A DNA stretch of 64,000 nucleotides from an uncultured Paracoccaceae bacterium (GTDB lineage Bacteria > Pseudomonadota > Alphaproteobacteria > Rhodobacterales > Rhodobacteraceae): contig CANMPD010000001.1 of NCBI GenBank assembly GCA_947499635.1, positions 372,001 through 436,000 of the forward strand. Reading direction: 5' to 3'. Every line of letters begins with the position of its first letter. Position 1 is the stretch's first letter. The notes beneath the pieces were generated by a model. It had not been told where the DNA came from. It searched no databases and was given only the letters and a program-made list of their open reading frames with translations. A program made the position numbers and the translations under genes. Shown here one piece after another: positions 1-64,000 of the stretch.

Positions 1-1
1 C

Positions 2-178
2 GAATTGGCGACAGCTGCGCTATTTGATGTGGGTGTTTTTCTGGCCGTTGTTGGCGCCGTGTTGCTCGCGCTCAAAAGCCTGGCACGGTTTGCTTGGCAG
101 CCTGGGATCCAATCAGAACACGCGATCGACATTAATCCCGCGCGCGATGACGCGGACATGAATAAGAAAGAGGGCTGA
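2..178 (+). CDS. Mrp/Mnh cation:proton antiporter, C-terminal end of subunit A/B (partial)
   Basis: Only the last 58 codons are in the window; the frame is open from base 2 to the TGA at 176. The peptide contains a membrane helix with the MnhB-like signature FDVGVFLAVVGAVLL, followed by a charged cytosolic tail. It ends two bases before the mrpC start, which fits the mrp operon order. In many Rhodobacterales mrpA and mrpB are one fused gene, so this could be the tail of a fusion or of a separate mrpB; the window cannot tell. The complex exports Na+ (or K+) in exchange for protons in the inner membrane. Confidence 0.85.
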   Translation, partial: ELATAALFDVGVFLAVVGAVLLALKSLARFAWQPGIQSEHAIDINPARDDADMNKKEG

Positions 179-180
179 GC

Positions 181-534
181 ATGGAACTTTTAATTGCTTC
201 CGCCGTCGGAATTTTAAGTGCTGCAGGGATCTATTTGGTTCTGCGCAAACGAACCTTTCCTGTGATCCTTGGTATGTCGCTGCTGTCTTATGCAGTGAAT
301 ATCTTTCTGTTCTCCACAGGGCGCTTAATGACCGGCGCGCCCCCAATTTTGAACAAATACCAAGATATGGCCTACACCGATCCGTTGCCACAAGCACTTG
401 TCTTGACAGCTATCGTTATTTCTTTTGGCATGACTGCGGTGATCGTAATGGTTGCATTGGCGGCCTATCTCAGCTCTCGGGATGACAGGATTGACATGAT
501 CCATGACCAAACAACCGGTGGAGACAGCCAATGA
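181..534 (+). CDS. mrpC: Mrp/Mnh Na+/H+ antiporter subunit C
   Basis: A 117-residue protein with three hydrophobic helices and the NuoK-like pattern of MrpC (LRKRTFPVILGMSLLSYAVN near residues 22-40, then DPLPQALVLTAIVIS near 63-77). The length is normal for the family. It begins two bases after the preceding subunit and overlaps mrpD by four bases (ATGA), a sign of translational coupling. MrpC is an inner-membrane subunit of the multi-protein Mrp antiporter, related to NuoK of complex I. Confidence 0.93.
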   Translation: MELLIASAVGILSAAGIYLVLRKRTFPVILGMSLLSYAVNIFLFSTGRLMTGAPPILNKYQDMAYTDPLPQALVLTAIVISFGMTAVIVMVALAAYLSSRDDRIDMIHDQTTGGDSQ

Positions 535-2162
535 ACCACCTGTTAATCGCACCTATTGTCCTACCTGCCTTGGTTGGGCCCTTCATCATTTTGGTGCTAC
601 GATACCATATCGACTTACAACGTATCTTTGCTATCGCGAGTTGTGTTTTCCAAGTTATCTTGGGTATTGTTATGGTCTCGCAGGCCAATAGTGGCCTTGT
701 TCAAATTTACGAATTGGGCAATTGGCAAGCTCCATTTGGCATTGTTCTGGTACTGGACCGTTTGTCGGCAATGATGGTTCTGTTGACGGCTTCCCTAGGG
801 CTTGCCGTGGTTTTATATGCAACCGGATCACGTTGGGATGAACGTGGCGAGAACTTTCATGCCCTGTTTCAATTCCAGTTAATGGGCATCATTGGCGCGT
901 TTCTTACGGGTGACGCATTCAACCTATTCGTCTTTTTCGAAGTCCTGCTCATCGCCTCATACGGCCTAATGATCCATGCAGGTGGTACGCAACGGTTTCT
1001 GGCCGGAACGCAATACGTCGTGTTTAACTTACTTGGGTCTGCACTGTTCTTACTGGCGTTGGGGACGATTTATTCTGTCACTGGCACATTGAACATGGCC
1101 GACATCGCGCAACGTGTCGCAGAAATTCCTATCCAGGATAGCGCCCTTATTCGCGTGGGCGCGATGATGTTATTCTTGGTCTTCTCGATAAAAGCAGCCC
1201 TGTTACCTTTGCATTTTTGGTTGCCTGCCTCGTATGCAAATGCGCCTTTGCCCGTGGCCGCGCTTTTTGCAATCATGACCAAAGTCGGGGCCTATGCGAT
1301 TTTGCGAATGTACACATTGGCCTTTGGCCCTGATGTCGCAGCAACAGCCGGACTGCTCGATATGTGGTTCTTGCCGGCTGCGCTCCTGACATTACTTATT
1401 GGAGCAATTGGTGTTTTGGGGTCACGCGAAATTGGCCGCCTTATGGCTTTTGCCGCGCTCTCTTCGGTTGGAACCTTGCTAACGGCAATCGCTCTCATGA
1501 CACCGGTGGGCACGGCAGCGGCATTGTATTACATGATCCACTCCACGCTCACTGCCGCACTCGCCTTTTTGATCGCAGATCAGATATTTGAACGCCGAGG
1601 TGGTGAAATTGCCGTAAAACCAGTGATGAGTCAAAACGGTCTGTTGTCTGCACTGTTCTTTATAGCAGCTATCGCGATAGCTGGAATGCCGCCGCTGTCC
1701 GGGTTCTTAGGTAAAATCATGGTGCTGGATGCCGCACGAGCCCACCCATTAGCGCCATGGATTTGGGGCGTGATTTTAGGAGGATCACTTATTACAATGA
1801 TGGGTTTTGCACGTGCTGGAACATTGATTTTCTGGAGCGGTTACGGATTAGACCAAAAGAAAATACCCATATCGCAAAACCACGACAACGGCGAAACGGA
1901 TGAGGACAATCATACATCATCTCGCCTGACACTGGTGGTGTGTTTTGCGCTCATTGGTCCGCTGATCGCCCATACGGCATTGGCTGGGTATATCTTGCGC
2001 TATACCGAAGCAACTGCACAGTCGTTGTTTAATCCTCAGGTCTATATAGAAACCGTATTGGCCAATCGAGATCGCCCTGTAACATCGTCACACGACGATG
2101 ATGACGCTCATGCTCAACACGATGAGACCCAGTCACATGTATCGACAGAGGAGGAGCACTAA
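531..2162 (+). CDS. mrpD: Mrp/Mnh Na+/H+ antiporter subunit D (proton-translocating, NuoN/M-like)
   Basis: A 543-residue multi-helix membrane protein of the proton-conducting antiporter family. Visible family marks are GDAFNLFVFFEVLLIASYGL (about residues 124-143), with the conserved membrane glutamate, and SIKAALLPLHFWLPASYANA (about 220-239), with a membrane lysine and histidine. The C-terminal 30 residues are unusual: a hydrophilic tail rich in His, Asp and Glu (SSHDDDDAHAQHDETQSH), also seen in some relatives but not part of the transport core. It starts by ATGA overlap with mrpC and its stop overlaps the mrpE start. Confidence 0.94.
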   Translation: MNHLLIAPIVLPALVGPFIILVLRYHIDLQRIFAIASCVFQVILGIVMVSQANSGLVQIYELGNWQAPFGIVLVLDRLSAMMVLLTASLGLAVVLYATGSRWDERGENFHALFQFQLMGIIGAFLTGDAFNLFVFFEVLLIASYGLMIHAGGTQRFLAGTQYVVFNLLGSALFLLALGTIYSVTGTLNMADIAQRVAEIPIQDSALIRVGAMMLFLVFSIKAALLPLHFWLPASYANAPLPVAALFAIMTKVGAYAILRMYTLAFGPDVAATAGLLDMWFLPAALLTLLIGAIGVLGSREIGRLMAFAALSSVGTLLTAIALMTPVGTAAALYYMIHSTLTAALAFLIADQIFERRGGEIAVKPVMSQNGLLSALFFIAAIAIAGMPPLSGFLGKIMVLDAARAHPLAPWIWGVILGGSLITMMGFARAGTLIFWSGYGLDQKKIPISQNHDNGETDEDNHTSSRLTLVVCFALIGPLIAHTALAGYILRYTEATAQSLFNPQVYIETVLANRDRPVTSSHDDDDAHAQHDETQSHVSTEEEH

Positions 2163-2659
2163 TGCGCTTCATTACGCGTCTACTCCCTCACCCTCTTTTA
2201 ACTCTCATCCTGACCTTGGTCTGGCTTTTATTGGTCAATCGCCTTTCAGTAAATGCGTTGGTCTTTGGTTTTTTCCTTGGGGTGGTAATCCCAATTTTCA
2301 CACAACCATTTTGGCCTGACCGCCCGACTCTCAAGAAACCGTTTCGTCTAGTTACATATACGCTCATCGTATTGTGGGACATTGTCGTCGCGAATTTCAC
2401 TGTCGCCCGTATCGTTCTCTTTATGCCAAACAGCCGGCGTAAACCTGCGTATGTCACGATATCTTTAGACATCCGCACACCTGAAGCCATGGCGATTTTA
2501 GGTGGTACAATCACGATGACTCCCGGCACCGTGACCTGCGACATATCAAGTGAAGGCCACGCACTTCTTGTTCACTGTCTGCATGCGCCTGAACCTCAAG
2601 ACGTCGTTGACGAGATAAAAACCCGTTACGAAGCTCGTCTAAAGGAGATTTTTGAATGA
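2162..2659 (+). CDS. mrpE: Mrp/Mnh Na+/H+ antiporter subunit E
   Basis: A 165-residue protein with two N-terminal membrane helices (about residues 12-50) and a soluble C-terminal domain carrying the MrpE pattern (ILGGTITMTPGTVTCDIS near 115-132, then HALLVHCLH). The start codon shares one base with the mrpD stop, and the end overlaps mrpF by four bases, so it is a middle gene of the operon. A structural subunit needed for Mrp assembly in other bacteria; no catalytic residues are known. Confidence 0.92.
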   Translation: MRFITRLLPHPLLTLILTLVWLLLVNRLSVNALVFGFFLGVVIPIFTQPFWPDRPTLKKPFRLVTYTLIVLWDIVVANFTVARIVLFMPNSRRKPAYVTISLDIRTPEAMAILGGTITMTPGTVTCDISSEGHALLVHCLHAPEPQDVVDEIKTRYEARLKEIFE

Positions 2660-2925
2660 TGTTCTATGTCTATAGTTTTTCTTTTGGCTGCTTCTGTTTG
2701 GCGCTCTCTTTAAACCTGTTTCAAATACTGCGGTGTTCAGAACCAAGTGATCGTATTTTGGCGTTGGACACGATGTTCGTAAACTCTATCGCACTGATGA
2801 TCCTATATGGGTTGGTCAATGGTACCGAAGTCTTCTTTGAGGCGGCACTTATCATGGCGATGCTCGGCTTCATTTCAACCGTTGCTTACACGCGCTTTTT
2901 ATTGCGCGGCAATATCATCGAATAG
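2656..2925 (+). CDS. mrpF: Mrp/Mnh Na+/H+ antiporter subunit F
   Basis: An 89-residue protein with three predicted membrane helices. The signature is RILALDTMFVNSIALMILYG near residues 33-52, typical of MrpF. It overlaps mrpE by four bases and is followed 11 bases later by mrpG. The size matches the family. It is a small structural subunit of the antiporter complex. Confidence 0.92.
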   Translation: MMFYVYSFSFGCFCLALSLNLFQILRCSEPSDRILALDTMFVNSIALMILYGLVNGTEVFFEAALIMAMLGFISTVAYTRFLLRGNIIE

Positions 2926-2936
2926 AGGATCAATGT

Positions 2937-3323
2937 ATGATTATTGAAATCCTAATTGCGATCTGTGTGGTTATTGGTGGTTTGTTCGGACTACTGGGAT
3001 CTTATGGATTGATCAAACTTAATGACTCTATGTCGCGTCTGCATGCCCCAACAAAAGCTAGCACATTAGGTGTTGGCGGTGTGTTGCTTGGCTCTGCGTT
3101 ACATGACTGGGGAATTCAACACGAGCCATCCGTACATGAATTGCTGATTTGTATGTCGCTTTTGATAACGGCCCCTGTCACTGCCAATTTCATTGCCAAG
3201 GTTTATCTGAACCGCCACACTACGCCCGATATGCTGCCAAGCCCGGGCAAAGATAGAATTTGGGCAACACATGATCGCAAACAATTGGCCGACGATCCAG
3301 ACACACAGAGCACCCCAAAATAG
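2937..3323 (+). CDS. mrpG: Mrp/Mnh Na+/H+ antiporter subunit G
   Basis: A 128-residue protein with three hydrophobic helices and the MrpG pattern GGLFGLLGSYGLIKLNDSMSR followed by LHAPTKASTLGVGGVLLGSA. The last 45 residues are polar and predicted cytosolic. It is the last gene of the mrp operon; the next gene lies on the other strand. An out-of-frame ATG four bases upstream (2933) was not used because only the frame starting at 2937 is open. No clear terminator hairpin is seen in the 56-base gap after it. Confidence 0.92.
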   Translation: MIIEILIAICVVIGGLFGLLGSYGLIKLNDSMSRLHAPTKASTLGVGGVLLGSALHDWGIQHEPSVHELLICMSLLITAPVTANFIAKVYLNRHTTPDMLPSPGKDRIWATHDRKQLADDPDTQSTPK

Positions 3324-3379
3324 TCAAACCTAAGAACAGAGAGCCAAATCAACTAAATTCGTGACCTTTCAAAAACGTT

Positions 3380-3679
3380 CTATCTGTTGCGTACCATTTC
3401 AATACGCGCTTCAATAAGAGACATATTTGTAATAATGTCACGGCGCTTCGTGCGATCTGCCGTTTCATTCAGTTCGTCTCTCAACGCCGAGAGCTCTCGC
3501 GATAGGCTTACAACTTCAGGAACTGCACCGTTTTCCTTTAGGATACGGTGCAAGACTGCATTCTCAGGATCATCACAGTCGGACAAAGGTTTTCCGGCAC
3601 CTTTAAGATTATCAAAGGCTCCGTCTTTTTGTGCTGCCGCAATACGGGCGTTGATCAGATCAATGAGAGGATGGTCCAT
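3380..3679 (-). CDS. DUF1992 / DnaJ-C28-domain protein
   Basis: A 99-residue protein that matches the conserved domain first described in DNAJC28 (DUF1992). Its marks are MDHPLIDLINARIAAAQKDGAF at the start, then FDNLKGAGKPL, and a C-terminal helical part with RDEL and Arg/Glu-rich stretches. There is no J domain. The family is common in proteobacteria and its biochemical role is unknown. It stands alone, convergent with the mrp operon, and borders the insertion-sequence scar on its upstream side. Confidence 0.85.
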   Translation of the reverse strand: MDHPLIDLINARIAAAQKDGAFDNLKGAGKPLSDCDDPENAVLHRILKENGAVPEVVSLSRELSALRDELNETADRTKRRDIITNMSLIEARIEMVRNR

Positions 3680-3898
3680 AAGAAAAGCTTAGCTAATCCT
3701 TTTACCTTGCGTATTCCCAGCTGATTACCCTGCCATCCCCATTGATGTTGCCGAGCATTGTCAATGATAATGCCGTTTCAGATATAATCAAGAATCTGTT
3801 TCTTCCAGAAGTGCATAGCTTGGAGCACATTTCTACTGCGCTTATTACAAGCATCTTCGGCTCTGGTTTCTAAATGTATTCGACAATCGCAGTGAAGT
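3680..3898. other. Intergenic, no gene seen
   Basis: AT-rich spacer between the DUF1992 gene and the left edge of the IS66 remnant. It must hold the promoter of the minus-strand DUF1992 gene. I see no RNA gene, no long inverted repeat and no credible ORF here. Confidence 0.5.
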
Positions 3899-3980
3899 GT
3901 AAGCGGTGCTTCGACCCCACACTTTTGCGCTGACGCTTGATCTGCGATTCAGAGGCTTCTTTGATTTGGGGAGTTTCTCT

Positions 3981-4367
3981 ATGGGAGCTACAAGCGAGTT
4001 TCTGGCAAGGGTGCTGCGGCGTTCGGACGGTAAGCGAGATTGGCCGCCTGAGTTGAAGGCTCGGATCGTGGCGGAGACGTTGATTGAGGGTGAGACGGTC
4101 AACGCGATTGCTAAGCGATATGAGCTGATCCCAAGCACTGTATCTGATTGGCGTCGGATGGCGCGGCAGGGCAAGCTGGTTCTTCCAAATTTGGAGGGTA
4201 TGGATTTTGTTCCTGTTGAGATCGAGGCGCCTGCGCCTGTCGTCCAACCTCTGTCTACCACTCTCTCCGGTACGCTTGATGTGATCAAAGGCGATGTCAC
4301 TGTTCGTCTGGATGCGGAGACGCCCGCGGTGCGGATCGCCGAAATCGTTCGGGTTTTGGCACCGTGA
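3981..4367 (+). CDS. tnpA: IS66-family TnpA (helix-turn-helix accessory protein)
   Basis: A 128-residue protein in which the stretch RDWPPELKARIVAETLIEGE leads into a helix-turn-helix (VNAIAKRYELIPSTVSDWRR, about residues 42-61), as in the Orf1/TnpA of IS66 elements. I chose ATG 3981 rather than the in-frame GTG at 3906, which lies inside the terminal repeat. It overlaps tnpB by four bases. The gene appears intact, but the element cannot move because tnpC is broken. Confidence 0.85.
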   Translation: MGATSEFLARVLRRSDGKRDWPPELKARIVAETLIEGETVNAIAKRYELIPSTVSDWRRMARQGKLVLPNLEGMDFVPVEIEAPAPVVQPLSTTLSGTLDVIKGDVTVRLDAETPAVRIAEIVRVLAP

Positions 4368-4717
4368 TCATGCCATCCCACAAGGTTCGGATCTTTGTGG
4401 CCAGTGATCCGGTGGACTTTCGTAAGGGCCATGATGGGCTGGCTGCTTTGGTGCAAGGCCACCTGCACCAAAAGCCTTTCGATGGCTCCGTCTATGTGTT
4501 CCGTGCCAAGCGCGCGGATCGGCTGAAGCTGATCGATTGGGACGGGAGCGGGCTGGTGATGGCGTATAAGCGGCTAGAAGATAACAGTTTCACATGGCCT
4601 GCGATTAAGAACGGGGTGATGCGTCTGGAACCGGCGCAATTTGAGGCGCTGTTTGCAGGTCTGGACTGGCGACGCGTGCAGCACCTGGAGGTGGCAGCAC
4701 CGGCTGCGGTGGAGTGA
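4364..4717 (+). CDS. tnpB: IS66-family TnpB (Orf2)
   Basis: A 117-residue protein with the IS66 Orf2 pattern: VRIFVASDPVDFRKGHDGLAA (start of the conserved block), then GSVYVFRAKRADRLKLIDWD and YKRLEDNSFTWP. The length is normal and no internal stop is present. ATG 4364 overlaps the tnpA stop by four bases. TnpB is needed for IS66 transposition, but its exact action is unclear. Confidence 0.92.
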   Translation: MIMPSHKVRIFVASDPVDFRKGHDGLAALVQGHLHQKPFDGSVYVFRAKRADRLKLIDWDGSGLVMAYKRLEDNSFTWPAIKNGVMRLEPAQFEALFAGLDWRRVQHLEVAAPAAVE

Positions 4718-4760
4718 CTCACGGGGGCGTTTGGGCGGGCCATTCCACCCTTGTTTTGGT

Positions 4761-5687
4761 ATGGAACTGGACATGAGTTCCCCTGATGGCTTGCCCAACG
4801 ATATTGCCTAGTTGAAGGCGATCATCCGTGCGTAACAGGATCAGAATGCGCGGCTTGAAGCCTTAGTCGCGTCCTTCAAGAAGGCGCTGTTTGGGTCCAA
4901 ATCCGAGAAGATTGACCCCGCCCAATATGAGTTGGAACTCGAGGATATCGAGACGGCCATCGCGCAGGTTGAAGCCGAGATAGATGCAGATGAGCGCACC
5001 GTATCCGTGCGGCCTCCAAAGCCGCGCCAGACCAATCGAGGCTCACTGCCCAAGCATCTGGAGCGGGTGGAAGCGGTTGTCGAACACGAGCTTGCCTGCG
5101 CCTGCGGAGCCGCGCGTCATGTCATTGGCGAAGACGTAAGCGAACGGCTGGATATCATCCCCGCGCAGTTCCGCGTGATTGTCACCCGTCGCCCCAAATA
5201 CGCGTGCCGATCCTGCGAAGTCGGGATTGCCCAAGCCCCAGCACCTGCGTACATCATTGCAGGCGGTATACCGACCGAGGCCACGCTGGCCCATGTGCTC
5301 GTCTCAAAATACGCCGATCATTTGCCCCTCTATCGACAAGCTCAAATCTACAGCCGCTAGGGGATCGATCTGGATTGTTCGACCCTGGCCGCGTGGGTGG
5401 GCAAGTCGGCATTCGAATTGATCTCGGCCTATGATGCCCTGATGGCTGCTCTGAAGCGCTCCACCAAGCTGTTCATGTATGAAACCCCTGCACCTGTTCT
5501 GGCATCGGGACGGAAAAAGACCAAAACAGGCTACTTCTGGGCGCTGGTCCGTGATGACAGGCCATGGGACGGCGATGACCCACCCGGAGTGGCGTTCACT
5601 TAAGCGCCGGGACGATCCGGCCAGTATGCAGACACTATTTTGAAGGGCTTCAGTGGCGTCCTGCAGATCGATGGCTATGCTGGCTAA
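4761..5687 (+). pseudogene. tnpC: IS66 transposase TnpC, inactivated and truncated
   Basis: One reading frame runs from ATG 4761 to 5687 and matches TnpC throughout: coiled-coil start, KKALFGSKSEKIDP, the zinc-binding region (HELACACGAARHVIGED, CRSCE), and the start of the catalytic domain (LAAWVGKSAFEL, KTKTGYFWALVRDDRPW). The frame is broken by stops at 4809, 4833, 5358, 5601 and 5685. No frameshift is needed; all the lesions are single-codon changes. The first catalytic aspartate of the usual D-E-T motif is Tyr here (LFMYETPAPVL). The last two thirds of the catalytic domain are missing. Confidence 0.9.
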
Positions 5688-5688
5688 G

Positions 5689-6117
5689 CGTAAGAGGAAC
5701 ATATTGATCACCGGTGCTTCCGGCACTGGCAAAATTTGGCTGGCCTGCGCACTAGGGGTGTCTGCAGTGCGGCACGAACTTTCGGTTCGGTATGCGCGTG
5801 CAGCTCGGATTGTAGAGGAACTTGGTTATTAACGGTTGGATGGCAGTATTCCAAAGTTGTGTAAGAAGATCGTCAACCTAGATTTTCTTATCTTGGATGA
5901 CTTTGCACTTAGCCCGCCCAGCAAACAAGAACTAACGGATCTTTTCGAGGTCATTGAAGACCGATCGACGATGTCTTCTGTTCTTATGATCTCTCAACGG
6001 CCGCCTGTGGATTGGTATGATTACATCGGTGACCCACTTATTGCCGACGTGTTCATGGATCGTGTGAGAAGCAAAGCTCACCTCCTCCAGTTGGAGGGCG
6101 GATCACTACTAAATTGA
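5689..6117 (+). pseudogene. istB: IS21-type IstB ATPase fragment
   Basis: The frame encodes the C-terminal ATPase part of IstB. It starts in RNILITGASGTGK, a Walker A motif in which the following Thr is replaced by Ile, then LACALG, a stop codon at 5830 (after VEELGY), the Walker B motif NLDFLILDDFAL, and the C-terminal IADVFMDRVRSKAHLLQLEG. The normal N-terminal third of IstB and the partner transposase IstA are absent. The fragment abuts the end of tnpC homology. It is non-functional. Confidence 0.88.
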
Positions 6118-6207
6118 ATTTAATGCTCAATGTCATTGAGACATGCGCGCCCAAGCTATCTGGGAATGGGTGCGCAACTCTTTGAAGTTTTGCATACCTC
6201 TCCCAAC

Positions 6208-6234
6208 AAAAAACCGCGCCGATCGACGGCGCGG
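6208..6234 (-). terminator. Intrinsic terminator of the 5'-nucleotidase gene
   Basis: A perfect 8-bp GC hairpin, CCGCGCCG (6214-6221) pairing with CGGCGCGG (6227-6234), lies 25 bases after the stop codon. On the minus strand it is followed by six T residues (A 6208-6213 on the plus strand). Confidence 0.9.
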
Positions 6235-6258
6235 CAAAATTGTCGAAAGTCGAAACTC

Positions 6259-7839
6259 TTATTTTTGGGTAATGCGTCCATCGGTATATGGCTTATAAGG
6301 TCCAACCTTCGCCATATATTCAGCCGTCACATCAGCTAAGTCCGGGCCATAGTCATATGCGTTTTCGGCATCGATAAACATTTTATAGCCATCACCACCG
6401 CCACGCACATAGTTGTTTGAAACAAGACCATACGTTTTTGCGGGATCAATTGCGATCCATGCGTCTCCGTCTTGAACCAGAACATCAGAAACGCGTCCTT
6501 CGTTTGGTGCCACGGCTAAATCAAAGCTGTACTTTAGACCCGCGACCTGAGGGAAGCGGCCTTTGCCATCCTCGACTTGCGACACACCGCTCTCAAGTGC
6601 TGCGATCACTGTTTCGCCTGAGACAAAAAATGTCGACAACGTATTTTGAAATGGAAGAACCGTTAGAACTTCACCCATTGTAACCTCACCCGCATCGATG
6701 GATGCACGCAGACCGCCGCCGTTTTGGATAGCAATAGTGATCCCTTGATCCTTTACGCGATCCAGCATTGCATCTGCTACGAGGTTACCGATTGAGCACT
6801 CTTGTGCACGGCACACATCACGGTCGCCCACGATAACATCTTCCGAGGCCGCAACAACGCGTTTCTTCGTCTCTTCAATAGGTGCGCCCATTTCAGCGAC
6901 CCGCGCCGCCATTACAGGATCAGGCTTAACTGATGCATCCAACAGGATGGGTTCCCCTGTGGTCGAAATTAACTGACCCTCATCATCAAATGTCAGTTCG
7001 ATTTCGCCGAGATACTTTGAATATGCATAGGCTTGAACCACAGGAACATCGCCAACCATTGTCGGGTATGCGCCAGCAGCACGATCGGATGTATTGGACA
7101 ATAGCGTATGTGAATGTCCGCCAACGACCAGATCCAAGCCCGGAACTGCGGCTGCAATTTCAAGATCTTTATTATAACCAACGTGTGTCAGCGCGATGAT
7201 TTTGTTTACACCTTGAGCTTGTAGCGCCTCAACATCCGCTTTGAGGCTTTCAATTTCATCGTGAAATACAACATTAGGCCCAGGGGAGGATGTATCAATT
7301 GTATCAGTGGCGAGGGCAGAAATAACGCCAATCTTCTCACCGCCAACTTCTAAAACAACGTGATTGCCGACTTTACCAGTCAACAAAGGTTCTGAGGTCA
7401 GATCAAGGTTACCCGAAATAACCGGGAATGACACCGTGTCCACAAATTTCTCTAGTGCGGCGGGTCCATCATCGAATTCGTGATTGCCAACTGCCATGAC
7501 ATCATAGCCAATTCCTTCCATGAACTCTGCTTCCGCAGCACCTTTATAGGTGGTGTAAAACAGAGACCCTTGGAACGGATCACCCGCGTCTAGTACAAGG
7601 AAATTCTCGCCTGCCAATTCCGCACGTTTTGCGTCAACCGCTGTTTTGATACGCGCAACACCGCCAAAGCATGTCCCTTCGGCCTCACCTTCCGCATCAC
7701 ACGTTGAATCATATTTATTGATTGATTCGATACGGCTATGAATATCGTTGGTGTGCAAAATAGTGAGCTTATAGTCAGCGGATGCCATACCGGCAGTCAT
7801 GCCAATCATGGCCACTGAACTAAGAAAACGTGTCATCAT
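6259..7839 (-). CDS. Periplasmic 5'-nucleotidase / UDP-sugar hydrolase family (UshA-like)
   Basis: A 526-residue protein with a signal peptide that probably ends after ASA (residue 21). The metallophosphatase motifs appear in order: HTNDIH (29-34), DAGDPFQGS (84-92), GNHEFD (118-123), LTHVGYNKD and GGHSH, which bind the two metals. The C-terminal nucleotidase domain carries NGGGLRASIDAGEVT and NNYVRGGGDGY (nucleotide-binding). It should hydrolyse extracellular nucleotides or nucleotide sugars to supply phosphate and nucleosides; the exact substrate is not visible. Cysteine pairs in the N-terminal domain suggest disulphides. It is a single-gene unit with its own terminator. Confidence 0.88.
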   Translation of the reverse strand: MMTRFLSSVAMIGMTAGMASADYKLTILHTNDIHSRIESINKYDSTCDAEGEAEGTCFGGVARIKTAVDAKRAELAGENFLVLDAGDPFQGSLFYTTYKGAAEAEFMEGIGYDVMAVGNHEFDDGPAALEKFVDTVSFPVISGNLDLTSEPLLTGKVGNHVVLEVGGEKIGVISALATDTIDTSSPGPNVVFHDEIESLKADVEALQAQGVNKIIALTHVGYNKDLEIAAAVPGLDLVVGGHSHTLLSNTSDRAAGAYPTMVGDVPVVQAYAYSKYLGEIELTFDDEGQLISTTGEPILLDASVKPDPVMAARVAEMGAPIEETKKRVVAASEDVIVGDRDVCRAQECSIGNLVADAMLDRVKDQGITIAIQNGGGLRASIDAGEVTMGEVLTVLPFQNTLSTFFVSGETVIAALESGVSQVEDGKGRFPQVAGLKYSFDLAVAPNEGRVSDVLVQDGDAWIAIDPAKTYGLVSNNYVRGGGDGYKMFIDAENAYDYGPDLADVTAEYMAKVGPYKPYTDGRITQK

Positions 7840-8050
7840 ATTTCAATCCTCGGGGTTGGATCTAGAATTATTCGCAAGATGTTGAATGCTGCACTTAGCG
7901 TAGTCAAAGACGATTTTGATGACAACTGGATGTCGGCAAGAAACAATTTTATAAGCGCTAAAAATATGGGCGGATCAAAACGCAAAGTTGACCTTAAGTC
8001 AGCTCTCTAAATCGCGCCCCTCGTATTTTACGATCAAGCTGAACCTGATC

Positions 8051-8100
8051 CTTGCAGCGATGTCGCTAAACTTGCAGTGCGATAAGCAAGTCGCTACTTG
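8051..8100. repeat. Short imperfect direct repeat upstream of the DUF952 gene
   Basis: CTTGCAG occurs at 8051-8057 and 8071-8077, each followed by CGAT and then by TCGCTA, so a unit of about 20 to 28 bases is present twice. It lies in the 290-base gap between the divergent 5'-nucleotidase and DUF952 genes, which otherwise holds only their promoters. It could be a small local duplication or a pair of binding sites. Confidence 0.4.
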
Positions 8101-8132
8101 ACCTACATGAGTTGCCACGGCATCACCCTGTT

Positions 8133-8471
8133 ATGTTGATTTATAAAATATTTCGTGCCGAAGAATGGCAAAGCTTTGAAGCTGAAGGGCATACCAGTGG
8201 CGCGCCGGTTGATCTGGCCGACGGGTATATTCATTTCTCGACCGCTGAACAGGCCGCAGAAACAGCAGCCAAACATTTCGCGAACATAGACAACCTTTGG
8301 CTACTTGCCTTTGAAGCAGATACGCTTGGCGATGACCTAAAGTGGGAGACATCGCGTGGCGGCGCTCTGTTTCCTCATCTATATCGTGACTTGAATATGA
8401 CCGACATGCTTTGGGCTAAGCCTTTGCCTTTGGTGTCTGGCACGCATGTATTTCCAGACGAAATAACCTAA
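8133..8471 (+). CDS. DUF952 family protein
   Basis: A 112-residue protein with the DUF952 pattern: an N-terminal [10 protein letters not shown], then [20 protein letters not shown], and a C-terminal [21 protein letters not shown] chose ATG 8133 over the upstream TTG at 8112 because MLIYKI is the usual beginning of the family. The family is widespread in alphaproteobacteria and its function is unknown. It lies 23 bases before pyrD on the same strand and is likely cotranscribed with it. Confidence 0.85.
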
Positions 8472-8494
8472 CCTCTTACGCCGGAGTGCCCCTC

Positions 8495-9556
8495 ATGTCC
8501 CTGAGCGAAAAACTGGCGCTTGCTGCGCTGCATCGGTTTGATCCTGAATTCGCGCATTCACTGTCGATCAAAGCACTAGGAGCTGGGCTTACTCCGCAAC
8601 CTGGCCCCGTGACCTCCGACCGTTTACGTACATCCATAGCCGGTATTGATCTACCTAACCCTGTGGGTTTGGCTGCAGGGTTCGATAAAAATGCCCAAGC
8701 ACTGGCACCACTTGCCAAAGCTGGCTTTGGCTTCATAGAAGTTGGGGCAGCAACCCCCCGTGCGCAGTCAGGCAACCCCAAGCCACGGCTTTTCCGTCTG
8801 ACCGAAGACCGCGCGGCGATCAACCGGTTCGGCTTTAACAACGAAGGCATGGATGCCGTCGCAACACGTTTAGCTCAACGGCCGAAAGATGCGGTGATTG
8901 GCCTAAATCTTGGTGCAAATAAAGACAGTGACGACCGTGCAGACGATTTTGCGCGTGTTCTAACGCACTGCGGCGCCCATCTTGATTTTGCGACAGTAAA
9001 TGTTTCGTCCCCAAACACCGAAAAGCTGCGCGATTTACAAGGTAAAGACGCTTTATCAGCACTACTTTCTGGGGTCATTGAAGCCCGTGAAAAGCTGGAC
9101 CAACGTGTTGCAGTCTTTTTGAAAATTGCACCCGATCTGGATGAACAAGGCATCCGTGATGTTGCAGATGTCGCGCGCTCTAGCGGTATTGATGCCGTGA
9201 TCGCCACCAATACAACCTTAGATCGCACGGGTTTGAAAAGCGCTGACAAAGACCAAGCGGGAGGTCTGTCTGGCGCCCCTTTGTTTGCACATTCGACACG
9301 TGTCCTTGCCCAGCTTTCGGTATTACTTGACGACCAAGTGCCTTTGATCGGTGTCGGAGGCATCAGCAGCGCCCAGGATGCCTATGCCAAAATCTGTGCA
9401 GGAGCCAGCGCAGTGCAGTTTTACACCGCACTCGTGTATCACGGTCTCTCTCTTGCCAGTGAGATTGCAACCGGTTTGGATAAGCTCCTAGCGCAGGACG
9501 GATTTACTAACGTAGCCGAAGCGGTGGGGAGCAAACGTTCTGACTGGCTAGATTAA
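8495..9556 (+). CDS. pyrD: Dihydroorotate dehydrogenase, quinone-dependent (class 2)
   Basis: A 353-residue FMN enzyme that oxidises dihydroorotate to orotate with quinone as acceptor, the fourth step of pyrimidine synthesis, at the inner membrane. The N-terminal 40 residues form the helical membrane-contact part of class 2 enzymes ([19 protein letters not shown]). Then come [13 protein letters not shown], the catalytic-serine region [34 protein letters not shown] and the FMN phosphate site [23 protein letters not shown] 8495 has GGAG about eight bases upstream and is preferred to GTG 8486. Confidence 0.95.
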
Positions 9557-9684
9557 TGAATGTTCTTCAATAACGTTCATGAGTCTACGGATTTGGTATG
9601 TGCGACCATGTATAAAACGGACATCGCAAATGTTGCAGACGTTTCCAACGCACCATGTCGGCTCTCGCAGCAATGACTTATGCG

Positions 9685-10995
9685 CTATGTGTTAATACGA
9701 GCTTCGATTGTTGGATAACGCCGCCAAAGTGTAATCCCACGGGCAATGAATGAGATCAATAATGCTGACCATAAGCCGTGATTTCCAAGTGTTGGGAACG
9801 TCACCAAAACCGCAACCAAGTAAATTAAACTGCTGATAACCATCATATCTCGCATATCACGTGTCGCAGTGGCACCAATAAAAATCCCATCTAACATCCA
9901 GCTCGCCCATCCGAGCAAGGGTGCCAAAATCAAATACGGCAAATACAGGCGCGCCGTTTCTCTTACGTCATTTGCAGTGGTCATGAGATCAATAAGCCCG
10001 CGACCAAAGAGTGCGAAAAATATGCTCATGACAATAACAACGACTGCTCCCCAAAAACTGGTGATCCGTACACCGCGTCTCAGTTGGTCTCGTCGACCAG
10101 CTCCAATGGATTGCCCGACAAGCGTTTCAGCTGCAAAGGCAAAGCCGTCCATCCCATAAACCGTCAACATCAACAGCTGTAACAACACCTGGTTTGCGGC
10201 CAACGCCAGATCTCCCTCGCGCGCTCCTAGAAAGGTAAAAGAGGTAAAGACAGCCTGTAATAATAATGACCGGATTAAAATATCCGTGTTGACCCCTGCC
10301 ATGTGTTTTAAGCGCGCAGGGGATAACACCACAGCCCAATCACGCCAGGCCGTCGATTGAACAAAGGCGACTTTGCAAAACCACAGCCCCACAGCAAAAC
10401 CAGACCACTCGGCGATAACACTGGCAAAAGCAACCCCACCAACACCCCAGCCAAGCCCAAGAACAAACCAAACGTCCAGTAAGATATTAACGCCGTTGGT
10501 CCAAATCTGTACCATCATAAAAGCACGACTGCGTTCCTGTGCAATCAGCCACCCGGAAATCCCATATAGCGCGATCATGGCGGGAGCGGACCAAATCCTG
10601 ATTTGCAAATATTCACGAGCCAAGCCTTCGACTTCCAAAGACGGTGCGGCCAATGCCAAAGCGGCTGCGAATAGCGGTTTCTGCAACAGGATGAAAACGG
10701 TCCCTGCCCCCAGACCAATCATCAAACACCGTGTCAAAAGCGCGCTTATCTCTGCTATATCGTTACGACCTAGCGCTTGGCTGACCAATCCGACGGTCCC
10801 CATACGCAAGAACCCAAATAACCAATATAGAGACGCCAAAACGACGGCTCCGATAGCGACAGCACCAACCGGACCTGCGGCACCTAACTGCCCAACAACA
10901 GCTGTATCAACGATCCCAAGTAATGGCACTGTTGCATTTGACAATACAATTGGCAGCGCGACACCTAGAACTCGGCGGTGCGTAATTTGTGTCAT
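9685..10995 (-). CDS. MATE-family efflux transporter (DinF-like)
   Basis: A 436-residue inner-membrane protein with about 12 helices in two related halves. The N-terminal half begins RRVLGVALPIVLSNATVPLLG and IVDTAVVGQLG, the classic MATE/DinF entrance; the C-terminal half repeats the pattern around FAFAAETLVGQSIGAGRRDQ. These proteins export drugs or metabolites by cation antiport; the substrate cannot be read from sequence. ATG 10995 (MTQITHRR) is preferred to the longer ORF start at 11025, which lacks family similarity. It is divergent from the MerR-led fatty-acid operon. Confidence 0.88.
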   Translation of the reverse strand: MTQITHRRVLGVALPIVLSNATVPLLGIVDTAVVGQLGAAGPVGAVAIGAVVLASLYWLFGFLRMGTVGLVSQALGRNDIAEISALLTRCLMIGLGAGTVFILLQKPLFAAALALAAPSLEVEGLAREYLQIRIWSAPAMIALYGISGWLIAQERSRAFMMVQIWTNGVNILLDVWFVLGLGWGVGGVAFASVIAEWSGFAVGLWFCKVAFVQSTAWRDWAVVLSPARLKHMAGVNTDILIRSLLLQAVFTSFTFLGAREGDLALAANQVLLQLLMLTVYGMDGFAFAAETLVGQSIGAGRRDQLRRGVRITSFWGAVVVIVMSIFFALFGRGLIDLMTTANDVRETARLYLPYLILAPLLGWASWMLDGIFIGATATRDMRDMMVISSLIYLVAVLVTFPTLGNHGLWSALLISFIARGITLWRRYPTIEARINT

Positions 10996-11147
10996 GAGGT
11001 TTCCAGAGACTGCGCCATACGGCATGAGAGTGAGATATTACTTAAACGCGCCTTGGATTGGCTGACAAGGCGCACCGACAGAAACAACACCCCGGTTGCA
11101 AATAAAGATAGACTAGGCCAGTTTCATCGGCAATGCGGGAGGAGCAT

Positions 11148-11519
11148 ATGTCAGAAACTCAAATTACGTTTAAGGAGATGTGCGCTAAATTCGACGTCAC
11201 CCCTCGAACGCTGCGCTATTACGAATATATTGAATTGTTACAACCACAACGCCAAGGCCGGTCGCGTGTTTATGGCGCAACAGATTGCGCGCGAATGGAG
11301 TTAATTCTACGTGGGCGCCGGTTTGGCTTTAGCCTTGAAGACATACGACAATGGTTGATGATCTATGACAATCAAGGATCCGAAGCGCAAATGCAGGCGT
11401 TTGTGGAAATGGCTGACCATCAAATGATTGCACTGCAACAACAGCATGCCCAACTCGAAGAAGCCATGGCAGAATTAAAGAACCTAAGGGATCTTACTGT
11501 GGAAACTCTTGGGAAATAG
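11148..11519 (+). CDS. MerR-family transcriptional regulator, first of a tandem pair
   Basis: A 123-residue regulator with a winged helix-turn-helix (FKEMCAKFDVTPRTLRYYEY, about residues 8-27), the wing RVYGATDCARMELILRGRR, and a C-terminal dimerisation coiled coil. No metal-binding cysteine cluster is present. ATG 11148 has GGGAGGAG upstream. It is 37% or so identical by eye to the next gene and belongs to the short MerR group that controls acyl-CoA degradation genes (LiuR/FadP-like). It probably senses an acyl-CoA or related metabolite; this is inferred from its neighbours. Confidence 0.88.
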   Translation: MSETQITFKEMCAKFDVTPRTLRYYEYIELLQPQRQGRSRVYGATDCARMELILRGRRFGFSLEDIRQWLMIYDNQGSEAQMQAFVEMADHQMIALQQQHAQLEEAMAELKNLRDLTVETLGK

Positions 11520-11547
11520 TACTTCCATAATGTGACGTAGCGTCTTC

Positions 11548-11564
11548 CTTACGTAAACGTCAAG
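11548..11564. promoter_or_regulatory. MerR-type operator candidate, LiuR/FadP-box-like
   Basis: CTTACGTAAACGTCAAG is an inverted repeat built on two ACGT half sites. It resembles the published LiuR-type motif (TTACGT..ACGTCAA). It lies about 65 bases upstream of the second merR gene, between the two regulators, so it could serve autoregulation and control of the whole beta-oxidation operon. A second ACGT-containing stretch (GCCGACGTTTCAC) lies nearer to the gene. Confidence 0.5.
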
Positions 11565-11629
11565 CCTGTGCTATATTCATTGAACGTATTGCCGACGTTT
11601 CACATGATAGGTCCAGCGGGGGTACATCT

Positions 11630-12031
11630 ATGAATGAAGACACTAAAACAATTCGACAAATGTGTGACGCGTATGACGTCACACCGCGTACGCTGCGTTT
11701 TTACGAATCTAAGGAATTGCTCTTTCCAATCCGAGATGGACAAAAGCGTCTGTTTACCAAACGGGATCGAGCGCGGCTAAAACTAATCTTACGTGGCAAG
11801 CGATTTGGCTTCAGCCTTGAAGAAATACGCCAACTGTTAGACCTATACCATAAAGATGATCAACAGCTGGTACAGTTGCGGCGTACATACGCTATTGCCC
11901 GCGAGCGTCTGGCCGACATGCAACGCCAGCGTGATGAGTTAACCGAAGCGATTGATGACCTAAAGGCGCAGCTGAAATGGGGTGAAAAAGTCATGAACTC
12001 CATGGAGGTGCCTTCAAAAGCCGCCGAGTAA
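11630..12031 (+). CDS. MerR-family transcriptional regulator, second of a tandem pair
   Basis: A 133-residue paralogue of the preceding gene: winged helix-turn-helix MCDAYDVTPRTLRFYESKEL, wing RLFTKRDRARLKLILRGKRF, then FGFSLEEIRQLLDLYHKDD and a coiled coil (about residues 75-125). It is separated from the first regulator by 110 bases and followed by 39 bases and the acyl-CoA dehydrogenase gene, so it probably heads the beta-oxidation operon. The role as its regulator is inferred from position and from the operator-like box upstream. Confidence 0.88.
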   Translation: MNEDTKTIRQMCDAYDVTPRTLRFYESKELLFPIRDGQKRLFTKRDRARLKLILRGKRFGFSLEEIRQLLDLYHKDDQQLVQLRRTYAIARERLADMQRQRDELTEAIDDLKAQLKWGEKVMNSMEVPSKAAE

Positions 12032-12070
12032 GCCCTTACCTCATCCATTCTTTTCCCTAGGAGGCCAGAA

Positions 12071-13852
12071 ATGCCAAGCTATATCGCGCCCACCAAGGAG
12101 ACCCAATTCATTCTGCATGAAGTGCTCAATGTGACCGGTTCGAGTATTCCCGGCTTTGAGGAACTTGAAGCAGACTTCACTTCTGCCATTTTAGACGAAG
12201 CTGGAAAAATTGCGACCGAGATCCTGCACCCTTTAAATGCAGTGGGAGACAAGCAAGGCTGCCGTTTAAAAGACGGCACTGTAACCACACCGGCCGGTTT
12301 CAAAGACGCTTTTGAGAAAATGAAAGCCGGCGGGTGGACAGGGCTGGATATGCCAGAACGTTTTGGCGGCCAGAACATGCCCACTTTGCTTGGCACCGCT
12401 GTCGGAGAGTACTTTTCAGGCGCGAACCAAGCATTTACAATGTACCAAGGCCTTACGCATGGGGCAGCTTCGGCCATTCTTGCCCATGGCACTGACAGCC
12501 AAAAAGCAACCTATCTGCCCAAAATGGTTTCGTGCGAATGGACCGGCACCATGAACCTGACCGAGCCGCAATGCGGTACGGACCTGGGGTTAATGCGCAC
12601 AAAAGCTGAACCGCAGGGCGACGGAACTTATAAGATTTCAGGGCAAAAGATCTTTATCTCGGCCGGAGATCACGACCTATCTCAAAACGTCATCCATCTT
12701 GTATTGGCAAAAATACCTGGTGGCCCTGATGGCATTAAGGGGGTGTCACTGTTCATCGTCCCCAAGTTTATCGTCGGCACCGACGGCCAACTGGGTTCGC
12801 ACAACGGCGTCTCCGTTGGAAACATCGAAGACAAAATGGGCATTCATGGCAATGCCACTTGCGTGATGAATTATGACGCTGCGACGGGCTTCCTATTAGG
12901 GAGCGAGCACAAAGGCATGCGCGCCATGTTCACGATGATGAACGAGGCACGATTGGGTGTCGCGATGCAGGGTTTAGCCCAAGCTGAAGCCGCGTATCAA
13001 AACGCCCTCGCCTACTCAAAGGATCGCGTACAAGGCCGTGACGTGACCGGAGCCAAAAATCCCAGTGGGCCAGCTGATCCACTCATCGTCCATCCAGATA
13101 TCCGCCGCAACCTACTGGATCAAAAAAGCTTTATAGAAGGTGGCCGCGCATTTTTACTTTGGGGGGCAATGATGCTGGACAAAGCCTACCGTGAACAGGA
13201 TCAAGATGCCGACGGATTGATTTCACTGCTCACGCCAGTTCTCAAGGGTTTTTTGACCGACAAAGGTTACGATATGACTGTGCAAGCCCAGCAAGTCTTT
13301 GGCGGGCACGGATACATTGAGGAATGGGGCATGTCGCAATACACCCGCGACGCTCGCATCGCGATGATTTATGAGGGCGCAAATGGCATCCAAGCCTTGG
13401 ACCTTGTGGGCCGTAAGTTAGCACAAGACGGTGGCAAACATGTTATGGCCTTCTTTGATCTGATAAAAAGCTTCTGCAAAGAAAATACCGATATTTCAGA
13501 GGAATACTTACGAGATTTCATCACCCCTTTAAAATCTGCCTCTAAGGACCTTCAAGCCGCCGGTATGTACTTTATGCAGCACGGCACGAAAAACCCAAAC
13601 CATGCACTCGCAGGATCGTATGATTTCATGCATATGTTTGGGCATGTTTGCATGGGATTGATGTGGGCGAAAATGGCCAAATCAGCACAAGCTGCTCTTG
13701 ATACAGGATCGTCAGACACCGGTTTTTATCAAGCCAAAATCACCACCGGTCGCTATTATATGTCACGACAACTTTGTGCGACGAAATTGCACCTCGCGCG
13801 TATTGAAACAGGAGCAGATACTGTTATGGCACTCACTGCGGAACAGTTTTGA
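12071..13852 (+). CDS. Acyl-CoA dehydrogenase (large, about 590-residue FadE/DmdC-like group)
   Basis: A 593-residue flavoenzyme that introduces the alpha-beta double bond into an acyl-CoA. The usual acyl-CoA dehydrogenase core (FAD-binding, [11 protein letters not shown]-type motif at [18 protein letters not shown] near 165-182; [11 protein letters not shown]) is preceded by an extra N-terminal segment ([20 protein letters not shown]) and followed by a C-terminal helical extension, the long form found in proteobacteria. The sequence [22 protein letters not shown] carries the conserved C-terminal catalytic region. DmdC (methylmercaptopropionyl-CoA) and general FadE enzymes share this architecture, so the chain preferred is uncertain; neighbours suggest fatty acids. 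Confidence 0.92.
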
Positions 13853-13903
13853 GCATCCCTGACAATACCGGAACCTTCGAAACTCCAAACTAAAGAGACA
13901 TGA

Positions 13904-14116
13904 ATGCCCAAACGCTTTCGCTTGACCCGCCGCTTTCCTGTCGCAATGACAGAAGAAGGCTACCGTCGTCTAAAACGCTTTGCCACTGAGGCTGGTTTGG
14001 ACGAAGGAGAGGCACTTTCGTTTCTATTTGAAAACTTTGACAGCGTTACCGATAGCGAAAACCTACCACACCGCTTGCGCCTCTTTAATGCAGAGCTTGA
14101 AGAGCGCAAACGTTGA
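13904..14116 (+). CDS. Small conserved protein of the beta-oxidation operon (unrecognised)
   Basis: A 70-residue, highly basic protein. The first half is arginine-rich (KRFRLTRRFP) and then EEGYRRLKRFATEAGLDEGEALSFLFENFD, which looks like an alpha-helical ribbon-helix-helix or similar small domain. The C-terminus is acidic then basic. An AAAGAG ribosome-binding site precedes ATG 13904. It sits between the acyl-CoA dehydrogenase and GST genes on the same strand with short gaps, so it is likely part of the operon. I do not recognise a named family. Confidence 0.7.
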   Translation: MPKRFRLTRRFPVAMTEEGYRRLKRFATEAGLDEGEALSFLFENFDSVTDSENLPHRLRLFNAELEERKR

Positions 14117-14163
14117 ACTTCAGACACACACCCCAGTGTATTTTACACTAAGGAGAATTTGTA

Positions 14164-14796
14164 ATGACGATGAAACTCAAGTGCTTTGGAGAATCCGGGC
14201 ACTCCTACAAAGCAGCTCTTGCTCTTGAACTGAGCGATATCGAGTGGGAACCCATATTTGTCGATTTTTTCAACGGAGAAAGCCGCAGTGAGGCATTTCG
14301 GAAAACCAATATTATGGGGGAATGCCCTGTTCTGATCGACGGTGCGACTTCCATCAGCCAATCTGGCGTTATTTTACAATATATCGCAGATAAAACCGGT
14401 AAATTCATGGGAAAGCCTGATGATAAATACGAAGTCCTGCGCTGGGTTTTGTGGGACAATCACAAGTTATCTTCGCAAGTTGGGCCAGTTCGTTTCATGA
14501 TGAATTTCCTCCCCGAAGACAAACGCCCACAGGCTGCGACAGACTTTATCCGCGGTCGTCTTAAAGCAGCGTACTCTACCTTAGAAACCCATCTTGAAGG
14601 TCGAGATTGGATAGTGGGAGATGCACTCACCGCAGCTGATCTTAGCTGTTGCAGCTACCTTTATTATCCCGAACCCTTTGGTTTCGAACGAAAAGAGCTA
14701 CCAAATATCGATGCATGGCTAACCCGTATTAGCGACCTACCCGGATGGAAACACCCCTATGACCTGATGCCAGGAAACCCGTCAGACCGCGCATAA
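14164..14796 (+). CDS. Glutathione S-transferase family protein
   Basis: A 210-residue protein with an N-terminal thioredoxin-like GST domain (residues 1-78: KLKCFGESGHSYKAALALEL, with the cis-proline region GECPVLIDGATSISQSGVIL) and a C-terminal helical domain with EGRDWIVGDALTAADLSCCS, the usual N-capping motif of GSTs. The start ATG 14164 has AAGGAG upstream. Within a beta-oxidation operon it could act on reactive acyl or aldehyde by-products, but that is only suggested by position. Confidence 0.88.
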   Translation: MTMKLKCFGESGHSYKAALALELSDIEWEPIFVDFFNGESRSEAFRKTNIMGECPVLIDGATSISQSGVILQYIADKTGKFMGKPDDKYEVLRWVLWDNHKLSSQVGPVRFMMNFLPEDKRPQAATDFIRGRLKAAYSTLETHLEGRDWIVGDALTAADLSCCSYLYYPEPFGFERKELPNIDAWLTRISDLPGWKHPYDLMPGNPSDRA

Positions 14797-14821
14797 ACTC
14801 TGCGCACAGGAGGAGGACAAC

Positions 14822-16033
14822 ATGACCGAAGCCTATATCTACGATGCCATCCGCTCACCACGTGGTAAGGGCCGTAAAGACGGTGCTTTGCACGAAGTCA
14901 CATCCGTGGCGCTTTCGGCGCACATGCTCAATGCGATCAAATCTCGTAACGACATCCCAAGCGATGCCGTAGAAGACGTCATTTGGGGGAATGTAACCCA
15001 AGTTATGGAACAAGGCGGATGTCTTGCGCGGGCTTCGGTTCTTTTGTCCGACTTCGCCGACAGTGTCCCTGGCCTGTCAATAAATCGGTTTTGCGCCTCG
15101 GGTATGGAGGCGGTGAACCTTGCCTCCAATCAAATCAAAGCGGGCGTAGGCACAGGATATATCGCTGGCGGTTGTGAAATGATGAGCCGTGTCGCCATGG
15201 GGTCAGATGGGGCGGCCATGGCGGTGGATCCACGCCTTGCAATGGGTGCGGGGTTTATCCCACAAGGTATCTCTGCCGACTTGATTGCCACTGAATATGG
15301 CTTTTCACGCGAAGAATGCGATGCATTTGCTGCACAATCACAAACCCGTGCTGCAATTGCATGGGAACAGGGTCGTTTTGATAAATCTATCGTACCGGTA
15401 ACGGATATAAATGGCCTGACGATCTTGGATCATGATGAGCATATGCGCCCCGGAACCTCGCCTGCGGATCTGGCGAAACTCAACCCAGCCTTTGCCATGA
15501 TAGGCGAGCATATGCCCGGTTTTGACAAGGTAGCACAACTTAAATACCCGCACCTGGAACGCATTCATCACATGCATCACGCCGGAAATTCATCAGGGAT
15601 TGTGGACGGCGCAACTGCTGTTTTGATCGGATCCAAAGAATTTGGCGTCGCAAATGGTTTAACTCCCCGCGCACGCATTCGTGCAACGGCAAAGATCGGA
15701 TCAGAACCAACTATTAATCTGACTGGACCAGTTCCCGTCACTGAAAAAATCCTGCGAGACAGCGGTATGTCAATTTCAGACATCGACCTCTTTGAAGTCA
15801 ACGAGGCGTTCTCGGCCGTCGTCCTGCGCTTCATGCAAGCCTTTGACATCGACGACAGCAAGGTTAACGTCAACGGCGGTGCAATCGCGATGGGGCATCC
15901 GCTAGGAGCAACGGGGGCAATCATTATCGGGACTTTGTTGGACGAGCTTGAGCGTCAAGATAAGCAAATCGGCCTTGCCACATTGTGTGTTGCAGCAGGC
16001 ATGGGTACGGCCACCATCATCGAACGCGTGTAA
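14822..16033 (+). CDS. Acetyl-CoA C-acyltransferase (thiolase, FadA-like)
   Basis: A 403-residue thiolase that cleaves 3-ketoacyl-CoA with CoA to acetyl-CoA and a shortened acyl-CoA. All catalytic parts are visible: the nucleophile cysteine in NRFCASGMEAVNLAS (about residue 90), the HMHHAGNSSGIVDGA region, NEAFSAV, the GGAIAMGHPLGATGA block with catalytic His, and the C-terminal CVAAGMGTATII with the second catalytic Cys. An AGGAGGAGG ribosome-binding site precedes ATG 14822. It is 25 bases from the fadB-like gene and forms the trifunctional pair with it. Confidence 0.94.
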   Translation: MTEAYIYDAIRSPRGKGRKDGALHEVTSVALSAHMLNAIKSRNDIPSDAVEDVIWGNVTQVMEQGGCLARASVLLSDFADSVPGLSINRFCASGMEAVNLASNQIKAGVGTGYIAGGCEMMSRVAMGSDGAAMAVDPRLAMGAGFIPQGISADLIATEYGFSREECDAFAAQSQTRAAIAWEQGRFDKSIVPVTDINGLTILDHDEHMRPGTSPADLAKLNPAFAMIGEHMPGFDKVAQLKYPHLERIHHMHHAGNSSGIVDGATAVLIGSKEFGVANGLTPRARIRATAKIGSEPTINLTGPVPVTEKILRDSGMSISDIDLFEVNEAFSAVVLRFMQAFDIDDSKVNVNGGAIAMGHPLGATGAIIIGTLLDELERQDKQIGLATLCVAAGMGTATIIERV

Positions 16034-16058
16034 AATTGCGGAACATGGGAGTAAAACT

Positions 16059-18257
16059 ATGACTGATTTCACCTATGACGTAGACGCCGATGGCGTGGCC
16101 ACCATCACATGGGATGCCCAAGGCAAATCAATGAATGTCCTAACCCGCGAGGCCTTTGCGCTTTTCGACACTTATATCGATCAGGCCTTAGCCGATGACA
16201 TCGTTAAAGGAATTGTGATCACATCAGGTAAAAAAGACTTTGCCGGTGGAATGGATTTGAACGTACTGGCCTCAATCCGAGACGAGGCTGGCGAAAACGC
16301 AACACAGAGCCTGTTTGATTTCACGATGAACGGCCATAAAATCATGCGCAAGTTAGAGCGTGCGGGTATGGATCCAAAATCCAATAAAGGCGGTAAACCT
16401 GTTGCTTGCGCATTGACAGGGACTTGTGCTGGGATCGGCACCGAAATCGCCTTAGCCTGTCATTACCGTGTTATCAACGATGACCATAAGGCAAAAATCG
16501 GCCTTCCTGAAATCTTATTAGGTATTTTTCCGGGTGGTGGTGGCACCACACGTTATACCCGCATGGTTGGTGCCATTGCAGCCGCTCCTGTTTTGCTAGA
16601 AGGGAAAATGTTATCTCCCGCAAAGGCGAAATCCTCACAATTGGTAGACGCGATTTCAGATGACCCGTTGGCTGCTGCACATGCTTGGGTTTTGCAAGCT
16701 ACAGATGATGATATTGTAAAACCATGGGATAAAAAGGGCTATAAACTTCCCGGAGGCGCTCCTTACCATCCGGCAGGTTTTATGAATTTCGTCGGTGCAT
16801 CAGCGATGGTCGCAGGACAAACACAAAATGCATTCCCTGCCGCCAAGGCCCTGCTATCAGCAATCTACGAAGGCGCATTGGTTGATTTTGACACAGCCCT
16901 GCGAATTGAGGCGCGCTGGTTTACCCATATCCTAATGAATCCCTCTTCGTCTGCAATGATCCGCTCTCTTTTCCTAAACAAACAGGCGTTGGAAAAAGGC
17001 GCCGTTCGCCCCACCGAGGTTGCGGATCAGAAGGTCAAGAAAGTCGGTGTATTAGGCGCAGGTATGATGGGGACTGGGATCGCTTTGGTTTCTGCGCAGG
17101 CTGGAATTGAGGTTGTTCTAATAGATCGCGATCAAACTGCGGCTGACAAGGGTAAAATCTACATTGGCGATTATGCCGACAAAGGCATCAAACGTGGCAA
17201 GACCACGCCTGAGCAAAAAATATCTATGCTTGCACGTGTCACGGCAACCACGGATCTTAATATGCTGAAAGACTGCGATTTGGTCATCGAAGCCGTGTTC
17301 GAGGATCTTGCAATCAAGGCAGAGATGACCAAACAGGTTGAAGAAATTATTGGTTCCGACTGTATTTTTGCCTCTAATACCTCCACATTGCCTATCACTG
17401 AACTTGCCAAAGCCTCAAAGCGCCCCGAAGATTTCATCGGCATTCACTTTTTCTCACCCGTTGAGAAAATGATGCTGGTCGAAATCATCAAAGGTACAAA
17501 GACTGGGGACCGGGCGACGGCCAAAGCGTTGGATTATGTCCGTCAAATTCGCAAAACTCCTATTGTCGTCAACGACGCACGGTTCTTTTATGCAAACCGC
17601 TGCATTCTCCCTTATATCAACGAGGGTTTGCGGATGGTGACGGAAGGTGTTCCCCCCATTTTCATAGACAACGCTGCACGTCAGTTAGGTTTCCCTGTTG
17701 GCCCTATTCAGCTGATTGATGAGATCTCTATTGAATTAGGCGCAAAAATCGCACGTGCGACAAAGACAGCAATGGGCGCCACTTATCCAGAAAGCCCTGC
17801 AGACGATCTTATTTTTTGGATGGAAACTCAGGGGCGTCTTGGGCGTAAATCTAATGCTGGTTTTTTCGATTACGATGCCAAAGGCAAACGGATCGCGTAC
17901 TGGAAAGGTCTCTCAGAAAAATATCCTCAAGTCGACACCAATCCCAATCTAATTGAGGTCCAAGAGCGTCTGATGTTTTCACAGTCTCTCGAAGCCGTGC
18001 GTGCTTTAGAAGAAGGTGTGCTCATGGATATTCGCGAGGGTGACGTTGGCGCAATCCTTGGTTGGGGATTCGCCCCTTGGTCAGGTGGGCCATTGTCTTG
18101 GCTGGACATCATAGGCAGCCCGTATGCTGCTGAGCGCTGTGATCAATTAGCCAAGGCGTACGGTCCACGGTTCGCCTGCCCTGCCCTGCTACAGGAGATG
18201 GCGAAATCAGGTCAGAGTTTTTATACGCGTTTTACGTCACAGACCAAAGTCGCATAA
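16059..18257 (+). CDS. Fatty oxidation complex alpha subunit: enoyl-CoA hydratase / 3-hydroxyacyl-CoA dehydrogenase (FadB/FadJ-like)
   Basis: A 732-residue bifunctional enzyme. The N-terminal crotonase domain (about residues 1-190) contains FAGGMDLNVLASI and the glycine-rich GIFPGGGGTTRY; the middle carries the NAD-binding dehydrogenase start VGVLGAGMMGTGIA (about 325-338) and GIHFFSPVEKMMLVEII (catalytic His); the C-terminal dehydrogenase domain has INEGLRMVTEGVPP and GILGWGFAPW-like motifs. I chose ATG 16059 (GGGAG upstream) because the longer ORF starting at 15948 overlaps the thiolase and its first 37 residues are not family-like. Last gene of the operon. Confidence 0.93.
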   Translation: MTDFTYDVDADGVATITWDAQGKSMNVLTREAFALFDTYIDQALADDIVKGIVITSGKKDFAGGMDLNVLASIRDEAGENATQSLFDFTMNGHKIMRKLERAGMDPKSNKGGKPVACALTGTCAGIGTEIALACHYRVINDDHKAKIGLPEILLGIFPGGGGTTRYTRMVGAIAAAPVLLEGKMLSPAKAKSSQLVDAISDDPLAAAHAWVLQATDDDIVKPWDKKGYKLPGGAPYHPAGFMNFVGASAMVAGQTQNAFPAAKALLSAIYEGALVDFDTALRIEARWFTHILMNPSSSAMIRSLFLNKQALEKGAVRPTEVADQKVKKVGVLGAGMMGTGIALVSAQAGIEVVLIDRDQTAADKGKIYIGDYADKGIKRGKTTPEQKISMLARVTATTDLNMLKDCDLVIEAVFEDLAIKAEMTKQVEEIIGSDCIFASNTSTLPITELAKASKRPEDFIGIHFFSPVEKMMLVEIIKGTKTGDRATAKALDYVRQIRKTPIVVNDARFFYANRCILPYINEGLRMVTEGVPPIFIDNAARQLGFPVGPIQLIDEISIELGAKIARATKTAMGATYPESPADDLIFWMETQGRLGRKSNAGFFDYDAKGKRIAYWKGLSEKYPQVDTNPNLIEVQERLMFSQSLEAVRALEEGVLMDIREGDVGAILGWGFAPWSGGPLSWLDIIGSPYAAERCDQLAKAYGPRFACPALLQEMAKSGQSFYTRFTSQTKVA

Positions 18258-18267
18258 TATCAAAACG

Positions 18268-18305
18268 CATCGCCCTTTTACTTCCTATGACATGAAAGGG
18301 CGATG
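18268..18305. terminator. Bidirectional intrinsic terminator between fadB-like and Hint genes
   Basis: An 11-bp perfect stem, CATCGCCCTTT (18268-18278) with AAAGGGCGATG (18295-18305), with a 16-base loop, lies between two convergent genes. T-runs are short on both sides (four T on the minus strand), so the strength is moderate. Confidence 0.7.
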
Positions 18306-18327
18306 TATTGGTAAATCCAAAGTATTA

Positions 18328-19014
18328 TTAAGCGTGCATCGCAAATTGCGGTGTACCATGGCCACCTGGGATAGCGACGTCAGGCGTCCAAAACTTATCT
18401 TCGGCAATCATATCAATCACAAGTTCACGCGCACCATTCTTAGACATTACCGTATACAGATGATCTTGCGGAGATAAGGAACGTTGCAATAAATCGCTTA
18501 ATGTCGGGCAATATGCCAGCATTCCATCTTCGACATAGATCACTTCATCCTCGTCAAATGTGAGTTGAACAAGATCCATATGCACCTGTGTCGCGGCGCG
18601 CGTAATTCCACGATACCCTTCTAATGCACAAGCAGGAACAACAGCGAACGGATCCCCCAGAGCATCCTCTACCAAGTCGTGCTCAATCAACACGCCTTGA
18701 TCAGCCCGAAGCCACAAAGGAAAACGGTTACCCATCGTATCACGAGGCACATAAAGTGGGCTCATCATTGCGTCGCTATCGGTCTGTCCGAGAGTCATGC
18801 GGCTATGTCGAACCTGTTTTACAGGGCATAAACCGTTGTCAAAAGTCAAAACTTCGTCGCCTTCGTTCAGTGTTTCCACACAACGCCATCCTTGCGAAGT
18901 TGCGACCATAGTGCCCTGTATCAAGCCCGGGTGCCCAGTCGCCACCATATCATATTCTGTCGTAAACGCTTCAGCCATTGGTGAGCGTGCTTTTTTGTCA
19001 AACCAGTCAAACAT
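18328..19014 (-). CDS. Hint (Hedgehog/intein) domain protein, Rhodobacterales type
   Basis: A 228-residue protein with the Hint_2 pattern, starting GLIQGTMVATSQGWRCVETL and NEGDEVLTFDNGLCPVKQV, then LWLRADQGVLIEHDLV with the conserved His. The catalytic Cys or Ser that begins active Hint domains is not present: the block begins G-L-I-Q-G-T. The pattern is therefore of a structural or regulatory Hint fold, as in a group of short Rhodobacterales proteins that I recall; autoprocessing is unlikely. No signal peptide is seen. Its role is unknown. It neighbours a sulfotransferase gene on the same strand. Confidence 0.8.
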   Translation of the reverse strand: MFDWFDKKARSPMAEAFTTEYDMVATGHPGLIQGTMVATSQGWRCVETLNEGDEVLTFDNGLCPVKQVRHSRMTLGQTDSDAMMSPLYVPRDTMGNRFPLWLRADQGVLIEHDLVEDALGDPFAVVPACALEGYRGITRAATQVHMDLVQLTFDEDEVIYVEDGMLAYCPTLSDLLQRSLSPQDHLYTVMSKNGARELVIDMIAEDKFWTPDVAIPGGHGTPQFAMHA

Positions 19015-19099
19015 GTCTCAATCCTTGCGACAACGCAGACAGCCTAATAGGAGCATATTCTACGCTCAACCTGGCTACCTTAGCGGGAGTTTCCTACGT

Positions 19100-19765
19100 T
19101 CACAGAGATAAAGGCGAATCGTTAAAAGAGTATTCAAATCGTTCAATATCTACCGCACAACATTCAGATATCGATTTAACCGACTGTTTTGTATAGTAAC
19201 TTTTCCAGTCACGTCGACGCATGGAAGTATTAACCTGCGACAACTCTATGGAAAACCCGAGATGGTCAAACACTGGTTCCGCATCTCGCTTAAAATGTTC
19301 CAAACGAATATAGCAGGAACAGTGTTCACGCTTGTCTCCGAGCTGCATATAGCGATGCGCAGGGTTGTTCATGAAACTTTTCCTGACCAACGGATGACAA
19401 GCAAATCCATCAAACGGTAGCTTTTGGGACAATGCGACAGCTGGGTGGTCAAACGTTTGATGTTGCAACCAATGATAATAGCTTACCGCTCGGTCATATG
19501 GATTGCGCACCAAAGTAAACGTAAACATTTGCGCAATTTCTTCACGACTCGCCAACCCTTCAATATCAGCCAGTGTTGAGTGCTTCCACAACCGACCACG
19601 GGTTTTCGCATCCCGGAGCCGATGCCTGCGTTTAAGGGCTTTAGGTGTATCGCCTAACATTTCATCGTCGGCCATTGCACGTGTCTCAAGCGCAAGCGCA
19701 AGCGCAGTTCCCCCGGTTTTCGGAATATGGATAAAGATGAAAGAACGGCCACGTGATAAGATCAT
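19100..19765 (-). CDS. Sulfotransferase family protein (PAPS-dependent)
   Basis: A 221-residue protein. The 5'-phosphosulfate-binding loop is FIHIPKTGGTALALAL (about residues 12-27), and the 3'-phosphate-binding motif is TLVRNPYDRAVSYYHW (about 84-99). These are the two marks of sulfotransferases that use PAPS. The acceptor is unknown; related proteins sulfate sugars or other small molecules in bacteria and eukaryotes. There is no signal peptide. It is not linked to PAPS-synthesis genes in the window. It starts 111 bases from the divergent gene at 19876. Confidence 0.85.
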   Translation of the reverse strand: MILSRGRSFIFIHIPKTGGTALALALETRAMADDEMLGDTPKALKRRHRLRDAKTRGRLWKHSTLADIEGLASREEIAQMFTFTLVRNPYDRAVSYYHWLQHQTFDHPAVALSQKLPFDGFACHPLVRKSFMNNPAHRYMQLGDKREHCSCYIRLEHFKRDAEPVFDHLGFSIELSQVNTSMRRRDWKSYYTKQSVKSISECCAVDIERFEYSFNDSPLSL

Positions 19766-19875
19766 AACCGCACATTACCTCGACAAATATCAAAGACAAG
19801 GTAAAGCCATTTGTAGCCGCACGCAGAAGCGTGGTAAGCTTATCCTCAATTAAAACGGGCACATGGGCAGATTGC

Positions 19876-20889
19876 ATGACGGCACTGCGGGAATTTGAAC
19901 GACTTGAGGCAGCCGGTCTTTGGCGCGCCTCAGCGCATGCACAACGACGCGATGTTATCATTGCTCTCGGAGAGGCAACGCTAACCATTACGGATATGCA
20001 AGACCGCCCACTTGCACATTGGTCTATCGCTGCCGTACAACGCGCAAACCCTGGCAGCTTTCCTGCGATTTTTCATCCAGATGGCGACCCCGAAGAAACA
20101 ATTGAGCTGCCTGGTGATGAGACCGCAATGCTTGATGCGATTGACCGGCTACAAAATGCCATCGAAAAATCACGTCCGCATCCCGGTAGGCTACGATTGC
20201 TGAGCTTTACTGCAGTTGCCGCTGCGATCATTGTTTTCCTCGCCGTCGGTCTCCCTCATACAATGCACCGTCAAGCGCTTTCCGTAATCCCTGATGTTCA
20301 ACGCACAGCAATTGGCAATGCCCTATTGCAACGTATAGAACGGATCACTGGCCCAGCGTGTCATAGCCCCGCAACGAACAGAATATTACGCACTGTTGCT
20401 GACCGCAGTCGTGTAAATCAAGTTGTGGTGTTTCGAGATGGAGTCGTACAAAGCCAATATCTGCCAGGTGGAATTATCTTATTAAACCGGGAGTTTGTCG
20501 AAGATTACGAAGACCCATCGGTGGCTTTGGGCGCGATTATAATGGAACGTGCCCGCGCGTCTCTGCAAGATCCCTTAAGCGATATTTTGCATATTGGCGG
20601 TTTGCGGGCGACATTCCGCTTGCTTACGACTGGGCGTATTGAGCGTTCGACATTGGACAAGGTTGTCGAAGCCAGCCTGTCTGCTCATGATCGCCCTGTT
20701 GTACCAGACGAAGTCGCTTTGCCTCTCTTTGCTCAGGCTTCGATCTCATCCGCACCATATGCCTATGCAATTGATATCACTGGTGAAACAACTGTTGGCT
20801 TGATTGAGGCTGACCCTATGGCATTTAAAGAAACACCACCCATTTTATCCGATCGAGATTGGGTATTACTGCAAAACATATGCAGCTAG
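19876..20889 (+). CDS. Conserved membrane protein of unknown function (possible inactive protease-like domain)
   Basis: A 337-residue protein, N-terminal part MTALREFERLEAAGLWR..RRDVIIALGEATLTITD (soluble, beta-rich), one membrane helix at about residues 108-126 (LLSFTAVAAAIIVFLAVGL), then a periplasmic domain that contains PGGIILLNREFVEDYEDP and GAIIMERARASL. The latter region has the spacing of a peptidase M48-like helix but lacks the HExxH zinc motif. The family is conserved in Rhodobacterales as I remember it, and no function is assigned. ATG 19876 is preferred over the GTG at 19831 because family similarity begins there. Its neighbours are not informative. Confidence 0.65.
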   Translation: MTALREFERLEAAGLWRASAHAQRRDVIIALGEATLTITDMQDRPLAHWSIAAVQRANPGSFPAIFHPDGDPEETIELPGDETAMLDAIDRLQNAIEKSRPHPGRLRLLSFTAVAAAIIVFLAVGLPHTMHRQALSVIPDVQRTAIGNALLQRIERITGPACHSPATNRILRTVADRSRVNQVVVFRDGVVQSQYLPGGIILLNREFVEDYEDPSVALGAIIMERARASLQDPLSDILHIGGLRATFRLLTTGRIERSTLDKVVEASLSAHDRPVVPDEVALPLFAQASISSAPYAYAIDITGETTVGLIEADPMAFKETPPILSDRDWVLLQNICS

Positions 20890-20943
20890 CAGGATATGTA
20901 AATATACCCATTAATATCGGGCTAGGTGTAAGACGGTAAATAT

Positions 20944-22155
20944 TTACTTCGCCAATCTGGCATTACGATATCCAGCTTTTCGTACAGCTCTTAAAACGCC
21001 CACAGCATCATGTGAAAAAGGGCCTGCTATCACGACACGTACAGCTGTCTGTGCCTTACCTTGTACTTGTCCAATTCGGGTTGGAAAACCTGTTTGTTGC
21101 TTTAACGTCTCTGCTGCCCGTTTCGCTTGTGCTTCAGTGTTAAAGCGGCCGGCAATCACATATCTTTGCGCAGCCGGTTTTACTTTCTGAACAGGCACAG
21201 CAAGTCCACTTAGGTCAGCGCGCGTAGCAGCTCGCGAAACAACCTGAGACGTCTGCTCAGGAGTTTTCTGCACAGTTTTTAGATCAAAACTTGCCTTATT
21301 GATCGTGGGTTGAACAGAGACAAGAACACCCCGTTTATTCTCCCAAACACGCGCCATATCCGCATTACCGGCGGCAGTCTGTGGGCCTCGGCGCGTGTTC
21401 AGTCGGCTATCATTCCCTGCAATGGCTTGATAGCCTTTAGGCGGCGCGACATTTTCGACAACTTTAGGGGCACGTGTTGAACGCTCTGCACGCTTGCGAT
21501 TGAGACGATCATCATTCCACACAGGCCGATACCCAGCTGGAACCCCTACATCTTCAGAACGTTTACGTTCAATATAAACATGTTTGGGCACAATCCGTGT
21601 GTCCGGCGCCAGTTGGCTTAATGGATCAATTGCCTGCGGCCCGCAGCGGACTTCCCCGCCTGAATTGGTATATTGCTGGCTAAGAGAGGAAACCCCCGGA
21701 CATCTCGCGCTAGGGCGTGTCTGTTTCGGCACCTCGGGCGCAAGTGGCGCGACCGGAGCAGGCTTAACCTTCGCTTGATTACCTTTACCAGTCGTCTTTG
21801 CCGACGCGACTGGTTTGGTGCTCTTGGGCTGAGGAGTTGGCTCAATGGTAATAACTTCTACAGTATTATTTGATGGCTTTACAGTTGTTGGCCCAAGCCC
21901 AGATAAATTCGTCGGCGTTTGCCCGCAAATATGTGTGCGTTTTTGATTAACACGCGGCACCCAAGTCACAGCCCCGGCGTTTCCTGCACGAATGTACATA
22001 CATCCACGGCTGTCAATAAACTGCTTCCCCTTAAACGACGTCGGAGGAAATTCTGCAGGCGGACCTTTGGTTTTTAACGTTTGCGCGTGCAGTATCGACG
22101 GTGACACAGACACCAACATTATGGCAAGTGCGGCAATTGTAGTTGTTCTCATCAC
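20944..22155 (-). CDS. SPOR-domain envelope protein
   Basis: A 403-residue protein with a signal peptide (about residues 1-24, SPSILHA), a short conserved N-terminal region with four cysteines that could form disulphides (SRGCMYIRAGNAGAVTWVPR then THICGQ), a long Pro/Lys-rich linker (about 90-325) and a C-terminal SPOR domain (about 328-403, YVIAGRFNTEAQAKRAAETL). SPOR domains bind denuded peptidoglycan at the septum, so it is likely a cell-division or cell-wall protein in the periplasm. It is convergent with the gene before it. Confidence 0.85.
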   Translation of the reverse strand: MMRTTTIAALAIMLVSVSPSILHAQTLKTKGPPAEFPPTSFKGKQFIDSRGCMYIRAGNAGAVTWVPRVNQKRTHICGQTPTNLSGLGPTTVKPSNNTVEVITIEPTPQPKSTKPVASAKTTGKGNQAKVKPAPVAPLAPEVPKQTRPSARCPGVSSLSQQYTNSGGEVRCGPQAIDPLSQLAPDTRIVPKHVYIERKRSEDVGVPAGYRPVWNDDRLNRKRAERSTRAPKVVENVAPPKGYQAIAGNDSRLNTRRGPQTAAGNADMARVWENKRGVLVSVQPTINKASFDLKTVQKTPEQTSQVVSRAATRADLSGLAVPVQKVKPAAQRYVIAGRFNTEAQAKRAAETLKQQTGFPTRIGQVQGKAQTAVRVVIAGPFSHDAVGVLRAVRKAGYRNARLAK

Positions 22156-22304
22156 TCTACCCTACGAAATCTAGCACCAAAATGCCTGAGAACGAGGGTA
22201 AAGTAAAGAAATGCTAGCCATATTGTGGCGTGATTGTGGCAGATATTTATATATTCCTACCATAACTATGATCAGAGTACGACGGTAGAACTCTATTTAA
22301 CACC

Positions 22305-22937
22305 TTATTGAGTGCCGAACATCCGGTCTCCAGCGTCGCCGAGCCCAGGCAATATATACCCTTTTTCGTTAAGTTGACGATCCAGAGACGCCGTTACAAT
22401 CGGCACATCGGGATGCGCCTCTTTCATACGTGCCACCCCTTCAGGTGAGGCCAACAAACACAGAAAGCGGATATCTGTCGCCCCTGCCTGTTTCAACAAC
22501 TCTACAGCCGCGACCGATGAATTTCCTGTCGCCAGCATCGGATCAACAGCAATGACCATTCGGTCAGAAATTTGCTGAGGAACTTTGAAATAATACTGTA
22601 CAGGCTCAAGCGTAACCTCATCGCGGTAGAGCCCAACAAAGCCCACGCGTGCGGACGGGACCAGCTCAAGAACACCATCCAGCATACCATTTCCGGCACG
22701 CAAAATAGATACCAAGGCCATTTTCTTACCGGCAAGGATTGGCGCGTCCATCTCTTCCATCGGCGTGTCAATCGTCGTCGTTGTCAATGGAAGCTCTCGT
22801 GTAATTTCATATGCTAAAAGCTGGGTAATCTCCTTCAGCAATTGGCGAAATTCCGAGGTTGAAGTCGTTTTCTTCCGCATAATCGTCAGCTTATGCTGAA
22901 CCAATGGATGATCCACAACTGTCAAATGGTCTGTCAT
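22305..22937 (-). CDS. upp: Uracil phosphoribosyltransferase
   Basis: A 210-residue enzyme making UMP from uracil and PRPP, the pyrimidine salvage step. Visible marks: N-terminal [18 protein letters not shown], the PRPP-binding region [20 protein letters not shown], the flexible ALSTFFVPEEVT-like [13 protein letters not shown], and [21 protein letters not shown] with the PRPP-loop. Length and motifs are normal. It is the last gene of the cdd-deoA-deoB-upp group, 70 bases after deoB. Confidence 0.94.
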
Positions 22938-23007
22938 AACTCGCGCTCCTCAGCGAAAATAAGGTACAAAGGGTCTCTGTTTTTGTGCACAGACCCTAAT
23001 TTTCAAT

Positions 23008-24225
23008 CTATAAAAAAGACGTTCCCGGGCCTGTCTCGCTTGCCCCTAAGTACTGAGCGACACTGGCGGCAACATCAACAAATCGGCGTTGACCTATGCA
23101 CCCGTTAGGAATTCTAGCACCCGTCACCAATATTGGCACTTGTTCGCGCGTGTGATCTGTCCCCGGCCATGTGGGATCATTCCCATGATCTGCCGTCAAA
23201 ATCAAAACATCGTCCACAGCCAACTTTGCAATAATCTGCCCAATCTGCCCGTCAAACCATTCAAGGGCCCGAGCATAGCCTGAAACATCTCTACGGTGCC
23301 CATAGAGGCTGTCAAATTCAACAAAGTTAGCGAATGTCAGACTTCCGTCCTCAGCCCCTTCGACAGCATGGAAAAGGTATTGCATCAGCTGTGAATCCGT
23401 GCCCTTTTCAATAGTATCAATACCTTGCATCGTAAAGATATCGCCAATCTTACCGATGCCGTGCACTTTTCCACCTGCGTTTTTGACCCAATCTGTCAAA
23501 ATGTCGGCTGGGGGCTTTATTGCAAAATCCCGCCGGTTGGACGTTCTTGAAAACCCATCTTGTGGTGTTCCGATAAAAGGCCGTGCAATTACACGGCCAA
23601 CCTTGTTGTCATGCAGATACGGTGCCACTTCATGACAAAGCTTCAATAATCGATCTAAGCCAAAGCTCTCTTCATGAGCTGCGATTTGAAACACGCTGTC
23701 AGCTGACGTATAGCAAATCGGCCATCCGTTTTGCATATGCTGTGCGCCATATCGTGCAATAATTTCTGTTCCAGAAGCATGACAGTTACCCAAAAGACCT
23801 GCACTACCAGCCACATCACAAACATGTCGAATGAGCTTTGCGTCAAACGCAGGTTCTTCATCAGGGAAATATCCCCACTGCCATGGCACAGGCAAACCTG
23901 CCAGTTCCCAATGCCCCGAGGGCGTGTCTTTTCCAGCACTCACTTCTGCAGCACACCCCCACAACCCTTGTGGTTTAGCCCCAAGTCCCGGCGTAAACTG
24001 ACCTGACGCCAGAGAAACAGCAGCCCCCAACCCAAGACGATCAAGGACAGGGACGCGTAAGGGCCCCGTTCGCCCCTCCTCTGCCCTTCCTTGCGCACAG
24101 GCTTGAGCGATATGGGCAACCGTATTAGCCCCTAAATCCGGAAGATCTTTATTAAAGAATGTTGCGGAATCGGGTGCCCCTCCGATACCAACACTGTCCA
24201 TCACAATAAGGAAAACACGTGCCAT
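23008..24225 (-). CDS. deoB: Phosphopentomutase
   Basis: A 405-residue enzyme of the alkaline-phosphatase-like superfamily converting (deoxy)ribose-1-phosphate to (deoxy)ribose-5-phosphate. Metal-binding residues stand in FLIVMDSVGIGGAPDSATF (N-terminal) and DDVLILTADHGNDPTWPGTDHTRE (about residues 330-352), and the phospho-acceptor Thr is in SAGKDTPSGHWELAG (about 90-104). The start shares one base with the deoA stop, a sign of coupled translation. Feeds carbon from nucleosides into the pentose phosphate pathway. Confidence 0.94.
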   Translation of the reverse strand: MARVFLIVMDSVGIGGAPDSATFFNKDLPDLGANTVAHIAQACAQGRAEEGRTGPLRVPVLDRLGLGAAVSLASGQFTPGLGAKPQGLWGCAAEVSAGKDTPSGHWELAGLPVPWQWGYFPDEEPAFDAKLIRHVCDVAGSAGLLGNCHASGTEIIARYGAQHMQNGWPICYTSADSVFQIAAHEESFGLDRLLKLCHEVAPYLHDNKVGRVIARPFIGTPQDGFSRTSNRRDFAIKPPADILTDWVKNAGGKVHGIGKIGDIFTMQGIDTIEKGTDSQLMQYLFHAVEGAEDGSLTFANFVEFDSLYGHRRDVSGYARALEWFDGQIGQIIAKLAVDDVLILTADHGNDPTWPGTDHTREQVPILVTGARIPNGCIGQRRFVDVAASVAQYLGASETGPGTSFL

Positions 24226-25547
24226 TATAAGATCTTCTCATAGATTAACGGCTTAACCTCGGGAGCCTCAGACGATATCGTCACAGCCGCCTGCACATGT
24301 GCGACAGCCTCAGGTGCAACATCCGCGCAGGCGCTATGGATACGGGCAATCACATCGCCCTCCGCGACGTATTGCCCTAGACGTACGAGATCTGAAATAC
24401 CCACCGTTGGGTCAATTTCATCACTCTCAATTAAACGCCCGCCCCCAAGCTTCACAACTAAATGCCCTAATGCCTCGCCGTCGCAGGCTGTGACAAATCC
24501 AGCGTTCAAAGAGATAACGTCGGTCACACTTGGAGCAGCTGTTAGGTAAGCATCCCAGTCCTGCTCAAAATCATCTGGGCCACCTAGGGCTGTTATCATT
24601 CGACAAAACCGGTCTAGCGCGCGCCCGTCGTTTATTGCATCGCGAAGCAACTGTGCACCATCTTGTGCCGCTTGAACACGCCCCGCCTGCAGTAACACCA
24701 TACCACCCAATGCAACAGTCAGCTCACCGATCGCGCTGTCGCTGCACTTCTGTGTCAAGACATGCATTACCTCGCGAACCTCCAGATTATTTCCAAGGCT
24801 CGGGACCAAAGGTTGGTTCATATTGGTGATCAAAGCTGCCGTGGGGCATCCTGCCTCATTGGCTGTGGTCACCAAAGATCGTGCAAGACTGCGCGCCTCA
24901 TCAATGGTTTTCATAAAAGCGCCTGCCCCAACTTTGACATCAAGCACCAAAGCATTAGGACTAGCTGCAAGCTTCTTGGATAAAATAGACGCCGTAATGA
25001 GATCTAAACTGTCGACTGTCCCTGTTACGTCCCGAATACCATACAGACGCTTATCCGCAGGTGCGATCTCTGCAGTGGCCCCAACAATCGCGCAGCCTAC
25101 AGACGCAACAGTATTTGAGAACAGATCGCCATCAATCTGTGTTTTTACACCCGGTATGGATTCAAGCTTGTCCAGCGTACCGCCAGTGTGCCCAAGTCCG
25201 CGCCCCGAAATCATCGGAACAAAAACACCACAAGCCGCAAGCGCAGGCGCCAGAACCAAAGACACGCAATCCCCAACGCCGCCAGTGGAGTGTTTATCGA
25301 CCACCGCCCCCGGAAGATCCCATTGCAACACAGCTCCGGTATCACGCATTGCAACCGTCAACTCAGTGCGCGCAGCATGTGAGAGCCCATGCATACAGAC
25401 CGCCATGGCAAAAGCCCCCGCTTGCGCATCCGTTACACGGCCATCTGCCAAGGCGTTTGCAAACCACGTCATTGCACCGGGCTCTGGATGTTCACCACGT
25501 CGCAATACGCCAAGAATTCCGCGTGCATCAAAATTTGACTGTGACAT
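24225..25547 (-). CDS. deoA: Thymidine phosphorylase
   Basis: A 440-residue enzyme splitting thymidine (and deoxyuridine) with phosphate into base and deoxyribose-1-phosphate. Family signatures are KHSTGGVGDCVSLVLAPALA (about residues 85-104), SGRGLGHTGGTLDKLESIPG and VKVGAGAFMKTIDEARSLAR. The start is separated from cdd by five bases and the stop overlaps deoB by one, so it is in the middle of the operon. The product deoxyribose-1-phosphate is the substrate of DeoB. Confidence 0.94.
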   Translation of the reverse strand: MSQSNFDARGILGVLRRGEHPEPGAMTWFANALADGRVTDAQAGAFAMAVCMHGLSHAARTELTVAMRDTGAVLQWDLPGAVVDKHSTGGVGDCVSLVLAPALAACGVFVPMISGRGLGHTGGTLDKLESIPGVKTQIDGDLFSNTVASVGCAIVGATAEIAPADKRLYGIRDVTGTVDSLDLITASILSKKLAASPNALVLDVKVGAGAFMKTIDEARSLARSLVTTANEAGCPTAALITNMNQPLVPSLGNNLEVREVMHVLTQKCSDSAIGELTVALGGMVLLQAGRVQAAQDGAQLLRDAINDGRALDRFCRMITALGGPDDFEQDWDAYLTAAPSVTDVISLNAGFVTACDGEALGHLVVKLGGGRLIESDEIDPTVGISDLVRLGQYVAEGDVIARIHSACADVAPEAVAHVQAAVTISSEAPEVKPLIYEKIL

Positions 25548-25552
25548 TAAAC

Positions 25553-25945
25553 TCAGCTTTTTGTCATGTGATCTGCTGCAAAAGCACCCGGCAGTAGGTC
25601 AGCAATCGTGGTGTGTGTCTCATTCCCTGATGTCGTTGCCAGTGTAACCCGTACAGTCCCACCTGCAAATTCTTGCAATTTCTGGCGACACCCTCCGCAC
25701 GGAGGGACTGGCGTTGGACTGTCTGCAATTACATAGGCTTCGTCTATTTGGGTTTCACCAGCAGCCACCATCGCCGCAATCGCTCCTGCCTCTGCACATG
25801 TACCTTCGGGATAAGCGACATTTTCTACGTTACATCCCACATAGACCTTCCCTGATGCTGCACGGATCGCTGCACCAACTTTAAAGTTTGAATAGGGTGC
25901 ATATGCATTTTCACGCACAGATGTTGCGGCAATTTTCAGCGACAT
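25553..25945 (-). CDS. cdd: Cytidine deaminase
   Basis: A 130-residue zinc enzyme deaminating cytidine and deoxycytidine. The zinc and catalytic residues are in NVAYPEGTCAEAGAI (Cys and Glu) and PTPVPPCGGCRQKLQEFA (C-x-x-C). Length is that of homotetrameric CDAs. It is the first gene of cdd-deoA-deoB-upp, and the promoter must lie in the 287-base gap shared with maeB; no operator was recognised there. Together the operon salvages pyrimidine nucleosides. Confidence 0.94.
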   Translation of the reverse strand: MSLKIAATSVRENAYAPYSNFKVGAAIRAASGKVYVGCNVENVAYPEGTCAEAGAIAAMVAAGETQIDEAYVIADSPTPVPPCGGCRQKLQEFAGGTVRVTLATTSGNETHTTIADLLPGAFAADHMTKS

Positions 25946-26232
25946 ATAGTTTCCTGCATAAGTGAATTTCAGATCTCTGAGGTTGCGAGTCTTTCCCAGT
26001 TTAGATCTTAAGTAACAAAATTTTGACCAAATGGTAAATACCTAGCGCACCACCTAATGCTGAGCAAAATTCAAAGCAAAGGCAAATGAATTATACCGTG
26101 ACGATATCGAAAATTTTACCCCGAACACTTGATCATGCTTTCCTATTACGTTTTAAGACACAATCTTAAAAGCTGGTTCCCCAACCGCGAAAGATAGTTT
26201 AACATTAAACCATACAGGTTGTGGAGTTTCCA

Positions 26233-28512
26233 ATGTCCGACAAAAAATCCGAATCTCTTCGTGACGCTGCGCTGAGTTATCACGAATACCCGCGTCCGGG
26301 TAAACTCGAGATTCGCGCAACAAAACCAATGGAAAATGGCCAAGACCTTGCCCTGGCATATTCCCCTGGTGTCGCCGAGGCATGCGTGGAGATCAAAGCA
26401 GATGCGAGCACTGCTGCGCGCTATACAGGGCGTGGTAATCTTGTAGCAGTCGTCACCAACGGATCCGCAGTTCTGGGTCTTGGAAATATTGGTGCCTTAG
26501 CATCAAAACCTGTGATGGAAGGCAAAGCAGTCTTATTCAAAAAATTTGCGAACATTGACTGTTTCGACATCGAAGTTGACGAAAAAGACCCTGAAAAACT
26601 CGCTGATATTGTGTGCGCACTTGAACCAACTTTTGGCGCCATCAATCTCGAAGACATAAAAGCGCCCGATTGCTTCATTGTCGAAAAAATCTGTCGCGAG
26701 CGAATGAATATTCCAGTTTTTCATGATGACCAGCACGGGACGGCCATCGTCGTCGGTGCCGCCGTCAAGAACGCGCTGCACGTCACAGGAAAACGTTTTG
26801 ACGAGATAAAGATCGTCTCAACAGGTGGTGGAGCTGCCGGGATTGCCTGTTTGAATATGTTGATCAAACTGGGCGTAAAGCGCGAAAACATATGGCTCTG
26901 TGATGTTCATGGTCTCGTTTATGAAGGCCGCCAAGAGGATATGAACCCGCATAAAGCAGCCTTTGCTCAGGCCAGTGACAAACGTGAGCTGGGTGAGGTT
27001 ATAGATAACGCAGATCTGTTCCTTGGCCTTTCTGGACCAAACGTTCTGAAGCCTGAAATGGTCGCAAAAATGACGGCGCGTCCGATTATTTTTGCACTGG
27101 CGAACCCCACTCCAGAAATCATGCCGGAAGAGGCCCGCAAGGTGGCACCAGATGCGATTATTGCAACTGGACGCAGTGATTTTCCAAATCAGGTTAACAA
27201 TGTCCTGTGCTTTCCGTTCATTTTCCGTGGGGCACTAGATGTCGGAGCCACGGAAATAAACGACGAAATGCAAATCGCCTGCGTGGATGGCATCGCTGAA
27301 ATGGCACGTATGACCACCTCTGCAGAAGCCGCCGCTGCTTATAAAGGCGAACAGCTGACCTTTGGTCCCGATTACCTGATCCCCAAACCGTTTGATCCAC
27401 GTCTGGTCGGCGTCGTATCCTCTGCCGTTGCGCAAGCTGCTATGAAAAGTGGTGTTGCGAAACGTCCACTTGAAGATATCAACGCCTACCGTAGTAAGCT
27501 CAACCAAACCGTGTTCAAATCCGCTCTTCTCATGAAGCCAGTCTTTGAACATGCCCGCGCTGCATCTCGCCGGATCGTATTTGCAGAAGGTGAAGATGAA
27601 CGCGTCCTGCGCGCCGCCCAATCCGTCTTGGATGAAACAACTGAGAAACCTATTCTCATCGGGCGGCCAGACGTTGTAAATGCACGTTGTGAACGGTTGG
27701 GTCTAACGGTGCGCCCTGATCGCGATTTTGAGCTGGTAAACCCTCAAAACGATGCGCGTTATCGGGAGTATTGGGAGACATATCACGCCATTATGGCACG
27801 TCGCGGTGTTACCCCGGATCTTGCGCGTGCGATTATGCGTACCAATTCGACCGTGATCGGTTCCGTTATGGTCCACAAAGGGGATGCAGATAGCATGATC
27901 TGCGGCACCTTTGGTGAATACAGATGGCACCTAAATTACATAAAACAAATCCTTGGTAACGACACTTATGAACCCGAAGGTGCCCTGTCGCTAATGGTGC
28001 TCGAAGATGGTCCACTGTTCCTTGCCGATACTCACGTATGGACCCAACCGACCCCAGAACAGTTGTCTCAGGTAGCGCTCGGAGCTGCCCGCCATGCGCG
28101 CCGTTTTGGAGTAGAGCCTCGTATCGCGTTCTGCTCGCATTCTCAGTTCGGCAACCAAGCAGAGGGCACAGGTAAACAACTGCGTGAAGCGATCCGTATT
28201 CTGGACTCAATGGACACTGATTTTGAATACGAAGGTGAAATGAATATTGATGCTGCGCTGGACGCCGAACTACGCAATAGGTTGTTACCGAACAATCGCC
28301 TATCTGGCGAAGCTAACGTGTTGATCTTTGGTCATGCCGATGCCGCGTCTGGTGTTCGCAATATCTTGAAATCAAAAGGCAACAGCCTCGCGGTTGGTCC
28401 GCTCTTGATGGGGATGGGCAACCGTGCGCACATCGTGACACCGTCTATCACCGCACGCGGGCTGCTGAACATGGCTGCCGTCGCAGGCACCCCTGTCGCT
28501 GAATACGGTTAA
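26233..28512 (+). CDS. maeB: NADP-dependent malic enzyme with phosphotransacetylase-like C-terminal domain
   Basis: A 759-residue enzyme that decarboxylates malate to pyruvate. The malic domain (about 20-160) contains [15 protein letters not shown], the catalytic region [20 protein letters not shown] and [16 protein letters not shown]; the NAD(P)-binding domain follows ([18 protein letters not shown], about 190-210). The C-terminal half (about 430-759) resembles phosphate acetyltransferase, as in the MaeB type of alphaproteobacteria, where it is regulatory. The longer ORF begins with GTG 26221; ATG 26233 ([14 protein letters not shown]) fits better. Confidence 0.94.
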
Positions 28513-28534
28513 ACAGATCACATATATTTCAAGG

Positions 28535-28566
28535 AAAAGGGCAGCTCATATCAGGCTGCCCTTTTT
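28535..28566 (+). terminator. Intrinsic terminator of maeB
   Basis: AAAAGGGCAGC (28535-28545) pairs with GCTGCCCTTTTT (28555-28566), a 9- to 11-bp stem with a nine-base loop, ending in five T. It lies 23 bases after the maeB stop. Confidence 0.92.
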
Positions 28567-28602
28567 GCTTGCTAACCTTTATAAGTCTTCCCCCTGAAGG
28601 GC

Positions 28603-29358
28603 TTAGATAAACTGTTCTGAAATCAGACGCTCTTCCAGCCCATGGCCTGGATCGAATAAAATGCGATGTCGTACATTGGCTTCTGTGTGCAACTCAACCC
28701 AATCAATATCCTTAAACGCCACAGAATCCGCCTCGGCCATAACTGGCCGCTTATCTGGATTGATCACATCAAAACGGACATTGGTGTTGCTAGGCAGCAA
28801 AGCGCCACGCCAACGACGCGGGCGAAAAGCGGCAATCGCGGTCAACGCCAAGACGTCTGCACCAATAGGCAGAATCGGACCATGTGCGGAATAGTTATAA
28901 GCCGTTGAACCCGCCGGAGTGGAGACAAGTGCGCCATCACATACTAATTCAGCCATACGCATCCGGCCATCAATTGATATCTTCAGTTTGGCCGCCTGTG
29001 GCCCCTCACGCAGAAGCGAGACTTCGTTGATTGCCATCGCTTGATGCAACACGCCATCTCGTCCCATGGCCTGCATGGATAGGGGATGAATGACCTCTTC
29101 TTGCGCTTCCTCTAGGCGCGTCATCAGGTCGTCTTCATGATAAGCATTCATCAAGAAGCCAATGGTGCCGCGATTCATACCATATATCGGAATTTCCAAT
29201 GCAACAGAATTGCGCAGCGTCTTAAGCATAAAGCCATCACCGCCTAAGGCCACGATATAATCAGCCTCGGCTAATGGCACATCGCCGTATCGTGCGACTA
29301 AAGTTGCGCGCGCAGATTGGGCAAGAGACGCCTTACTGGCAGTAAAGCCAATTTTCAT
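28603..29358 (-). CDS. nadK: NAD kinase
   Basis: A 251-residue kinase phosphorylating NAD to NADP. The family motifs are ADYIVALGGDGFMLKTLRN (GGDG, about residues 36-54), MNRGTIGFLMN and GSTAYNYSAHGPIL (NAD-binding). ATG 29358 (MKIGFTAS) is preferred over the longer ORF start at 29379. It lies alone and convergent with maeB; its promoter region is the gap before glyA. Confidence 0.93.
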   Translation of the reverse strand: MKIGFTASKASLAQSARATLVARYGDVPLAEADYIVALGGDGFMLKTLRNSVALEIPIYGMNRGTIGFLMNAYHEDDLMTRLEEAQEEVIHPLSMQAMGRDGVLHQAMAINEVSLLREGPQAAKLKISIDGRMRMAELVCDGALVSTPAGSTAYNYSAHGPILPIGADVLALTAIAAFRPRRWRGALLPSNTNVRFDVINPDKRPVMAEADSVAFKDIDWVELHTEANVRHRILFDPGHGLEERLISEQFI

Positions 29359-29509
29359 ATCGAACCCTCTTGTTTCCACTTACCGTCGCAATGTTTCCGA
29401 AAGAAGCACAAGCTCCACCGGAAATCCAGAGCTCATAGGATAGTTTACATGCCTTTCCTCTTGTGAGCGCTTTCAAGACCGATTACGCCGTTTTTAACCT
29501 TTCGATCCA

Positions 29510-29535
29510 CGCTTGTTTCCGATAGGAAACACGCG
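29510..29535 (+). promoter_or_regulatory. Hairpin in the glyA leader
   Basis: A stem GTTTCC (29515-29520) with GGAAAC (29525-29530) and a four-base GATA loop, extended by CGC/GCG pairs at the base, lies about 50 bases before the glyA start. It has no T-run, so it is not a terminator. It could be a leader structure or a palindromic operator. I do not recognise a known riboswitch. Confidence 0.35.
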
Positions 29536-29585
29536 TATCTTTCGCACTCCTGCATTCATACTTCTGCCTATCGAAGGAAGCCAGC

Positions 29586-30881
29586 ATGACCGAGACAACC
29601 CGCGACCCCGGTTTTTTCACCCAAAGCCTGTCCGAACGTGACCCAGAGCTTGCAACTGCAATCACAAACGAGCTGGGCCGTCAGCGCGATGAGATCGAAT
29701 TGATCGCATCTGAAAACATCGTGTCCGCCGCCGTCATGGAAGCGCAAGGCTCAGTTCTGACAAATAAATACGCCGAAGGCTATCCAGGACGTCGTTATTA
29801 CGGCGGTTGCCAATATGTTGACGTCGCAGAGAACCTCGCCATTGATCGTGCGAAACAATTGTTCAACTGTGAATTTGCCAACGTCCAACCGAATTCTGGC
29901 TCGCAAGCGAACCAAGGTGTCTTCCAAGCGCTCTTGCAACCGGGTGACACCATTTTGGGTATGAACCTTGCTTCTGGCGGTCACTTGACACACGGCGCCC
30001 CGCCAAACCAATCTGGGAAATGGTTTAATGCCGTGCAATACGGTGTGCGCCAACAAGACTGCTTGATTGATTATGATGAAGTCGAAAGCCTCGCAATCGA
30101 GCACCAGCCAAAGATGATCATTGCAGGTGGCTCTGCTATTCCTCGTCAGATCGACTTTGCAAAAATGCGCGAAATCGCAGACAAGGTTGGGGCCTACTTG
30201 CACGTAGACATGGCGCATTTTGCAGGCCTCGTTGCTGCGGATGAGCACCCCTCGCCCTTCCCGCATGCACATGTTGCGACAACAACCACGCATAAAACCC
30301 TGCGTGGTCCTCGTGGTGGCATGATCCTGACCAACGACGCAGACATCGCGAAAAAGGTCAATTCAGCGATCTTCCCCGGCATTCAGGGCGGTCCGTTGAT
30401 GCATGTTATCGCAGGTAAAGCTGCAGCCTTTGGCGAAGCGCTGCGTCCCGAGTTCAAGACATACCAAAAACAAGTGCGCGCGAATGCTGTTGCGCTTGCA
30501 GATGAGCTGATGAAAGGTGGCCTCGATATCGTCACCGGCGGAACTGACACGCATGTGATGCTGGTAGACCTGCGCCCCAAAGGCGTGACAGGCAACATCG
30601 TCGACAAAGCTCTGGGTCGCGCACATATCACGACAAACAAAAACGGTATCCCTTTTGACCCAGAAAAGCCGACTGTGACATCTGGTATTCGCCTCGGTAC
30701 ACCTGCGGGCACCACGCGCGGCTTTGGCGAAGACGAGTTCCGCGAAATCGCACGATTGATTGTTGAAGTAGTTGATGGCCTTGCGGCCAATGGACAAGAT
30801 GACAACGGCGAGGTCGAAGAAACCGTCCGTGGTAAAGTGGCAGATCTATGCGGACGTTTCCCGCTGTACCCAGGTCTATAA
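29586..30881 (+). CDS. glyA: Serine hydroxymethyltransferase
   Basis: A 431-residue PLP enzyme interconverting serine and glycine with tetrahydrofolate, supplying one-carbon units. Visible: [18 protein letters not shown] (N-terminal), [14 protein letters not shown] (folate and substrate contacts), [15 protein letters not shown] and the PLP lysine region [16 protein letters not shown]. Length is normal. GAAGGAAG precedes ATG 29586. It is followed by its own terminator. Confidence 0.95.
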
Positions 30882-30905
30882 GCGCCTAACATCTATATAC
30901 AGACT

Positions 30906-30932
30906 AAGCCGCTGCCCATTCGGTGGCGGCTT
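30906..30932 (+). terminator. Intrinsic terminator of glyA
   Basis: AAGCCGC (30906-30912) pairs with GCGGCTT (30926-30932), with further partial pairing inside the loop, followed by TCTCTC. It lies 24 bases after the glyA stop. The downstream T-run is broken by C. Confidence 0.75.
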
Positions 30933-30975
30933 TCTCTCTCCCGTACTTGCGATTAACATACGACGGAGTCATCTC

Positions 30976-31629
30976 ATGCGCGCAACACAAATCCTTCGAT
31001 CACATGTTGAGCAGGATTGGCACGCGGCGACGAACCATCCCTTCACATCAGCACTTGGCGATGGGTCTCTTTGTCCCGAGAAAATGGCAGGATACCTGCA
31101 ACAAGATTACCTATTTGTCGAAGAGTTTGTACGCCTTCTCGCATCGGCTGTTGCGCATGCTCCCACGCTTAAGGATGCAGTTCCAGGTGCACAATTTCTT
31201 GGGGTGATCTGCGGGCCAGAAAATACCTATTTCCTACGCGCCCTCAAAGCATTGAATGTGCCTGAAGCAACTGAGATCCACCCAGAAACAGCCGCCTTTC
31301 AAAAATTAATGGTACAGGCCCGTACATCGGGCCGATATGAGTTGATGCTCGCCGTTCTTGTTGTCGCCGAATGGACCTATCTTGAATGGGCGACCCCATT
31401 AGAAAACTGCGCCGGTGATTTACCATTTTGGTTTGGCGAATGGATCACCTTGCACGCTGGTACAGATTTCGCTGACGTTGTTGCTTATCTGCGTGGTCAG
31501 CTCGATGCGACTTGGGAGATTCTAGATGACCATGCTCGTGCTGAGGTCGCCGATGTATTCACCCAAGCGGTCACCTTAGAACGCGCTTTTTTTGATGCAG
31601 CATGGCAGGGGTTTTCAGTCGCCACGTAA
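30976..31629 (+). CDS. TenA/thiaminase-2 family protein
   Basis: A 217-residue helical protein of the TenA family. Conserved parts: HVEQDWHAATNHPFTSALGD near the N-terminus, MAGYLQQDYLFVEEFVRLLA (Asp and Tyr of the active site), and VLVVAEWTYLEWATPL. In classic B. subtilis TenA the active-site Cys stands in this last block; here Ala then Glu occupy it, the pattern of the TenA_E group linked to amino-HMP salvage for thiamin. The upstream long ORF (30772) is rejected; ATG 30976 begins the homology. Located after glyA, but with a terminator between. Confidence 0.82.
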   Translation: MRATQILRSHVEQDWHAATNHPFTSALGDGSLCPEKMAGYLQQDYLFVEEFVRLLASAVAHAPTLKDAVPGAQFLGVICGPENTYFLRALKALNVPEATEIHPETAAFQKLMVQARTSGRYELMLAVLVVAEWTYLEWATPLENCAGDLPFWFGEWITLHAGTDFADVVAYLRGQLDATWEILDDHARAEVADVFTQAVTLERAFFDAAWQGFSVAT

Positions 31630-31652
31630 GCAAGGTTATTGAACGTCGAGCA

Positions 31653-32018
31653 CTATATAAAACCACGCCAGCGTAAAACGAATACCAGCCCCCCAAGCGC
31701 CATCAATAGCGCAAAAAACAATGTCGCGGCAATATCTAACCGACGCCCTTTGCGTCGATCTGCGAGATCTAATTGCTGCAAATACTGCATCACGACTCGT
31801 GCGTCTTGCGCACAAGTGTCTTGGTTTACTGTGACCCTCAGTTTCGGATGATCTATAAAACTCTGGGCGGCTTCCAAATTTTTCATACGTCGCAGAATTT
31901 TGGCAGGAACAAAACGGCGTGCCCGCATTACCATTTCCGAGAAATCGCCCGAAACATTCAGACGATCCTCCATCAGCTTCTTGATCTTTAAAAGATCGTC
32001 GGCCAATTTCAGATCCAT
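31653..32018 (-). CDS. Hypothetical protein with C-terminal membrane anchor
   Basis: A 121-residue protein, start MDLKLADDLLKIKKLMEDRL, helical and charged, then RARRFVPAKILRRMKNLEAA, and a membrane helix at the C-terminus (about residues 95-115, DIAATLFFALLMALGGLVFVL). ATG 32018 is preferred to the longer ORF start at 32117. I do not recognise the family; it could be an inner-membrane-anchored cytosolic protein. It is divergent from the alpha/beta hydrolase gene and convergent with the tenA-like gene. Confidence 0.65.
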   Translation of the reverse strand: MDLKLADDLLKIKKLMEDRLNVSGDFSEMVMRARRFVPAKILRRMKNLEAAQSFIDHPKLRVTVNQDTCAQDARVVMQYLQQLDLADRRKGRRLDIAATLFFALLMALGGLVFVLRWRGFI

Positions 32019-32156
32019 AACGCGTGCCCTATAAAATACGTGGTGGCTGCATTCTAGCTTTGCAACGATCGTAAAACAATCGCCCCACATACCAAACATC
32101 GAAATAAGCCAGATCATCGCTAGTCAGCCTATGCAGTCAACGTTAAAAGGGAACTT

Positions 32157-32915
32157 ATGTTGACGACCCTCGTGCATGGCACCCCGACCCAAACGCCCCC
32201 TTTGCTGATCGCCCATGGCCTATTTGGCTCGGCGCGCAATTGGAATGTCATAGCCAAACGTCTATCGGACGAACGTCAGGTCATTGCTGTAGATATGCGC
32301 AATCACGGCCACAGTCCGCGTAGTGATAGCCAAAGTTACCCTGACATGGCCCAAGACCTTGCCGAAGTCATTGATGCATATGGTGGGCAAATGGATGTTC
32401 TGGGACATTCCATGGGCGGGAAAACTGCGATGACACTGGCGTTGCAATACCCGGAGAAAGTTCATCGTCTTGTCGTCGCAGACATCGCACCAGTAACATA
32501 CACCCATAGCCATAGCCATCTGATTGCTGCGATGCGCGCTGTTGATTTAACGTCTGTCAAGCGCCGCTCAGATGCAGAAGAGCAACTCGCCGCGCAAGGT
32601 GTGTCCCCAAACTTGCAAAGCTTTTTCACCCAATCCTTGGACATCAGCAGTAAAACTTGGTTACTTAACCTCGACACCTTGGATGCACAGATGCAATCCA
32701 TCTTGGGTTTCCCTGAGCTAGGCACACATTTCTCAGGCCCTACGTTATTTTTATCCGGCGGCACGTCCGATTATGTACAACGCGAACATCGTGACACAAT
32801 AAAATCTCTATTCCCGAATGCACATTTTGCAAAAATTCCGGGTACCGGACACTGGCTACATGCAGAAAAACCACGTGAATTCGAGGCCTCAGTCCGTAGC
32901 TATTTGCACATATAA
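32157..32915 (+). CDS. Alpha/beta-hydrolase (YbfF-like esterase group)
   Basis: A 252-residue hydrolase. The oxyanion-hole region is LLIAHGLFGSARNWNVIAKR (about residues 19-38), the nucleophile elbow is LGHSMGGKTAM (Ser near residue 84), and the catalytic His is in IPGTGHWLHAEKP (about 226-238). The acid is probably in the stretch before. This arrangement matches YbfF-like acyl or thioester hydrolases; the substrate is unknown. Single gene in its transcription unit. Confidence 0.85.
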   Translation: MLTTLVHGTPTQTPPLLIAHGLFGSARNWNVIAKRLSDERQVIAVDMRNHGHSPRSDSQSYPDMAQDLAEVIDAYGGQMDVLGHSMGGKTAMTLALQYPEKVHRLVVADIAPVTYTHSHSHLIAAMRAVDLTSVKRRSDAEEQLAAQGVSPNLQSFFTQSLDISSKTWLLNLDTLDAQMQSILGFPELGTHFSGPTLFLSGGTSDYVQREHRDTIKSLFPNAHFAKIPGTGHWLHAEKPREFEASVRSYLHI

Positions 32916-32962
32916 CCCTAATCACCAATTTTTGCTTTAACGGGTAGCGCGGGTTTATCGAC

Positions 32963-32993
32963 CAAAGCACGCCACTGTCTTTGATGTGCTTTG
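32963..32993. terminator. Hairpin in the convergent gap (weak terminator candidate)
   Basis: CAAAGCAC (32963-32970) and GTGCTTTG (32986-32993) form an 8-bp stem with a 15-base loop. It lies between the convergent alpha/beta-hydrolase and PreA-like genes. There is no clean T-run, so it is a weak candidate. Confidence 0.45.
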
Positions 32994-33121
32994 TAAGCTT
33001 TTCGACAACTGCATTTTATGTCAATGTACAGCGCCCTGCATTACACATCTGAACCTCACCAATTGGTAAGTTCTGATGACTCATAAAATCACAATGTAGG
33101 CCGCTATACTGTTGAATAAAC

Positions 33122-34216
33122 CTATGCGCTTTTCACATAGCCACCGTTATAGTCGTCACTCTTTCGACGAATTTGAGAATGGCCCACAATCCGCTCACGT
33201 GCGACACCTCGAAACTCTTCAATTGATGAAAACCCTTTGCGCTGTAAATAGTCGCTTAAATCGTCTTTCAACTCCTGAATGAGCTTAATACCAACACCGC
33301 CACTGCCTTTTTCCTCCATCGCTGCGGTGCACACCTGCAAGTTCCCAGCCCCATGTACAATGAAATTAAACGCCTCGTGAAAGCCCTTTATTCCACCAAT
33401 CCCTGAAATAGATTTATCTGGAAACGCACGAGAAATATCAGAGACACGCAATAGAGCTTGGTTCAAAATAGCCAATCCGCCCTGACCGCCAGAGGTCACA
33501 AGACCGTCCACCTCGACCTCAAACTTAAATGTTTCAGGATCCATTAAAGGCAATGATGGAAATGTATTGCATAGCGATATTGACGCGGCGCCCGCCTCAT
33601 ATGCCGCTGCTGCGGCATCAACAAGAGTCGATGTCGACGGTGTTAGCTTAACCCAAATCGGGACACTAACCACTTCGGTTACCGCGTTCAGAATGGATCT
33701 GATGATGTCTTCATCATTGGCAACATTTGCCCCCATATCTTTGCGGTCCATGTGAGGGCATGATAAATTCAACTCAAGAGCATCACATCCTACATCAACG
33801 CATGAGGTTGCAAGCTTACGCCAATTATTCATTTCTTCTTCGCTGCCAGCGCCGGCCATGATCGAAGCAATCAACATCCGGTCTGGGTATGTCTTTTTGA
33901 TTTCTTCCAAGTCAGGCAACCACAAATCCAGTGGCTGATCCGAGATCAACTCCCAATTCCAAGAAGAGTGAGAAACCGTATCTGGCCGCTTCATACGAGA
34001 GACATATGGCTTTGTCTCGCTGGTACGCTGATAGACCGTTTTGGGTCCAGCCACGTTTTCCACCGGGTGCAAACCAATTGTCTTGGTAACCACGCCTCCC
34101 CAACCAGCTTCAAAAGCTTTTAGAATTTTACGCTTGTTTTCCGTAGGTGGCGCAGATGCCAACACAAATGGATTCACAAACTCAAGACCTGTAAAATTTG
34201 TAGAAAGCTCAGTCAT
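33122..34216 (-). CDS. PreA-like dihydropyrimidine/dihydroorotate dehydrogenase-family protein without ferredoxin domain
   Basis: A 364-residue TIM-barrel flavoprotein of the DHOD/PreA family. Marks: ELNLSCPHMDRKDMG (about residues 148-162), KLTPSTSTLVDAAAA, GGQGGLAILNQ and the FMN phosphate region GIGGIKGFHEAFNFIVHGAG. It ends at DDYNGGYVKSA; the C-terminal 4Fe-4S ferredoxin domain of usual PreA (about 60 more residues) is missing, with a normal stop codon. The Cys of the mammalian active site (G-x-x-C-G) is replaced by Val, a state also seen in some bacterial relatives. No preT lies near. A RutR-like box upstream suggests a pyrimidine-catabolism link. It may be an enzyme with another electron acceptor or a degenerate one. 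Confidence 0.75.
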   Translation of the reverse strand: MTELSTNFTGLEFVNPFVLASAPPTENKRKILKAFEAGWGGVVTKTIGLHPVENVAGPKTVYQRTSETKPYVSRMKRPDTVSHSSWNWELISDQPLDLWLPDLEEIKKTYPDRMLIASIMAGAGSEEEMNNWRKLATSCVDVGCDALELNLSCPHMDRKDMGANVANDEDIIRSILNAVTEVVSVPIWVKLTPSTSTLVDAAAAAYEAGAASISLCNTFPSLPLMDPETFKFEVEVDGLVTSGGQGGLAILNQALLRVSDISRAFPDKSISGIGGIKGFHEAFNFIVHGAGNLQVCTAAMEEKGSGGVGIKLIQELKDDLSDYLQRKGFSSIEEFRGVARERIVGHSQIRRKSDDYNGGYVKSA

Positions 34217-34505
34217 CTTTGCACGTCCTCTAGCTGTTTGTTGATGAGCGTGCTATTTTTTTACCAAGTGGTCAATATTTTCTATCATTTTGAACACATA
34301 CATTGTGAGACACTGCCTGTTATTTAGGTTGTTGGTCAAAACAATTCATAATTCAGTGTTCCCATATCAATTGCAGCGGTCCTTTAAGCCAGTCAGCTCA
34401 CTCATGAGGCAAGATCGCTCGAATTGGGTTTAAATCACCAGCGAGCACGATCTCTGCTGAAACGAAACAGCTGAGGTATGTCAGAAATAGTGCATTAAAT
34501 TTAAC
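34217..34505. other. Intergenic upstream of the PreA-like gene
   Basis: 289 bases between the PreA-like gene and tRNA-Leu, with no credible ORF. Holds the RutR-like box at 34261 and a further half-site-like TTGGTCAA near 34334. AT-rich, promoter-like. Confidence 0.6.
34260..34276. promoter_or_regulatory. RutR-box-like operator of the PreA-like gene
   Basis: On the minus strand the sequence reads TTGACCACTTGGTAAA, matching the E. coli RutR consensus TTGACCANNTGGTCAA at 15 of 16 defined positions with one mismatch in the right arm. It lies about 45 to 60 bases upstream of the PreA-like start. RutR is a TetR-type repressor released by uracil and controls pyrimidine breakdown, so uracil-dependent control is likely but unproven. 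Confidence 0.6.
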
Positions 34506-34591
34506 TGGTACGAGCGGCGGGACTCGAACCCGCACGGCCGCTAGGCCTGGGGATTTTAAGTCCCCTGTGTCTACCATTCCACCACGCTCGC
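34506..34591 (-). tRNA. tRNA-Leu (anticodon TAA)
   Basis: The reverse complement begins GCGAGCG, which pairs with CGCTCGT at the 3' end (last pair G-T), then A and an encoded CCA (34508-34506). The anticodon stem GGGGA/TCCCC encloses the loop CTTAAAA, giving TAA for UUA codons. A long variable arm (GGCCTAGCGGCC) is present as expected for class II leucine tRNAs, and the T-arm has GGTTCGAGTCCC. Length is 86 bases with CCA. Confidence 0.95.
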
Positions 34592-34795
34592 AACTGATCA
34601 AATCGAGGCTAGCCCGTTGATCTTTCTTGGAGCTTTTATCTAACGAGCACTGTCACCACTGACAATAGTAATTTCGCATTTCGAGGTCGCTTGGCATAAA
34701 ATTCCTCATTTTTTCGCATACCGAACGCAACTCTCTGGCTCTATGAGCGGTGCTGTTCTCTTGACGAACAGCATCTACGAACCCAATTTCTACTT

Positions 34796-35578
34796 ATGTT
34801 TCCACTTCGTGATCACAATCCGTCTAGCTCTACGCCATATGTTGTCTATTTTTTGATGGCCGCAAATATTTTGGGATATTTCTGGTACACAACAACATTC
34901 ACCAGTCCGCATGACCTTGGCACATTTTACGCTGCCTATGCGGCGGTTCCTACAGAAATCATGGCCGGAGATGATACAGTGACACTGTTGACCTCAATCT
35001 TCGTCCATGGTGGCTTTATGCACCTTGCAGGCAATATGCTATTTCTATGGATCTTTGGCGACAATATGGAAGATGAAATGGGGCATATCCCATTTCTGAT
35101 CTTTTACCTTATCAGTGGCGTCTGTGCGACGCTTGCCCATGTCTTATCAGACCCTACATCGCAGGTACCCCTTGTTGGTGCATCAGGAGCAATTGCAGGA
35201 GTAATGGGTGGGTACTTACTTATGTTCCCCAAGGCCCGTATCGATATTTTTATCTTCTTTGTGGTCTTCTTTAAAATTATTCCCATACCTGCATTTTTGA
35301 TGCTTGGGATATGGTTGGGGTTACAATTTATCGGTGGCTTTGGAGGAGACGGTGCAGGTGTCGCCTATTGGGCCCATACCGGCGGCTTTTTGATCGGGTT
35401 ATTAATGACGCTCCCTCTATGGCTTCGACGCGGCGGACCTGCATTTTGGCAGCAAACACAAGGCCACCCTCCACATCCAGAGATAGAGTATAAATATAGT
35501 CAAAGCCGTATCCCACGGGTACCACGCCGCCCACGCGTCAAAGGCTCACGCAACCATTCAGGTCCATGGAGTCGATAG
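34796..35578 (+). CDS. Rhomboid family intramembrane serine protease
   Basis: A 260-residue protein with six or so membrane helices. The catalytic serine lies in VPLVGASGAIAGVMGGYL (about residues 125-142) and the catalytic His in AYWAHTGGFLIGLL (about 190-203), the dyad of rhomboid proteases. The N-terminus MFPLRDHNPSSSTPYVVYFL is typical of the group. A Pro/Arg-rich cytosolic tail follows (about 225-260). Likely cleaves membrane proteins; no substrate can be named. Confidence 0.9.
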   Translation: MFPLRDHNPSSSTPYVVYFLMAANILGYFWYTTTFTSPHDLGTFYAAYAAVPTEIMAGDDTVTLLTSIFVHGGFMHLAGNMLFLWIFGDNMEDEMGHIPFLIFYLISGVCATLAHVLSDPTSQVPLVGASGAIAGVMGGYLLMFPKARIDIFIFFVVFFKIIPIPAFLMLGIWLGLQFIGGFGGDGAGVAYWAHTGGFLIGLLMTLPLWLRRGGPAFWQQTQGHPPHPEIEYKYSQSRIPRVPRRPRVKGSRNHSGPWSR

Positions 35579-35593
35579 ATGTTAGATAAACGC

Positions 35594-35626
35594 AAAACAC
35601 GCCCGGTAGAATGCCGGACGTGTTTT
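35594..35626. terminator. Bidirectional intrinsic terminator between rhomboid and inositol-monophosphatase genes
   Basis: AAAACACG (35594-35601) with CGTGTTTT (35619-35626), plus an inner CCCGG/CCGG pairing, between two convergent genes. The A/T ends serve as the T-run in either direction. Confidence 0.85.
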
Positions 35627-35645
35627 ATAAACTTCAAGCGAAAGC

Positions 35646-36431
35646 TTACTTGCGAATAACTTTGGCAAAGGTGTCAAATATCACCTCGTTCGCGCAAATA
35701 ACCTCGCCACTATCGATGATACGATTTTCTGGATTGAGCGCCTGGCAAAAGCCTCCGGCCTCTTTGACGATGATAATCCCAGCGGCCACGTCCCATGAAT
35801 GCAGCCTGCGCTCCCAGTACCCTTCATAGCGGCCAGCAGCAACATAAGCCATATCCAACGCTGCAGAGCCCCAACGGCGCACGCCTGAACAGGTCGGCAT
35901 GATGCGGGCAAGATCTTGCAAAGTCTCTGGAAGATCTGCACGTCCACCAAAGGGTAATCCTGTCGCAAAAACGCTCTCAATCATTCGGTGACGGTCCGAG
36001 ACGCGGATTCGTGTCTCGTTCATCCAAGCACCTGTGCCTTTTTCAGCAAAAAACATCTCATCTTTGGCTGGATCATAGATAACGCCAGAAATGATTTGTC
36101 CTTTGTGCTCTAAGGCAATGGAGACGGCCCAATGCGGCAAACCATGAAGGAAGTTTGTAGTGCCATCAAGTGGATCCACGATCCAACGACGTGTAGGGTC
36201 TTCGCCCTCCTCACTGCCGCCTTCTTCGGCCACCCAACCATAAGTTGGCCGAGCGCCCATTAGCTCATCTTTCAGGATTTTTTCTGCAGCGATATCCGCA
36301 CGCGAAACAAAATCCCCTGCTCCTTTGGATGACACTTGAAGGTTTTCCACCTCGCCAAAGTCTTTAACAAGAGAGCGGCCAGCCTTACGGGCGGCCTTTA
36401 CCATGACGTTTAGATTTGCGCTGCCAATCAT
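35646..36431 (-). CDS. Inositol monophosphatase family protein (SuhB-like)
   Basis: A 261-residue metal-dependent phosphatase. Motif 1 is WVAEEGGSEEGEDPTRRWIV then DPLDGTTNFLHGLPHWAVS (metal-binding Asp residues, about residues 82-100), and motif 2 is LHSWDVAAGIIIVKEAGG (about 215-232). These fit myo-inositol-1-phosphatase or a CysQ-like relative. Length normal. Possible roles are inositol metabolism or SuhB regulation of transcription. It starts 109 bases after the stop of the upstream kinase gene. Confidence 0.9.
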   Translation of the reverse strand: MIGSANLNVMVKAARKAGRSLVKDFGEVENLQVSSKGAGDFVSRADIAAEKILKDELMGARPTYGWVAEEGGSEEGEDPTRRWIVDPLDGTTNFLHGLPHWAVSIALEHKGQIISGVIYDPAKDEMFFAEKGTGAWMNETRIRVSDRHRMIESVFATGLPFGGRADLPETLQDLARIMPTCSGVRRWGSAALDMAYVAAGRYEGYWERRLHSWDVAAGIIIVKEAGGFCQALNPENRIIDSGEVICANEVIFDTFAKVIRK

Positions 36432-36540
36432 AATGCGAAGGATCCTTAACAGGGGCGATGTCGGTCAAAGCGCCGATATACGCGGCTATATTACATTTGC
36501 CAAGTGGTTATGACGTAACCCGCACAGATAGACGTTTCAT

Positions 36541-37869
36541 TCAAAGCGCCAGCATAATATCAGCCTGCAGCCCCCCGAGTGCATCACTGCGCCCCAAGCG
36601 CAAAGCACCACCGTGCGCACGGGCAATATCTGCGACAATTGCCAACCCAAGCCCGACCCCTGCCCCTGCGTCCTGATTACGGGCAGGATCAAGCCGCACA
36701 AAGGGGCGCATTGCATCTCCACGCATTTCAACCGGGATACCCGGCCCGTCATCTTCAACCCGAATGCGCAACGCTTTTTCAGTTAGAGTTAAAGACACCC
36801 GTGCTCGGGTTCCGTACCGCACAGCATTGGAAATAAGATTATCGACCGCGCGCATCAAAGCCACCTTGCGTAGATGTACCTCACGTGCACCGAAGACTTC
36901 AGTCAGATGAACAGTCTTTCCTTGCGCTTGCCATCGTTCCACTGCCTCTTCGATCAAGACTTGTGGATCGCACAGCTCCATTTCACTGGTAGACACACCG
37001 CGGGAAAAATCCAAAAAGCTATCGACAAGCGCCTGCATTTCATCAACGTCACGCAACATCGCCTGCGCGTCTTGTGTCTCCATCATCGACAGTTCCAACT
37101 TAAGGCGTGTCAAAGGTGTCCTTAAGTCGTGACTGACACCAGATAACATCAACGTACGTTGTTCAATCTGGCGCTCGATGCGCTGCCGCATATTAACGAA
37201 TGCAGCACCAGCGGCGCGAACCTCTGTAGCACCACGCGGAGAGTACGGAATCATGTGCCCCCGGCCAAAAGCCTCTGCAGCTCTTGACAAACGTTTGATC
37301 GGGCGCAGTTGGTTGCGCATATACATAAAGGAGATCGATACAAGCAAAATGCCAAAAACCAGCATGATCACGATCAACTGATGAGGGGCAGCTAAAGTAA
37401 CGCGACGACGGTTGAACTGAACTTCCGCGGGGCCTTGCTCCGTTGCGAACACCACCGATACCAAACGTCCACGTTCCATCACCAAACTGCGGTATGCATC
37501 AAAGTTATCCCGCAATGTATCACGGACGGCATAACCTGACAGGACATCCCATCCGATTTTGGTTTCCGGAATGGTTTCATCTTGCGTCAAAAATCGAAAT
37601 TCAAAATTTAACGCCGAAATGATGGGAGCAAGGATCTCAAGTGCCTGCGATTGAGAAGACGCCATTTCCGCCTCTTCGACGAGCAAGTTTAATTCGCGCA
37701 CCATCGTATTGGTCATCTGGCTTGTAATATCAGCCAGATCACGGCGAATAAAGACGATGCCCACAATCAATTGCAAAACAAAAACAGGGAGTATCAGTAT
37801 CAACGCCGCACGCGCGTAAAGCCCTTTAGGCATCACAGGAAAATACTGTTTGAGACGAGTCATATTCAT
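36541..37869 (-). CDS. Sensor histidine kinase (EnvZ-like, orphan)
   Basis: A 442-residue transmembrane kinase: helix 1 at about 18-38 (ALILILPVFVLQLIVGIVF), a periplasmic loop, helix 2 near 165-185, a HAMP region (IKRLSRAAEAFGRG), the HisKA block LSGVSHDLRTPLTRLKLELS (phospho-His in SHDLR), N-box DNLISNAVRYG, and G-boxes VEDDGPGIP and GVGLGLAIVADI. The sequence of the H-box with RTPLTRL is EnvZ-like. No response regulator lies next to it; the divergent neighbour is a metallo-hydrolase. Its partner must be elsewhere in the genome. Confidence 0.9.
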   Translation of the reverse strand: MNMTRLKQYFPVMPKGLYARAALILILPVFVLQLIVGIVFIRRDLADITSQMTNTMVRELNLLVEEAEMASSQSQALEILAPIISALNFEFRFLTQDETIPETKIGWDVLSGYAVRDTLRDNFDAYRSLVMERGRLVSVVFATEQGPAEVQFNRRRVTLAAPHQLIVIMLVFGILLVSISFMYMRNQLRPIKRLSRAAEAFGRGHMIPYSPRGATEVRAAGAAFVNMRQRIERQIEQRTLMLSGVSHDLRTPLTRLKLELSMMETQDAQAMLRDVDEMQALVDSFLDFSRGVSTSEMELCDPQVLIEEAVERWQAQGKTVHLTEVFGAREVHLRKVALMRAVDNLISNAVRYGTRARVSLTLTEKALRIRVEDDGPGIPVEMRGDAMRPFVRLDPARNQDAGAGVGLGLAIVADIARAHGGALRLGRSDALGGLQADIMLAL

Positions 37870-37919
37870 GAGGTAACCTTAACCGTGGGAAAACAAGAAT
37901 TAAACGGGGATCACCAGAA

Positions 37920-38828
37920 ATGTCCGAGCGTCATGCAAATGGTATCGCTACACCCGTACAACTCGCCCCTCATTTGCGGCGCCTGCTTGCACCCAACCCA
38001 TCCCCTATGACATTCCACGGCACCAATACCTATCTTTTAGGTCAACGCGATATCGCGGTTATTGATCCAGGGCCGTTATCTGAAACACATCTACATGCGA
38101 TCTTAAGCGCGATCGAACCTCATCAATATATCTCGCATATTTTCGTAACCCATAGTCACCGCGATCACTCTTCTCTTGCACGTTCACTCTCAGATGCGAC
38201 GCAGGCACCCATTTATGCATTTGGGGATGCCACTGCTGGCCGGAGCGAAATTATGACGCAGCTTGCCAAACACAGCGAGATGGGTGGTGGTGAAGGTGTA
38301 GATCATGATTTCCAGTGTGACTTTGTCGTTAAAACTCTCGATACAGTTTCAGGTTCTGACTGGATGCTGACCTGCCTACATACACCTGGACACATGGGTA
38401 ACCACATCTGCCTGTACAGCGACGACATGCTATTTTGTGGTGATCATGTGATGGGATGGGCCAGCTCGCTTGTATCACCGCCCGATGGGGATCTGACTGA
38501 CTTTATGGCCTCTTGCGAAATGTTACGTCAGCAGACTTGGCGCGTATTCTACCCCAGCCATGGAGACCCTATTCTCGAACCAAATGCACGCCTCGACTGG
38601 CTGATCAAACATCGTCAATCACGTGAATCTGATATTATATTGGCTTTGAAAAATGGGCCGCAAACCATTACGGAAATCACATCGGCAGTCTACACTGACG
38701 TCCCTTCTACGTTGTTCGAGGCTGCGCAACGTAATATCCTTGCGCACCTGATAGATCTTTCACAACGCCGTCTAATTTTACCGATTGAATCTCTTTCATT
38801 ATCAACGCGTTTTCAGCTGAAAAAATAA
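37920..38828 (+). CDS. MBL-fold metallo-hydrolase (LACTB2/glyoxalase-II-like)
   Basis: A 302-residue protein. The zinc-binding motif is HIFVTHSHRDHSSLARSL (H-x-H-x-D-H), followed by LHTPGHMGNHIC and LFCGDHVMGW and, near the end of the catalytic domain, FYPSHGDPI. A C-terminal winged-helix part (about 240-302) is as in LACTB2-type hydrolases and endoribonucleases. Substrate unknown; possible RNase or lactonase-like. 50 bases separate it from the divergent histidine kinase gene. Confidence 0.88.
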   Translation: MSERHANGIATPVQLAPHLRRLLAPNPSPMTFHGTNTYLLGQRDIAVIDPGPLSETHLHAILSAIEPHQYISHIFVTHSHRDHSSLARSLSDATQAPIYAFGDATAGRSEIMTQLAKHSEMGGGEGVDHDFQCDFVVKTLDTVSGSDWMLTCLHTPGHMGNHICLYSDDMLFCGDHVMGWASSLVSPPDGDLTDFMASCEMLRQQTWRVFYPSHGDPILEPNARLDWLIKHRQSRESDIILALKNGPQTITEITSAVYTDVPSTLFEAAQRNILAHLIDLSQRRLILPIESLSLSTRFQLKK

Positions 38829-38891
38829 TTACACATAATCATCATTTTCCGCTAGACGTCCTGCCCTCACAGACTTATACCGCCCTCACAT

Positions 38892-38966
38892 TCCGGCGTA
38901 GCTCAGCGGTAGAGCAGTTGACTGTTAATCAATTGGTCGTAGGTTCGATCCCTACCGCCGGAGCCA
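38892..38966 (+). tRNA. tRNA-Asn (anticodon GTT)
   Basis: TCCGGCG pairs with CGCCGGA at the 3' side, then discriminator G and encoded CCA (38964-38966). The anticodon stem-loop is TTGACTGTTAATCAA, giving GTT. T-arm: TAGGTTCGATCCCTA. 75 bases with CCA. An accessory stretch follows, and tRNA-Asn is a frequent integration site. Confidence 0.96.
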
Positions 38967-39116
38967 AATTTCCTCGATTTCATTTGGAAAATTGGCAAAG
39001 TACAAAACTTATCAACAATCTAAACACAGTTCTTTTCCGCCCTTTGGATTTGCGACAGACTGGAACCAATCGCGCATTCGTGAGCGCCTTGTTTGCTTTG
39101 ACATCGACCCCACCGC

Positions 39117-39678
39117 ATGGTGATCGAAAATCGCTTGGAAAAGAATGACAATTGTATCGCTCTACTGAAAAGAAAAATTAGCCCGCATAGCAAAAAGTAT
39201 CAGTCCGGTTTCTAAACCGAAACGATGGTCGGAACACGCTGTTTGCACAGTCGAGCGAGACGTGATGATTGGCTTTTTCATCATTCGTAGAATGATTGAG
39301 CTCAAAAGAGTTTCATCATCTATAGCAGATATGAAGTTTGACGTGTTTAGCGCACCCGCAACAAAAAACATCACAAAACGAAACTTTTTAGAACTTGAGG
39401 AAAACTATGACTGGAGCGCTGAAAAAGCAGAACGAAAACCTGCCAGTTATTTAAGCAACCAGTGTATTCACGCATACCTTAGTTTTGTTACCCGTGGTCT
39501 CGACCGCAATTGGTCGGACCTAATGGTTGTTTCAGACTTTGATAAAAATGAGGAGATTTGGCGAATTCCATTTTCGGCAATTATTGAAATTTTTGAAAAA
39601 GCATCGAATGACTGGCCGCATACGGTCTACGTGAAGTATAATCCGAAGCGAAACGACTACGACATTTCAACAAACTAA
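39117..39678 (+). pseudogene. Low-GC accessory gene, one-base frameshift
   Basis: Two adjacent reading frames appear to be one gene. The first starts at ATG 39117 (MVIENRLEKNDNCIALLKR) and stops at TAA 39213. The second is open from 39169 to 39678 and encodes KPKRWSEHAVCTVERDVMIG (from 39214) and onward. Removing T 39213 joins ..SGF to KPKRW.. in one frame, giving about 186 residues. The C-terminal part (about 138 residues, ending PKRNDYDISTN) resembles small hypothetical proteins of mobile or accessory regions, none with known function. Lower GC than its neighbours. Either a true frameshift or a sequence error. Confidence 0.55.
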
Positions 39679-39996
39679 AAATAGACCATCGAAGCATCGC
39701 TGCAACGGAGGTCAGTTGACCCCAATTTGGTCCTTGGGATTTCAGAAACAGTTTTCGGGTATGCCCATAATCAAGCGGTTGGCGTCAGCCTCTTGGCACA
39801 GGCTTTGCCCTTGGGCGACAACATCCTGGTCATGCCTGCGACGAAAACGGAGATGCACAGACGACACCGCCCGCAATACTTGGTCTGAGGGTCATGCACG
39901 AACGGGGAGATTACACCGTATTGGTTAAATTACGTTATCAATGGTCACACGCTTCACAACGCGGAGGCATCAGCTAATTGGTAATCAATAGGTTCT
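39679..39996. other. Intergenic accessory stretch with a gene-like remnant
   Basis: About 320 bases between the frameshifted gene and the fused ATPase. A frame open from 39685 to the TGA at 39886 encodes 67 residues with protein-like composition (LGISETVFGYAHNQAVGVSL, then LLAQALPLGDNILVMPATKT) but has no start codon and matches nothing I recognise; the frame continues after the stop to 39980. It looks like the remains of a gene. No att-like repeat of tRNA-Asn was found. Confidence 0.4.
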
Positions 39997-41775
39997 TCAA
40001 ATAGCCACCAGATGCCCTTCGTCTATCGAGCAATATTTTAGACGTTTGGGAGTTTGACCTTTCGCCATAATCGGGCTTCGTAGATCATCTTCACTATCTT
40101 CGCGTGGCAGAAATACGCGATCTGGATCAGGGAATGGTGCCGCTGCAATGAGCCGCCGCGTATACTGATGTTGTGGGTTCCCAAACACTTGTGCGCTCGA
40201 GCCCGTCTCAACGATTTGACCCAAATACATGACAGCCACGCGATCAGCAAAATTCTCAACTACAGCCATGTCATGTGAAATGAACAAATAAGACATATTC
40301 AGCTCTGCCTTCAATTCTTGCAAAAGCTCCAACACAGTGGCTTGAACAGATACATCTAGTGCTGAGACACTTTCGTCGGCAATGATCAGTTTTGGGTTCA
40401 GTGCTAAAGCGCGCGCGATACATATGCGTTGGCGCTGTCCTCCCGAGAATTCATGAGGGTAGCGATCGAGCACCTCAGCGCCCAGACCAACCCGTTCAAA
40501 CAACTCAGCAGCACGATCTGTTCGGCTTTGCGGTGTCCCAATGTTGTGGATAACCAAAGGTTCTCTCACCAAATCACCCACCGTCATACGACCATTTAAC
40601 GCCGCCATAGGATCTTGGAAAACCATTTGCATGACGCGGGTGTTGGCTAATTGGGATGCACGATCGCGCAAAATTGGTTGGCCCTCAAATTTGATGATCC
40701 CCTTATGAGGAACAAGGCCCGTTAACGCACGAGCAACAGTGGACTTCCCACAACCACTTTCACCGACAACAGCAAAAGTCTCACCTGAGAAAATGTCGAA
40801 ATTGATCTTTTCAACTGCATGTACCCGTGCTTGCACCCTGTCGAGGATACCACCACGTAGATCATAAGTGACTTGCAAATCCCTGACTGAGATCAAGGGC
40901 TGCATAGATGTATCCACCGTACTTTGTCGCCCTTTCCCCATTCGCGGTACGCTTGACAATAGTTTCCGTGTGTAAGGCATCTGCGGCGCGGCGAACAATG
41001 TACGCACGTCCGCTTCCTCAACTAATTGACCTTTTTGCATAATAAGGACCCGGTCAGCCATTTCGGCGACAACCCCCATGTCATGGGTGATAAGGATCAA
41101 GGCCATGCCCATTTCAGTAGTCAGTATGCGTAGCAGATCTAAAACCTCGCGTTGAACCGTCACATCCAGCGCTGTCGTGGGCTCATCAGCGATCATCACA
41201 TCGGGGCGCAGCGCGATGGCCATCGCAATGACAACACGTTGACGCATGCCGCCCGACAATTCATGCGGAAATTGTTTGAGTCTACGCTCAGGCTCAGTCA
41301 AACGGACAGCCTTCAGAGCCTCTAAGGCTCGGATGCGCGCGGCGCGACCTGACATCGGCTCGTGCGCACGTATAGCTTCAGTCAACTGATCCCCAATGCG
41401 CATCACAGGGTTCAGTGCCGTCATTGGTTCTTGGAATATCATCGCGATGCGATCACCGCGCAGGCGCTGCATCTTGCTCTCTGGGAGCTTTGTTAGATCG
41501 AAGTCATCGAATATAATCTGGCCACCAGCGACATGCACTGCGGGCGGTGGAAGCAGACCCATAATCGCCAACGACGTGAGCGATTTCCCTGATCCGCTTT
41601 CGCCAGCAATTGCCAATGTCTCGCCCCGCTTCAGATCGAAATTGAGGCTTTGAACGAGTGGCAAAATACCTGCTTCGGTACGTACCGAAATATCAAGCTG
41701 CCGCACAGATAGGACCGTGGGGTGTTCATCGGTGACCACTGAGGTCACCGAATTTGTTTTAGCACGCATACTCAT
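39997..41775 (-). CDS. Opp/Dpp-type ABC transporter, fused double ATP-binding protein
   Basis: A 592-residue protein with two complete ATPase domains, equal to DppD fused to DppF. Domain 1 (about 22-280): Walker A AGESGSGKSL, Q-loop MIFQEPMTALNP, signature HELSGGMRQRV, Walker B VMIADEPTTALDV. Domain 2 (about 300-570): Walker A GESGCGKSTV, MVFQDPMAALNG, FSGGQRQRI, IADESVSALDV. The second domain ends with the oligopeptide_HPY-like tail. It overlaps the formamidase gene start by four bases and is the last gene of the amide operon. It energises import through the two permeases. Confidence 0.93.
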   Translation of the reverse strand: MSMRAKTNSVTSVVTDEHPTVLSVRQLDISVRTEAGILPLVQSLNFDLKRGETLAIAGESGSGKSLTSLAIMGLLPPPAVHVAGGQIIFDDFDLTKLPESKMQRLRGDRIAMIFQEPMTALNPVMRIGDQLTEAIRAHEPMSGRAARIRALEALKAVRLTEPERRLKQFPHELSGGMRQRVVIAMAIALRPDVMIADEPTTALDVTVQREVLDLLRILTTEMGMALILITHDMGVVAEMADRVLIMQKGQLVEEADVRTLFAAPQMPYTRKLLSSVPRMGKGRQSTVDTSMQPLISVRDLQVTYDLRGGILDRVQARVHAVEKINFDIFSGETFAVVGESGCGKSTVARALTGLVPHKGIIKFEGQPILRDRASQLANTRVMQMVFQDPMAALNGRMTVGDLVREPLVIHNIGTPQSRTDRAAELFERVGLGAEVLDRYPHEFSGGQRQRICIARALALNPKLIIADESVSALDVSVQATVLELLQELKAELNMSYLFISHDMAVVENFADRVAVMYLGQIVETGSSAQVFGNPQHQYTRRLIAAAPFPDPDRVFLPREDSEDDLRSPIMAKGQTPKRLKYCSIDEGHLVAI

Positions 41776-42719
41776 TCAAACACGAAGCGCGGGAAGTAGA
41801 AGGAGACAATCCAGTTTGGCATATCAACAATCTCTGAAATGCGCAGATCGCCACAAGTGGACACCAGCATGTAAGCGTCAACAGCGGACAACCCTTGGGT
41901 TTTGCACAGCAACTCAACCATCTGACTAACGGCTTCCTGCGCGCCCGTCATCAAGTCGGGACCGACGCCTGTTGTGACCTCGTATCCTTTTGCATCCAAA
42001 TGATTAGTGACTGGACCCGGTGTGGTGAAACGCGGCATTTTCAGCTGCGCATCCTTGATCAAATCAAGCGTTACTGTGGCATCCATCGGGCTTTCGATTG
42101 CGGTGCCACAGACCTCACCATCGCCTTGCGCGGCATGCGTGTCGCCGATTGAGAACAACGCGCCCGCAACTTCAACGGGCAAGTATAGCGTGGTTCCTGC
42201 TGCTAGATCGCGAATATCGAGGTTTCCGCCCACACGACGTGGCGGCACAACCGAATGCAGACCGGGCTCAGCCAAAGCACAGCCCATGGTTCCTGCAAAA
42301 GGCTTGAGCGGGACGCGCCCGTTCTTGCCAAACAACGCAGGTTCCAACGTGTCAGGATCGTACTTCCAGATCGTCAGCGCCGGATCTTCGAATTGATCGG
42401 CCAGCAGCCCGAAGCCCGGGATATTGGCAGTCCAGCCAAAGCCAGACGGAGCAAAACCCTCAATCGTGATTTTCAACGCATCACCCGGTTCTGCCCCATC
42501 CACATAGACGGGACCAGACACAGGGTTGATCTTACCAAAATCCATCGCCGCAACATCAGCAACTGTACTGTCAGCCGTGAGTTGACCAGCAGAGCTGTCA
42601 TGGCATTTGAATTCGATTGTGTCACCCGGTGCGACCGTGATGGCCGGGACAAACGAGTTGTCCCAGCCAAAATGATGGTTTGCGCCGTGAATCGTGTAGT
42701 CAGGACATTTATTGCACAT
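41772..42719 (-). CDS. Acetamidase/formamidase family protein
   Basis: A 315-residue hydrolase of the FmdA/AmdA family, which splits formamide or short amides into acid and ammonia. Family marks: YTIHGANHHFGWDNSFVPAI (N-terminal), KINPVSGPVYVDGAEPGDAL (about 63-82), GTMGCALAEPGLHSVVPPR, and GDTHAAQGDGEVCGTAIES (about 185-203). No signal peptide: cytosolic. Overlaps the end of the binding-protein gene by 11 bases and the fused ATPase gene by four. Its position inside a transport and ANTAR operon suggests a specific imported amide as substrate; which one is unknown. Confidence 0.9.
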   Translation of the reverse strand: MCNKCPDYTIHGANHHFGWDNSFVPAITVAPGDTIEFKCHDSSAGQLTADSTVADVAAMDFGKINPVSGPVYVDGAEPGDALKITIEGFAPSGFGWTANIPGFGLLADQFEDPALTIWKYDPDTLEPALFGKNGRVPLKPFAGTMGCALAEPGLHSVVPPRRVGGNLDIRDLAAGTTLYLPVEVAGALFSIGDTHAAQGDGEVCGTAIESPMDATVTLDLIKDAQLKMPRFTTPGPVTNHLDAKGYEVTTGVGPDLMTGAQEAVSQMVELLCKTQGLSAVDAYMLVSTCGDLRISEIVDMPNWIVSFYFPRFVFE

Positions 42720-44349
42720 CGTTTACATACACATAGTCGTAGTTAACAGGAATCGAGACCGGATCGACATAAAGCTTGTCATCGCCGCCCATACGCTCGG
42801 ATTTCATGGTGTAGCGCTGCTCATTGAACACTGGCACCCAAGGCGCGTCTTCCATGATTTTCATATAGATATCTGACCACATTTTCAGGCGGTCATCTAC
42901 TTTTGAAGGGTCTGTCATGCTATCGGCTTCAATCGCCATCGCATCCGCATCAGCATTGCAATACCATGACCAATTCCACCCTCCTTGTACTGCCCCATCA
43001 CAGCCTAAGATCGGACCATAAAAGTTTGACGCATCCGGGAAATCTGCGATCCATGCCATGCCGCCAGACCAGATCATTGGCGCTTGATCCGCCTCACCAC
43101 CTGCCGCAATCACGCTAGCCTGTGCAAGGGATTGGATAGATGCCTTGATCCCGATCTTGGATAAATCCTGTTGGATTGCTTGAGCGATACGTGGGTTTGG
43201 ATCTGTATTCATCACAAACAGTTCGGTTTCAAAACCATCCGCAAAACCAGCGTCAGCCAACAACGACTTGGCCGCGTCAGGATCATAGGCATAGCCAGCG
43301 TACCCCTCAGTATAACCCGGCATGGAGGGTGGCAACGGCTGCGTAGCTGGTACAGCACGGCCATTGATTACTTGGGTAATCCGCTCTTTGTTGATCGCCA
43401 TGTTGACAGCTTTTCGCACATCTACATTGTCGAATGGAGGCATTTTTACGTTCAATGTGATGTAACCCGTATGCAGCTGACCACCTTCGATCACGCGTGC
43501 TGCTTGATCAGGGTCGCCCATCACTTCCTGAAATTTGGCAGGGGGAATGCCATCACCGGGAACATCCACTTCACCATTCTGGAGACGCAGCAAAGCGACG
43601 ATAGGCTCCTGCCCCACTTCGAACGTCACACTATCCAAATATGGCAGACCATCACGCCAATAATCTTCGTTCTTGGCGAAGACCAGTTTTTGACCGATTG
43701 TCCAATCTGAAAGTTTGAATGCCCCTGTACCCATTGCTGTCTTACCAAAGTCTGCACCAGCAGCCTCAACCGCTTCTTTTGCGACAACCGAGGCAAAGTT
43801 CAGCCCCATCACGTGTAGGAAGGTCGCGTCGGGGCGAGAAAGCGTAATTTCAACGGTTTGGTCATTCAAGACTTTGACCCCTGAAAGACCTTTCACCTCA
43901 CCCGAAGACACCGCGTCATATCCCGCGATGGAGCCAAAGAAGCCTGCACCGGGGCTTTGTGTTTTTGGATCAGTCACACGGTCCAGCGAGTATTTAACAT
44001 CCTCTGCCGTCATCAAGCGACCATTGTGGAACTTCACACCTTCGCGCAGTTTGAAGGTAAACACCATGCCATCATCTGAAATATCATAACTTTCGGCGAG
44101 CCCCGCGCGCAGCTCGGTTGTGCCAGGTTCATAATCCATCAGACCGTCATAGAGCGATTTGATCATGGACCAATTTTGCCAGTCATAGCCGATCGCAGGA
44201 TCCAAGGTTGCGACGTCGTCTTTGTACGTTACAGTGATATTACCACCAGACTTTGCATTCGGGTCAAGCGTAGATTGGCTTTCTGCAGCCGCCAACTGTG
44301 GCAGGCCGAGAACAACTACGAGAGCCGAGGTTGTAAGCAGTTTCTTCAT
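42709..44349 (-). CDS. ABC transporter periplasmic binding protein, family 5 (Opp/Dpp type)
   Basis: A 546-residue protein with a signal peptide (cleavage probably after LAAA, residues 19-22) and the family-5 signature in YDISDDGMVFTFKLREGVKFHNG. Other marks: TLDPAIGYDWQNW, NEDYWRDGLPYLDSV and DVRKAVNMAINKERI. The family binds peptides, nickel, sugars or small amides. It precedes the formamidase gene. Likely delivers the amide to the two permeases; the ligand is not visible from the sequence. Confidence 0.92.
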   Translation of the reverse strand: MKKLLTTSALVVVLGLPQLAAAESQSTLDPNAKSGGNITVTYKDDVATLDPAIGYDWQNWSMIKSLYDGLMDYEPGTTELRAGLAESYDISDDGMVFTFKLREGVKFHNGRLMTAEDVKYSLDRVTDPKTQSPGAGFFGSIAGYDAVSSGEVKGLSGVKVLNDQTVEITLSRPDATFLHVMGLNFASVVAKEAVEAAGADFGKTAMGTGAFKLSDWTIGQKLVFAKNEDYWRDGLPYLDSVTFEVGQEPIVALLRLQNGEVDVPGDGIPPAKFQEVMGDPDQAARVIEGGQLHTGYITLNVKMPPFDNVDVRKAVNMAINKERITQVINGRAVPATQPLPPSMPGYTEGYAGYAYDPDAAKSLLADAGFADGFETELFVMNTDPNPRIAQAIQQDLSKIGIKASIQSLAQASVIAAGGEADQAPMIWSGGMAWIADFPDASNFYGPILGCDGAVQGGWNWSWYCNADADAMAIEADSMTDPSKVDDRLKMWSDIYMKIMEDAPWVPVFNEQRYTMKSERMGGDDKLYVDPVSIPVNYDYVYVNDVQ

Positions 44350-44378
44350 TCCGATTTACTCCTGTTGGGTTGGTATTT

Positions 44379-45299
44379 TTAGCGGACCTTGATCCGCGGG
44401 TCGGCAAACAAAGACGCAATATCCGCGACCAGATTTCCAATGACGATGGCGCAGGCTGAAACCAGCGTGACGCCCATAATGATCGGGATGTCCACGCGTT
44501 GAATGGCTTGCCACGCGAGCTGACCAATACCGGGCCAGCCAAAGACAGATTCCACAACGACGATCCCTCCCATGAAGATGCCAACATCGATCCCGATCAT
44601 CGCAATAATCGGCAAGACCGCGTTAGGCAGCGCGTGTCGCATGAGGACACGCATACGACCCAGCCCTTTGGCCCGCGCGGTACGGATAAAATCCTGCCGA
44701 AGCACATCAATCATCGAAGAACGCATCATCCGGCTGTACCAGCCTGATCCGAGTATCCCCAAAGTTATGGATGGCAAGACCATATGCGCAAAGGTTCCAT
44801 AACCACCAATCGGGAACCAACGCAGCTGTACGGCAAAAACATAAAGCATCAGGAGGCCGACAACGAATTGCGGCGCTGACACACCGATAAAGCTAGCCAT
44901 CATGAGACTGTTATCTGTAACCGTCCCACGGCGCAGCGCAGCCACCACACCCATTGTGATGCCCAAAACCAACTCGCAGACAATTGCTCCTAACATCAGA
45001 AGTAACGACGCTGGCAAACGTGAGGCGATCAACGTGCTGACTTCAGTCTTTTGCAAGTATGAGCGCCCAAGATCCCCTTGAACAAGATTTCCGAAATATC
45101 GCGCATACTGAACTATGAACGGCTTATCGAGACCAAGCTGGGCTCGAATATTCGCGACAGTCTCCGCCGTGGCCGAACGGCCAGCGATTTGGCGCACAGG
45201 GTCCGCAGGAAGCAAATAAAGCAACGCGAATGTGATGAACGAAACCCCCAGCAGAATGAACACAGACTGGATTAGACGTTTTACGACAAAAGCAAACAT
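44379..45299 (-). CDS. ABC transporter permease, DppB/OppB type
   Basis: A 306-residue inner-membrane protein with six helices; the N-terminus MFAFVVKRLIQSVFILLGVS is the classic OppB beginning. The EAA-type coupling motif is in ARAKGLGRMRVLMRHALPNA (about residues 195-214), the contact with the ATPase. One base overlaps the other permease gene, so translation is coupled. Spaced 29 bases from the binding-protein gene. Confidence 0.92.
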   Translation of the reverse strand: MFAFVVKRLIQSVFILLGVSFITFALLYLLPADPVRQIAGRSATAETVANIRAQLGLDKPFIVQYARYFGNLVQGDLGRSYLQKTEVSTLIASRLPASLLLMLGAIVCELVLGITMGVVAALRRGTVTDNSLMMASFIGVSAPQFVVGLLMLYVFAVQLRWFPIGGYGTFAHMVLPSITLGILGSGWYSRMMRSSMIDVLRQDFIRTARAKGLGRMRVLMRHALPNAVLPIIAMIGIDVGIFMGGIVVVESVFGWPGIGQLAWQAIQRVDIPIIMGVTLVSACAIVIGNLVADIASLFADPRIKVR

Positions 45300-46183
45300 T
45301 ACCCGCGCCCCCGTTGCGTGGGATCAAGCACATCTCGTAGAGCATCCCCCACAAGATTGAACGCCAGAGCCAGTGTGACAATCGCCACCCCGGGAAAGAA
45401 CACCAACCAAGGAGCCGCTTGGAAATAGGTCTGATTTTCGAAGATGATGTTACCCCAGCTCGGCGTCGGAGGCTGAACTCCTACCCCCAAAAAGCTGAGT
45501 GTTGCTTCAAGTAGTACGGTGGTTGAAATCCCCAGCGTGCCCCAAACGATGATTGTCGGTGTGAGATGCGGAAGGATATGGCGGAACAAAATGCGGATAT
45601 TACTCGCACCTAAAGTACGTTCTGCAGCGATGAATTCACGCTCTGACAAACTGGCGGTCTCAGCGTATAGGACGCGCGCCGTTTGCACCCAGTTCACGGT
45701 CGCGATTACCAACGCCACAATCCAGAGTGAAGGCTGGAAAATCGCAGCTAAACAAATCGCCAAGAGCAAGGCCGGAAAAGCCATCATCAAATCGGTGAAG
45801 CGCATCAAGACACTGCCCCAAAAACCGCCAAAATATCCGGCAGTAACGCCTACAAAGGTACCAATGATAAGCGCTACGCCATTGGCGACCAAACCAATGA
45901 TCAGAGATGTGCGCGCGCCGTATAGAATGCGCGTCAACAAATCACGGCCCAACAGGTCCGTCCCTAACGCAAATTGCGCTCCAGGCGCCATAGGCGCACC
46001 CTGCAGCGTCAGCCCATCAAACATTTGATCGTTCGGTCCATAAGGTGTCAGGTAAGGCGCGCAGATTGCGCCAAACAACGTAAGAAAAATCAGCGTCATC
46101 CCGAACAAGGCAAGTTTGCGTTTCTTCAGACGTTGCCAAACTGACAGCGGCAACAATACAGGAGCGGTTTCAACGAATGCCAC
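45299..46183 (-). CDS. ABC transporter permease, DppC/OppC type
   Basis: A 294-residue inner-membrane protein. N-terminus RLKKRKLALFGMTLIFLTLF then GTDLLGRDLLTRILYGARTS (about residues 74-93), a DppC hallmark, and the EAA motif in ERTLGASNIRILFRHILPHL (about 188-207). Overlaps the ANTAR gene by 14 bases. Forms the channel with the DppB-type permease. Confidence 0.92.
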   Translation of the reverse strand: MAFVETAPVLLPLSVWQRLKKRKLALFGMTLIFLTLFGAICAPYLTPYGPNDQMFDGLTLQGAPMAPGAQFALGTDLLGRDLLTRILYGARTSLIIGLVANGVALIIGTFVGVTAGYFGGFWGSVLMRFTDLMMAFPALLLAICLAAIFQPSLWIVALVIATVNWVQTARVLYAETASLSEREFIAAERTLGASNIRILFRHILPHLTPTIIVWGTLGISTTVLLEATLSFLGVGVQPPTPSWGNIIFENQTYFQAAPWLVFFPGVAIVTLALAFNLVGDALRDVLDPTQRGRG

Positions 46184-46769
46184 GGTTTTCTCTTGTCGCC
46201 TCTTTGTGTTTCACAATCTGCACTGCAGCATCTTCCATCGTCATGTTCCAAGCCATCGCAAGTTGACGTAAATCATCGTATGCCGTCTCTTCTGAGCCTT
46301 TCCTTTTCGCCAGAAGTGATACGGCCTGCACGATAGTTTGGCGCGCAGACAATCGGTCCCGCAGGGCATCATTTTCTGCCAACAATGCCTTCCTACGCTC
46401 AAAAGATTGCCGCGCCATCAGAAGGGATGCAAACACGCCGCTGGCGGCCAGAGGTTTGACCAGCAGTGCGTCCGCTCCGGTTTTGGAGGCCCATTCAATT
46501 CGTCCCGGTGCTTCTGACCCGACAAGGGCAATCATCGGCATAGGCGGTTGACCGGCAGGCCACGGGAACTGTTCATCATGGCCTGCATCTGTGTCATAAA
46601 GGATAAAATCAGCAGCGATTGCAGAGGTAGGCAACTGTGGCCAAGCAACCTCAACGTCCAAACCGATCGCACGCAACTGACGCAACAGGACAGGCAAACG
46701 GTCATGCCCGGGATGCAAGACAATTGCCCGCGCGCCCTCCAATCCTGCGATGTCGATCCGCTTGTTCAT
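46170..46769 (-). CDS. AmiR-like ANTAR-domain RNA-binding antiterminator
   Basis: A 199-residue regulator. The N-terminal part (about 1-115) has a receiver-like fold without the full phosphoacceptor set, as in AmiR. A coiled coil follows (FERRKALLAENDALRDRL, about 125-142), then the C-terminal ANTAR domain (about 143-195) with RQTIVQAVSLLAKRKGSEET and AYDDLRQLAMAWNMTMEDAA. ANTAR proteins bind tandem hairpins in nascent RNA and stop termination. It overlaps the amiC-like gene by four bases. In Pseudomonas the AmiC sensor holds AmiR inactive until an amide binds. Confidence 0.9.
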   Translation of the reverse strand: MNKRIDIAGLEGARAIVLHPGHDRLPVLLRQLRAIGLDVEVAWPQLPTSAIAADFILYDTDAGHDEQFPWPAGQPPMPMIALVGSEAPGRIEWASKTGADALLVKPLAASGVFASLLMARQSFERRKALLAENDALRDRLSARQTIVQAVSLLAKRKGSEETAYDDLRQLAMAWNMTMEDAAVQIVKHKEATRENRGIR

Positions 46770-47845
46770 GCCTGCACCACAGACAACGTTGGACTATCAA
46801 ATTGCGGGTGGCGCGAAGGCCGTGTGAGATACGGATCAGGTGCGATATCTGACCAACTATGCAGAATTTCAAACACACCATTGCGGACCTGAGCAATGTG
46901 CACATCAAGCGTTTTATGTTGAGTGGCGGGATCAATACCGTAACGGTCACCATGCTCTGCCAAATAGCGATCAAAAGAGCCGCTGACTCCTTGGGCAAGC
47001 ACCGAAGCCAAGGTTAGAACTGACTGATAGGCAGTACACTCCAAGGAGGATCCCCGACCATCAGCGCTTGGCGTTTCACAAAAAGACGGGCCGACAGATA
47101 TTAGCCCTTCTGCTGCATCACCAAGAACTGGCAATTCTGCCTCGGTCAGATTGCATGATAACAATGGGCAATTTTCCGGGGCAAAATGTGGGTCGCGGCG
47201 CCCTAAATCAGCATAGGCCTTGATGAATGCATAAGAGGATGCGCCCACCAGAGAATTAAGAATGAACTTTGGTCGGCTCCGTTCAATGTCGTTGATCAAG
47301 CCGTCAACAGATGTGTCTCTCAGCGGAAGGTAGCGTTCACCCAGCACCGCACCTCCCGACGCTTCGAGGCGTGTACGCATCACCCTGCAGGTCTCCCAAC
47401 CCCAGATATAATTGGAGCCAACCAGATAGGCCTCCATACCGAAGTGGCGCATAGCCCAGCTCAAGATGGGTAAGATGTTCTGATTTGTAGCGGCGTGGGA
47501 ATAAACAACACGCGCAGATGTCTCGAACCCCTCGTACGGTACGTTGTACCACAACGTCGCTTGAGCGCGATCGAGTTCGGGAATGACTTCCTTTCTGCTT
47601 GACGACGTAACACACCCAACCACATGTCTGGCCTTTGATGAGTTCAGAATATCCGCACACATTGGGGCATAGTTTATAAGGTCACCTGCGGGATCGCGCA
47701 CAATAGGATTGAAGGAAACCGGGAGTGCACTGTCTGAATTCACAGCCTCGATTGCAGACATTGCCCCCACGAATAAAGGTTCAGACAATAGCTGATAGGT
47801 CCCCGAACGAGAGTACAAAACACCAATATCAAAGTTCTCGAACAT
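46766..47845 (-). CDS. AmiC-like cytosolic ligand-binding regulator (Peripla_BP_6 fold)
   Basis: A 359-residue protein with the type-I periplasmic-binding fold of AmiC and urea/amide sensors: start MFENFDIGVLYSRSGTYQLL, then VGCVTSSSRKEVIPELDRAQ, LWYNVPYEGFETSARVVYSH and EAYLVGSNYIWGWE. It has no signal peptide, so it acts in the cytosol as AmiC does. ATG 47845 has GGGGAATTC upstream. It is the first gene of the operon and lies directly after the leader terminator. Predicted to bind the inducing amide and release the ANTAR protein. Confidence 0.9.
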   Translation of the reverse strand: MFENFDIGVLYSRSGTYQLLSEPLFVGAMSAIEAVNSDSALPVSFNPIVRDPAGDLINYAPMCADILNSSKARHVVGCVTSSSRKEVIPELDRAQATLWYNVPYEGFETSARVVYSHAATNQNILPILSWAMRHFGMEAYLVGSNYIWGWETCRVMRTRLEASGGAVLGERYLPLRDTSVDGLINDIERSRPKFILNSLVGASSYAFIKAYADLGRRDPHFAPENCPLLSCNLTEAELPVLGDAAEGLISVGPSFCETPSADGRGSSLECTAYQSVLTLASVLAQGVSGSFDRYLAEHGDRYGIDPATQHKTLDVHIAQVRNGVFEILHSWSDIAPDPYLTRPSRHPQFDSPTLSVVQA

Positions 47846-47856
47846 GAATTCCCCAT

Positions 47857-47901
47857 AAAAAAAGCCCCGACACAGCAACTCAATGTTGCTCTTGTCGAGG
47901 C
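47857..47901 (-). terminator. Leader terminator of the amide operon
   Basis: On the minus strand, GCCTCGACA pairs with TGTCGGGGC (one G-U), with an inner AGCAAC/GTTGCT stem and ATTGA loop, followed by seven T (A 47857-47863). It ends about 12 bases before the amiC-like ATG. Since it sits between promoter and first gene, it acts as an attenuator, not as an operon end. Confidence 0.85.
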
Positions 47902-47927
47902 CCGAATGCCTGTTTGACGACTGTCAA
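47894..47927 (-). promoter_or_regulatory. Candidate antiterminator / ANTAR-binding RNA hairpins
   Basis: Two short hairpins precede the terminator on the minus strand. HP1 is TTGACAGTCGTCAA (47914-47927), drawn with a six-base or four-base loop. HP2 is AGGC-ATTCGG-GCCT (47898-47911), with a six-base loop starting with A. HP2, and an alternative helix of GTCG (47918-47921) with CGAC (47894-47897), use the GCCTCGAC segment that is the 5' arm of the terminator. Formation of either would block termination. Tandem hairpins with six-base loops are the known ANTAR target; the conserved loop G is not clearly at position 4 here. Confidence 0.55.
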
Positions 47928-48442
47928 TACGTGATCTGATTTAAGAACACTTCACAAGTCTGAGTGAAAGTGTGATCTTTCGCAATTTTTATTTTAAATT
48001 TCCCGGGAAAAGGTTAAGCGACACGTTAAAATGCCCAATACTTAGGCTAACCCCAGAGACTTTAGAAACCGTACAAATACGAACCTGATCGCCATACTGT
48101 GTTAGGATCTTACCCCACCAAAAATCAAATTCCCAAAGGTCGCGACCCAGATCCCTATCACAGACCTTAATCGCCATGCGCACGAAAATCGGCGCGTATT
48201 TGGAAACGATAGCATCGTTTTGTCTCCGCACTCGAACGTTCTAGCTATGAACTCCGTGCCTCTTCTTCATAGTATGAAATACACTACGGCCTGCCTTATG
48301 GGTCACGGCTTTCTTACATTATTTAGAAATACCGAACGGAGCCAAACAGACTGGCGTTAGATCATGCGCCTTGTCCAAACTTAATTTTGATAACACAATT
48401 TAATTTGCGCAACAGTACGGTAAAAACCATAATGCAATCTTC
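47928..48442. other. Intergenic between the amide operon and htpG
   Basis: About 515 bases, AT-rich, holding the promoter of the amide operon (minus strand, left) and the htpG 3' flank. A minus-strand ORF of 80 codons (47989-48231) lies here but shows no family likeness. No tRNA, no clear repeats. TTGACA at 47923-47928 on the minus strand overlaps HP1 and is not a convincing -35. Confidence 0.5.
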
Positions 48443-48470
48443 GAACGCGACCTCCTAAAAGGCCGCGTTC
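48443..48470 (-). terminator. Hairpin after htpG (terminator candidate)
   Basis: GAACGCG (48443-48449) pairs with CGCGTTC (48464-48470), extended by partly paired GACC/GGCC, 14 bases beyond the htpG stop. The minus-strand T-run is weak, so it is a moderate candidate. Confidence 0.6.
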
Positions 48471-48484
48471 TCAGTTTCGTTATA

Positions 48485-50350
48485 TTACATTGAAAAGGCC
48501 TGAGCCATGACTGCGCCCAAGCGTCGTGCAAAATCAGATGGGTCTGTCGGAACTTCACCTTCGGCGATACGCGCCTGCTCAAATAACAGATGCGCAGCGT
48601 CTGTTAGCAAATCATCCGTATGGGCTGCACCCGACGTGCAACGCGCCGCCAAGGTTGTGATCAATGCATGACTGGCGTTCAGCTCTAGCACCCGTGGCAT
48701 GCCGTGGTCCAATTGCCCGTGGCGTTTGAGCAAACGTTCCAGATTCACATCCATATCACCGTCGTCGGCGATCAGACAAACGGGGCTGTCGGTTAAGCGC
48801 TTTGACGGACGAACGTCTTTAACGGCCTCACCAAGCTCTGCTTTAATTGCCGCGATTAGCGATGAAAGATCAGCCTCCTCCGGCTTTTCTGGATCCTCTT
48901 CAGTTTCATCGGCTGCAACCTGATCCAGATCGGCGGCCCCGCGTGTGACGGATTTAAACGACTTACCGTCATGTTCAGTGATATGTTGCAACCAGAATTC
49001 ATCCACATGATCCGATAGGAGCAGCACCTCAACACCCTTGGCCTTAAAGCCTTCAAGATGCGGGGATTTCATCAGTTTGGCTGCGTCATCACCTGCGATG
49101 TAATAGATTGCATCCTGCCCGCTTTTCATACGTGATACATAATCGCTGAGGCTGGTTAACCCTTCCGCGCTGGTCGAATCGAAACGGCAGATTTCTAAAA
49201 TGCGGTCGCGCAACGCGACCTCCTCGACCAAACCCTCCTTGAGAACCGCACCAAAGTTCCCCCAAAACACTGTATAATCTTCTGGCGCTTTAGTGGCCTT
49301 CTTCTTCAATTCACTGAGTACTTTTTTGGAGATCGAAGTTTTTATCTTGGCCAACTGCGGGTCACTTTGCAGCATTTCTCGCGACACATTCAGTGACAAA
49401 TCTTGACTGTCCACGATCCCACGCAAGAAACGCAAATAAGCTGGGATCAGATCTTTGGTCGTCTCTGTAATATAGACGCGATTGACGTATAGTTTGACCT
49501 GACTTTTGCGATCCGGTTCAAACAGATCAAAGGGCTGAGACGAAGGCACAAACAACAAACTTGTATGGTTCAGCACACCTTCGACCTTGTTATGCATAAC
49601 GTGCCAAGGCTCATCATAAGCATGAGACGTATGGCGGTAGAACTCGGTATACTGCTCAGCAGAAATATCTTTGGCAGGGCGCATCCATAAAGCGTCGGCC
49701 GCGTTTAACGTGTCATCGCCCAGCTTAACAGGAAAACTGATATGTTCGGAATAGGTCTTGATAATGTGACGAATGCGCGCCTCTTCGGCGAATTCCTTGG
49801 CGTCTTCTTTTAGGTGTAAAGTCACCGTAGTTCCGCTGGTATCTCGTTGCGCAACTTCTATCGTAAATGCGCCTTTGCCGTCGGACTGCCAAAGCCACGC
49901 TTTTTCCTCTCCAGCTTTACGCGTCAGTACATCCACTTGTGAGGACACCATGAAGGCCGAGTAGAACCCAACACCGAATTGACCAATCAGGTTGGTTTTA
50001 TCCTTTTCTTCTGCCTTCAAGGCATCGATGAATGCGCCTGTGCCGGATTTCGCAATTGTACCCAAGGTTTCCAGCAAATCGGCGTGGTTCATGCCAATCC
50101 CATTATCGCTGATCGACAGCGTCTTAGCCTCGGTGTTATTCGCAAGGGTAATCGTGAAATCGTCTGATGGCGCTAGACTTGCATCCGTTAAGGCCGCGTA
50201 CCGCAACTTGTCACAGGCATCAGAAGCGTTTGAGACCAATTCCCGCAGGAAGACTTCGCGATTGGAATAGAGCGATCCCGCAACAATTTCCAACAACTGC
50301 CCTACTTCCGTCTGGAAGGAAAACGTTTCTTTCTCAAAGACATCAGACAT
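48485..50350 (-). CDS. htpG: Chaperone HtpG (Hsp90)
   Basis: A 621-residue ATP-dependent chaperone. The N-terminal ATPase domain has FLRELVSNASDACDKLRYAA, ISDNGIGM and GTIAKSGTGAF, GQFGVGFYSAFMV (about residues 105-117). The middle domain contains RVYITETTKDLIPAYLRFLRG and LNVSREMLQ, with the catalytic Arg. The C-terminal domain ends DFARRLGAVMAQAFSM. ATG 50350 (MSDVFEKETF) is preferred to the longer ORF start at 50371. Normal length. Confidence 0.95.
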   Translation of the reverse strand: MSDVFEKETFSFQTEVGQLLEIVAGSLYSNREVFLRELVSNASDACDKLRYAALTDASLAPSDDFTITLANNTEAKTLSISDNGIGMNHADLLETLGTIAKSGTGAFIDALKAEEKDKTNLIGQFGVGFYSAFMVSSQVDVLTRKAGEEKAWLWQSDGKGAFTIEVAQRDTSGTTVTLHLKEDAKEFAEEARIRHIIKTYSEHISFPVKLGDDTLNAADALWMRPAKDISAEQYTEFYRHTSHAYDEPWHVMHNKVEGVLNHTSLLFVPSSQPFDLFEPDRKSQVKLYVNRVYITETTKDLIPAYLRFLRGIVDSQDLSLNVSREMLQSDPQLAKIKTSISKKVLSELKKKATKAPEDYTVFWGNFGAVLKEGLVEEVALRDRILEICRFDSTSAEGLTSLSDYVSRMKSGQDAIYYIAGDDAAKLMKSPHLEGFKAKGVEVLLLSDHVDEFWLQHITEHDGKSFKSVTRGAADLDQVAADETEEDPEKPEEADLSSLIAAIKAELGEAVKDVRPSKRLTDSPVCLIADDGDMDVNLERLLKRHGQLDHGMPRVLELNASHALITTLAARCTSGAAHTDDLLTDAAHLLFEQARIAEGEVPTDPSDFARRLGAVMAQAFSM

Positions 50351-50682
50351 GAATGTAATCTCCATATTCAAACCACTGAGTTGATTTAAAGAGAAGTATT
50401 TCGAGTTTCAATCCTTGGCTGATTGTAGACAAGAATCCGCCTCTCTGCCCCAACGTTTGGTTATCTCTCACTCATGCTCTTTGACGGAATGATCTGCTAA
50501 GGTTGGGCTGTAATGGCCATGATATCATCCTTCCAAGGCGACTATAAGGCCGCTCGAGTGTTCGCGCGAATGACCCGGGACTCAGTAGATCGTCACATCA
50601 ACTTATGCCCGGAAATCAAAGAATAAGCAGCATCCGTCGCCTTCTTACAAAGCGTCAAAATCTCACACTTAACGAATACATA
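50351..50682. other. Intergenic between htpG and mltG
   Basis: About 330 bases. Holds the htpG promoter region. A 37-codon plus-strand frame (50513-50626) encodes GDYKAARVFARMTRDSVDRH, faintly like the C-terminal end of a tyrosine recombinase; it is too short to call. No strong terminator was seen after mltG. Confidence 0.4.
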
Positions 50683-51831
50683 TCAGTTACGCTGTGCTTC
50701 GATCTCACGCCATTTAGCAACGTTGCGGTTATGTTGCTCTAGTGTTTGCGCAAAAGCGTGTCCACCTGTTCCGTCAGCGACAAAGAATATAAAATCGGTC
50801 TCGTCAGGATTTACAGCCGCCACCAGGCTCTCAAGTCCTGGGTTCGCAATCGGCGTAGGCGGCAATCCCTCAATCACATAAGTATTCCAAGGGGTAGCAC
50901 CACGTAGTTCGCTGCGGCGCAAGCCACGCCCTAAAACGCCTTTACCTTCTGTGACCCCGTAAATTACGGTTGGGTCCGTTTGCAGACGCATGCCGCGCTT
51001 GAGACGATTGGTAAATACCGAAGCCACCTGCCCTCGTTCTTCAGCGAGCGCTGTTTCTTTTTCAATAATCGACGCAAGAATGAGCATTTCCGCAGGCGTT
51101 GAAACCGCAGCATCAGGGCTGCGTGTTTCCCATGCCGACATAATTCGCGCAGATTGGCGATCCTCCATCTCGGTAACGATTTCCGAACGGCTGTCCCCTG
51201 GGCGAACCTCATAACTATCAGGCGCCAGCGCGCCCTCCAACGGCAGCGTATCAACACTTCCCTCAAGGACGTCCATGGATTTAAGCGCTTCAACAACTTG
51301 CCAGCTTGTCACCCCTTCGGCGAGAGTGATGCGATAGCGGGTGTCATCTTGGGCACGGACATTATTATATGCATTGGGCGTGTCATCTTGGCCGATCACA
51401 AAATCGGCGCGCTCGACAAAATCGCCGCTGGCGGGATCCAGTTCACGTACCTGAGCACGCACACGCGTCACGCCAACACGATAAACCACTTCGGTACCAC
51501 AAGTCGACGCACCACCACGTGTGACCTGATCGACGATACCCTCCATCGACGCACCAGATTCGACCAAATAATTGCCAGCCTTTAACGCGCTGGATTTATC
51601 ATTGTATTTGACCCCGATGCGAAACAGTGCCGCATTAGAGACCGCGCCCTGCGCCTCAAGATCGCGACTGACGCGGTTAAAGTTAGAACCGCGTTCAACC
51701 TGCAGACAGATCGCCTGTTCAAGCGGACCAGCTCCACTAAACTCAGTCCTGCCCCATAACAAAACACCAGCGAAAAGGAACACCAGCACGACAAGAAACG
51801 TCATGAAGTTAGAGGCAAGACTGCGCCACAT
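50683..51831 (-). CDS. mltG: Endolytic murein transglycosylase MltG
   Basis: A 382-residue inner-membrane protein with an N-terminal helix (about residues 9-27, FMTFLVVLVFLFAGVLLWG) and the YceG/MltG domain in the periplasm. The catalytic Glu is in LILASIIEKETALAEERGQVA (about residue 260), followed by VFTNRLKRGMRLQTDPTVIYG and SPYNTY-like TPWNTYVIEGLPPTPIANPG. It cuts nascent peptidoglycan strands. It follows fabF by one base, as in many alphaproteobacteria. Confidence 0.93.
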   Translation of the reverse strand: MWRSLASNFMTFLVVLVFLFAGVLLWGRTEFSGAGPLEQAICLQVERGSNFNRVSRDLEAQGAVSNAALFRIGVKYNDKSSALKAGNYLVESGASMEGIVDQVTRGGASTCGTEVVYRVGVTRVRAQVRELDPASGDFVERADFVIGQDDTPNAYNNVRAQDDTRYRITLAEGVTSWQVVEALKSMDVLEGSVDTLPLEGALAPDSYEVRPGDSRSEIVTEMEDRQSARIMSAWETRSPDAAVSTPAEMLILASIIEKETALAEERGQVASVFTNRLKRGMRLQTDPTVIYGVTEGKGVLGRGLRRSELRGATPWNTYVIEGLPPTPIANPGLESLVAAVNPDETDFIFFVADGTGGHAFAQTLEQHNRNVAKWREIEAQRN

Positions 51832-51832
51832 A

Positions 51833-53098
51833 TCAGTCGACTTTCCCGAAAATCACAGACGCGTTGGTGCCACCAAACCCAAAAGAATTGGAAAGTGCCA
51901 AATTAATTTCGCGTGCCCGCTTCGTATTTGCCGCAAGATCAATTTCAGTATCAGTCGCGGGATTATCAAGGTTGATCGTCGGTGGTGCAACTTGATCCCG
52001 AATTGCCAGAATCGAGAAAATTGCCTCGATTGCACCTGCAGCCCCCAAAAGGTGACCTGTCGCAGATTTTGTCGATGACATCGTTACATTCGCCGCATGA
52101 TCACCAAGGAGACGTTCAACAGCGCCCAATTCGATAGTATCAGCCATAGTCGACGTGCCATGTGCATTGATATAATCAATCTTGTCAGCTGTCACACCAG
52201 CATTCGCCAGTGCCGCTTTCATAGAACGTTCACCACCATCACCATCTTCAGATGGGGCGGTGATATGGTAAGCATCCCCGGACAAACCATAGCCTAAAAC
52301 CTCGGCATAGATCTTTGCACCGCGGGCCTTGGCGTGTTCGTATTCCTCCAGAACAACGACACCTGCCCCCTCACCCATAACAAAGCCGTCACGATCGGCG
52401 TCATAAGGGCGAGAAGCCGCTTTAGGATCATCAGCACGTTTAGTAGACAAAGCCTTACAAGCGTTAAAACCTGCCATGCCAATCTTACAAATCGCGGCTT
52501 CTGCACCGCCGGCAACCATCACATCAGCATCGCCAGATTTAATAAAACGTGCTGCATCGCCAATAGCATGCGCGCCGGTAGAGCAAGCGGTTACAACCGA
52601 ATGGTTCGGGCCTTTAAACTTATACCGGATAGAAACTTGACCTGAAATCAAATTGATTAGCGCACCAGGGATAAAGAACGGCGATACACGGCGCACGCCT
52701 TTTTCCTCAATCATTACAGCCGTTTCCGCAATGCTCTGAAGCCCACCAATACCAGATCCCAGCATCACACCAGTCCGCAGGCGACTTTCTTCGTCTTCAG
52801 GCAGCCAATTCGCATCGCGAACCGCTTGCTCTGCAGCAGCAACACCGTACAGGATGAAATCGTCAACTTTACGGCGTTCTTTTTTCTCCATCCAATCATC
52901 GGGATTGAACGTGCCATCAGAACCGTCCCCTAACGGTATTTCACAGGCATAAGTGGTCGCGAGCCCTGCCTCGACCGCATCAAAGCGCTGAATCGGGCCT
53001 GCTCCGGACTGGCCGTCTAGTAGACGTGACCAGGTTTCCTCGACCCCGCAAGCCAACGGGGTAACCATTCCCAAACCAGTGACAACGACTCGACGCAT
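51833..53098 (-). CDS. fabF: 3-oxoacyl-ACP synthase II
   Basis: A 421-residue condensing enzyme. Active-site Cys in NHSVVTACSTGAHAIGDAAR (about residue 170), the His motifs YINAHGTSTMADT and SATGHLLGAAGAIEAI, and C-terminal NSFGFGGTNAS. Begins RRVVVTGLGMVTPL. It elongates acyl-ACP and, in type II fatty acid synthesis, tunes unsaturated chain length. One base separates it from mltG. There is a 356-base gap to acpP with a terminator in it, so it may have its own promoter. Confidence 0.95.
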   Translation of the reverse strand: MRRVVVTGLGMVTPLACGVEETWSRLLDGQSGAGPIQRFDAVEAGLATTYACEIPLGDGSDGTFNPDDWMEKKERRKVDDFILYGVAAAEQAVRDANWLPEDEESRLRTGVMLGSGIGGLQSIAETAVMIEEKGVRRVSPFFIPGALINLISGQVSIRYKFKGPNHSVVTACSTGAHAIGDAARFIKSGDADVMVAGGAEAAICKIGMAGFNACKALSTKRADDPKAASRPYDADRDGFVMGEGAGVVVLEEYEHAKARGAKIYAEVLGYGLSGDAYHITAPSEDGDGGERSMKAALANAGVTADKIDYINAHGTSTMADTIELGAVERLLGDHAANVTMSSTKSATGHLLGAAGAIEAIFSILAIRDQVAPPTINLDNPATDTEIDLAANTKRAREINLALSNSFGFGGTNASVIFGKVD

Positions 53099-53404
53099 GT
53101 TTTATTCTCCTGGCCTTTGACCATTATTAACAATTTAATTACTCAGATAGCTCAGTTTCACAGATCTATGCAAGAGCAGCGCAGTTTGCGTTATGGCTGC
53201 AAACGGCTCAATACTCAACCAGAGGCATTCGTCAAAACGGTCCGCAATCTGCCACATACCAGTCAGCCATTGTGCAACAGTCAGTACCGCTCGACGTAAA
53301 CACGATTACGCGTCACTTCGTTCAGTATTTCAAATCACATCTATCGCGGTCTTAATGACTTAATTAAGATTTTGCTAATAATTGTGAAATATAGATATAC
53401 AAAA
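53099..53404. other. Intergenic between acpP and fabF
   Basis: About 306 bases upstream of fabF, AT-rich near 53380. It probably holds the fabF promoter, since the acpP terminator lies just beyond it. No RNA gene or clear ORF. Confidence 0.5.
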
Positions 53405-53429
53405 CGGCGCCTCCCACTGGAAAGCGCCG
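53405..53429 (-). terminator. Intrinsic terminator of acpP
   Basis: CGGCGC (53405-53410) pairs with GCGCCG (53424-53429), with further internal pairing, and four T follow on the minus strand. It lies 25 bases from the acpP stop. Strong acpP expression with partial termination before fabF is common. Confidence 0.8.
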
Positions 53430-53454
53430 CTAGAGTTTAAGTTCACAAAAACGC

Positions 53455-53688
53455 TTAGGACGCTTCGGTGATGAACTTAACTGCGTCACCAAATGTTTGG
53501 ATCGTTTCGGCTGCATCATCAGGGATTTCAATGCCGAATTCTTCTTCGAACGCCATAACTAACTCAACAGTGTCTAGGGAGTCTGCGCCCAAGTCATCGA
53601 TAAAAGAAGCCGCTTCGGTTACTTTTGCTTCTTCAACACCTAGGTGCTCAACAACGATCTTCTTTACGCGGTCTGCGACGTCGCTCAT
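53455..53688 (-). CDS. acpP: Acyl carrier protein
   Basis: A 77-residue acidic protein. The phosphopantetheine serine is in [20 protein letters not shown] (Ser near residue 37). Fits classic ACP length and charge. It lies between fabG and fabF, carrying the growing chain. Confidence 0.97.
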
Positions 53689-54038
53689 GTCTATTCCTCA
53701 TTTTTAGGGCCAGTAGCCCGTTTCTGCCCTTGCCCGCGCGGGGTAGGATGGTTTTGTTACCAAAACATATTGGTAACCATTTATCCCCACGCGATTCGGG
53801 GGAGATATAGGTGCCGTGTCTGCCTACAGTAAAAGACTAACGACACCTGCATCAATATGGGGGCCTATAGCACAGTCACAAGTCTAGGCAAATGTTTTCC
53901 AACTGGTAAATGTATCAAAGCCTGACAACAAACCAGCCGATACCTACAGGCTGTATGCCGTCTAGAAATCTGGACATCACAGCTCATTGCCCTGCAGCAC
54001 ATACACCATAAGGCTTTGATATATCTATAAATAAAAAA
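53689..54038. other. Intergenic between fabG and acpP
   Basis: About 350 bases upstream of acpP, holding its promoter. It contains an imperfect inverted repeat TATCCCC (53779-53785) with GGGGGAGATA near 53800, possibly a leader structure. No gene seen. Confidence 0.5.
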
Positions 54039-54062
54039 GACTGCACCCTGCGCAGCCTTTTT
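54039..54062 (-). terminator. Intrinsic terminator of fabG
   Basis: AAGACTGC (54039-54046) pairs with GCAGCCTT (54054-54061) with one G-U, and six T follow on the minus strand (A 54035-54040). It lies about 25 bases from the fabG stop. Confidence 0.85.
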
Positions 54063-54085
54063 AAACTCATTTGCAATCTACGCGA

Positions 54086-54823
54086 TCACAGCATTGCCAT
54101 GCCGCCATTAACATGCAGCGTTGTGCCCGTGACATAGCCGGCTTCTTCTGACGTCAAATACAAGACAGCTGCGGCGATTTCTTTCGAATCTCCCATGCGC
54201 CCTGCAGGGATCTGTGTCAAAATCCCCTCTTTCTGTTTATCATTCAGCTTTTCTGTCATTGCTGTCGCGATAAAACCAGGGGCAACTGCGTTCACCGTAA
54301 TCCCTCGGTTTGCCACTTCATACGCAAGTGACTTGGACATCCCGATCATGCCAGCTTTAGACGCTGCATAGTTCGCCTGGCCGGGGTTCCCCGTTGCCCC
54401 AACAATAGAGGAGATGTTAACAATCCGACCCCAGCGCGCTTTCATCATGCCACGCAGAACACCGCGGCACAGGCGCATAGTCGATGTAAGGTTCACATCC
54501 AGGACACTCTGCCACTCCTCGTCCTTCATACGCATAAAGAGATTGTCACGCGTAATACCCGCATTGTTAACCAACACATCAACAGATCCCATCGCCTCAG
54601 CAGCTTGTTTGGGAAGTGCCTCTACGGCCTCGGCATCCGAGAGATTACATGTCACGACATGTGTCCGATCTCCAAGTTCATCGGCCAATGCGTGCAGCGG
54701 GGCTTCGCGCGTACCAGAAAGCGCGACCGTCGCACCCGCTGCGTGTAACGCACGTGCAATATCACCACCGATACCACCAGACGCGCCAGTGATCAGAGCA
54801 TTCTTACCAGTCAAATCAAACAT
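54086..54823 (-). CDS. fabG: 3-oxoacyl-ACP reductase
   Basis: A 245-residue short-chain dehydrogenase. NADP-binding glycines in ALITGASGGIGGDIARALH, NNAGITRDNLFMRM, the catalytic SSIVGATGNPGQANYAASKAG (Ser, Tyr, Lys), and ITVNAVAPGFIATAMTEKL. The classic FabG features are complete. It reduces 3-ketoacyl-ACP. 29 bases from fabD, same strand. Confidence 0.95.
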   Translation of the reverse strand: MFDLTGKNALITGASGGIGGDIARALHAAGATVALSGTREAPLHALADELGDRTHVVTCNLSDAEAVEALPKQAAEAMGSVDVLVNNAGITRDNLFMRMKDEEWQSVLDVNLTSTMRLCRGVLRGMMKARWGRIVNISSIVGATGNPGQANYAASKAGMIGMSKSLAYEVANRGITVNAVAPGFIATAMTEKLNDKQKEGILTQIPAGRMGDSKEIAAAVLYLTSEEAGYVTGTTLHVNGGMAML

Positions 54824-54852
54824 AATTATTCCTACTTTGTACCTAATCGGCT

Positions 54853-55788
54853 TTATAGCGCGGTAATAGCTTGGACATCCGTGTCCGTACCAACTTGACG
54901 GCTGACGAGTGTGCGATCAATTTTACGGATCATCCCGGACAGGGCTTTTCCTGCTCCAATTTCCCAGAACTCTGTCACACCTTTGGCTGCCATCACCTGA
55001 ACACTCTCGCGCCAACGTACAGAACCTGTAACTTGCTCAACCAACAAGGTCCGGATAACCGCCGGATCTGTAACTTCGTCTGCGCGGACATTTGCAATCA
55101 AGGACACCGCCGGAGCACTAATCTCAACCTCAGCCAAAGCCTTGGCCATTACATCTGCGGCAGGCTGCATTAATGCACAATGGAAAGGTGCAGAAACCGG
55201 CAACATGACCGCACGTTTCGCCCCTTTGCTCTTGGCTATCTCTGCCGCACGCTCAACCGCTGCTTTGTGACCGGAGACCACCACTTGAGTGGGATCATTA
55301 TCATTGGCCGCCTGAACGACCTCCCCTTCAGCAGCAGCTTCATCAGCAACCGCTTTCACAGTTTCAAAATCCAGCCCTAGAATAGCCGCCATGGCGCCAA
55401 CACCAACCGGTACTGCACTTTGCATAGCTTCACCACGGATGCGCAACAGGCGCGCGGTATCCGCAATCGAAATCGCACCGGACGCAGCAAGCGCAGAGTA
55501 TTCTCCAAGCGAATGCCCTGCGACAAAGCTTGCTTTATCTACAGTGACGCCTTCGGCCTCTAGTGCACGCATTGCAGCTAATGATGTCGCCATCAGCGCA
55601 GGTTGAGCGTTCTGGGTTAAGGTCAACGTCTCGATGTCCCCCTCCCAAATCAAATGGCTTAGGCTCTCGCCCAAAGCTGCATCTACCTCCTCAAACACGG
55701 CCTTAGCCGCAGGATAACATTCGGCTAGCGCCTTGCCCATTCCGATAGTCTGGGCGCCTTGTCCAGGAAACACAAAAGCGATCGACAT
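54853..55788 (-). CDS. fabD: Malonyl-CoA:ACP transacylase
   Basis: A 311-residue transferase. FVFPGQGAQTIGMGKALAE at the N-terminus, the nucleophile GHSLGEYSALAA (Ser near residue 92), and the His region SAPFHCALMQPAAD. It loads malonyl groups on ACP. First gene of the fabD-fabG group on the minus strand; the promoter lies in the 252-base gap shared with the b561/YceI gene. Confidence 0.95.
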   Translation of the reverse strand: MSIAFVFPGQGAQTIGMGKALAECYPAAKAVFEEVDAALGESLSHLIWEGDIETLTLTQNAQPALMATSLAAMRALEAEGVTVDKASFVAGHSLGEYSALAASGAISIADTARLLRIRGEAMQSAVPVGVGAMAAILGLDFETVKAVADEAAAEGEVVQAANDNDPTQVVVSGHKAAVERAAEIAKSKGAKRAVMLPVSAPFHCALMQPAADVMAKALAEVEISAPAVSLIANVRADEVTDPAVIRTLLVEQVTGSVRWRESVQVMAAKGVTEFWEIGAGKALSGMIRKIDRTLVSRQVGTDTDVQAITAL

Positions 55789-56040
55789 AGATGTCCTCGT
55801 TTATAATCACGTTAGCGACGGTTTAGCCGCGCATCGCCGCACGCACAAGGCCTTCGCCCACACAGAGCCCTCGCCTTAAAATCGCGCATATTCCATTGCA
55901 AAAGCGACGGATCACAAGAAATCATACGGAACTGTGAATTCGCACACAGTCAATCGTTAATAACTTGTAATCTAATTTTCACACCATGGTTGATACGTTT
56001 TACGACATATCAAACACCTTTAGCAGAAAAGCCCGCGCCT

Positions 56041-57330
56041 ATGTCAGCAGATCAGCATTCCGTTCGAATATTGCAAAACACATCCGCGAGATATGGCGGC
56101 ATTACAAAGTTCTTTCATTGGCTTACGGCGTTATTGATACTTACCGCATTTCCTGTGGGCTATATCGCGAGCGAAATGGCACATCATATCCAAGACCCCA
56201 GCTTTGATGGTTCGCAGAACTATCTTCATTGGGCCGCGTGGCTATTTTCTCTGCATAAAACCATTGGAGTCAGCGTCTTTTTCACTGCGGTGTTACGTAT
56301 TCTTTGGGCATTAACACAACGCAAACCCGGCCTTTTACATCCAGAACGCACATTTGAAGTTTGGGCTGCAGAGACTGCACATTGGCTACTTTATTCGCTT
56401 ATGGTGTTGGTCCCGCTATGTGGTTGGATACACCATGCAGCAACCACAGGCTTTGCCCCAATTTGGTGGGGATTTGGCCAAGACTTGCCTTTTGTACCAA
56501 AATCACAAGTCGTAGCTGCGCTATTTGGCACCTTACACTGGTATGCAATGTTATTACTCGGGGCGACAATCCTTGCCCATGTTGCTGGCGCGCTTAAACA
56601 TCACTTTATTGACTACGATTCAACCTTGATGCGAATGCTTCCTGGTCACAAAGCTCTCGCAACACCCGCGAAACAAGGCCACAATGCGCTCCCCTTTATC
56701 ACAGCGATCGTCATTTTAACTGCGACCATGGGTGGCTCAAGCTATATCCATCTGAATGGAACCCATCCCGCTAATCACGCGCACACTCATACTCATGGCG
56801 GCGAACAAGACGAAAAAACGATTGTAGAAACACAAGCCAACGGCAATGGAAACTGGCGCGTTGAAACGGGCACGCTTGGGATATCTGTGGTTCAAATGGG
56901 ATCAAACGTGAGCGGCAGCTTTTCGGATTGGACTGCTGTGATTAATTTTGACGAAACCGTCGAAACCGGTCCTGCCGGTGATGTAACCGTGACCATCGCC
57001 ATCCCATCACTCGACCTGGGCGGGGTTACGCAACAAGCAATGGGTGCAGACTACTTCGACTCAACAACCTTTCCGACAGCCACTTTTACAGCAGACATCA
57101 TTGCGCTAGACAGTGATTACGAAGCCCAAGGTGCGCTCACAATCCGCGACCAATCCTTGCCCTTAACTCTTCCGTTTACTCTGAAAACAAATGGTGACAC
57201 CGTTGAAATGTCTGGCGCGACGCAAATCGATCGAATGGATTATCACGTAGGCCTTGGCACCAAAGATTCGGCAACCCTCGGGTTTGAGGTACCTATCACA
57301 ATAGATTTGACGGCTAAACGGGTACAATAA
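56041..57330 (+). CDS. Cytochrome b561 and YceI domain fusion protein
   Basis: A 429-residue fusion. Residues 1-200 form a di-heme cytochrome b561 with four helices; histidines at about 26, 72, 166 and 180 are the likely heme ligands. A fifth helix (about 218-234) and a His-rich linker (HPANHAHTHTHGG, about 242-254) join it to a YceI-like lipocalin domain (about 260-429) in the periplasm, with the YceI pattern of TFTADIIAL and GALTIRDQSLPLTLPF. ATG 56041 is preferred over TTG 55990. YceI proteins bind polyisoprenoids or quinones, so a redox link to a lipid quinone is suggested; unproven. Confidence 0.9.
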   Translation: MSADQHSVRILQNTSARYGGITKFFHWLTALLILTAFPVGYIASEMAHHIQDPSFDGSQNYLHWAAWLFSLHKTIGVSVFFTAVLRILWALTQRKPGLLHPERTFEVWAAETAHWLLYSLMVLVPLCGWIHHAATTGFAPIWWGFGQDLPFVPKSQVVAALFGTLHWYAMLLLGATILAHVAGALKHHFIDYDSTLMRMLPGHKALATPAKQGHNALPFITAIVILTATMGGSSYIHLNGTHPANHAHTHTHGGEQDEKTIVETQANGNGNWRVETGTLGISVVQMGSNVSGSFSDWTAVINFDETVETGPAGDVTVTIAIPSLDLGGVTQQAMGADYFDSTTFPTATFTADIIALDSDYEAQGALTIRDQSLPLTLPFTLKTNGDTVEMSGATQIDRMDYHVGLGTKDSATLGFEVPITIDLTAKRVQ

Positions 57331-57438
57331 TTCCTAAGCTGCCTAAGCCGCTTAAGATCAAACCAGACAACATAGTCAGTAGTTAGTTTCAAAATTATGC
57401 GCTAAGCTTGAGTGATATAAACAAAAGCCTGAAAGCAC

Positions 57439-57669
57439 ATGAATAGACAATTATTGATTACCGTTTTTGAATGGGTCGGCTCCGCACTTGGTATAATATA
57501 TGCGCTGCTAATCGCGTCGAATACTGGGAACGAAATTCTCGCTTTCATACTATTGCTGTCATCAGCAATACTATTTGCAGGATGGGCATTGATCGATCGC
57601 CGCTGGGCCTTCCTCGCCTTACAGGTCTTTTATGCAGCATCTGCTATCTTAGGTTTATTTCGCTGGTAA
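57439..57669 (+). CDS. Small membrane protein (unrecognised, CBU_0592-like)
   Basis: A 76-residue protein with three hydrophobic helices (about residues 8-25, 31-48, 53-73) and only short loops, including a charged DRRWAF. It has the size and shape of the CBU_0592-like small membrane family. No function is known. It stands alone between the fusion gene and the minus-strand yceI. Confidence 0.6.
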   Translation: MNRQLLITVFEWVGSALGIIYALLIASNTGNEILAFILLLSSAILFAGWALIDRRWAFLALQVFYAASAILGLFRW

Positions 57670-57729
57670 ATTGATACCTCTGCTGCGCCACCTACGCAGT
57701 ACACATATAATCATACGCCATTGATCCAC

Positions 57730-57759
57730 AAAAAAGCCGTCGCCTAATATGGCGACGGC
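57730..57759 (-). terminator. Intrinsic terminator of the yceI gene
   Basis: GCCGTCGCC (57736-57744) pairs with GGCGACGGC (57751-57759) perfectly, with a TAATAT loop, and six T follow on the minus strand (A 57730-57735). 50 bases after the stop. Confidence 0.93.
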
Positions 57760-57808
57760 AATAAGCAGCATCTCACACGTGTTCGTCAGATACTTGTGTA
57801 AAGTTAAC

Positions 57809-58384
57809 TTACTGAACGATACCTGCTTCGATCGAAATATGTACTTCGACTTCATCACTCACAAATGGCACTGCTTTTCCAACATCATAATCGGTGCGCA
57901 ACAATGTCGTTGTAGCATCAAGACCCATCCAAGGTTTATTTGCTTGTGGATGAATCCCCATATTGTTCAGTGTCGTATCCAAGACGACTGATTTAGTGAT
58001 ACCGTTCAAAGTTAAATCACCTGTAATCAGCGCTGTGTTTTCACCGGTCACCTCAATTAACGTGGATGTGAAGGTAACCATTTCCTCTTCTGTCGCACCA
58101 AAAAAATCATCCGACATGAAGTGGGCATCGCGCTTTTCCCAACCTGTAAACATCGAGATCACCGGGAAAGACGCAGTCACTGAGGAATTCTCGGGGGCTT
58201 CATCATCATACATGATTTCACCGTCAAAGGCTGAGAACATGCCCGTCGTGGTAGAAAACCCTAAGTGATTAAAACTAAACGTTATTTGACTATGACTTGC
58301 ATCAAAGGCGAATTTTTCTGCTTCCGCTGAAGCAGAAGTCGCTACGGCGCCGATCAAGGCTGTGGCAAGGATAAGATTTTTCAT
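57809..58384 (-). CDS. YceI family periplasmic protein
   Basis: A 191-residue protein with a signal peptide (cleaved after ASA, about residue 20) and the YceI lipocalin-like domain: KFAFDASHSQITFSFNHLGF, DAHFMSDDFFGATEEEMVTF and LTGDLTLNGITKSVVLDT. ATG 58384 (MKNLILATALIG) is chosen over the longer ORF. YceI proteins bind isoprenoid quinones or lipids. Paralogous to the C-terminal domain of the fusion at 56041, about 480 bases away. Confidence 0.9.
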   Translation of the reverse strand: MKNLILATALIGAVATSASAEAEKFAFDASHSQITFSFNHLGFSTTTGMFSAFDGEIMYDDEAPENSSVTASFPVISMFTGWEKRDAHFMSDDFFGATEEEMVTFTSTLIEVTGENTALITGDLTLNGITKSVVLDTTLNNMGIHPQANKPWMGLDATTTLLRTDYDVGKAVPFVSDEVEVHISIEAGIVQ

Positions 58385-58630
58385 AGAGTGCTGCTCCGAA
58401 AGGTTAAACATCATATTGCATGCTAAAGCCTGGACGACGAAAAACCACCCCGCACTGGCGAACATGCTTTGTGAATATAAGCACAGATCCTTTTAAAAAC
58501 CGACCGTCACACCTACTTTAATATCATGATCACACGGAAATTTGACGTCGGAAAATCAGCTCGAGACACACAACCCTGTGTGGTCAATCGATGTCTAAAT
58601 ATAAATTTCTTAAATGCTGTATTCGAGCGC

Positions 58631-58933
58631 CTAAAATTGACGGCTCGCGTTAGAATCTTTTCGTAACAATAGCACAAGACCCAAAGACAGCGTCACAACT
58701 GAAACACCAAGCCGTAACAATGCGCGCTCCGGATCTTCGCCGGCATCGGCCACAAGCCAGATGCCGGTCGAAGCCAGAACCATACTCCCGCCGAGCAGGC
58801 GCAGGAGGACGGTATAGATCCATGTCGACGACTGCTCCACCACTTCGGCGTCAGCAATAAAATCAAATTCCAAAACAGCATCAGACGGAGCAATGCGCGT
58901 AAAAATAGCGGTCTCTTGGTCAACAGCAGTCAT
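58631..58933 (-). CDS. Hypothetical small membrane protein
   Basis: A 100-residue protein, N-terminal 40 residues acidic (DAVLEFDFIADAEVVEQS), two helices (about 39-60 and 72-91) and a short basic tail. Not recognised. A CtrA-type box lies upstream (59004). Confidence 0.55.
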   Translation of the reverse strand: MTAVDQETAIFTRIAPSDAVLEFDFIADAEVVEQSSTWIYTVLLRLLGGSMVLASTGIWLVADAGEDPERALLRLGVSVVTLSLGLVLLLRKDSNASRQF

Positions 58934-59003
58934 TGTCTGGATCCTTTAAATCAAACACAAGCCTCACCTAATAAATATGGCTCGCTGAGGTGAGTGATTA
59001 ATA

Positions 59004-59018
59004 TTAACCTTTTGTTAA
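59004..59018. promoter_or_regulatory. CtrA-box-like site
   Basis: TTAACCTTTTGTTAA fits TTAA-N7-TTAA, the consensus of CtrA, the master response regulator of alphaproteobacteria. It lies 71 bases upstream of the 58933 start, on the minus strand. Short AT-rich sites can arise by chance, so this is tentative. The rest of the gap (58934-59229) shows nothing else clear. Confidence 0.45.
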
Positions 59019-59229
59019 CCAAGATTTCCTTCCAAATTAAGGCATGATTGTGACGACGCAGAGAAAACACCACGAAACTGCATCAAAACCGTGCCCCTGT
59101 TGCAAACTCGCAATGAACCAGCCTCCTCACTGCGCCAAAAGCAACGTCAACATACATATGATATTTCTGTGAAGTTTGCGCCCAGATAGGGTACGCCTGT
59201 ACCAACCGCACTTTGGAAAGGAGCGTTCG

Positions 59230-60195
59230 ATGTCAGCCCATAGTTACAATTCCGGCCGCCTGAATTTGCCATTTGTTGGCATATGCACCTTTGGTAAGTA
59301 TCCCTATGTCGAAAACTGGGACGAAATCAGCGCAGACGTGGCTGTTCTTGGCGCGCCCTTTGATTCTGGCAGTCAATGGCGATCTGGCGCACGCATGGGG
59401 CCGCGCGCGATCCGCGAGGCATCAACACTGTTTTCCTTTGGTCATAACGGCGCTTATGATCATGAAGACGACATAACCTATCTTGATCCAACCAAGGTCA
59501 CCATCGTGGACATTGGCGATGCCGATATAATCCATACCGATACATTACAAAGCCATGCGAATATCGAGCTTGGCGTGAGAAAAATCCTTAAAGCAAATGC
59601 GATACCAGTTGTGCTGGGCGGTGACCATTCGGTCAATATCCCCTGCATCAACGCATTTGACGACCAAGATCCCATTCATGTCGTTCAGATTGATGCGCAT
59701 CTGGATTTCGTCGATGAGCGCCATGGCGTACGTTTCGGGCACGGGAACCCAATGCGGCGGGCAGCTGAAAAAACCTACGTTACAGGCTTATCACAAATCG
59801 GCATCCGCAATGTGTCTTCTACCGCGAAAGAAGGTTATGCCGACGCACGGTCTATGGGCTCTGACATTCAATCCGTCCGACAAGTGCGCAAAATGGGAAT
59901 AGAGGCTATGTTAGCGCGCATTCCAAAGGGTAAACGCTATTATTTGACAATCGATATTGACGCATTTGACCCTTCTATCGCGCCAGGAACGGGCACCCCT
60001 AGCCACGGCGGGTTTATCTATTATGAAGTGTTAGAGCTCTTGGCAGGCCTTGCCAAACGCGGCGAGGTCGTCGGCATTGATCTTGTAGAGGTTGCCCCTG
60101 ACTATGACCATGCTGGCTCAACGTCGACGCTCGCCGCGCAATTATTAATGAATGTGATTGGTCGGGTTTTGCATGAAAAATCCATCAACTCCTGA
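59230..60195 (+). CDS. speB: Agmatinase/ureohydrolase family protein (SpeB-like)
   Basis: A 321-residue manganese-dependent ureohydrolase. Metal-binding motifs: GGDHSV (about residue 137), QIDAHLDFVD (His/Asp), IDIDAFDPSIAPGTGTP and E in the region IDLVEVAPDYD. These are agmatinase-type motifs, giving putrescine and urea from agmatine. Guanidinobutyrase or guanidinopropionase cannot be ruled out. ATG 59230 with AAAGGAG upstream. Stands alone. Confidence 0.85.
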   Translation: MSAHSYNSGRLNLPFVGICTFGKYPYVENWDEISADVAVLGAPFDSGSQWRSGARMGPRAIREASTLFSFGHNGAYDHEDDITYLDPTKVTIVDIGDADIIHTDTLQSHANIELGVRKILKANAIPVVLGGDHSVNIPCINAFDDQDPIHVVQIDAHLDFVDERHGVRFGHGNPMRRAAEKTYVTGLSQIGIRNVSSTAKEGYADARSMGSDIQSVRQVRKMGIEAMLARIPKGKRYYLTIDIDAFDPSIAPGTGTPSHGGFIYYEVLELLAGLAKRGEVVGIDLVEVAPDYDHAGSTSTLAAQLLMNVIGRVLHEKSINS

Positions 60196-60503
60196 ATGCA
60201 TAAAGTTATGTGCCCCTGTGTTCACGGCATGAATGGAATGAGAAAACTGTCGAACGCCAATACAACAACGTAAAGACCATTGTGCTCCACTGCCCTCTTT
60301 CAATTCGCTTTCAAAACAACTTAATCACCCAGTCACAAGACACCCTGTCCACGGCTTCTTATGACTTGCCTTCTTGCGCAAACCCTGTATAAAGCCGCAT
60401 CTTTCCGCGACATTTAATGATCCGCGCAGACTCTCGTGATTGGGCTGCGGAAAGAATTCTAGCCCTGTCTATGAAATGCGCCTCGATAGAAACAGGAGTT
60501 CAC
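60196..60503. other. Intergenic before rpsF
   Basis: About 308 bases between speB and rpsF. It holds the rpsF promoter candidate and a GGGCT/AGCCC stem (60442-60446 with 60461-60465) in the leader. No gene seen. No speB terminator recognised. Confidence 0.5.
60366..60393 (+). promoter_or_regulatory. Promoter candidate of the rpsF operon
   Basis: TTGCCT (60366-60371) as -35 and TATAAA (60388-60393) as -10, with a 16-base spacer. It lies about 110 bases before rpsF, leaving a leader of about 100 bases. Visual match only. Confidence 0.45.
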
Positions 60504-60866
60504 ATGCCCCTTTATGAGCATGTTATGATTGCGCGTCAGGATTTGTCCAACTCGCAAGCAGAAGGCCTTATTGAACACTTTGGTGCTGTTCTGTCCGACA
60601 ACGGTGGTAAGCTGGTCGAACAAGAGTACTGGGGCGTTAAAACAATGGCCTACAAGATCAACAAAAACCGCAAGGGCCACTATGCCTTCTTGAAAACCGA
60701 TGCACCTGCGCCGGCCATTCAAGAAATGGAACGCCTGATGCGCCTGCACGAAGACGTTATGCGTGTTTTGACCATCAAGGTCGAAGAGCACGTAGAAGGT
60801 CCTTCTGTACAGATGCAGAAACGCGACGAACGTGGTGACCGTGGCGAACGCCGCGAGCGCCGTTGA
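60504..60866 (+). CDS. rpsF: 30S ribosomal protein S6
   Basis: A 120-residue ribosomal protein: MPLYEHVMIARQDLSNSQAE, YWGVKTMAYKINKNRKGHYA and a basic Arg-rich C-terminal tail (DRGERRERR). ATG 60504 with CAGGAG upstream; the longer ORF is not used. First gene of rpsF-rpsR-rplI, a conserved cluster. Confidence 0.97.
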   Translation: MPLYEHVMIARQDLSNSQAEGLIEHFGAVLSDNGGKLVEQEYWGVKTMAYKINKNRKGHYAFLKTDAPAPAIQEMERLMRLHEDVMRVLTIKVEEHVEGPSVQMQKRDERGDRGERRERR

Positions 60867-60894
60867 TCAACGCTTGAGAAAAGGACTGTAAATC

Positions 60895-61122
60895 ATGGCT
60901 GCAAAACCATTTTTCCGCCGTCGTAAAGTCTGCCCTTTCTCGGGCGACAACGCACCTAAAATCGATTACAAAGACACACGTCTTTTGCAACGTTACATCT
61001 CTGAGCGTGGCAAAATCGTGCCGTCCCGTATCACAGCAGTTTCTGCGAAAAAGCAGCGTGAATTGGCCCGTGCCATCAAACGCGCCCGCTTCCTCGCTCT
61101 GCTGCCATACGCTGTTAAATAA
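60895..61122 (+). CDS. rpsR: 30S ribosomal protein S18
   Basis: A 75-residue basic ribosomal protein: [40 protein letters not shown] and [20 protein letters not shown]. Normal size. 28 bases after rpsF, and 11 before rplI. Confidence 0.97.
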
Positions 61123-61133
61123 GGAGACCTCTG

Positions 61134-61745
61134 ATGCAAGTTATCCTTCTTGAGCGCGTAGCGAAACTCGGCCAGATGGGCGATGTTGTCGACGTAAAAG
61201 CGGGCTATGCCCGTAACTTCCTCTTGCCTCAGGGCAAGGCGAAAACTGCATCCGAAAGCAACATTGCAGCTTTTGAAGCCCAGAAAGCGCAGCTTGAAGC
61301 ACGCAACCTGGAAACAAAAGCTGAAGCAGAAGCTTTGGGTGAAAAACTGAACGGTCAACAGTTTATCGTAATTCGTTCAGCGTCTGACGCTGGCGCGCTT
61401 TACGGCTCTGTAACGCCTCGCGATGCAGCTGAAGCTGCAACCGAAGCGGGCTTTAGCCTCGACAAAAAACAGGTTTCTCTGGTCGCTCCGATCAAAGATC
61501 TTGGCCTGCATACTGTCGCTGTTAAACTGCACCCAGAAGTTGAGTTGGAAATCTTCTTGAACGTTGCACGTTCTGTAGAAGAGGCCGAGCTGCAAGCAAC
61601 TGGTAAATCGATCCAAGAACTGGCCGCCGAAGAAGAAGCAGCTGCTGAATTTGAAATTCAGGAATTGTTTGATGATATCGGTAGCGCAGCATCTGACGAT
61701 GATGATGCTCCTGTTGCGACATCTGAAGAAGAAACACAGGCGTAA
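61134..61745 (+). CDS. rplI: 50S ribosomal protein L9
   Basis: A 203-residue protein with the N-terminal L9 domain [20 protein letters not shown] and [13 protein letters not shown], a connecting helix, and the C-terminal domain ([20 protein letters not shown]). The C-terminal extension is acidic ([16 protein letters not shown]), as in other alphaproteobacteria. Last gene of the cluster, followed by a strong terminator. Confidence 0.97.
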
Positions 61746-61773
61746 GCCTCACTTTCTATCTTGTCAAAAATTG

Positions 61774-61805
61774 AAACCGGCTCTCATCGAGAGTCGGTTT
61801 TATTA
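61774..61805 (+). terminator. Intrinsic terminator of rplI
   Basis: AAACCGGCTCTC (61774-61785) pairs with GAGAGTCGGTTT (61789-61800), with one G-T pair and a three-base loop, then TATTATTTT. It ends the rpsF-rpsR-rplI cluster. Confidence 0.92.
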
Positions 61806-61927
61806 TTTTAATCTAGGTAAGATGTACAAAAACCGTCGATCAATATGGTTTGCTTACATGGCATTCTTTTGATTTAAGATAGTCGACGACATGCCTTGAT
61901 GGCAAACAATACCCAAACGGAGCCCTC

Positions 61928-62398
61928 ATGCACCGCCGCTACTTTCTAAACCTGCTTGTTGCAAGCCTTCCTCTCGCCGCTTGTGGAGCCGACACCCATG
62001 CCCCAGCACCTGTATCACGCGCGATCCCACTTTACCCCAATGAGACACCTGAATTGCGGGCTAAGATCAACTTCTGGGCTGATCATTATGAGGTTCCACG
62101 CAGCTTAGTTCACCGCTTAGCTATTCGTGAAAGCACACACCGCCCAACAGCCATAAACCGTCCATATTATGGCCTGCTACAAATCTTACCAGCCACGGCG
62201 CGTTCCATGGGATTTCAAGGGCAACCAACAGATTTGCTCGATGCGGATACCAACCTAAAATATGCGGTGAGATATCTGCGCGGGGCCTGGCTGATTTCAG
62301 ATGGTTCACAAGACCAAGCAGTCAAGCATTATTCACGCGGGTATTGGCACGAGGCAAAACGCCGCGGGATGCTCAAGGAAACAGGCTTGGTCCCCTAG
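61928..62398 (+). CDS. Small lytic transglycosylase lipoprotein (SLT domain)
   Basis: A 156-residue protein with a lipoprotein signal (SLPLAACG; lipidation Cys near residue 19) and an SLT domain. The catalytic Glu is in VHRLAIRESTHRPTAIN (about residue 68), then YYGLLQILPATARSMGF and NLKYAVRYLRGAW. Like Slt70-type enzymes, it would cut peptidoglycan in the envelope. Smaller than most Slt proteins. Single gene. Confidence 0.88.
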   Translation: MHRRYFLNLLVASLPLAACGADTHAPAPVSRAIPLYPNETPELRAKINFWADHYEVPRSLVHRLAIRESTHRPTAINRPYYGLLQILPATARSMGFQGQPTDLLDADTNLKYAVRYLRGAWLISDGSQDQAVKHYSRGYWHEAKRRGMLKETGLVP

Positions 62399-62450
62399 GG
62401 CAGGTTCGGCGCTCTTTCCCTAGCGTATTTCTTCTTCGTTATAGTACACA

Positions 62451-62482
62451 AAAGGCCGCCCCCAAAATAGGGAGCGGCCTTT
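62451..62482. terminator. Bidirectional terminator between SLT and tig genes
   Basis: AAAGGCCGC (62451-62459) with GCGGCCTTT (62474-62482) plus inner CCC/GGG pairs, between convergent genes. AAA/TTT ends on both sides; T-run strongest on the minus strand. Confidence 0.87.
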
Positions 62483-62516
62483 CGTATAATCAGCTTTCTA
62501 AGATACGCAGAGCGAC

Positions 62517-63848
62517 TTATTCGTCGTCCAGCGCCTCAACTGCTTTTTCCAAATCGTCTTTGGATACTTCTTTTTCAGTCACAGCCGCTTTTTCAAACAC
62601 AAGGTCGATAACTTTGTCTTCGAATAGTGGCGCACGCAGCTGTTGCTGCATCTGCGCATTCTGTTGAATGAACTCAAAGAACTGACGTTCTTGACCTGGA
62701 TACTGGCGAGCTTGTGCCATAATCGCTTGAGTCATTTCTGCATCCGTTACTTCAACTTCAGCTTTCTGACCCATTTCTGCGAGCAACAAACCTAGGCGCA
62801 CGCGGCGTTCGGCCAATGTTGTGTGCTCATCAGTTGTTTCGATCTCAGGGTGGTCGTGACCTTCCACTTCTGGGTTCTCTTCGTGCCACAGCTGATGTGC
62901 AATCTGCTTAGCTTCTGCTTCTACCAGCGAGGGCGGCAGATCGAAGGACACCAGACCATCCAACGCGTCAAGTGCAGCGCGTTTCATCACCTGACGTGCA
63001 GCACCGGCATATTCCGCTTCAAGGCGCTCAGTGATTTGACCCTTCAGACCTTCAAGATCTTCGGCACCGAATTTTTTAGCCAGCTCATCATCAATCTCAG
63101 CAGCCTTAGGCGCTTTGACTTCTTTGATTGTGCATTTGAACAGAGCTTCTTTGCCTGCCAAATGTTCTGCACCGTACTCTTCAGGGAAAGACACGTTCAC
63201 GTCTTTTGCTTCACCGGCCTTAGTGCCAACCAGCTGCTCTTCAAAGCCTGGGATGAATGAGTTGGACCCCAAAACCAGTGGATAGTCCTCGCCAGCGCCG
63301 CCTTCGAACTCTTCACCGTCAACAGAGCCAACAAAATCGATCACAACCTGATCGCCATCTTCCGCAACAGCATCGCCTTCGCGCGCTTCGAAATCTTTAG
63401 CGTTTTCCGCCAGAGATGTAAGGGCGTCGGTCACGGCAGCCTCTTCAGGCTTTACAACCAATTTCTCAAGAGCAACGCCGGAAACATCAACTTCAGGGAT
63501 CTCAGGCAGAGCTTCATAGCTCAGAGCAACTTCAACGTCGTCGCCGTCTTTCCAATCTTCATTGGTCATCTGAACGTCAGGTTGCATGGCAGGACGGTCA
63601 CCGCTGTCTTCAAAGTGCTTGTTCATCGCACCATCGACAGATTCTTGCATGACCTCGCCCATAACGCGTGGGCCGAATTGTTTTTTCAACATGGCCATCG
63701 GCACTTTGCCCTTGCGGAAGCCTTTCATTTCGACTTCAGGCTGTGCTTCAACCAATTTAGCATTCACTTTTTCATTCAGCTCCGCAGCCGTAATAGTGAT
63801 TGCATAGGCGCGTTTCAGACCTTCGTTCAGCGTCTCAGTAACCTGCAT
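62517..63848 (-). CDS. tig: Trigger factor
   Basis: A 443-residue ribosome-associated chaperone and peptidyl-prolyl isomerase. The ribosome-binding signature is [17 protein letters not shown] (about residues 43-59), the FKBP-like PPIase domain is in about 160-245 ([20 protein letters not shown]), and the C-terminal part is helical. ATG 63848 ([11 protein letters not shown]) is chosen because it has GGGGA upstream and homology starts there. Convergent with the SLT gene; about 150 bases of its promoter region lie at the window end. Confidence 0.95.
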
Positions 63849-64000
63849 GTTATTCCCCATAGAGATTCGGGGCGTGCGCGCAGGCAGCACCCCAGCCAAT
63901 TTGTGGCCTTCTATTGTCACAAGCCGCTCGGTGCAAGAGGGTTGTGCGCCAGATCGTGCTCAACACAAAGATAGTTCCCGCAAATCGGCTATTTTTGACG

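Follow-up and report, generated by a model that had tools for sequence, protein, structure and literature searches.

A seven-gene operon probably dedicated to L-amino-acid amides, with an AmiC-AmiR pair and a hexaloop leader, in an uncultured Paracoccaceae bacterium

The ami operon of Pseudomonas aeruginosa encodes the pair AmiC-AmiR, the amidase AmiE and AmiS, and carries a terminator in its leader. A second system is that of the Mesorhizobium solute-binding protein MeAmi_SBP (PDB 8UPI), which we take to be the published L-amino-acid-amide binder from FmdA_AmdA operons, and Smith et al. (Biochemistry, 2024) reportedly dealt with some 610 SBP_bac_5 proteins encoded in operons of the FmdA_AmdA type. 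A 2026 paper describes a Klebsiella plasmid amiC-amiR-amiE operon with a 'cluster 5' ABC importer, for which acetamide was proposed by the authors (PMC13209695). The dual-hexaloop ANTAR RNAs of EutV and NasR have a hexaloop with A at position 1 (A1) and a stem that overlaps a terminator (PMC8934654, PMC3369931).

Here we analyzed a locus within a 64,000 nucleotide stretch of the genome of an uncultured marine Paracoccaceae bacterium (the window). We consider it quite probable that this locus is an operon for the catabolism of L-amino-acid amides under its own control, combining sensing, import, hydrolysis and antitermination by AmiR, and most likely serving the use of these amides for nitrogen. 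As in the MeAmi_SBP operons, an FmdA_AmdA amidase is combined with a Dpp-type importer whose binding protein is 74% identical to 8UPI, and the seven-gene order is shared by many Mesorhizobium loci; the MeAmi_SBP system is from Mesorhizobium whereas the window is from a relative of the Roseobacter group. The locus shares the AmiC/AmiR sensor-antiterminator pair and the leader terminator with P. aeruginosa ami, but it has another amidase family and another transporter, and the sensor genes come first, behind the leader. The Klebsiella operon also joins AmiC-AmiR, an ABC importer and an amidase, but has an AmiE-type amidase and four transporter genes (PMC13209695). Leaders of the window type carry an A1 hexaloop and a stem overlapping the terminator as the EutV and NasR RNAs do, but differ from those RNAs in that the G at position 4 (G4) is not conserved, no second hexaloop is apparent and the AmiR lacks Lys149 (PMC8934654, PMC3369931).

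The seven genes lie on the minus strand (39997-47845), and all were present as open reading frames. The first encodes an AmiC-like ligand sensor (46766..47845; Peripla_BP_5) and is followed by an AmiR-like antiterminator (46170..46769; AmiR_N pseudo-receiver and ANTAR), a DppC/OppC-type permease (45299..46183; BPD_transp_1 and OppC_N), a DppB/OppB-type permease (44379..45299; BPD_transp_1 and its N-terminal family), a family-5 solute-binding protein with a signal peptide recognized by eye (42709..44349; SBP_bac_5), a short-form amidase of 315 aa (41772..42719; FmdA_AmdA) and a fused DppD-DppF double ATPase (39997..41775; ABC_tran in two stretches). From the amiC side to the ATPase side the genes are joined at -4, -14, -1, +29, -11 and -4 nt. 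Both the open reading frames and the Pfam families agreed with the original prediction of seven touching genes with these identities, and gene content and order supported a single unit in which ANTAR control is joined to an importer of the Opp/Dpp type. The start of amiC is likely the ATG at 47845, directly after the terminator, and 47845 up to 47943 is likely a non-coding leader RNA. The overlaps and the leader suggest that the seven genes are cotranscribed. A search for sigma-70 promoters around the leader gave no distinct candidate, with 7 promoter-like sites in the region as compared to 8.8 in shuffles.

The transported ligand was assessed from the binding protein, which aligned to 8UPI over 522 residues with zero gaps. 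The title of this entry reads 'bound to aminoserine', presumably L-serinamide. The structure predicted for this binding protein was poor (pLDDT 61.2), and the fold search was therefore used for sequence identity and PDB titles only. In DppA, Arg355 anchors the dipeptide carboxylate and Asp408 anchors the amino group. Only the Asp of this dual anchor was found in the window's binding protein: Asp408 is kept as D436, invariant in 19/19, and Arg355 falls in a deletion. The title of 8z1z carries R383D+D436R, which when read as precursor numbering fits these anchor roles. Loss of the carboxylate-anchor Arg by deletion argues against ordinary dipeptides as the ligand. An importer for ordinary or C-terminally amidated short peptides, which the amidase would trim, was weighed and appears improbable; the Dpp-like permeases and ATPases and the kept alpha-amino anchor Asp would suit it, but the deleted Arg speaks against ordinary dipeptides and the 74% identical relative has a single small molecule, aminoserine, as its named ligand. 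The identity to 8UPI together with the two anchor residues instead suggests that the protein may bind L-amino-acid amides. With an SBP_bac_5 protein near 8UPI, an adjoining FmdA_AmdA amidase and Dpp-type ABC genes, the locus has the gene set of FmdA_AmdA-associated amino-acid-amide uptake operons. The earlier suggestion that the amide is larger or more like a peptide than formamide or acetamide is supported by the closest solved relative, which was crystallised with aminoserine.

The amidase falls in the FmdA_AmdA family but scored 123 bits against a cut-off of 500 for the NCBIfam formamidase NF045496. Formamidase proper was rejected on this score, and the label 'formamidase' in the original prediction was too specific, with only the family assignment holding. 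The predicted model of the AmiC-like sensor (pLDDT 90.6) matched the urea-binding protein 8tg1, which was the top structural match, and P. aeruginosa AmiC (1qnl and 1pea). The sensor is probably cytoplasmic as its sequence shows no signal peptide, and in tandem with the pseudo-receiver ANTAR protein it forms a pair of the AmiC-AmiR type. Presumed pocket positions of P. aeruginosa AmiC are changed in the alignment, and these differences together with the urea-binding top match suggest that the inducer and the imported compound may not be the same. An operon devoted to short aliphatic amides such as formamide and acetamide, which the FmdA name and the P. aeruginosa ami paradigm suggest, would fit AmiC, AmiR and the FmdA_AmdA membership. 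It would also fit the AmiC model, whose nearest structures are urea-binding proteins and acetamide- or butyramide-bound AmiC. We nevertheless judge it unlikely, as the amidase score is far under the formamidase cut-off, the importer is Dpp-type with a binding protein matching an aminoserine-bound relative, and a peptide-class importer would seem needless for such small amides.

Directly upstream of amiC, on the minus strand, lies a 5' leader RNA (47854..47943) recognized by its terminator pairing and by the covariance model R1 (43.6 bits, E 7.4e-11, the window leader being among the model's own 45 sequences). It contains a hexaloop hairpin, GGC-ATTCGG-GCC (47899..47910, counted from the sequence), in which A1 is present and C replaces G4, and an intrinsic terminator (47857..47903) with an 11-pair outer stem (47862-47903) and, behind it, a stretch of T reaching 47857. 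The final two bases of the hexaloop, together with the hairpin's 3' arm, also belong to the 5' arm of the terminator. This overlap, a feature of ANTAR target RNAs, was found in 81/84 leaders as compared to 225/1680 shuffled controls, the set of 84 being hairpin-bearing only, with AmiC identity below 44%, L018, L092, L106 and identical leaders left out. The terminator stem was paired in 87.5% of cells of the leader alignment as compared to 39-52% when slid, and 85 cells were changed on both sides as compared to 13-50 when slid, in an alignment of 45 leaders hand-picked from 66 that favoured a visible upstream stem, had hand-trimmed 3' ends and was itself the source of the terminator structure. 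Counted by pair, the excess was small, with 9/13 terminator pairs changed on both sides as compared to a mean of 7.0 in shuffles and at most 8 when slid. The hairpin's three core pairs are invariant across the alignment, so covariation has no bearing on them. By eye and uncounted, an upstream stem with a varying loop size was present in many leaders and not evident in several.

A reading without antitermination, in which the terminator serves to stop transcripts arriving from upstream or the target of AmiR is translation, is slightly less improbable than the two alternative substrates. Ramesh 2012 mentions, as another mode, ANTAR sites close to ribosome-binding sites (PMC3369931), and the missing loop G4 points the same way, but the terminator lies directly in front of amiC and shares sequence with the hairpin in nearly all leaders of the set, and the htpG stop codon is more than 500 nt upstream of it. 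We favor antitermination, in which an amide entering the cell would bind cytoplasmic AmiC and ligand-bound AmiC would let go of AmiR, which would then grip the hexaloop hairpin in the nascent leader. Because the 3' arm of the hairpin is part of the terminator 5' arm, the terminator could not form while AmiR holds the hairpin, and RNA polymerase would continue to the end of the seven-gene unit. Amino-acid amides caught by the family-5 binding protein would then enter through the Dpp-type importer, to be split by the FmdA_AmdA amidase into amino acid and ammonia.

The loop itself was compared across 104 leaders including the window, 96 of them hairpin-bearing (with two identical pairs, and with the A1 hairpin preferred at the 4 loci that have two). 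A1 was present in 93/96, and in 89 of the 92 leaders with a single candidate hairpin, but the G4 of canonical ANTAR RNAs was present in only 3/96. Position 5 was a purine in 95/96. After deduplication to 94 distinct hairpin leaders the counts were 91 for A1, 3 for G4 and 93 for the purine. The purine was rejected as a shifted ANTAR signal since it pairs with the U that follows the terminator (columns 48-103), a pairing that accounts for it with no part played by AmiR. In the AmiR of the window the G4-contacting Lys149 (EutV numbering) is replaced by Val, and several backbone-contacting EutV residues (Lys143, Asn173 and Arg177) are also changed; the chain numbering of the EutV structure is EutV + 2 and the residue table was corrected for this offset. 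The link between G4 and Lys149 is not clean, as Val149 occurs together with a G4 loop at two loci (L019 and L021), and the AmiR of P. aeruginosa keeps Lys149 but misses Arg142, Tyr164 and Arg168. With G4 absent, a second hexaloop not evident and the backbone contacts changed, binding of AmiR to the leader is putative. The RNA on/off switch before the operon looks like an unusual variant. We tentatively suggest that the alphaproteobacterial AmiR of amino-acid-amide operons reads a second loop code, a variant and possibly single-hexaloop ANTAR RNA with A1 kept, G4 lost and Lys changed to Val, although we hold this to be more doubtful than not. Among strong leader sites in the genome only the amiC leader was found (150/771 first-look candidates scored). 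The next best R1 match (E 0.0115) was treated as chance because it lies inside a 728-codon open frame, and no wider AmiR regulon was evident, with the proviso that a weak site could be missed at this coverage.

Operons of this kind are mostly known: many related bacteria carry one, and the structure of a close relative of the importer has been solved. A search for relatives of the FmdA recovered the exact seven-gene order, more than expected by chance, in 73 of 80 homologous FmdA loci (near relatives only, matched by exact peptide patterns with the best 80 kept), ruling out that the arrangement is unique to the window genome. Four of the seven exceptions (L038, L058, L111 and L090) are short contigs or contig ends, and true layout differences were seen in L062, L083 and L106. 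The nearest loci carry the names Roseobacter and Sulfitobacter. Besides the window, 15 close AmiR relatives (E up to 1.4e-56) were followed by dppC in 14 cases and by fmdA in one. The full order was also found behind three more distant amiC-amiR pairs (L145, L146 and L147; AmiC identity 33-40%), and in a phylum sample the full unit with the leader hairpin was present in 8/10 other genomes having a strong FmdA match. Some relatives (L083, and L134 with L142) had no amiC-amiR nearby; L134 (G205) carries three tandem dppA genes and gave no amiC/amiR match in a 10 kb upstream piece, and L135 has fmdA alone. The idea of an additional enzyme conserved next to the operon was dropped, the commonest family in the flanks, by eye an ABC ATPase, occurring in 11/80 loci. 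Neither the leader RNA nor the seven-gene set was found in print in the literature searched, most subscription journals being outside its reach. The hint that such an arrangement was undescribed is not supported in view of what the 2024 Biochemistry paper reportedly covers and of the Klebsiella plasmid operon.

If this interpretation is true, many Alphaproteobacteria would control their use of amino-acid amides by ligand-dependent antitermination, and the operons would offer a large set of short leaders for direct tests of the ANTAR loop code (A1, G4 and two loops). For marine nitrogen cycling, it would draw attention to amidated amino acids as a possible substrate for scavenging by roseobacters.

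Analysis of the window identified seven ORFs on the minus strand from 39997 to 47845, with gene junctions of -4, -14, -1, +29, -11 and -4 nt in operon order from amiC. Pfam assigned Peripla_BP_5 to AmiC, AmiR_N and ANTAR to AmiR, BPD_transp_1 to each of the two permeases (DppC and DppB), SBP_bac_5 to the binding protein (DppA), FmdA_AmdA to the amidase and two ABC_tran stretches to the single protein DppDF, all on the minus strand. The original prediction had called the amidase a formamidase, which proved too specific as the protein reached just 123 bits against the NCBIfam formamidase model, with a cut-off of 500. The amiC start is likely the ATG at 47845, with an intrinsic terminator immediately 5' of it; the TTG at 47878 chosen by the ORF finder falls within this terminator. 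Beyond the operon 3' end, a 138-aa ORF without a Pfam match (39262-39678, plus strand) lies between the operon and a tRNA gene (38892-38963), and the surrounding stretch (38829-39996) is AT-richer than the window (GC 0.449 vs 0.50).

Conservation was assessed using FmdA relatives in GTDB genomes; at least 586 were detected and the 80 best were retained, representing near relatives only. Scanning these loci for the seven proteins found the amiC-amiR-dppC-dppB-dppA-fmdA-dppDF order in 73 of the 80. The set includes loci from Sulfitobacter, Jannaschia, Mesorhizobium, Aminobacter, Aureimonas, Thalassospira and others. Among the seven exceptions, L038, L058, L090 and L111 were short contigs or contig ends and L062, L083 and L106 were genuine departures. 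When AmiR was used as the query, matches at 1e-10 were detected in 32 of 198 family genomes, and in the 15 close relatives besides that of the window (E up to 1.4e-56) the next gene was dppC in 14 and fmdA in one. In the phylum sample FmdA was detected at E 1e-60 or better in 11 of 299 genomes, counting the window's own, and eight of the ten others had the complete unit, its amiC preceded by a GGC-N6-GCC hairpin; of the remaining two, L134 is described below and L135 had fmdA by itself. No flanking gene family was present in more than 11 of the 80 retained loci, and when seven window neighbour genes were sought in 112 loci (about 30 of them just 3-4 kb long) htpG alone was found, in L084. The conserved unit therefore stops at these seven genes and its genomic location varies. 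L134 (G205:C10:95000-109500) had one fmdA operon with three tandem dppA-like binding-protein genes, which may broaden its substrate range, and no amiC or amiR match within the upstream stretch examined. In the related operon of L149 (G007:C49:3000-18000), fmdA, dppA and dppDF matches were broken into pieces in different frames, which points to a copy that has decayed or to errors in the assembly.

The full seven-gene order was likewise headed by AmiC-AmiR in L145, L146 and L147, where the pair is more distant (AmiC identity 33-40%). In L144, dppDF-like pieces come after amiC-amiR-fmdA, together with a dppA, dppB and dppC set of lower similarity (25-40%); the regulator and amidase are the same and the importer is replaced. 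The genes after AmiC-AmiR in L148 (G140:C2:208000-222000) encode a periplasmic protein of the Peripla_BP_6/5 type and a permease of the branched-chain type (PF02653); downstream there is an fmdA relative at 31%. The Dpp-type set is replaced there by the importer type that the original prediction had named for urea-type amide systems. The AmiC-AmiR pair is therefore combined with various importers, with regulator modules being swapped between them.

The binding protein aligned to PDB entry 8upi with 74% identity over 522 residues and zero gaps. This entry, titled 'Structure of a periplasmic peptide binding protein from Mesorhizobium sp. AP09 bound to aminoserine', we take to be MeAmi_SBP of Smith et al., Biochemistry 2024. 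MeAmi_SBP reportedly binds L-amino-acid amides and is said to have been picked out of about 610 SBP_bac_5 proteins in FmdA_AmdA operons. In E. coli DppA, Asp408 grips the amino end of the peptide and Arg355 its carboxylate; the title of entry 8z1z lists R383 and D436 as mutated, consistent with these residues if precursor numbering was used. The amino-anchor Asp was retained in the window protein as D436 and was invariant in 19/19 aligned relatives. The Arg355 site was a deletion, shared by 8upi because it is collinear there with the window protein. As an independent check, this combination would fit a ligand whose amino group is free and which lacks a carboxylate, such as an amino-acid amide, which is the probable operon substrate.

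In published work, a Klebsiella plasmid joins amiC-amiR-amiE to four 'cluster 5' ABC importer genes (PMC13209695). In P. pseudoalcaligenes, neighbouring locus numbers belong to an oligopeptide-binding protein, BN5_3235, and to an acetamidase/formamidase, BN5_3236, the latter reported as upregulated by 3-cyanoalanine and by a cyanide-containing residue, both compared to ammonium (PMC8567248). This importer class plus amidase was therefore already known. The operon, which the original prediction had thought perhaps undescribed, is real, well conserved and of an already described kind.

The predicted AmiC model (pLDDT 90.6) best matched the periplasmic urea-binding protein 8tg1, followed by P. 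aeruginosa AmiC with butyramide or acetamide. By sequence the top PDB match was AmiC 1pea, with 8tg1 nearly level. AmiC is probably cytoplasmic, because no signal peptide was seen on reading its sequence. The nearest PDB match of AmiR was 1qo0 AmiR, then the mycobacterial-type antiterminator 1s8n and EutV 6wsh.

The leader RNA (47854-47943, minus strand) carries a hexaloop hairpin, GGC-N6-GCC, overlapping the terminator. Of 104 upstream regions, which take in the window itself and a few identical ones, 96 had such a hairpin no more than 120 nt from amiC, as compared to 11.8 expected from first-order Markov controls. It was absent from L073 and seven distant relatives; L073 carries GCC-AATCAG-GGC instead, which can be read as one compensatory change of the stem. 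A terminator stem of at least 6 pairs overlapped the hairpin 3' arm in 81/84 non-identical hairpin-bearing leaders vs 225/1680 shuffled controls. RNAalifold on 45 leaders hand-picked from 66 predicted 13 terminator pairs, with 87.5% of cells paired (39-52% with the partner slid) and 85 cells altered on both sides (13-50 slid). The covariation score of 0.463 exceeded the slid maximum of 0.168 and all 500 shuffles, with the structure derived from the same alignment that tested it and the shuffle control inflated by relatedness. Pairs altered on both sides (9/13) barely exceeded controls, which averaged 7.0 when shuffled and reached at most 8 when slid. Covariation is silent on the hairpin's own three pairs, neither for nor against, because they are invariant throughout the alignment. 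Together a putative attenuator before amiC is well supported. No description of this leader was found in the literature searched, which left out most subscription journals. By eye, an ANATA stretch, possibly the transcript start, recurred upstream of the hairpin. In many cases a CCGGC...GCCGG stem came next, its loop varying in size; in some leaders this stem was not evident.

A leader covariance model was used to scan the 3.6 Mb genome, scoring 150 of 771 first-look candidates. The one strong site was this leader (E 4.2e-9), itself in the training set; the runner-up (E 0.0115) lay inside a 728-codon open frame. The genome encodes one other ANTAR protein (L001, G000:C3, about 221000; 194 aa) next to an NMT1_2 family gene. 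This neighbour and position suggest what we take to be a NasS-NasT type nitrate pair.

The hairpin loop had A at position 1 in 93/96 leaders, and G at position 4 in 3/96, while position 5 was a purine in 95/96 (91, 3 and 93 on 94 distinct leaders). In four loci with two matching hairpins our script preferred one with A1; among leaders with a single match A1 occurred in 89/92. A1 is the main loop signal beyond terminator pairing, because the base at position 5 has its partner in the U that follows the terminator. In EutV, G4 is stacked on Tyr164 and contacted by Arg142, Lys149 and Glu160, and Met172 acts as a plug; the authors of that study redefine the minimal site as a single hexaloop (PMC8934654). 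Across 89 AmiR relatives, the window counted, Arg142, Tyr or Phe164 and Arg168 were kept in 89/89, Met172 in 88/89 and Glu or Asp160 in 84/89. Position 149 was Val in 86/89 and Lys in none, Gln replaced Lys143 in 81/89, and Asn173 and Arg177 were mostly substituted. P. aeruginosa AmiR retains Lys149 but has Gln142, His164 and Ser168. The loss of G4 from the RNA and of Lys149 from the protein would match each other; this is a lead, because two loci (L019 and L021) combine Val149 with a G4 loop. This variant loop code is the part that deserves a specialist's time.
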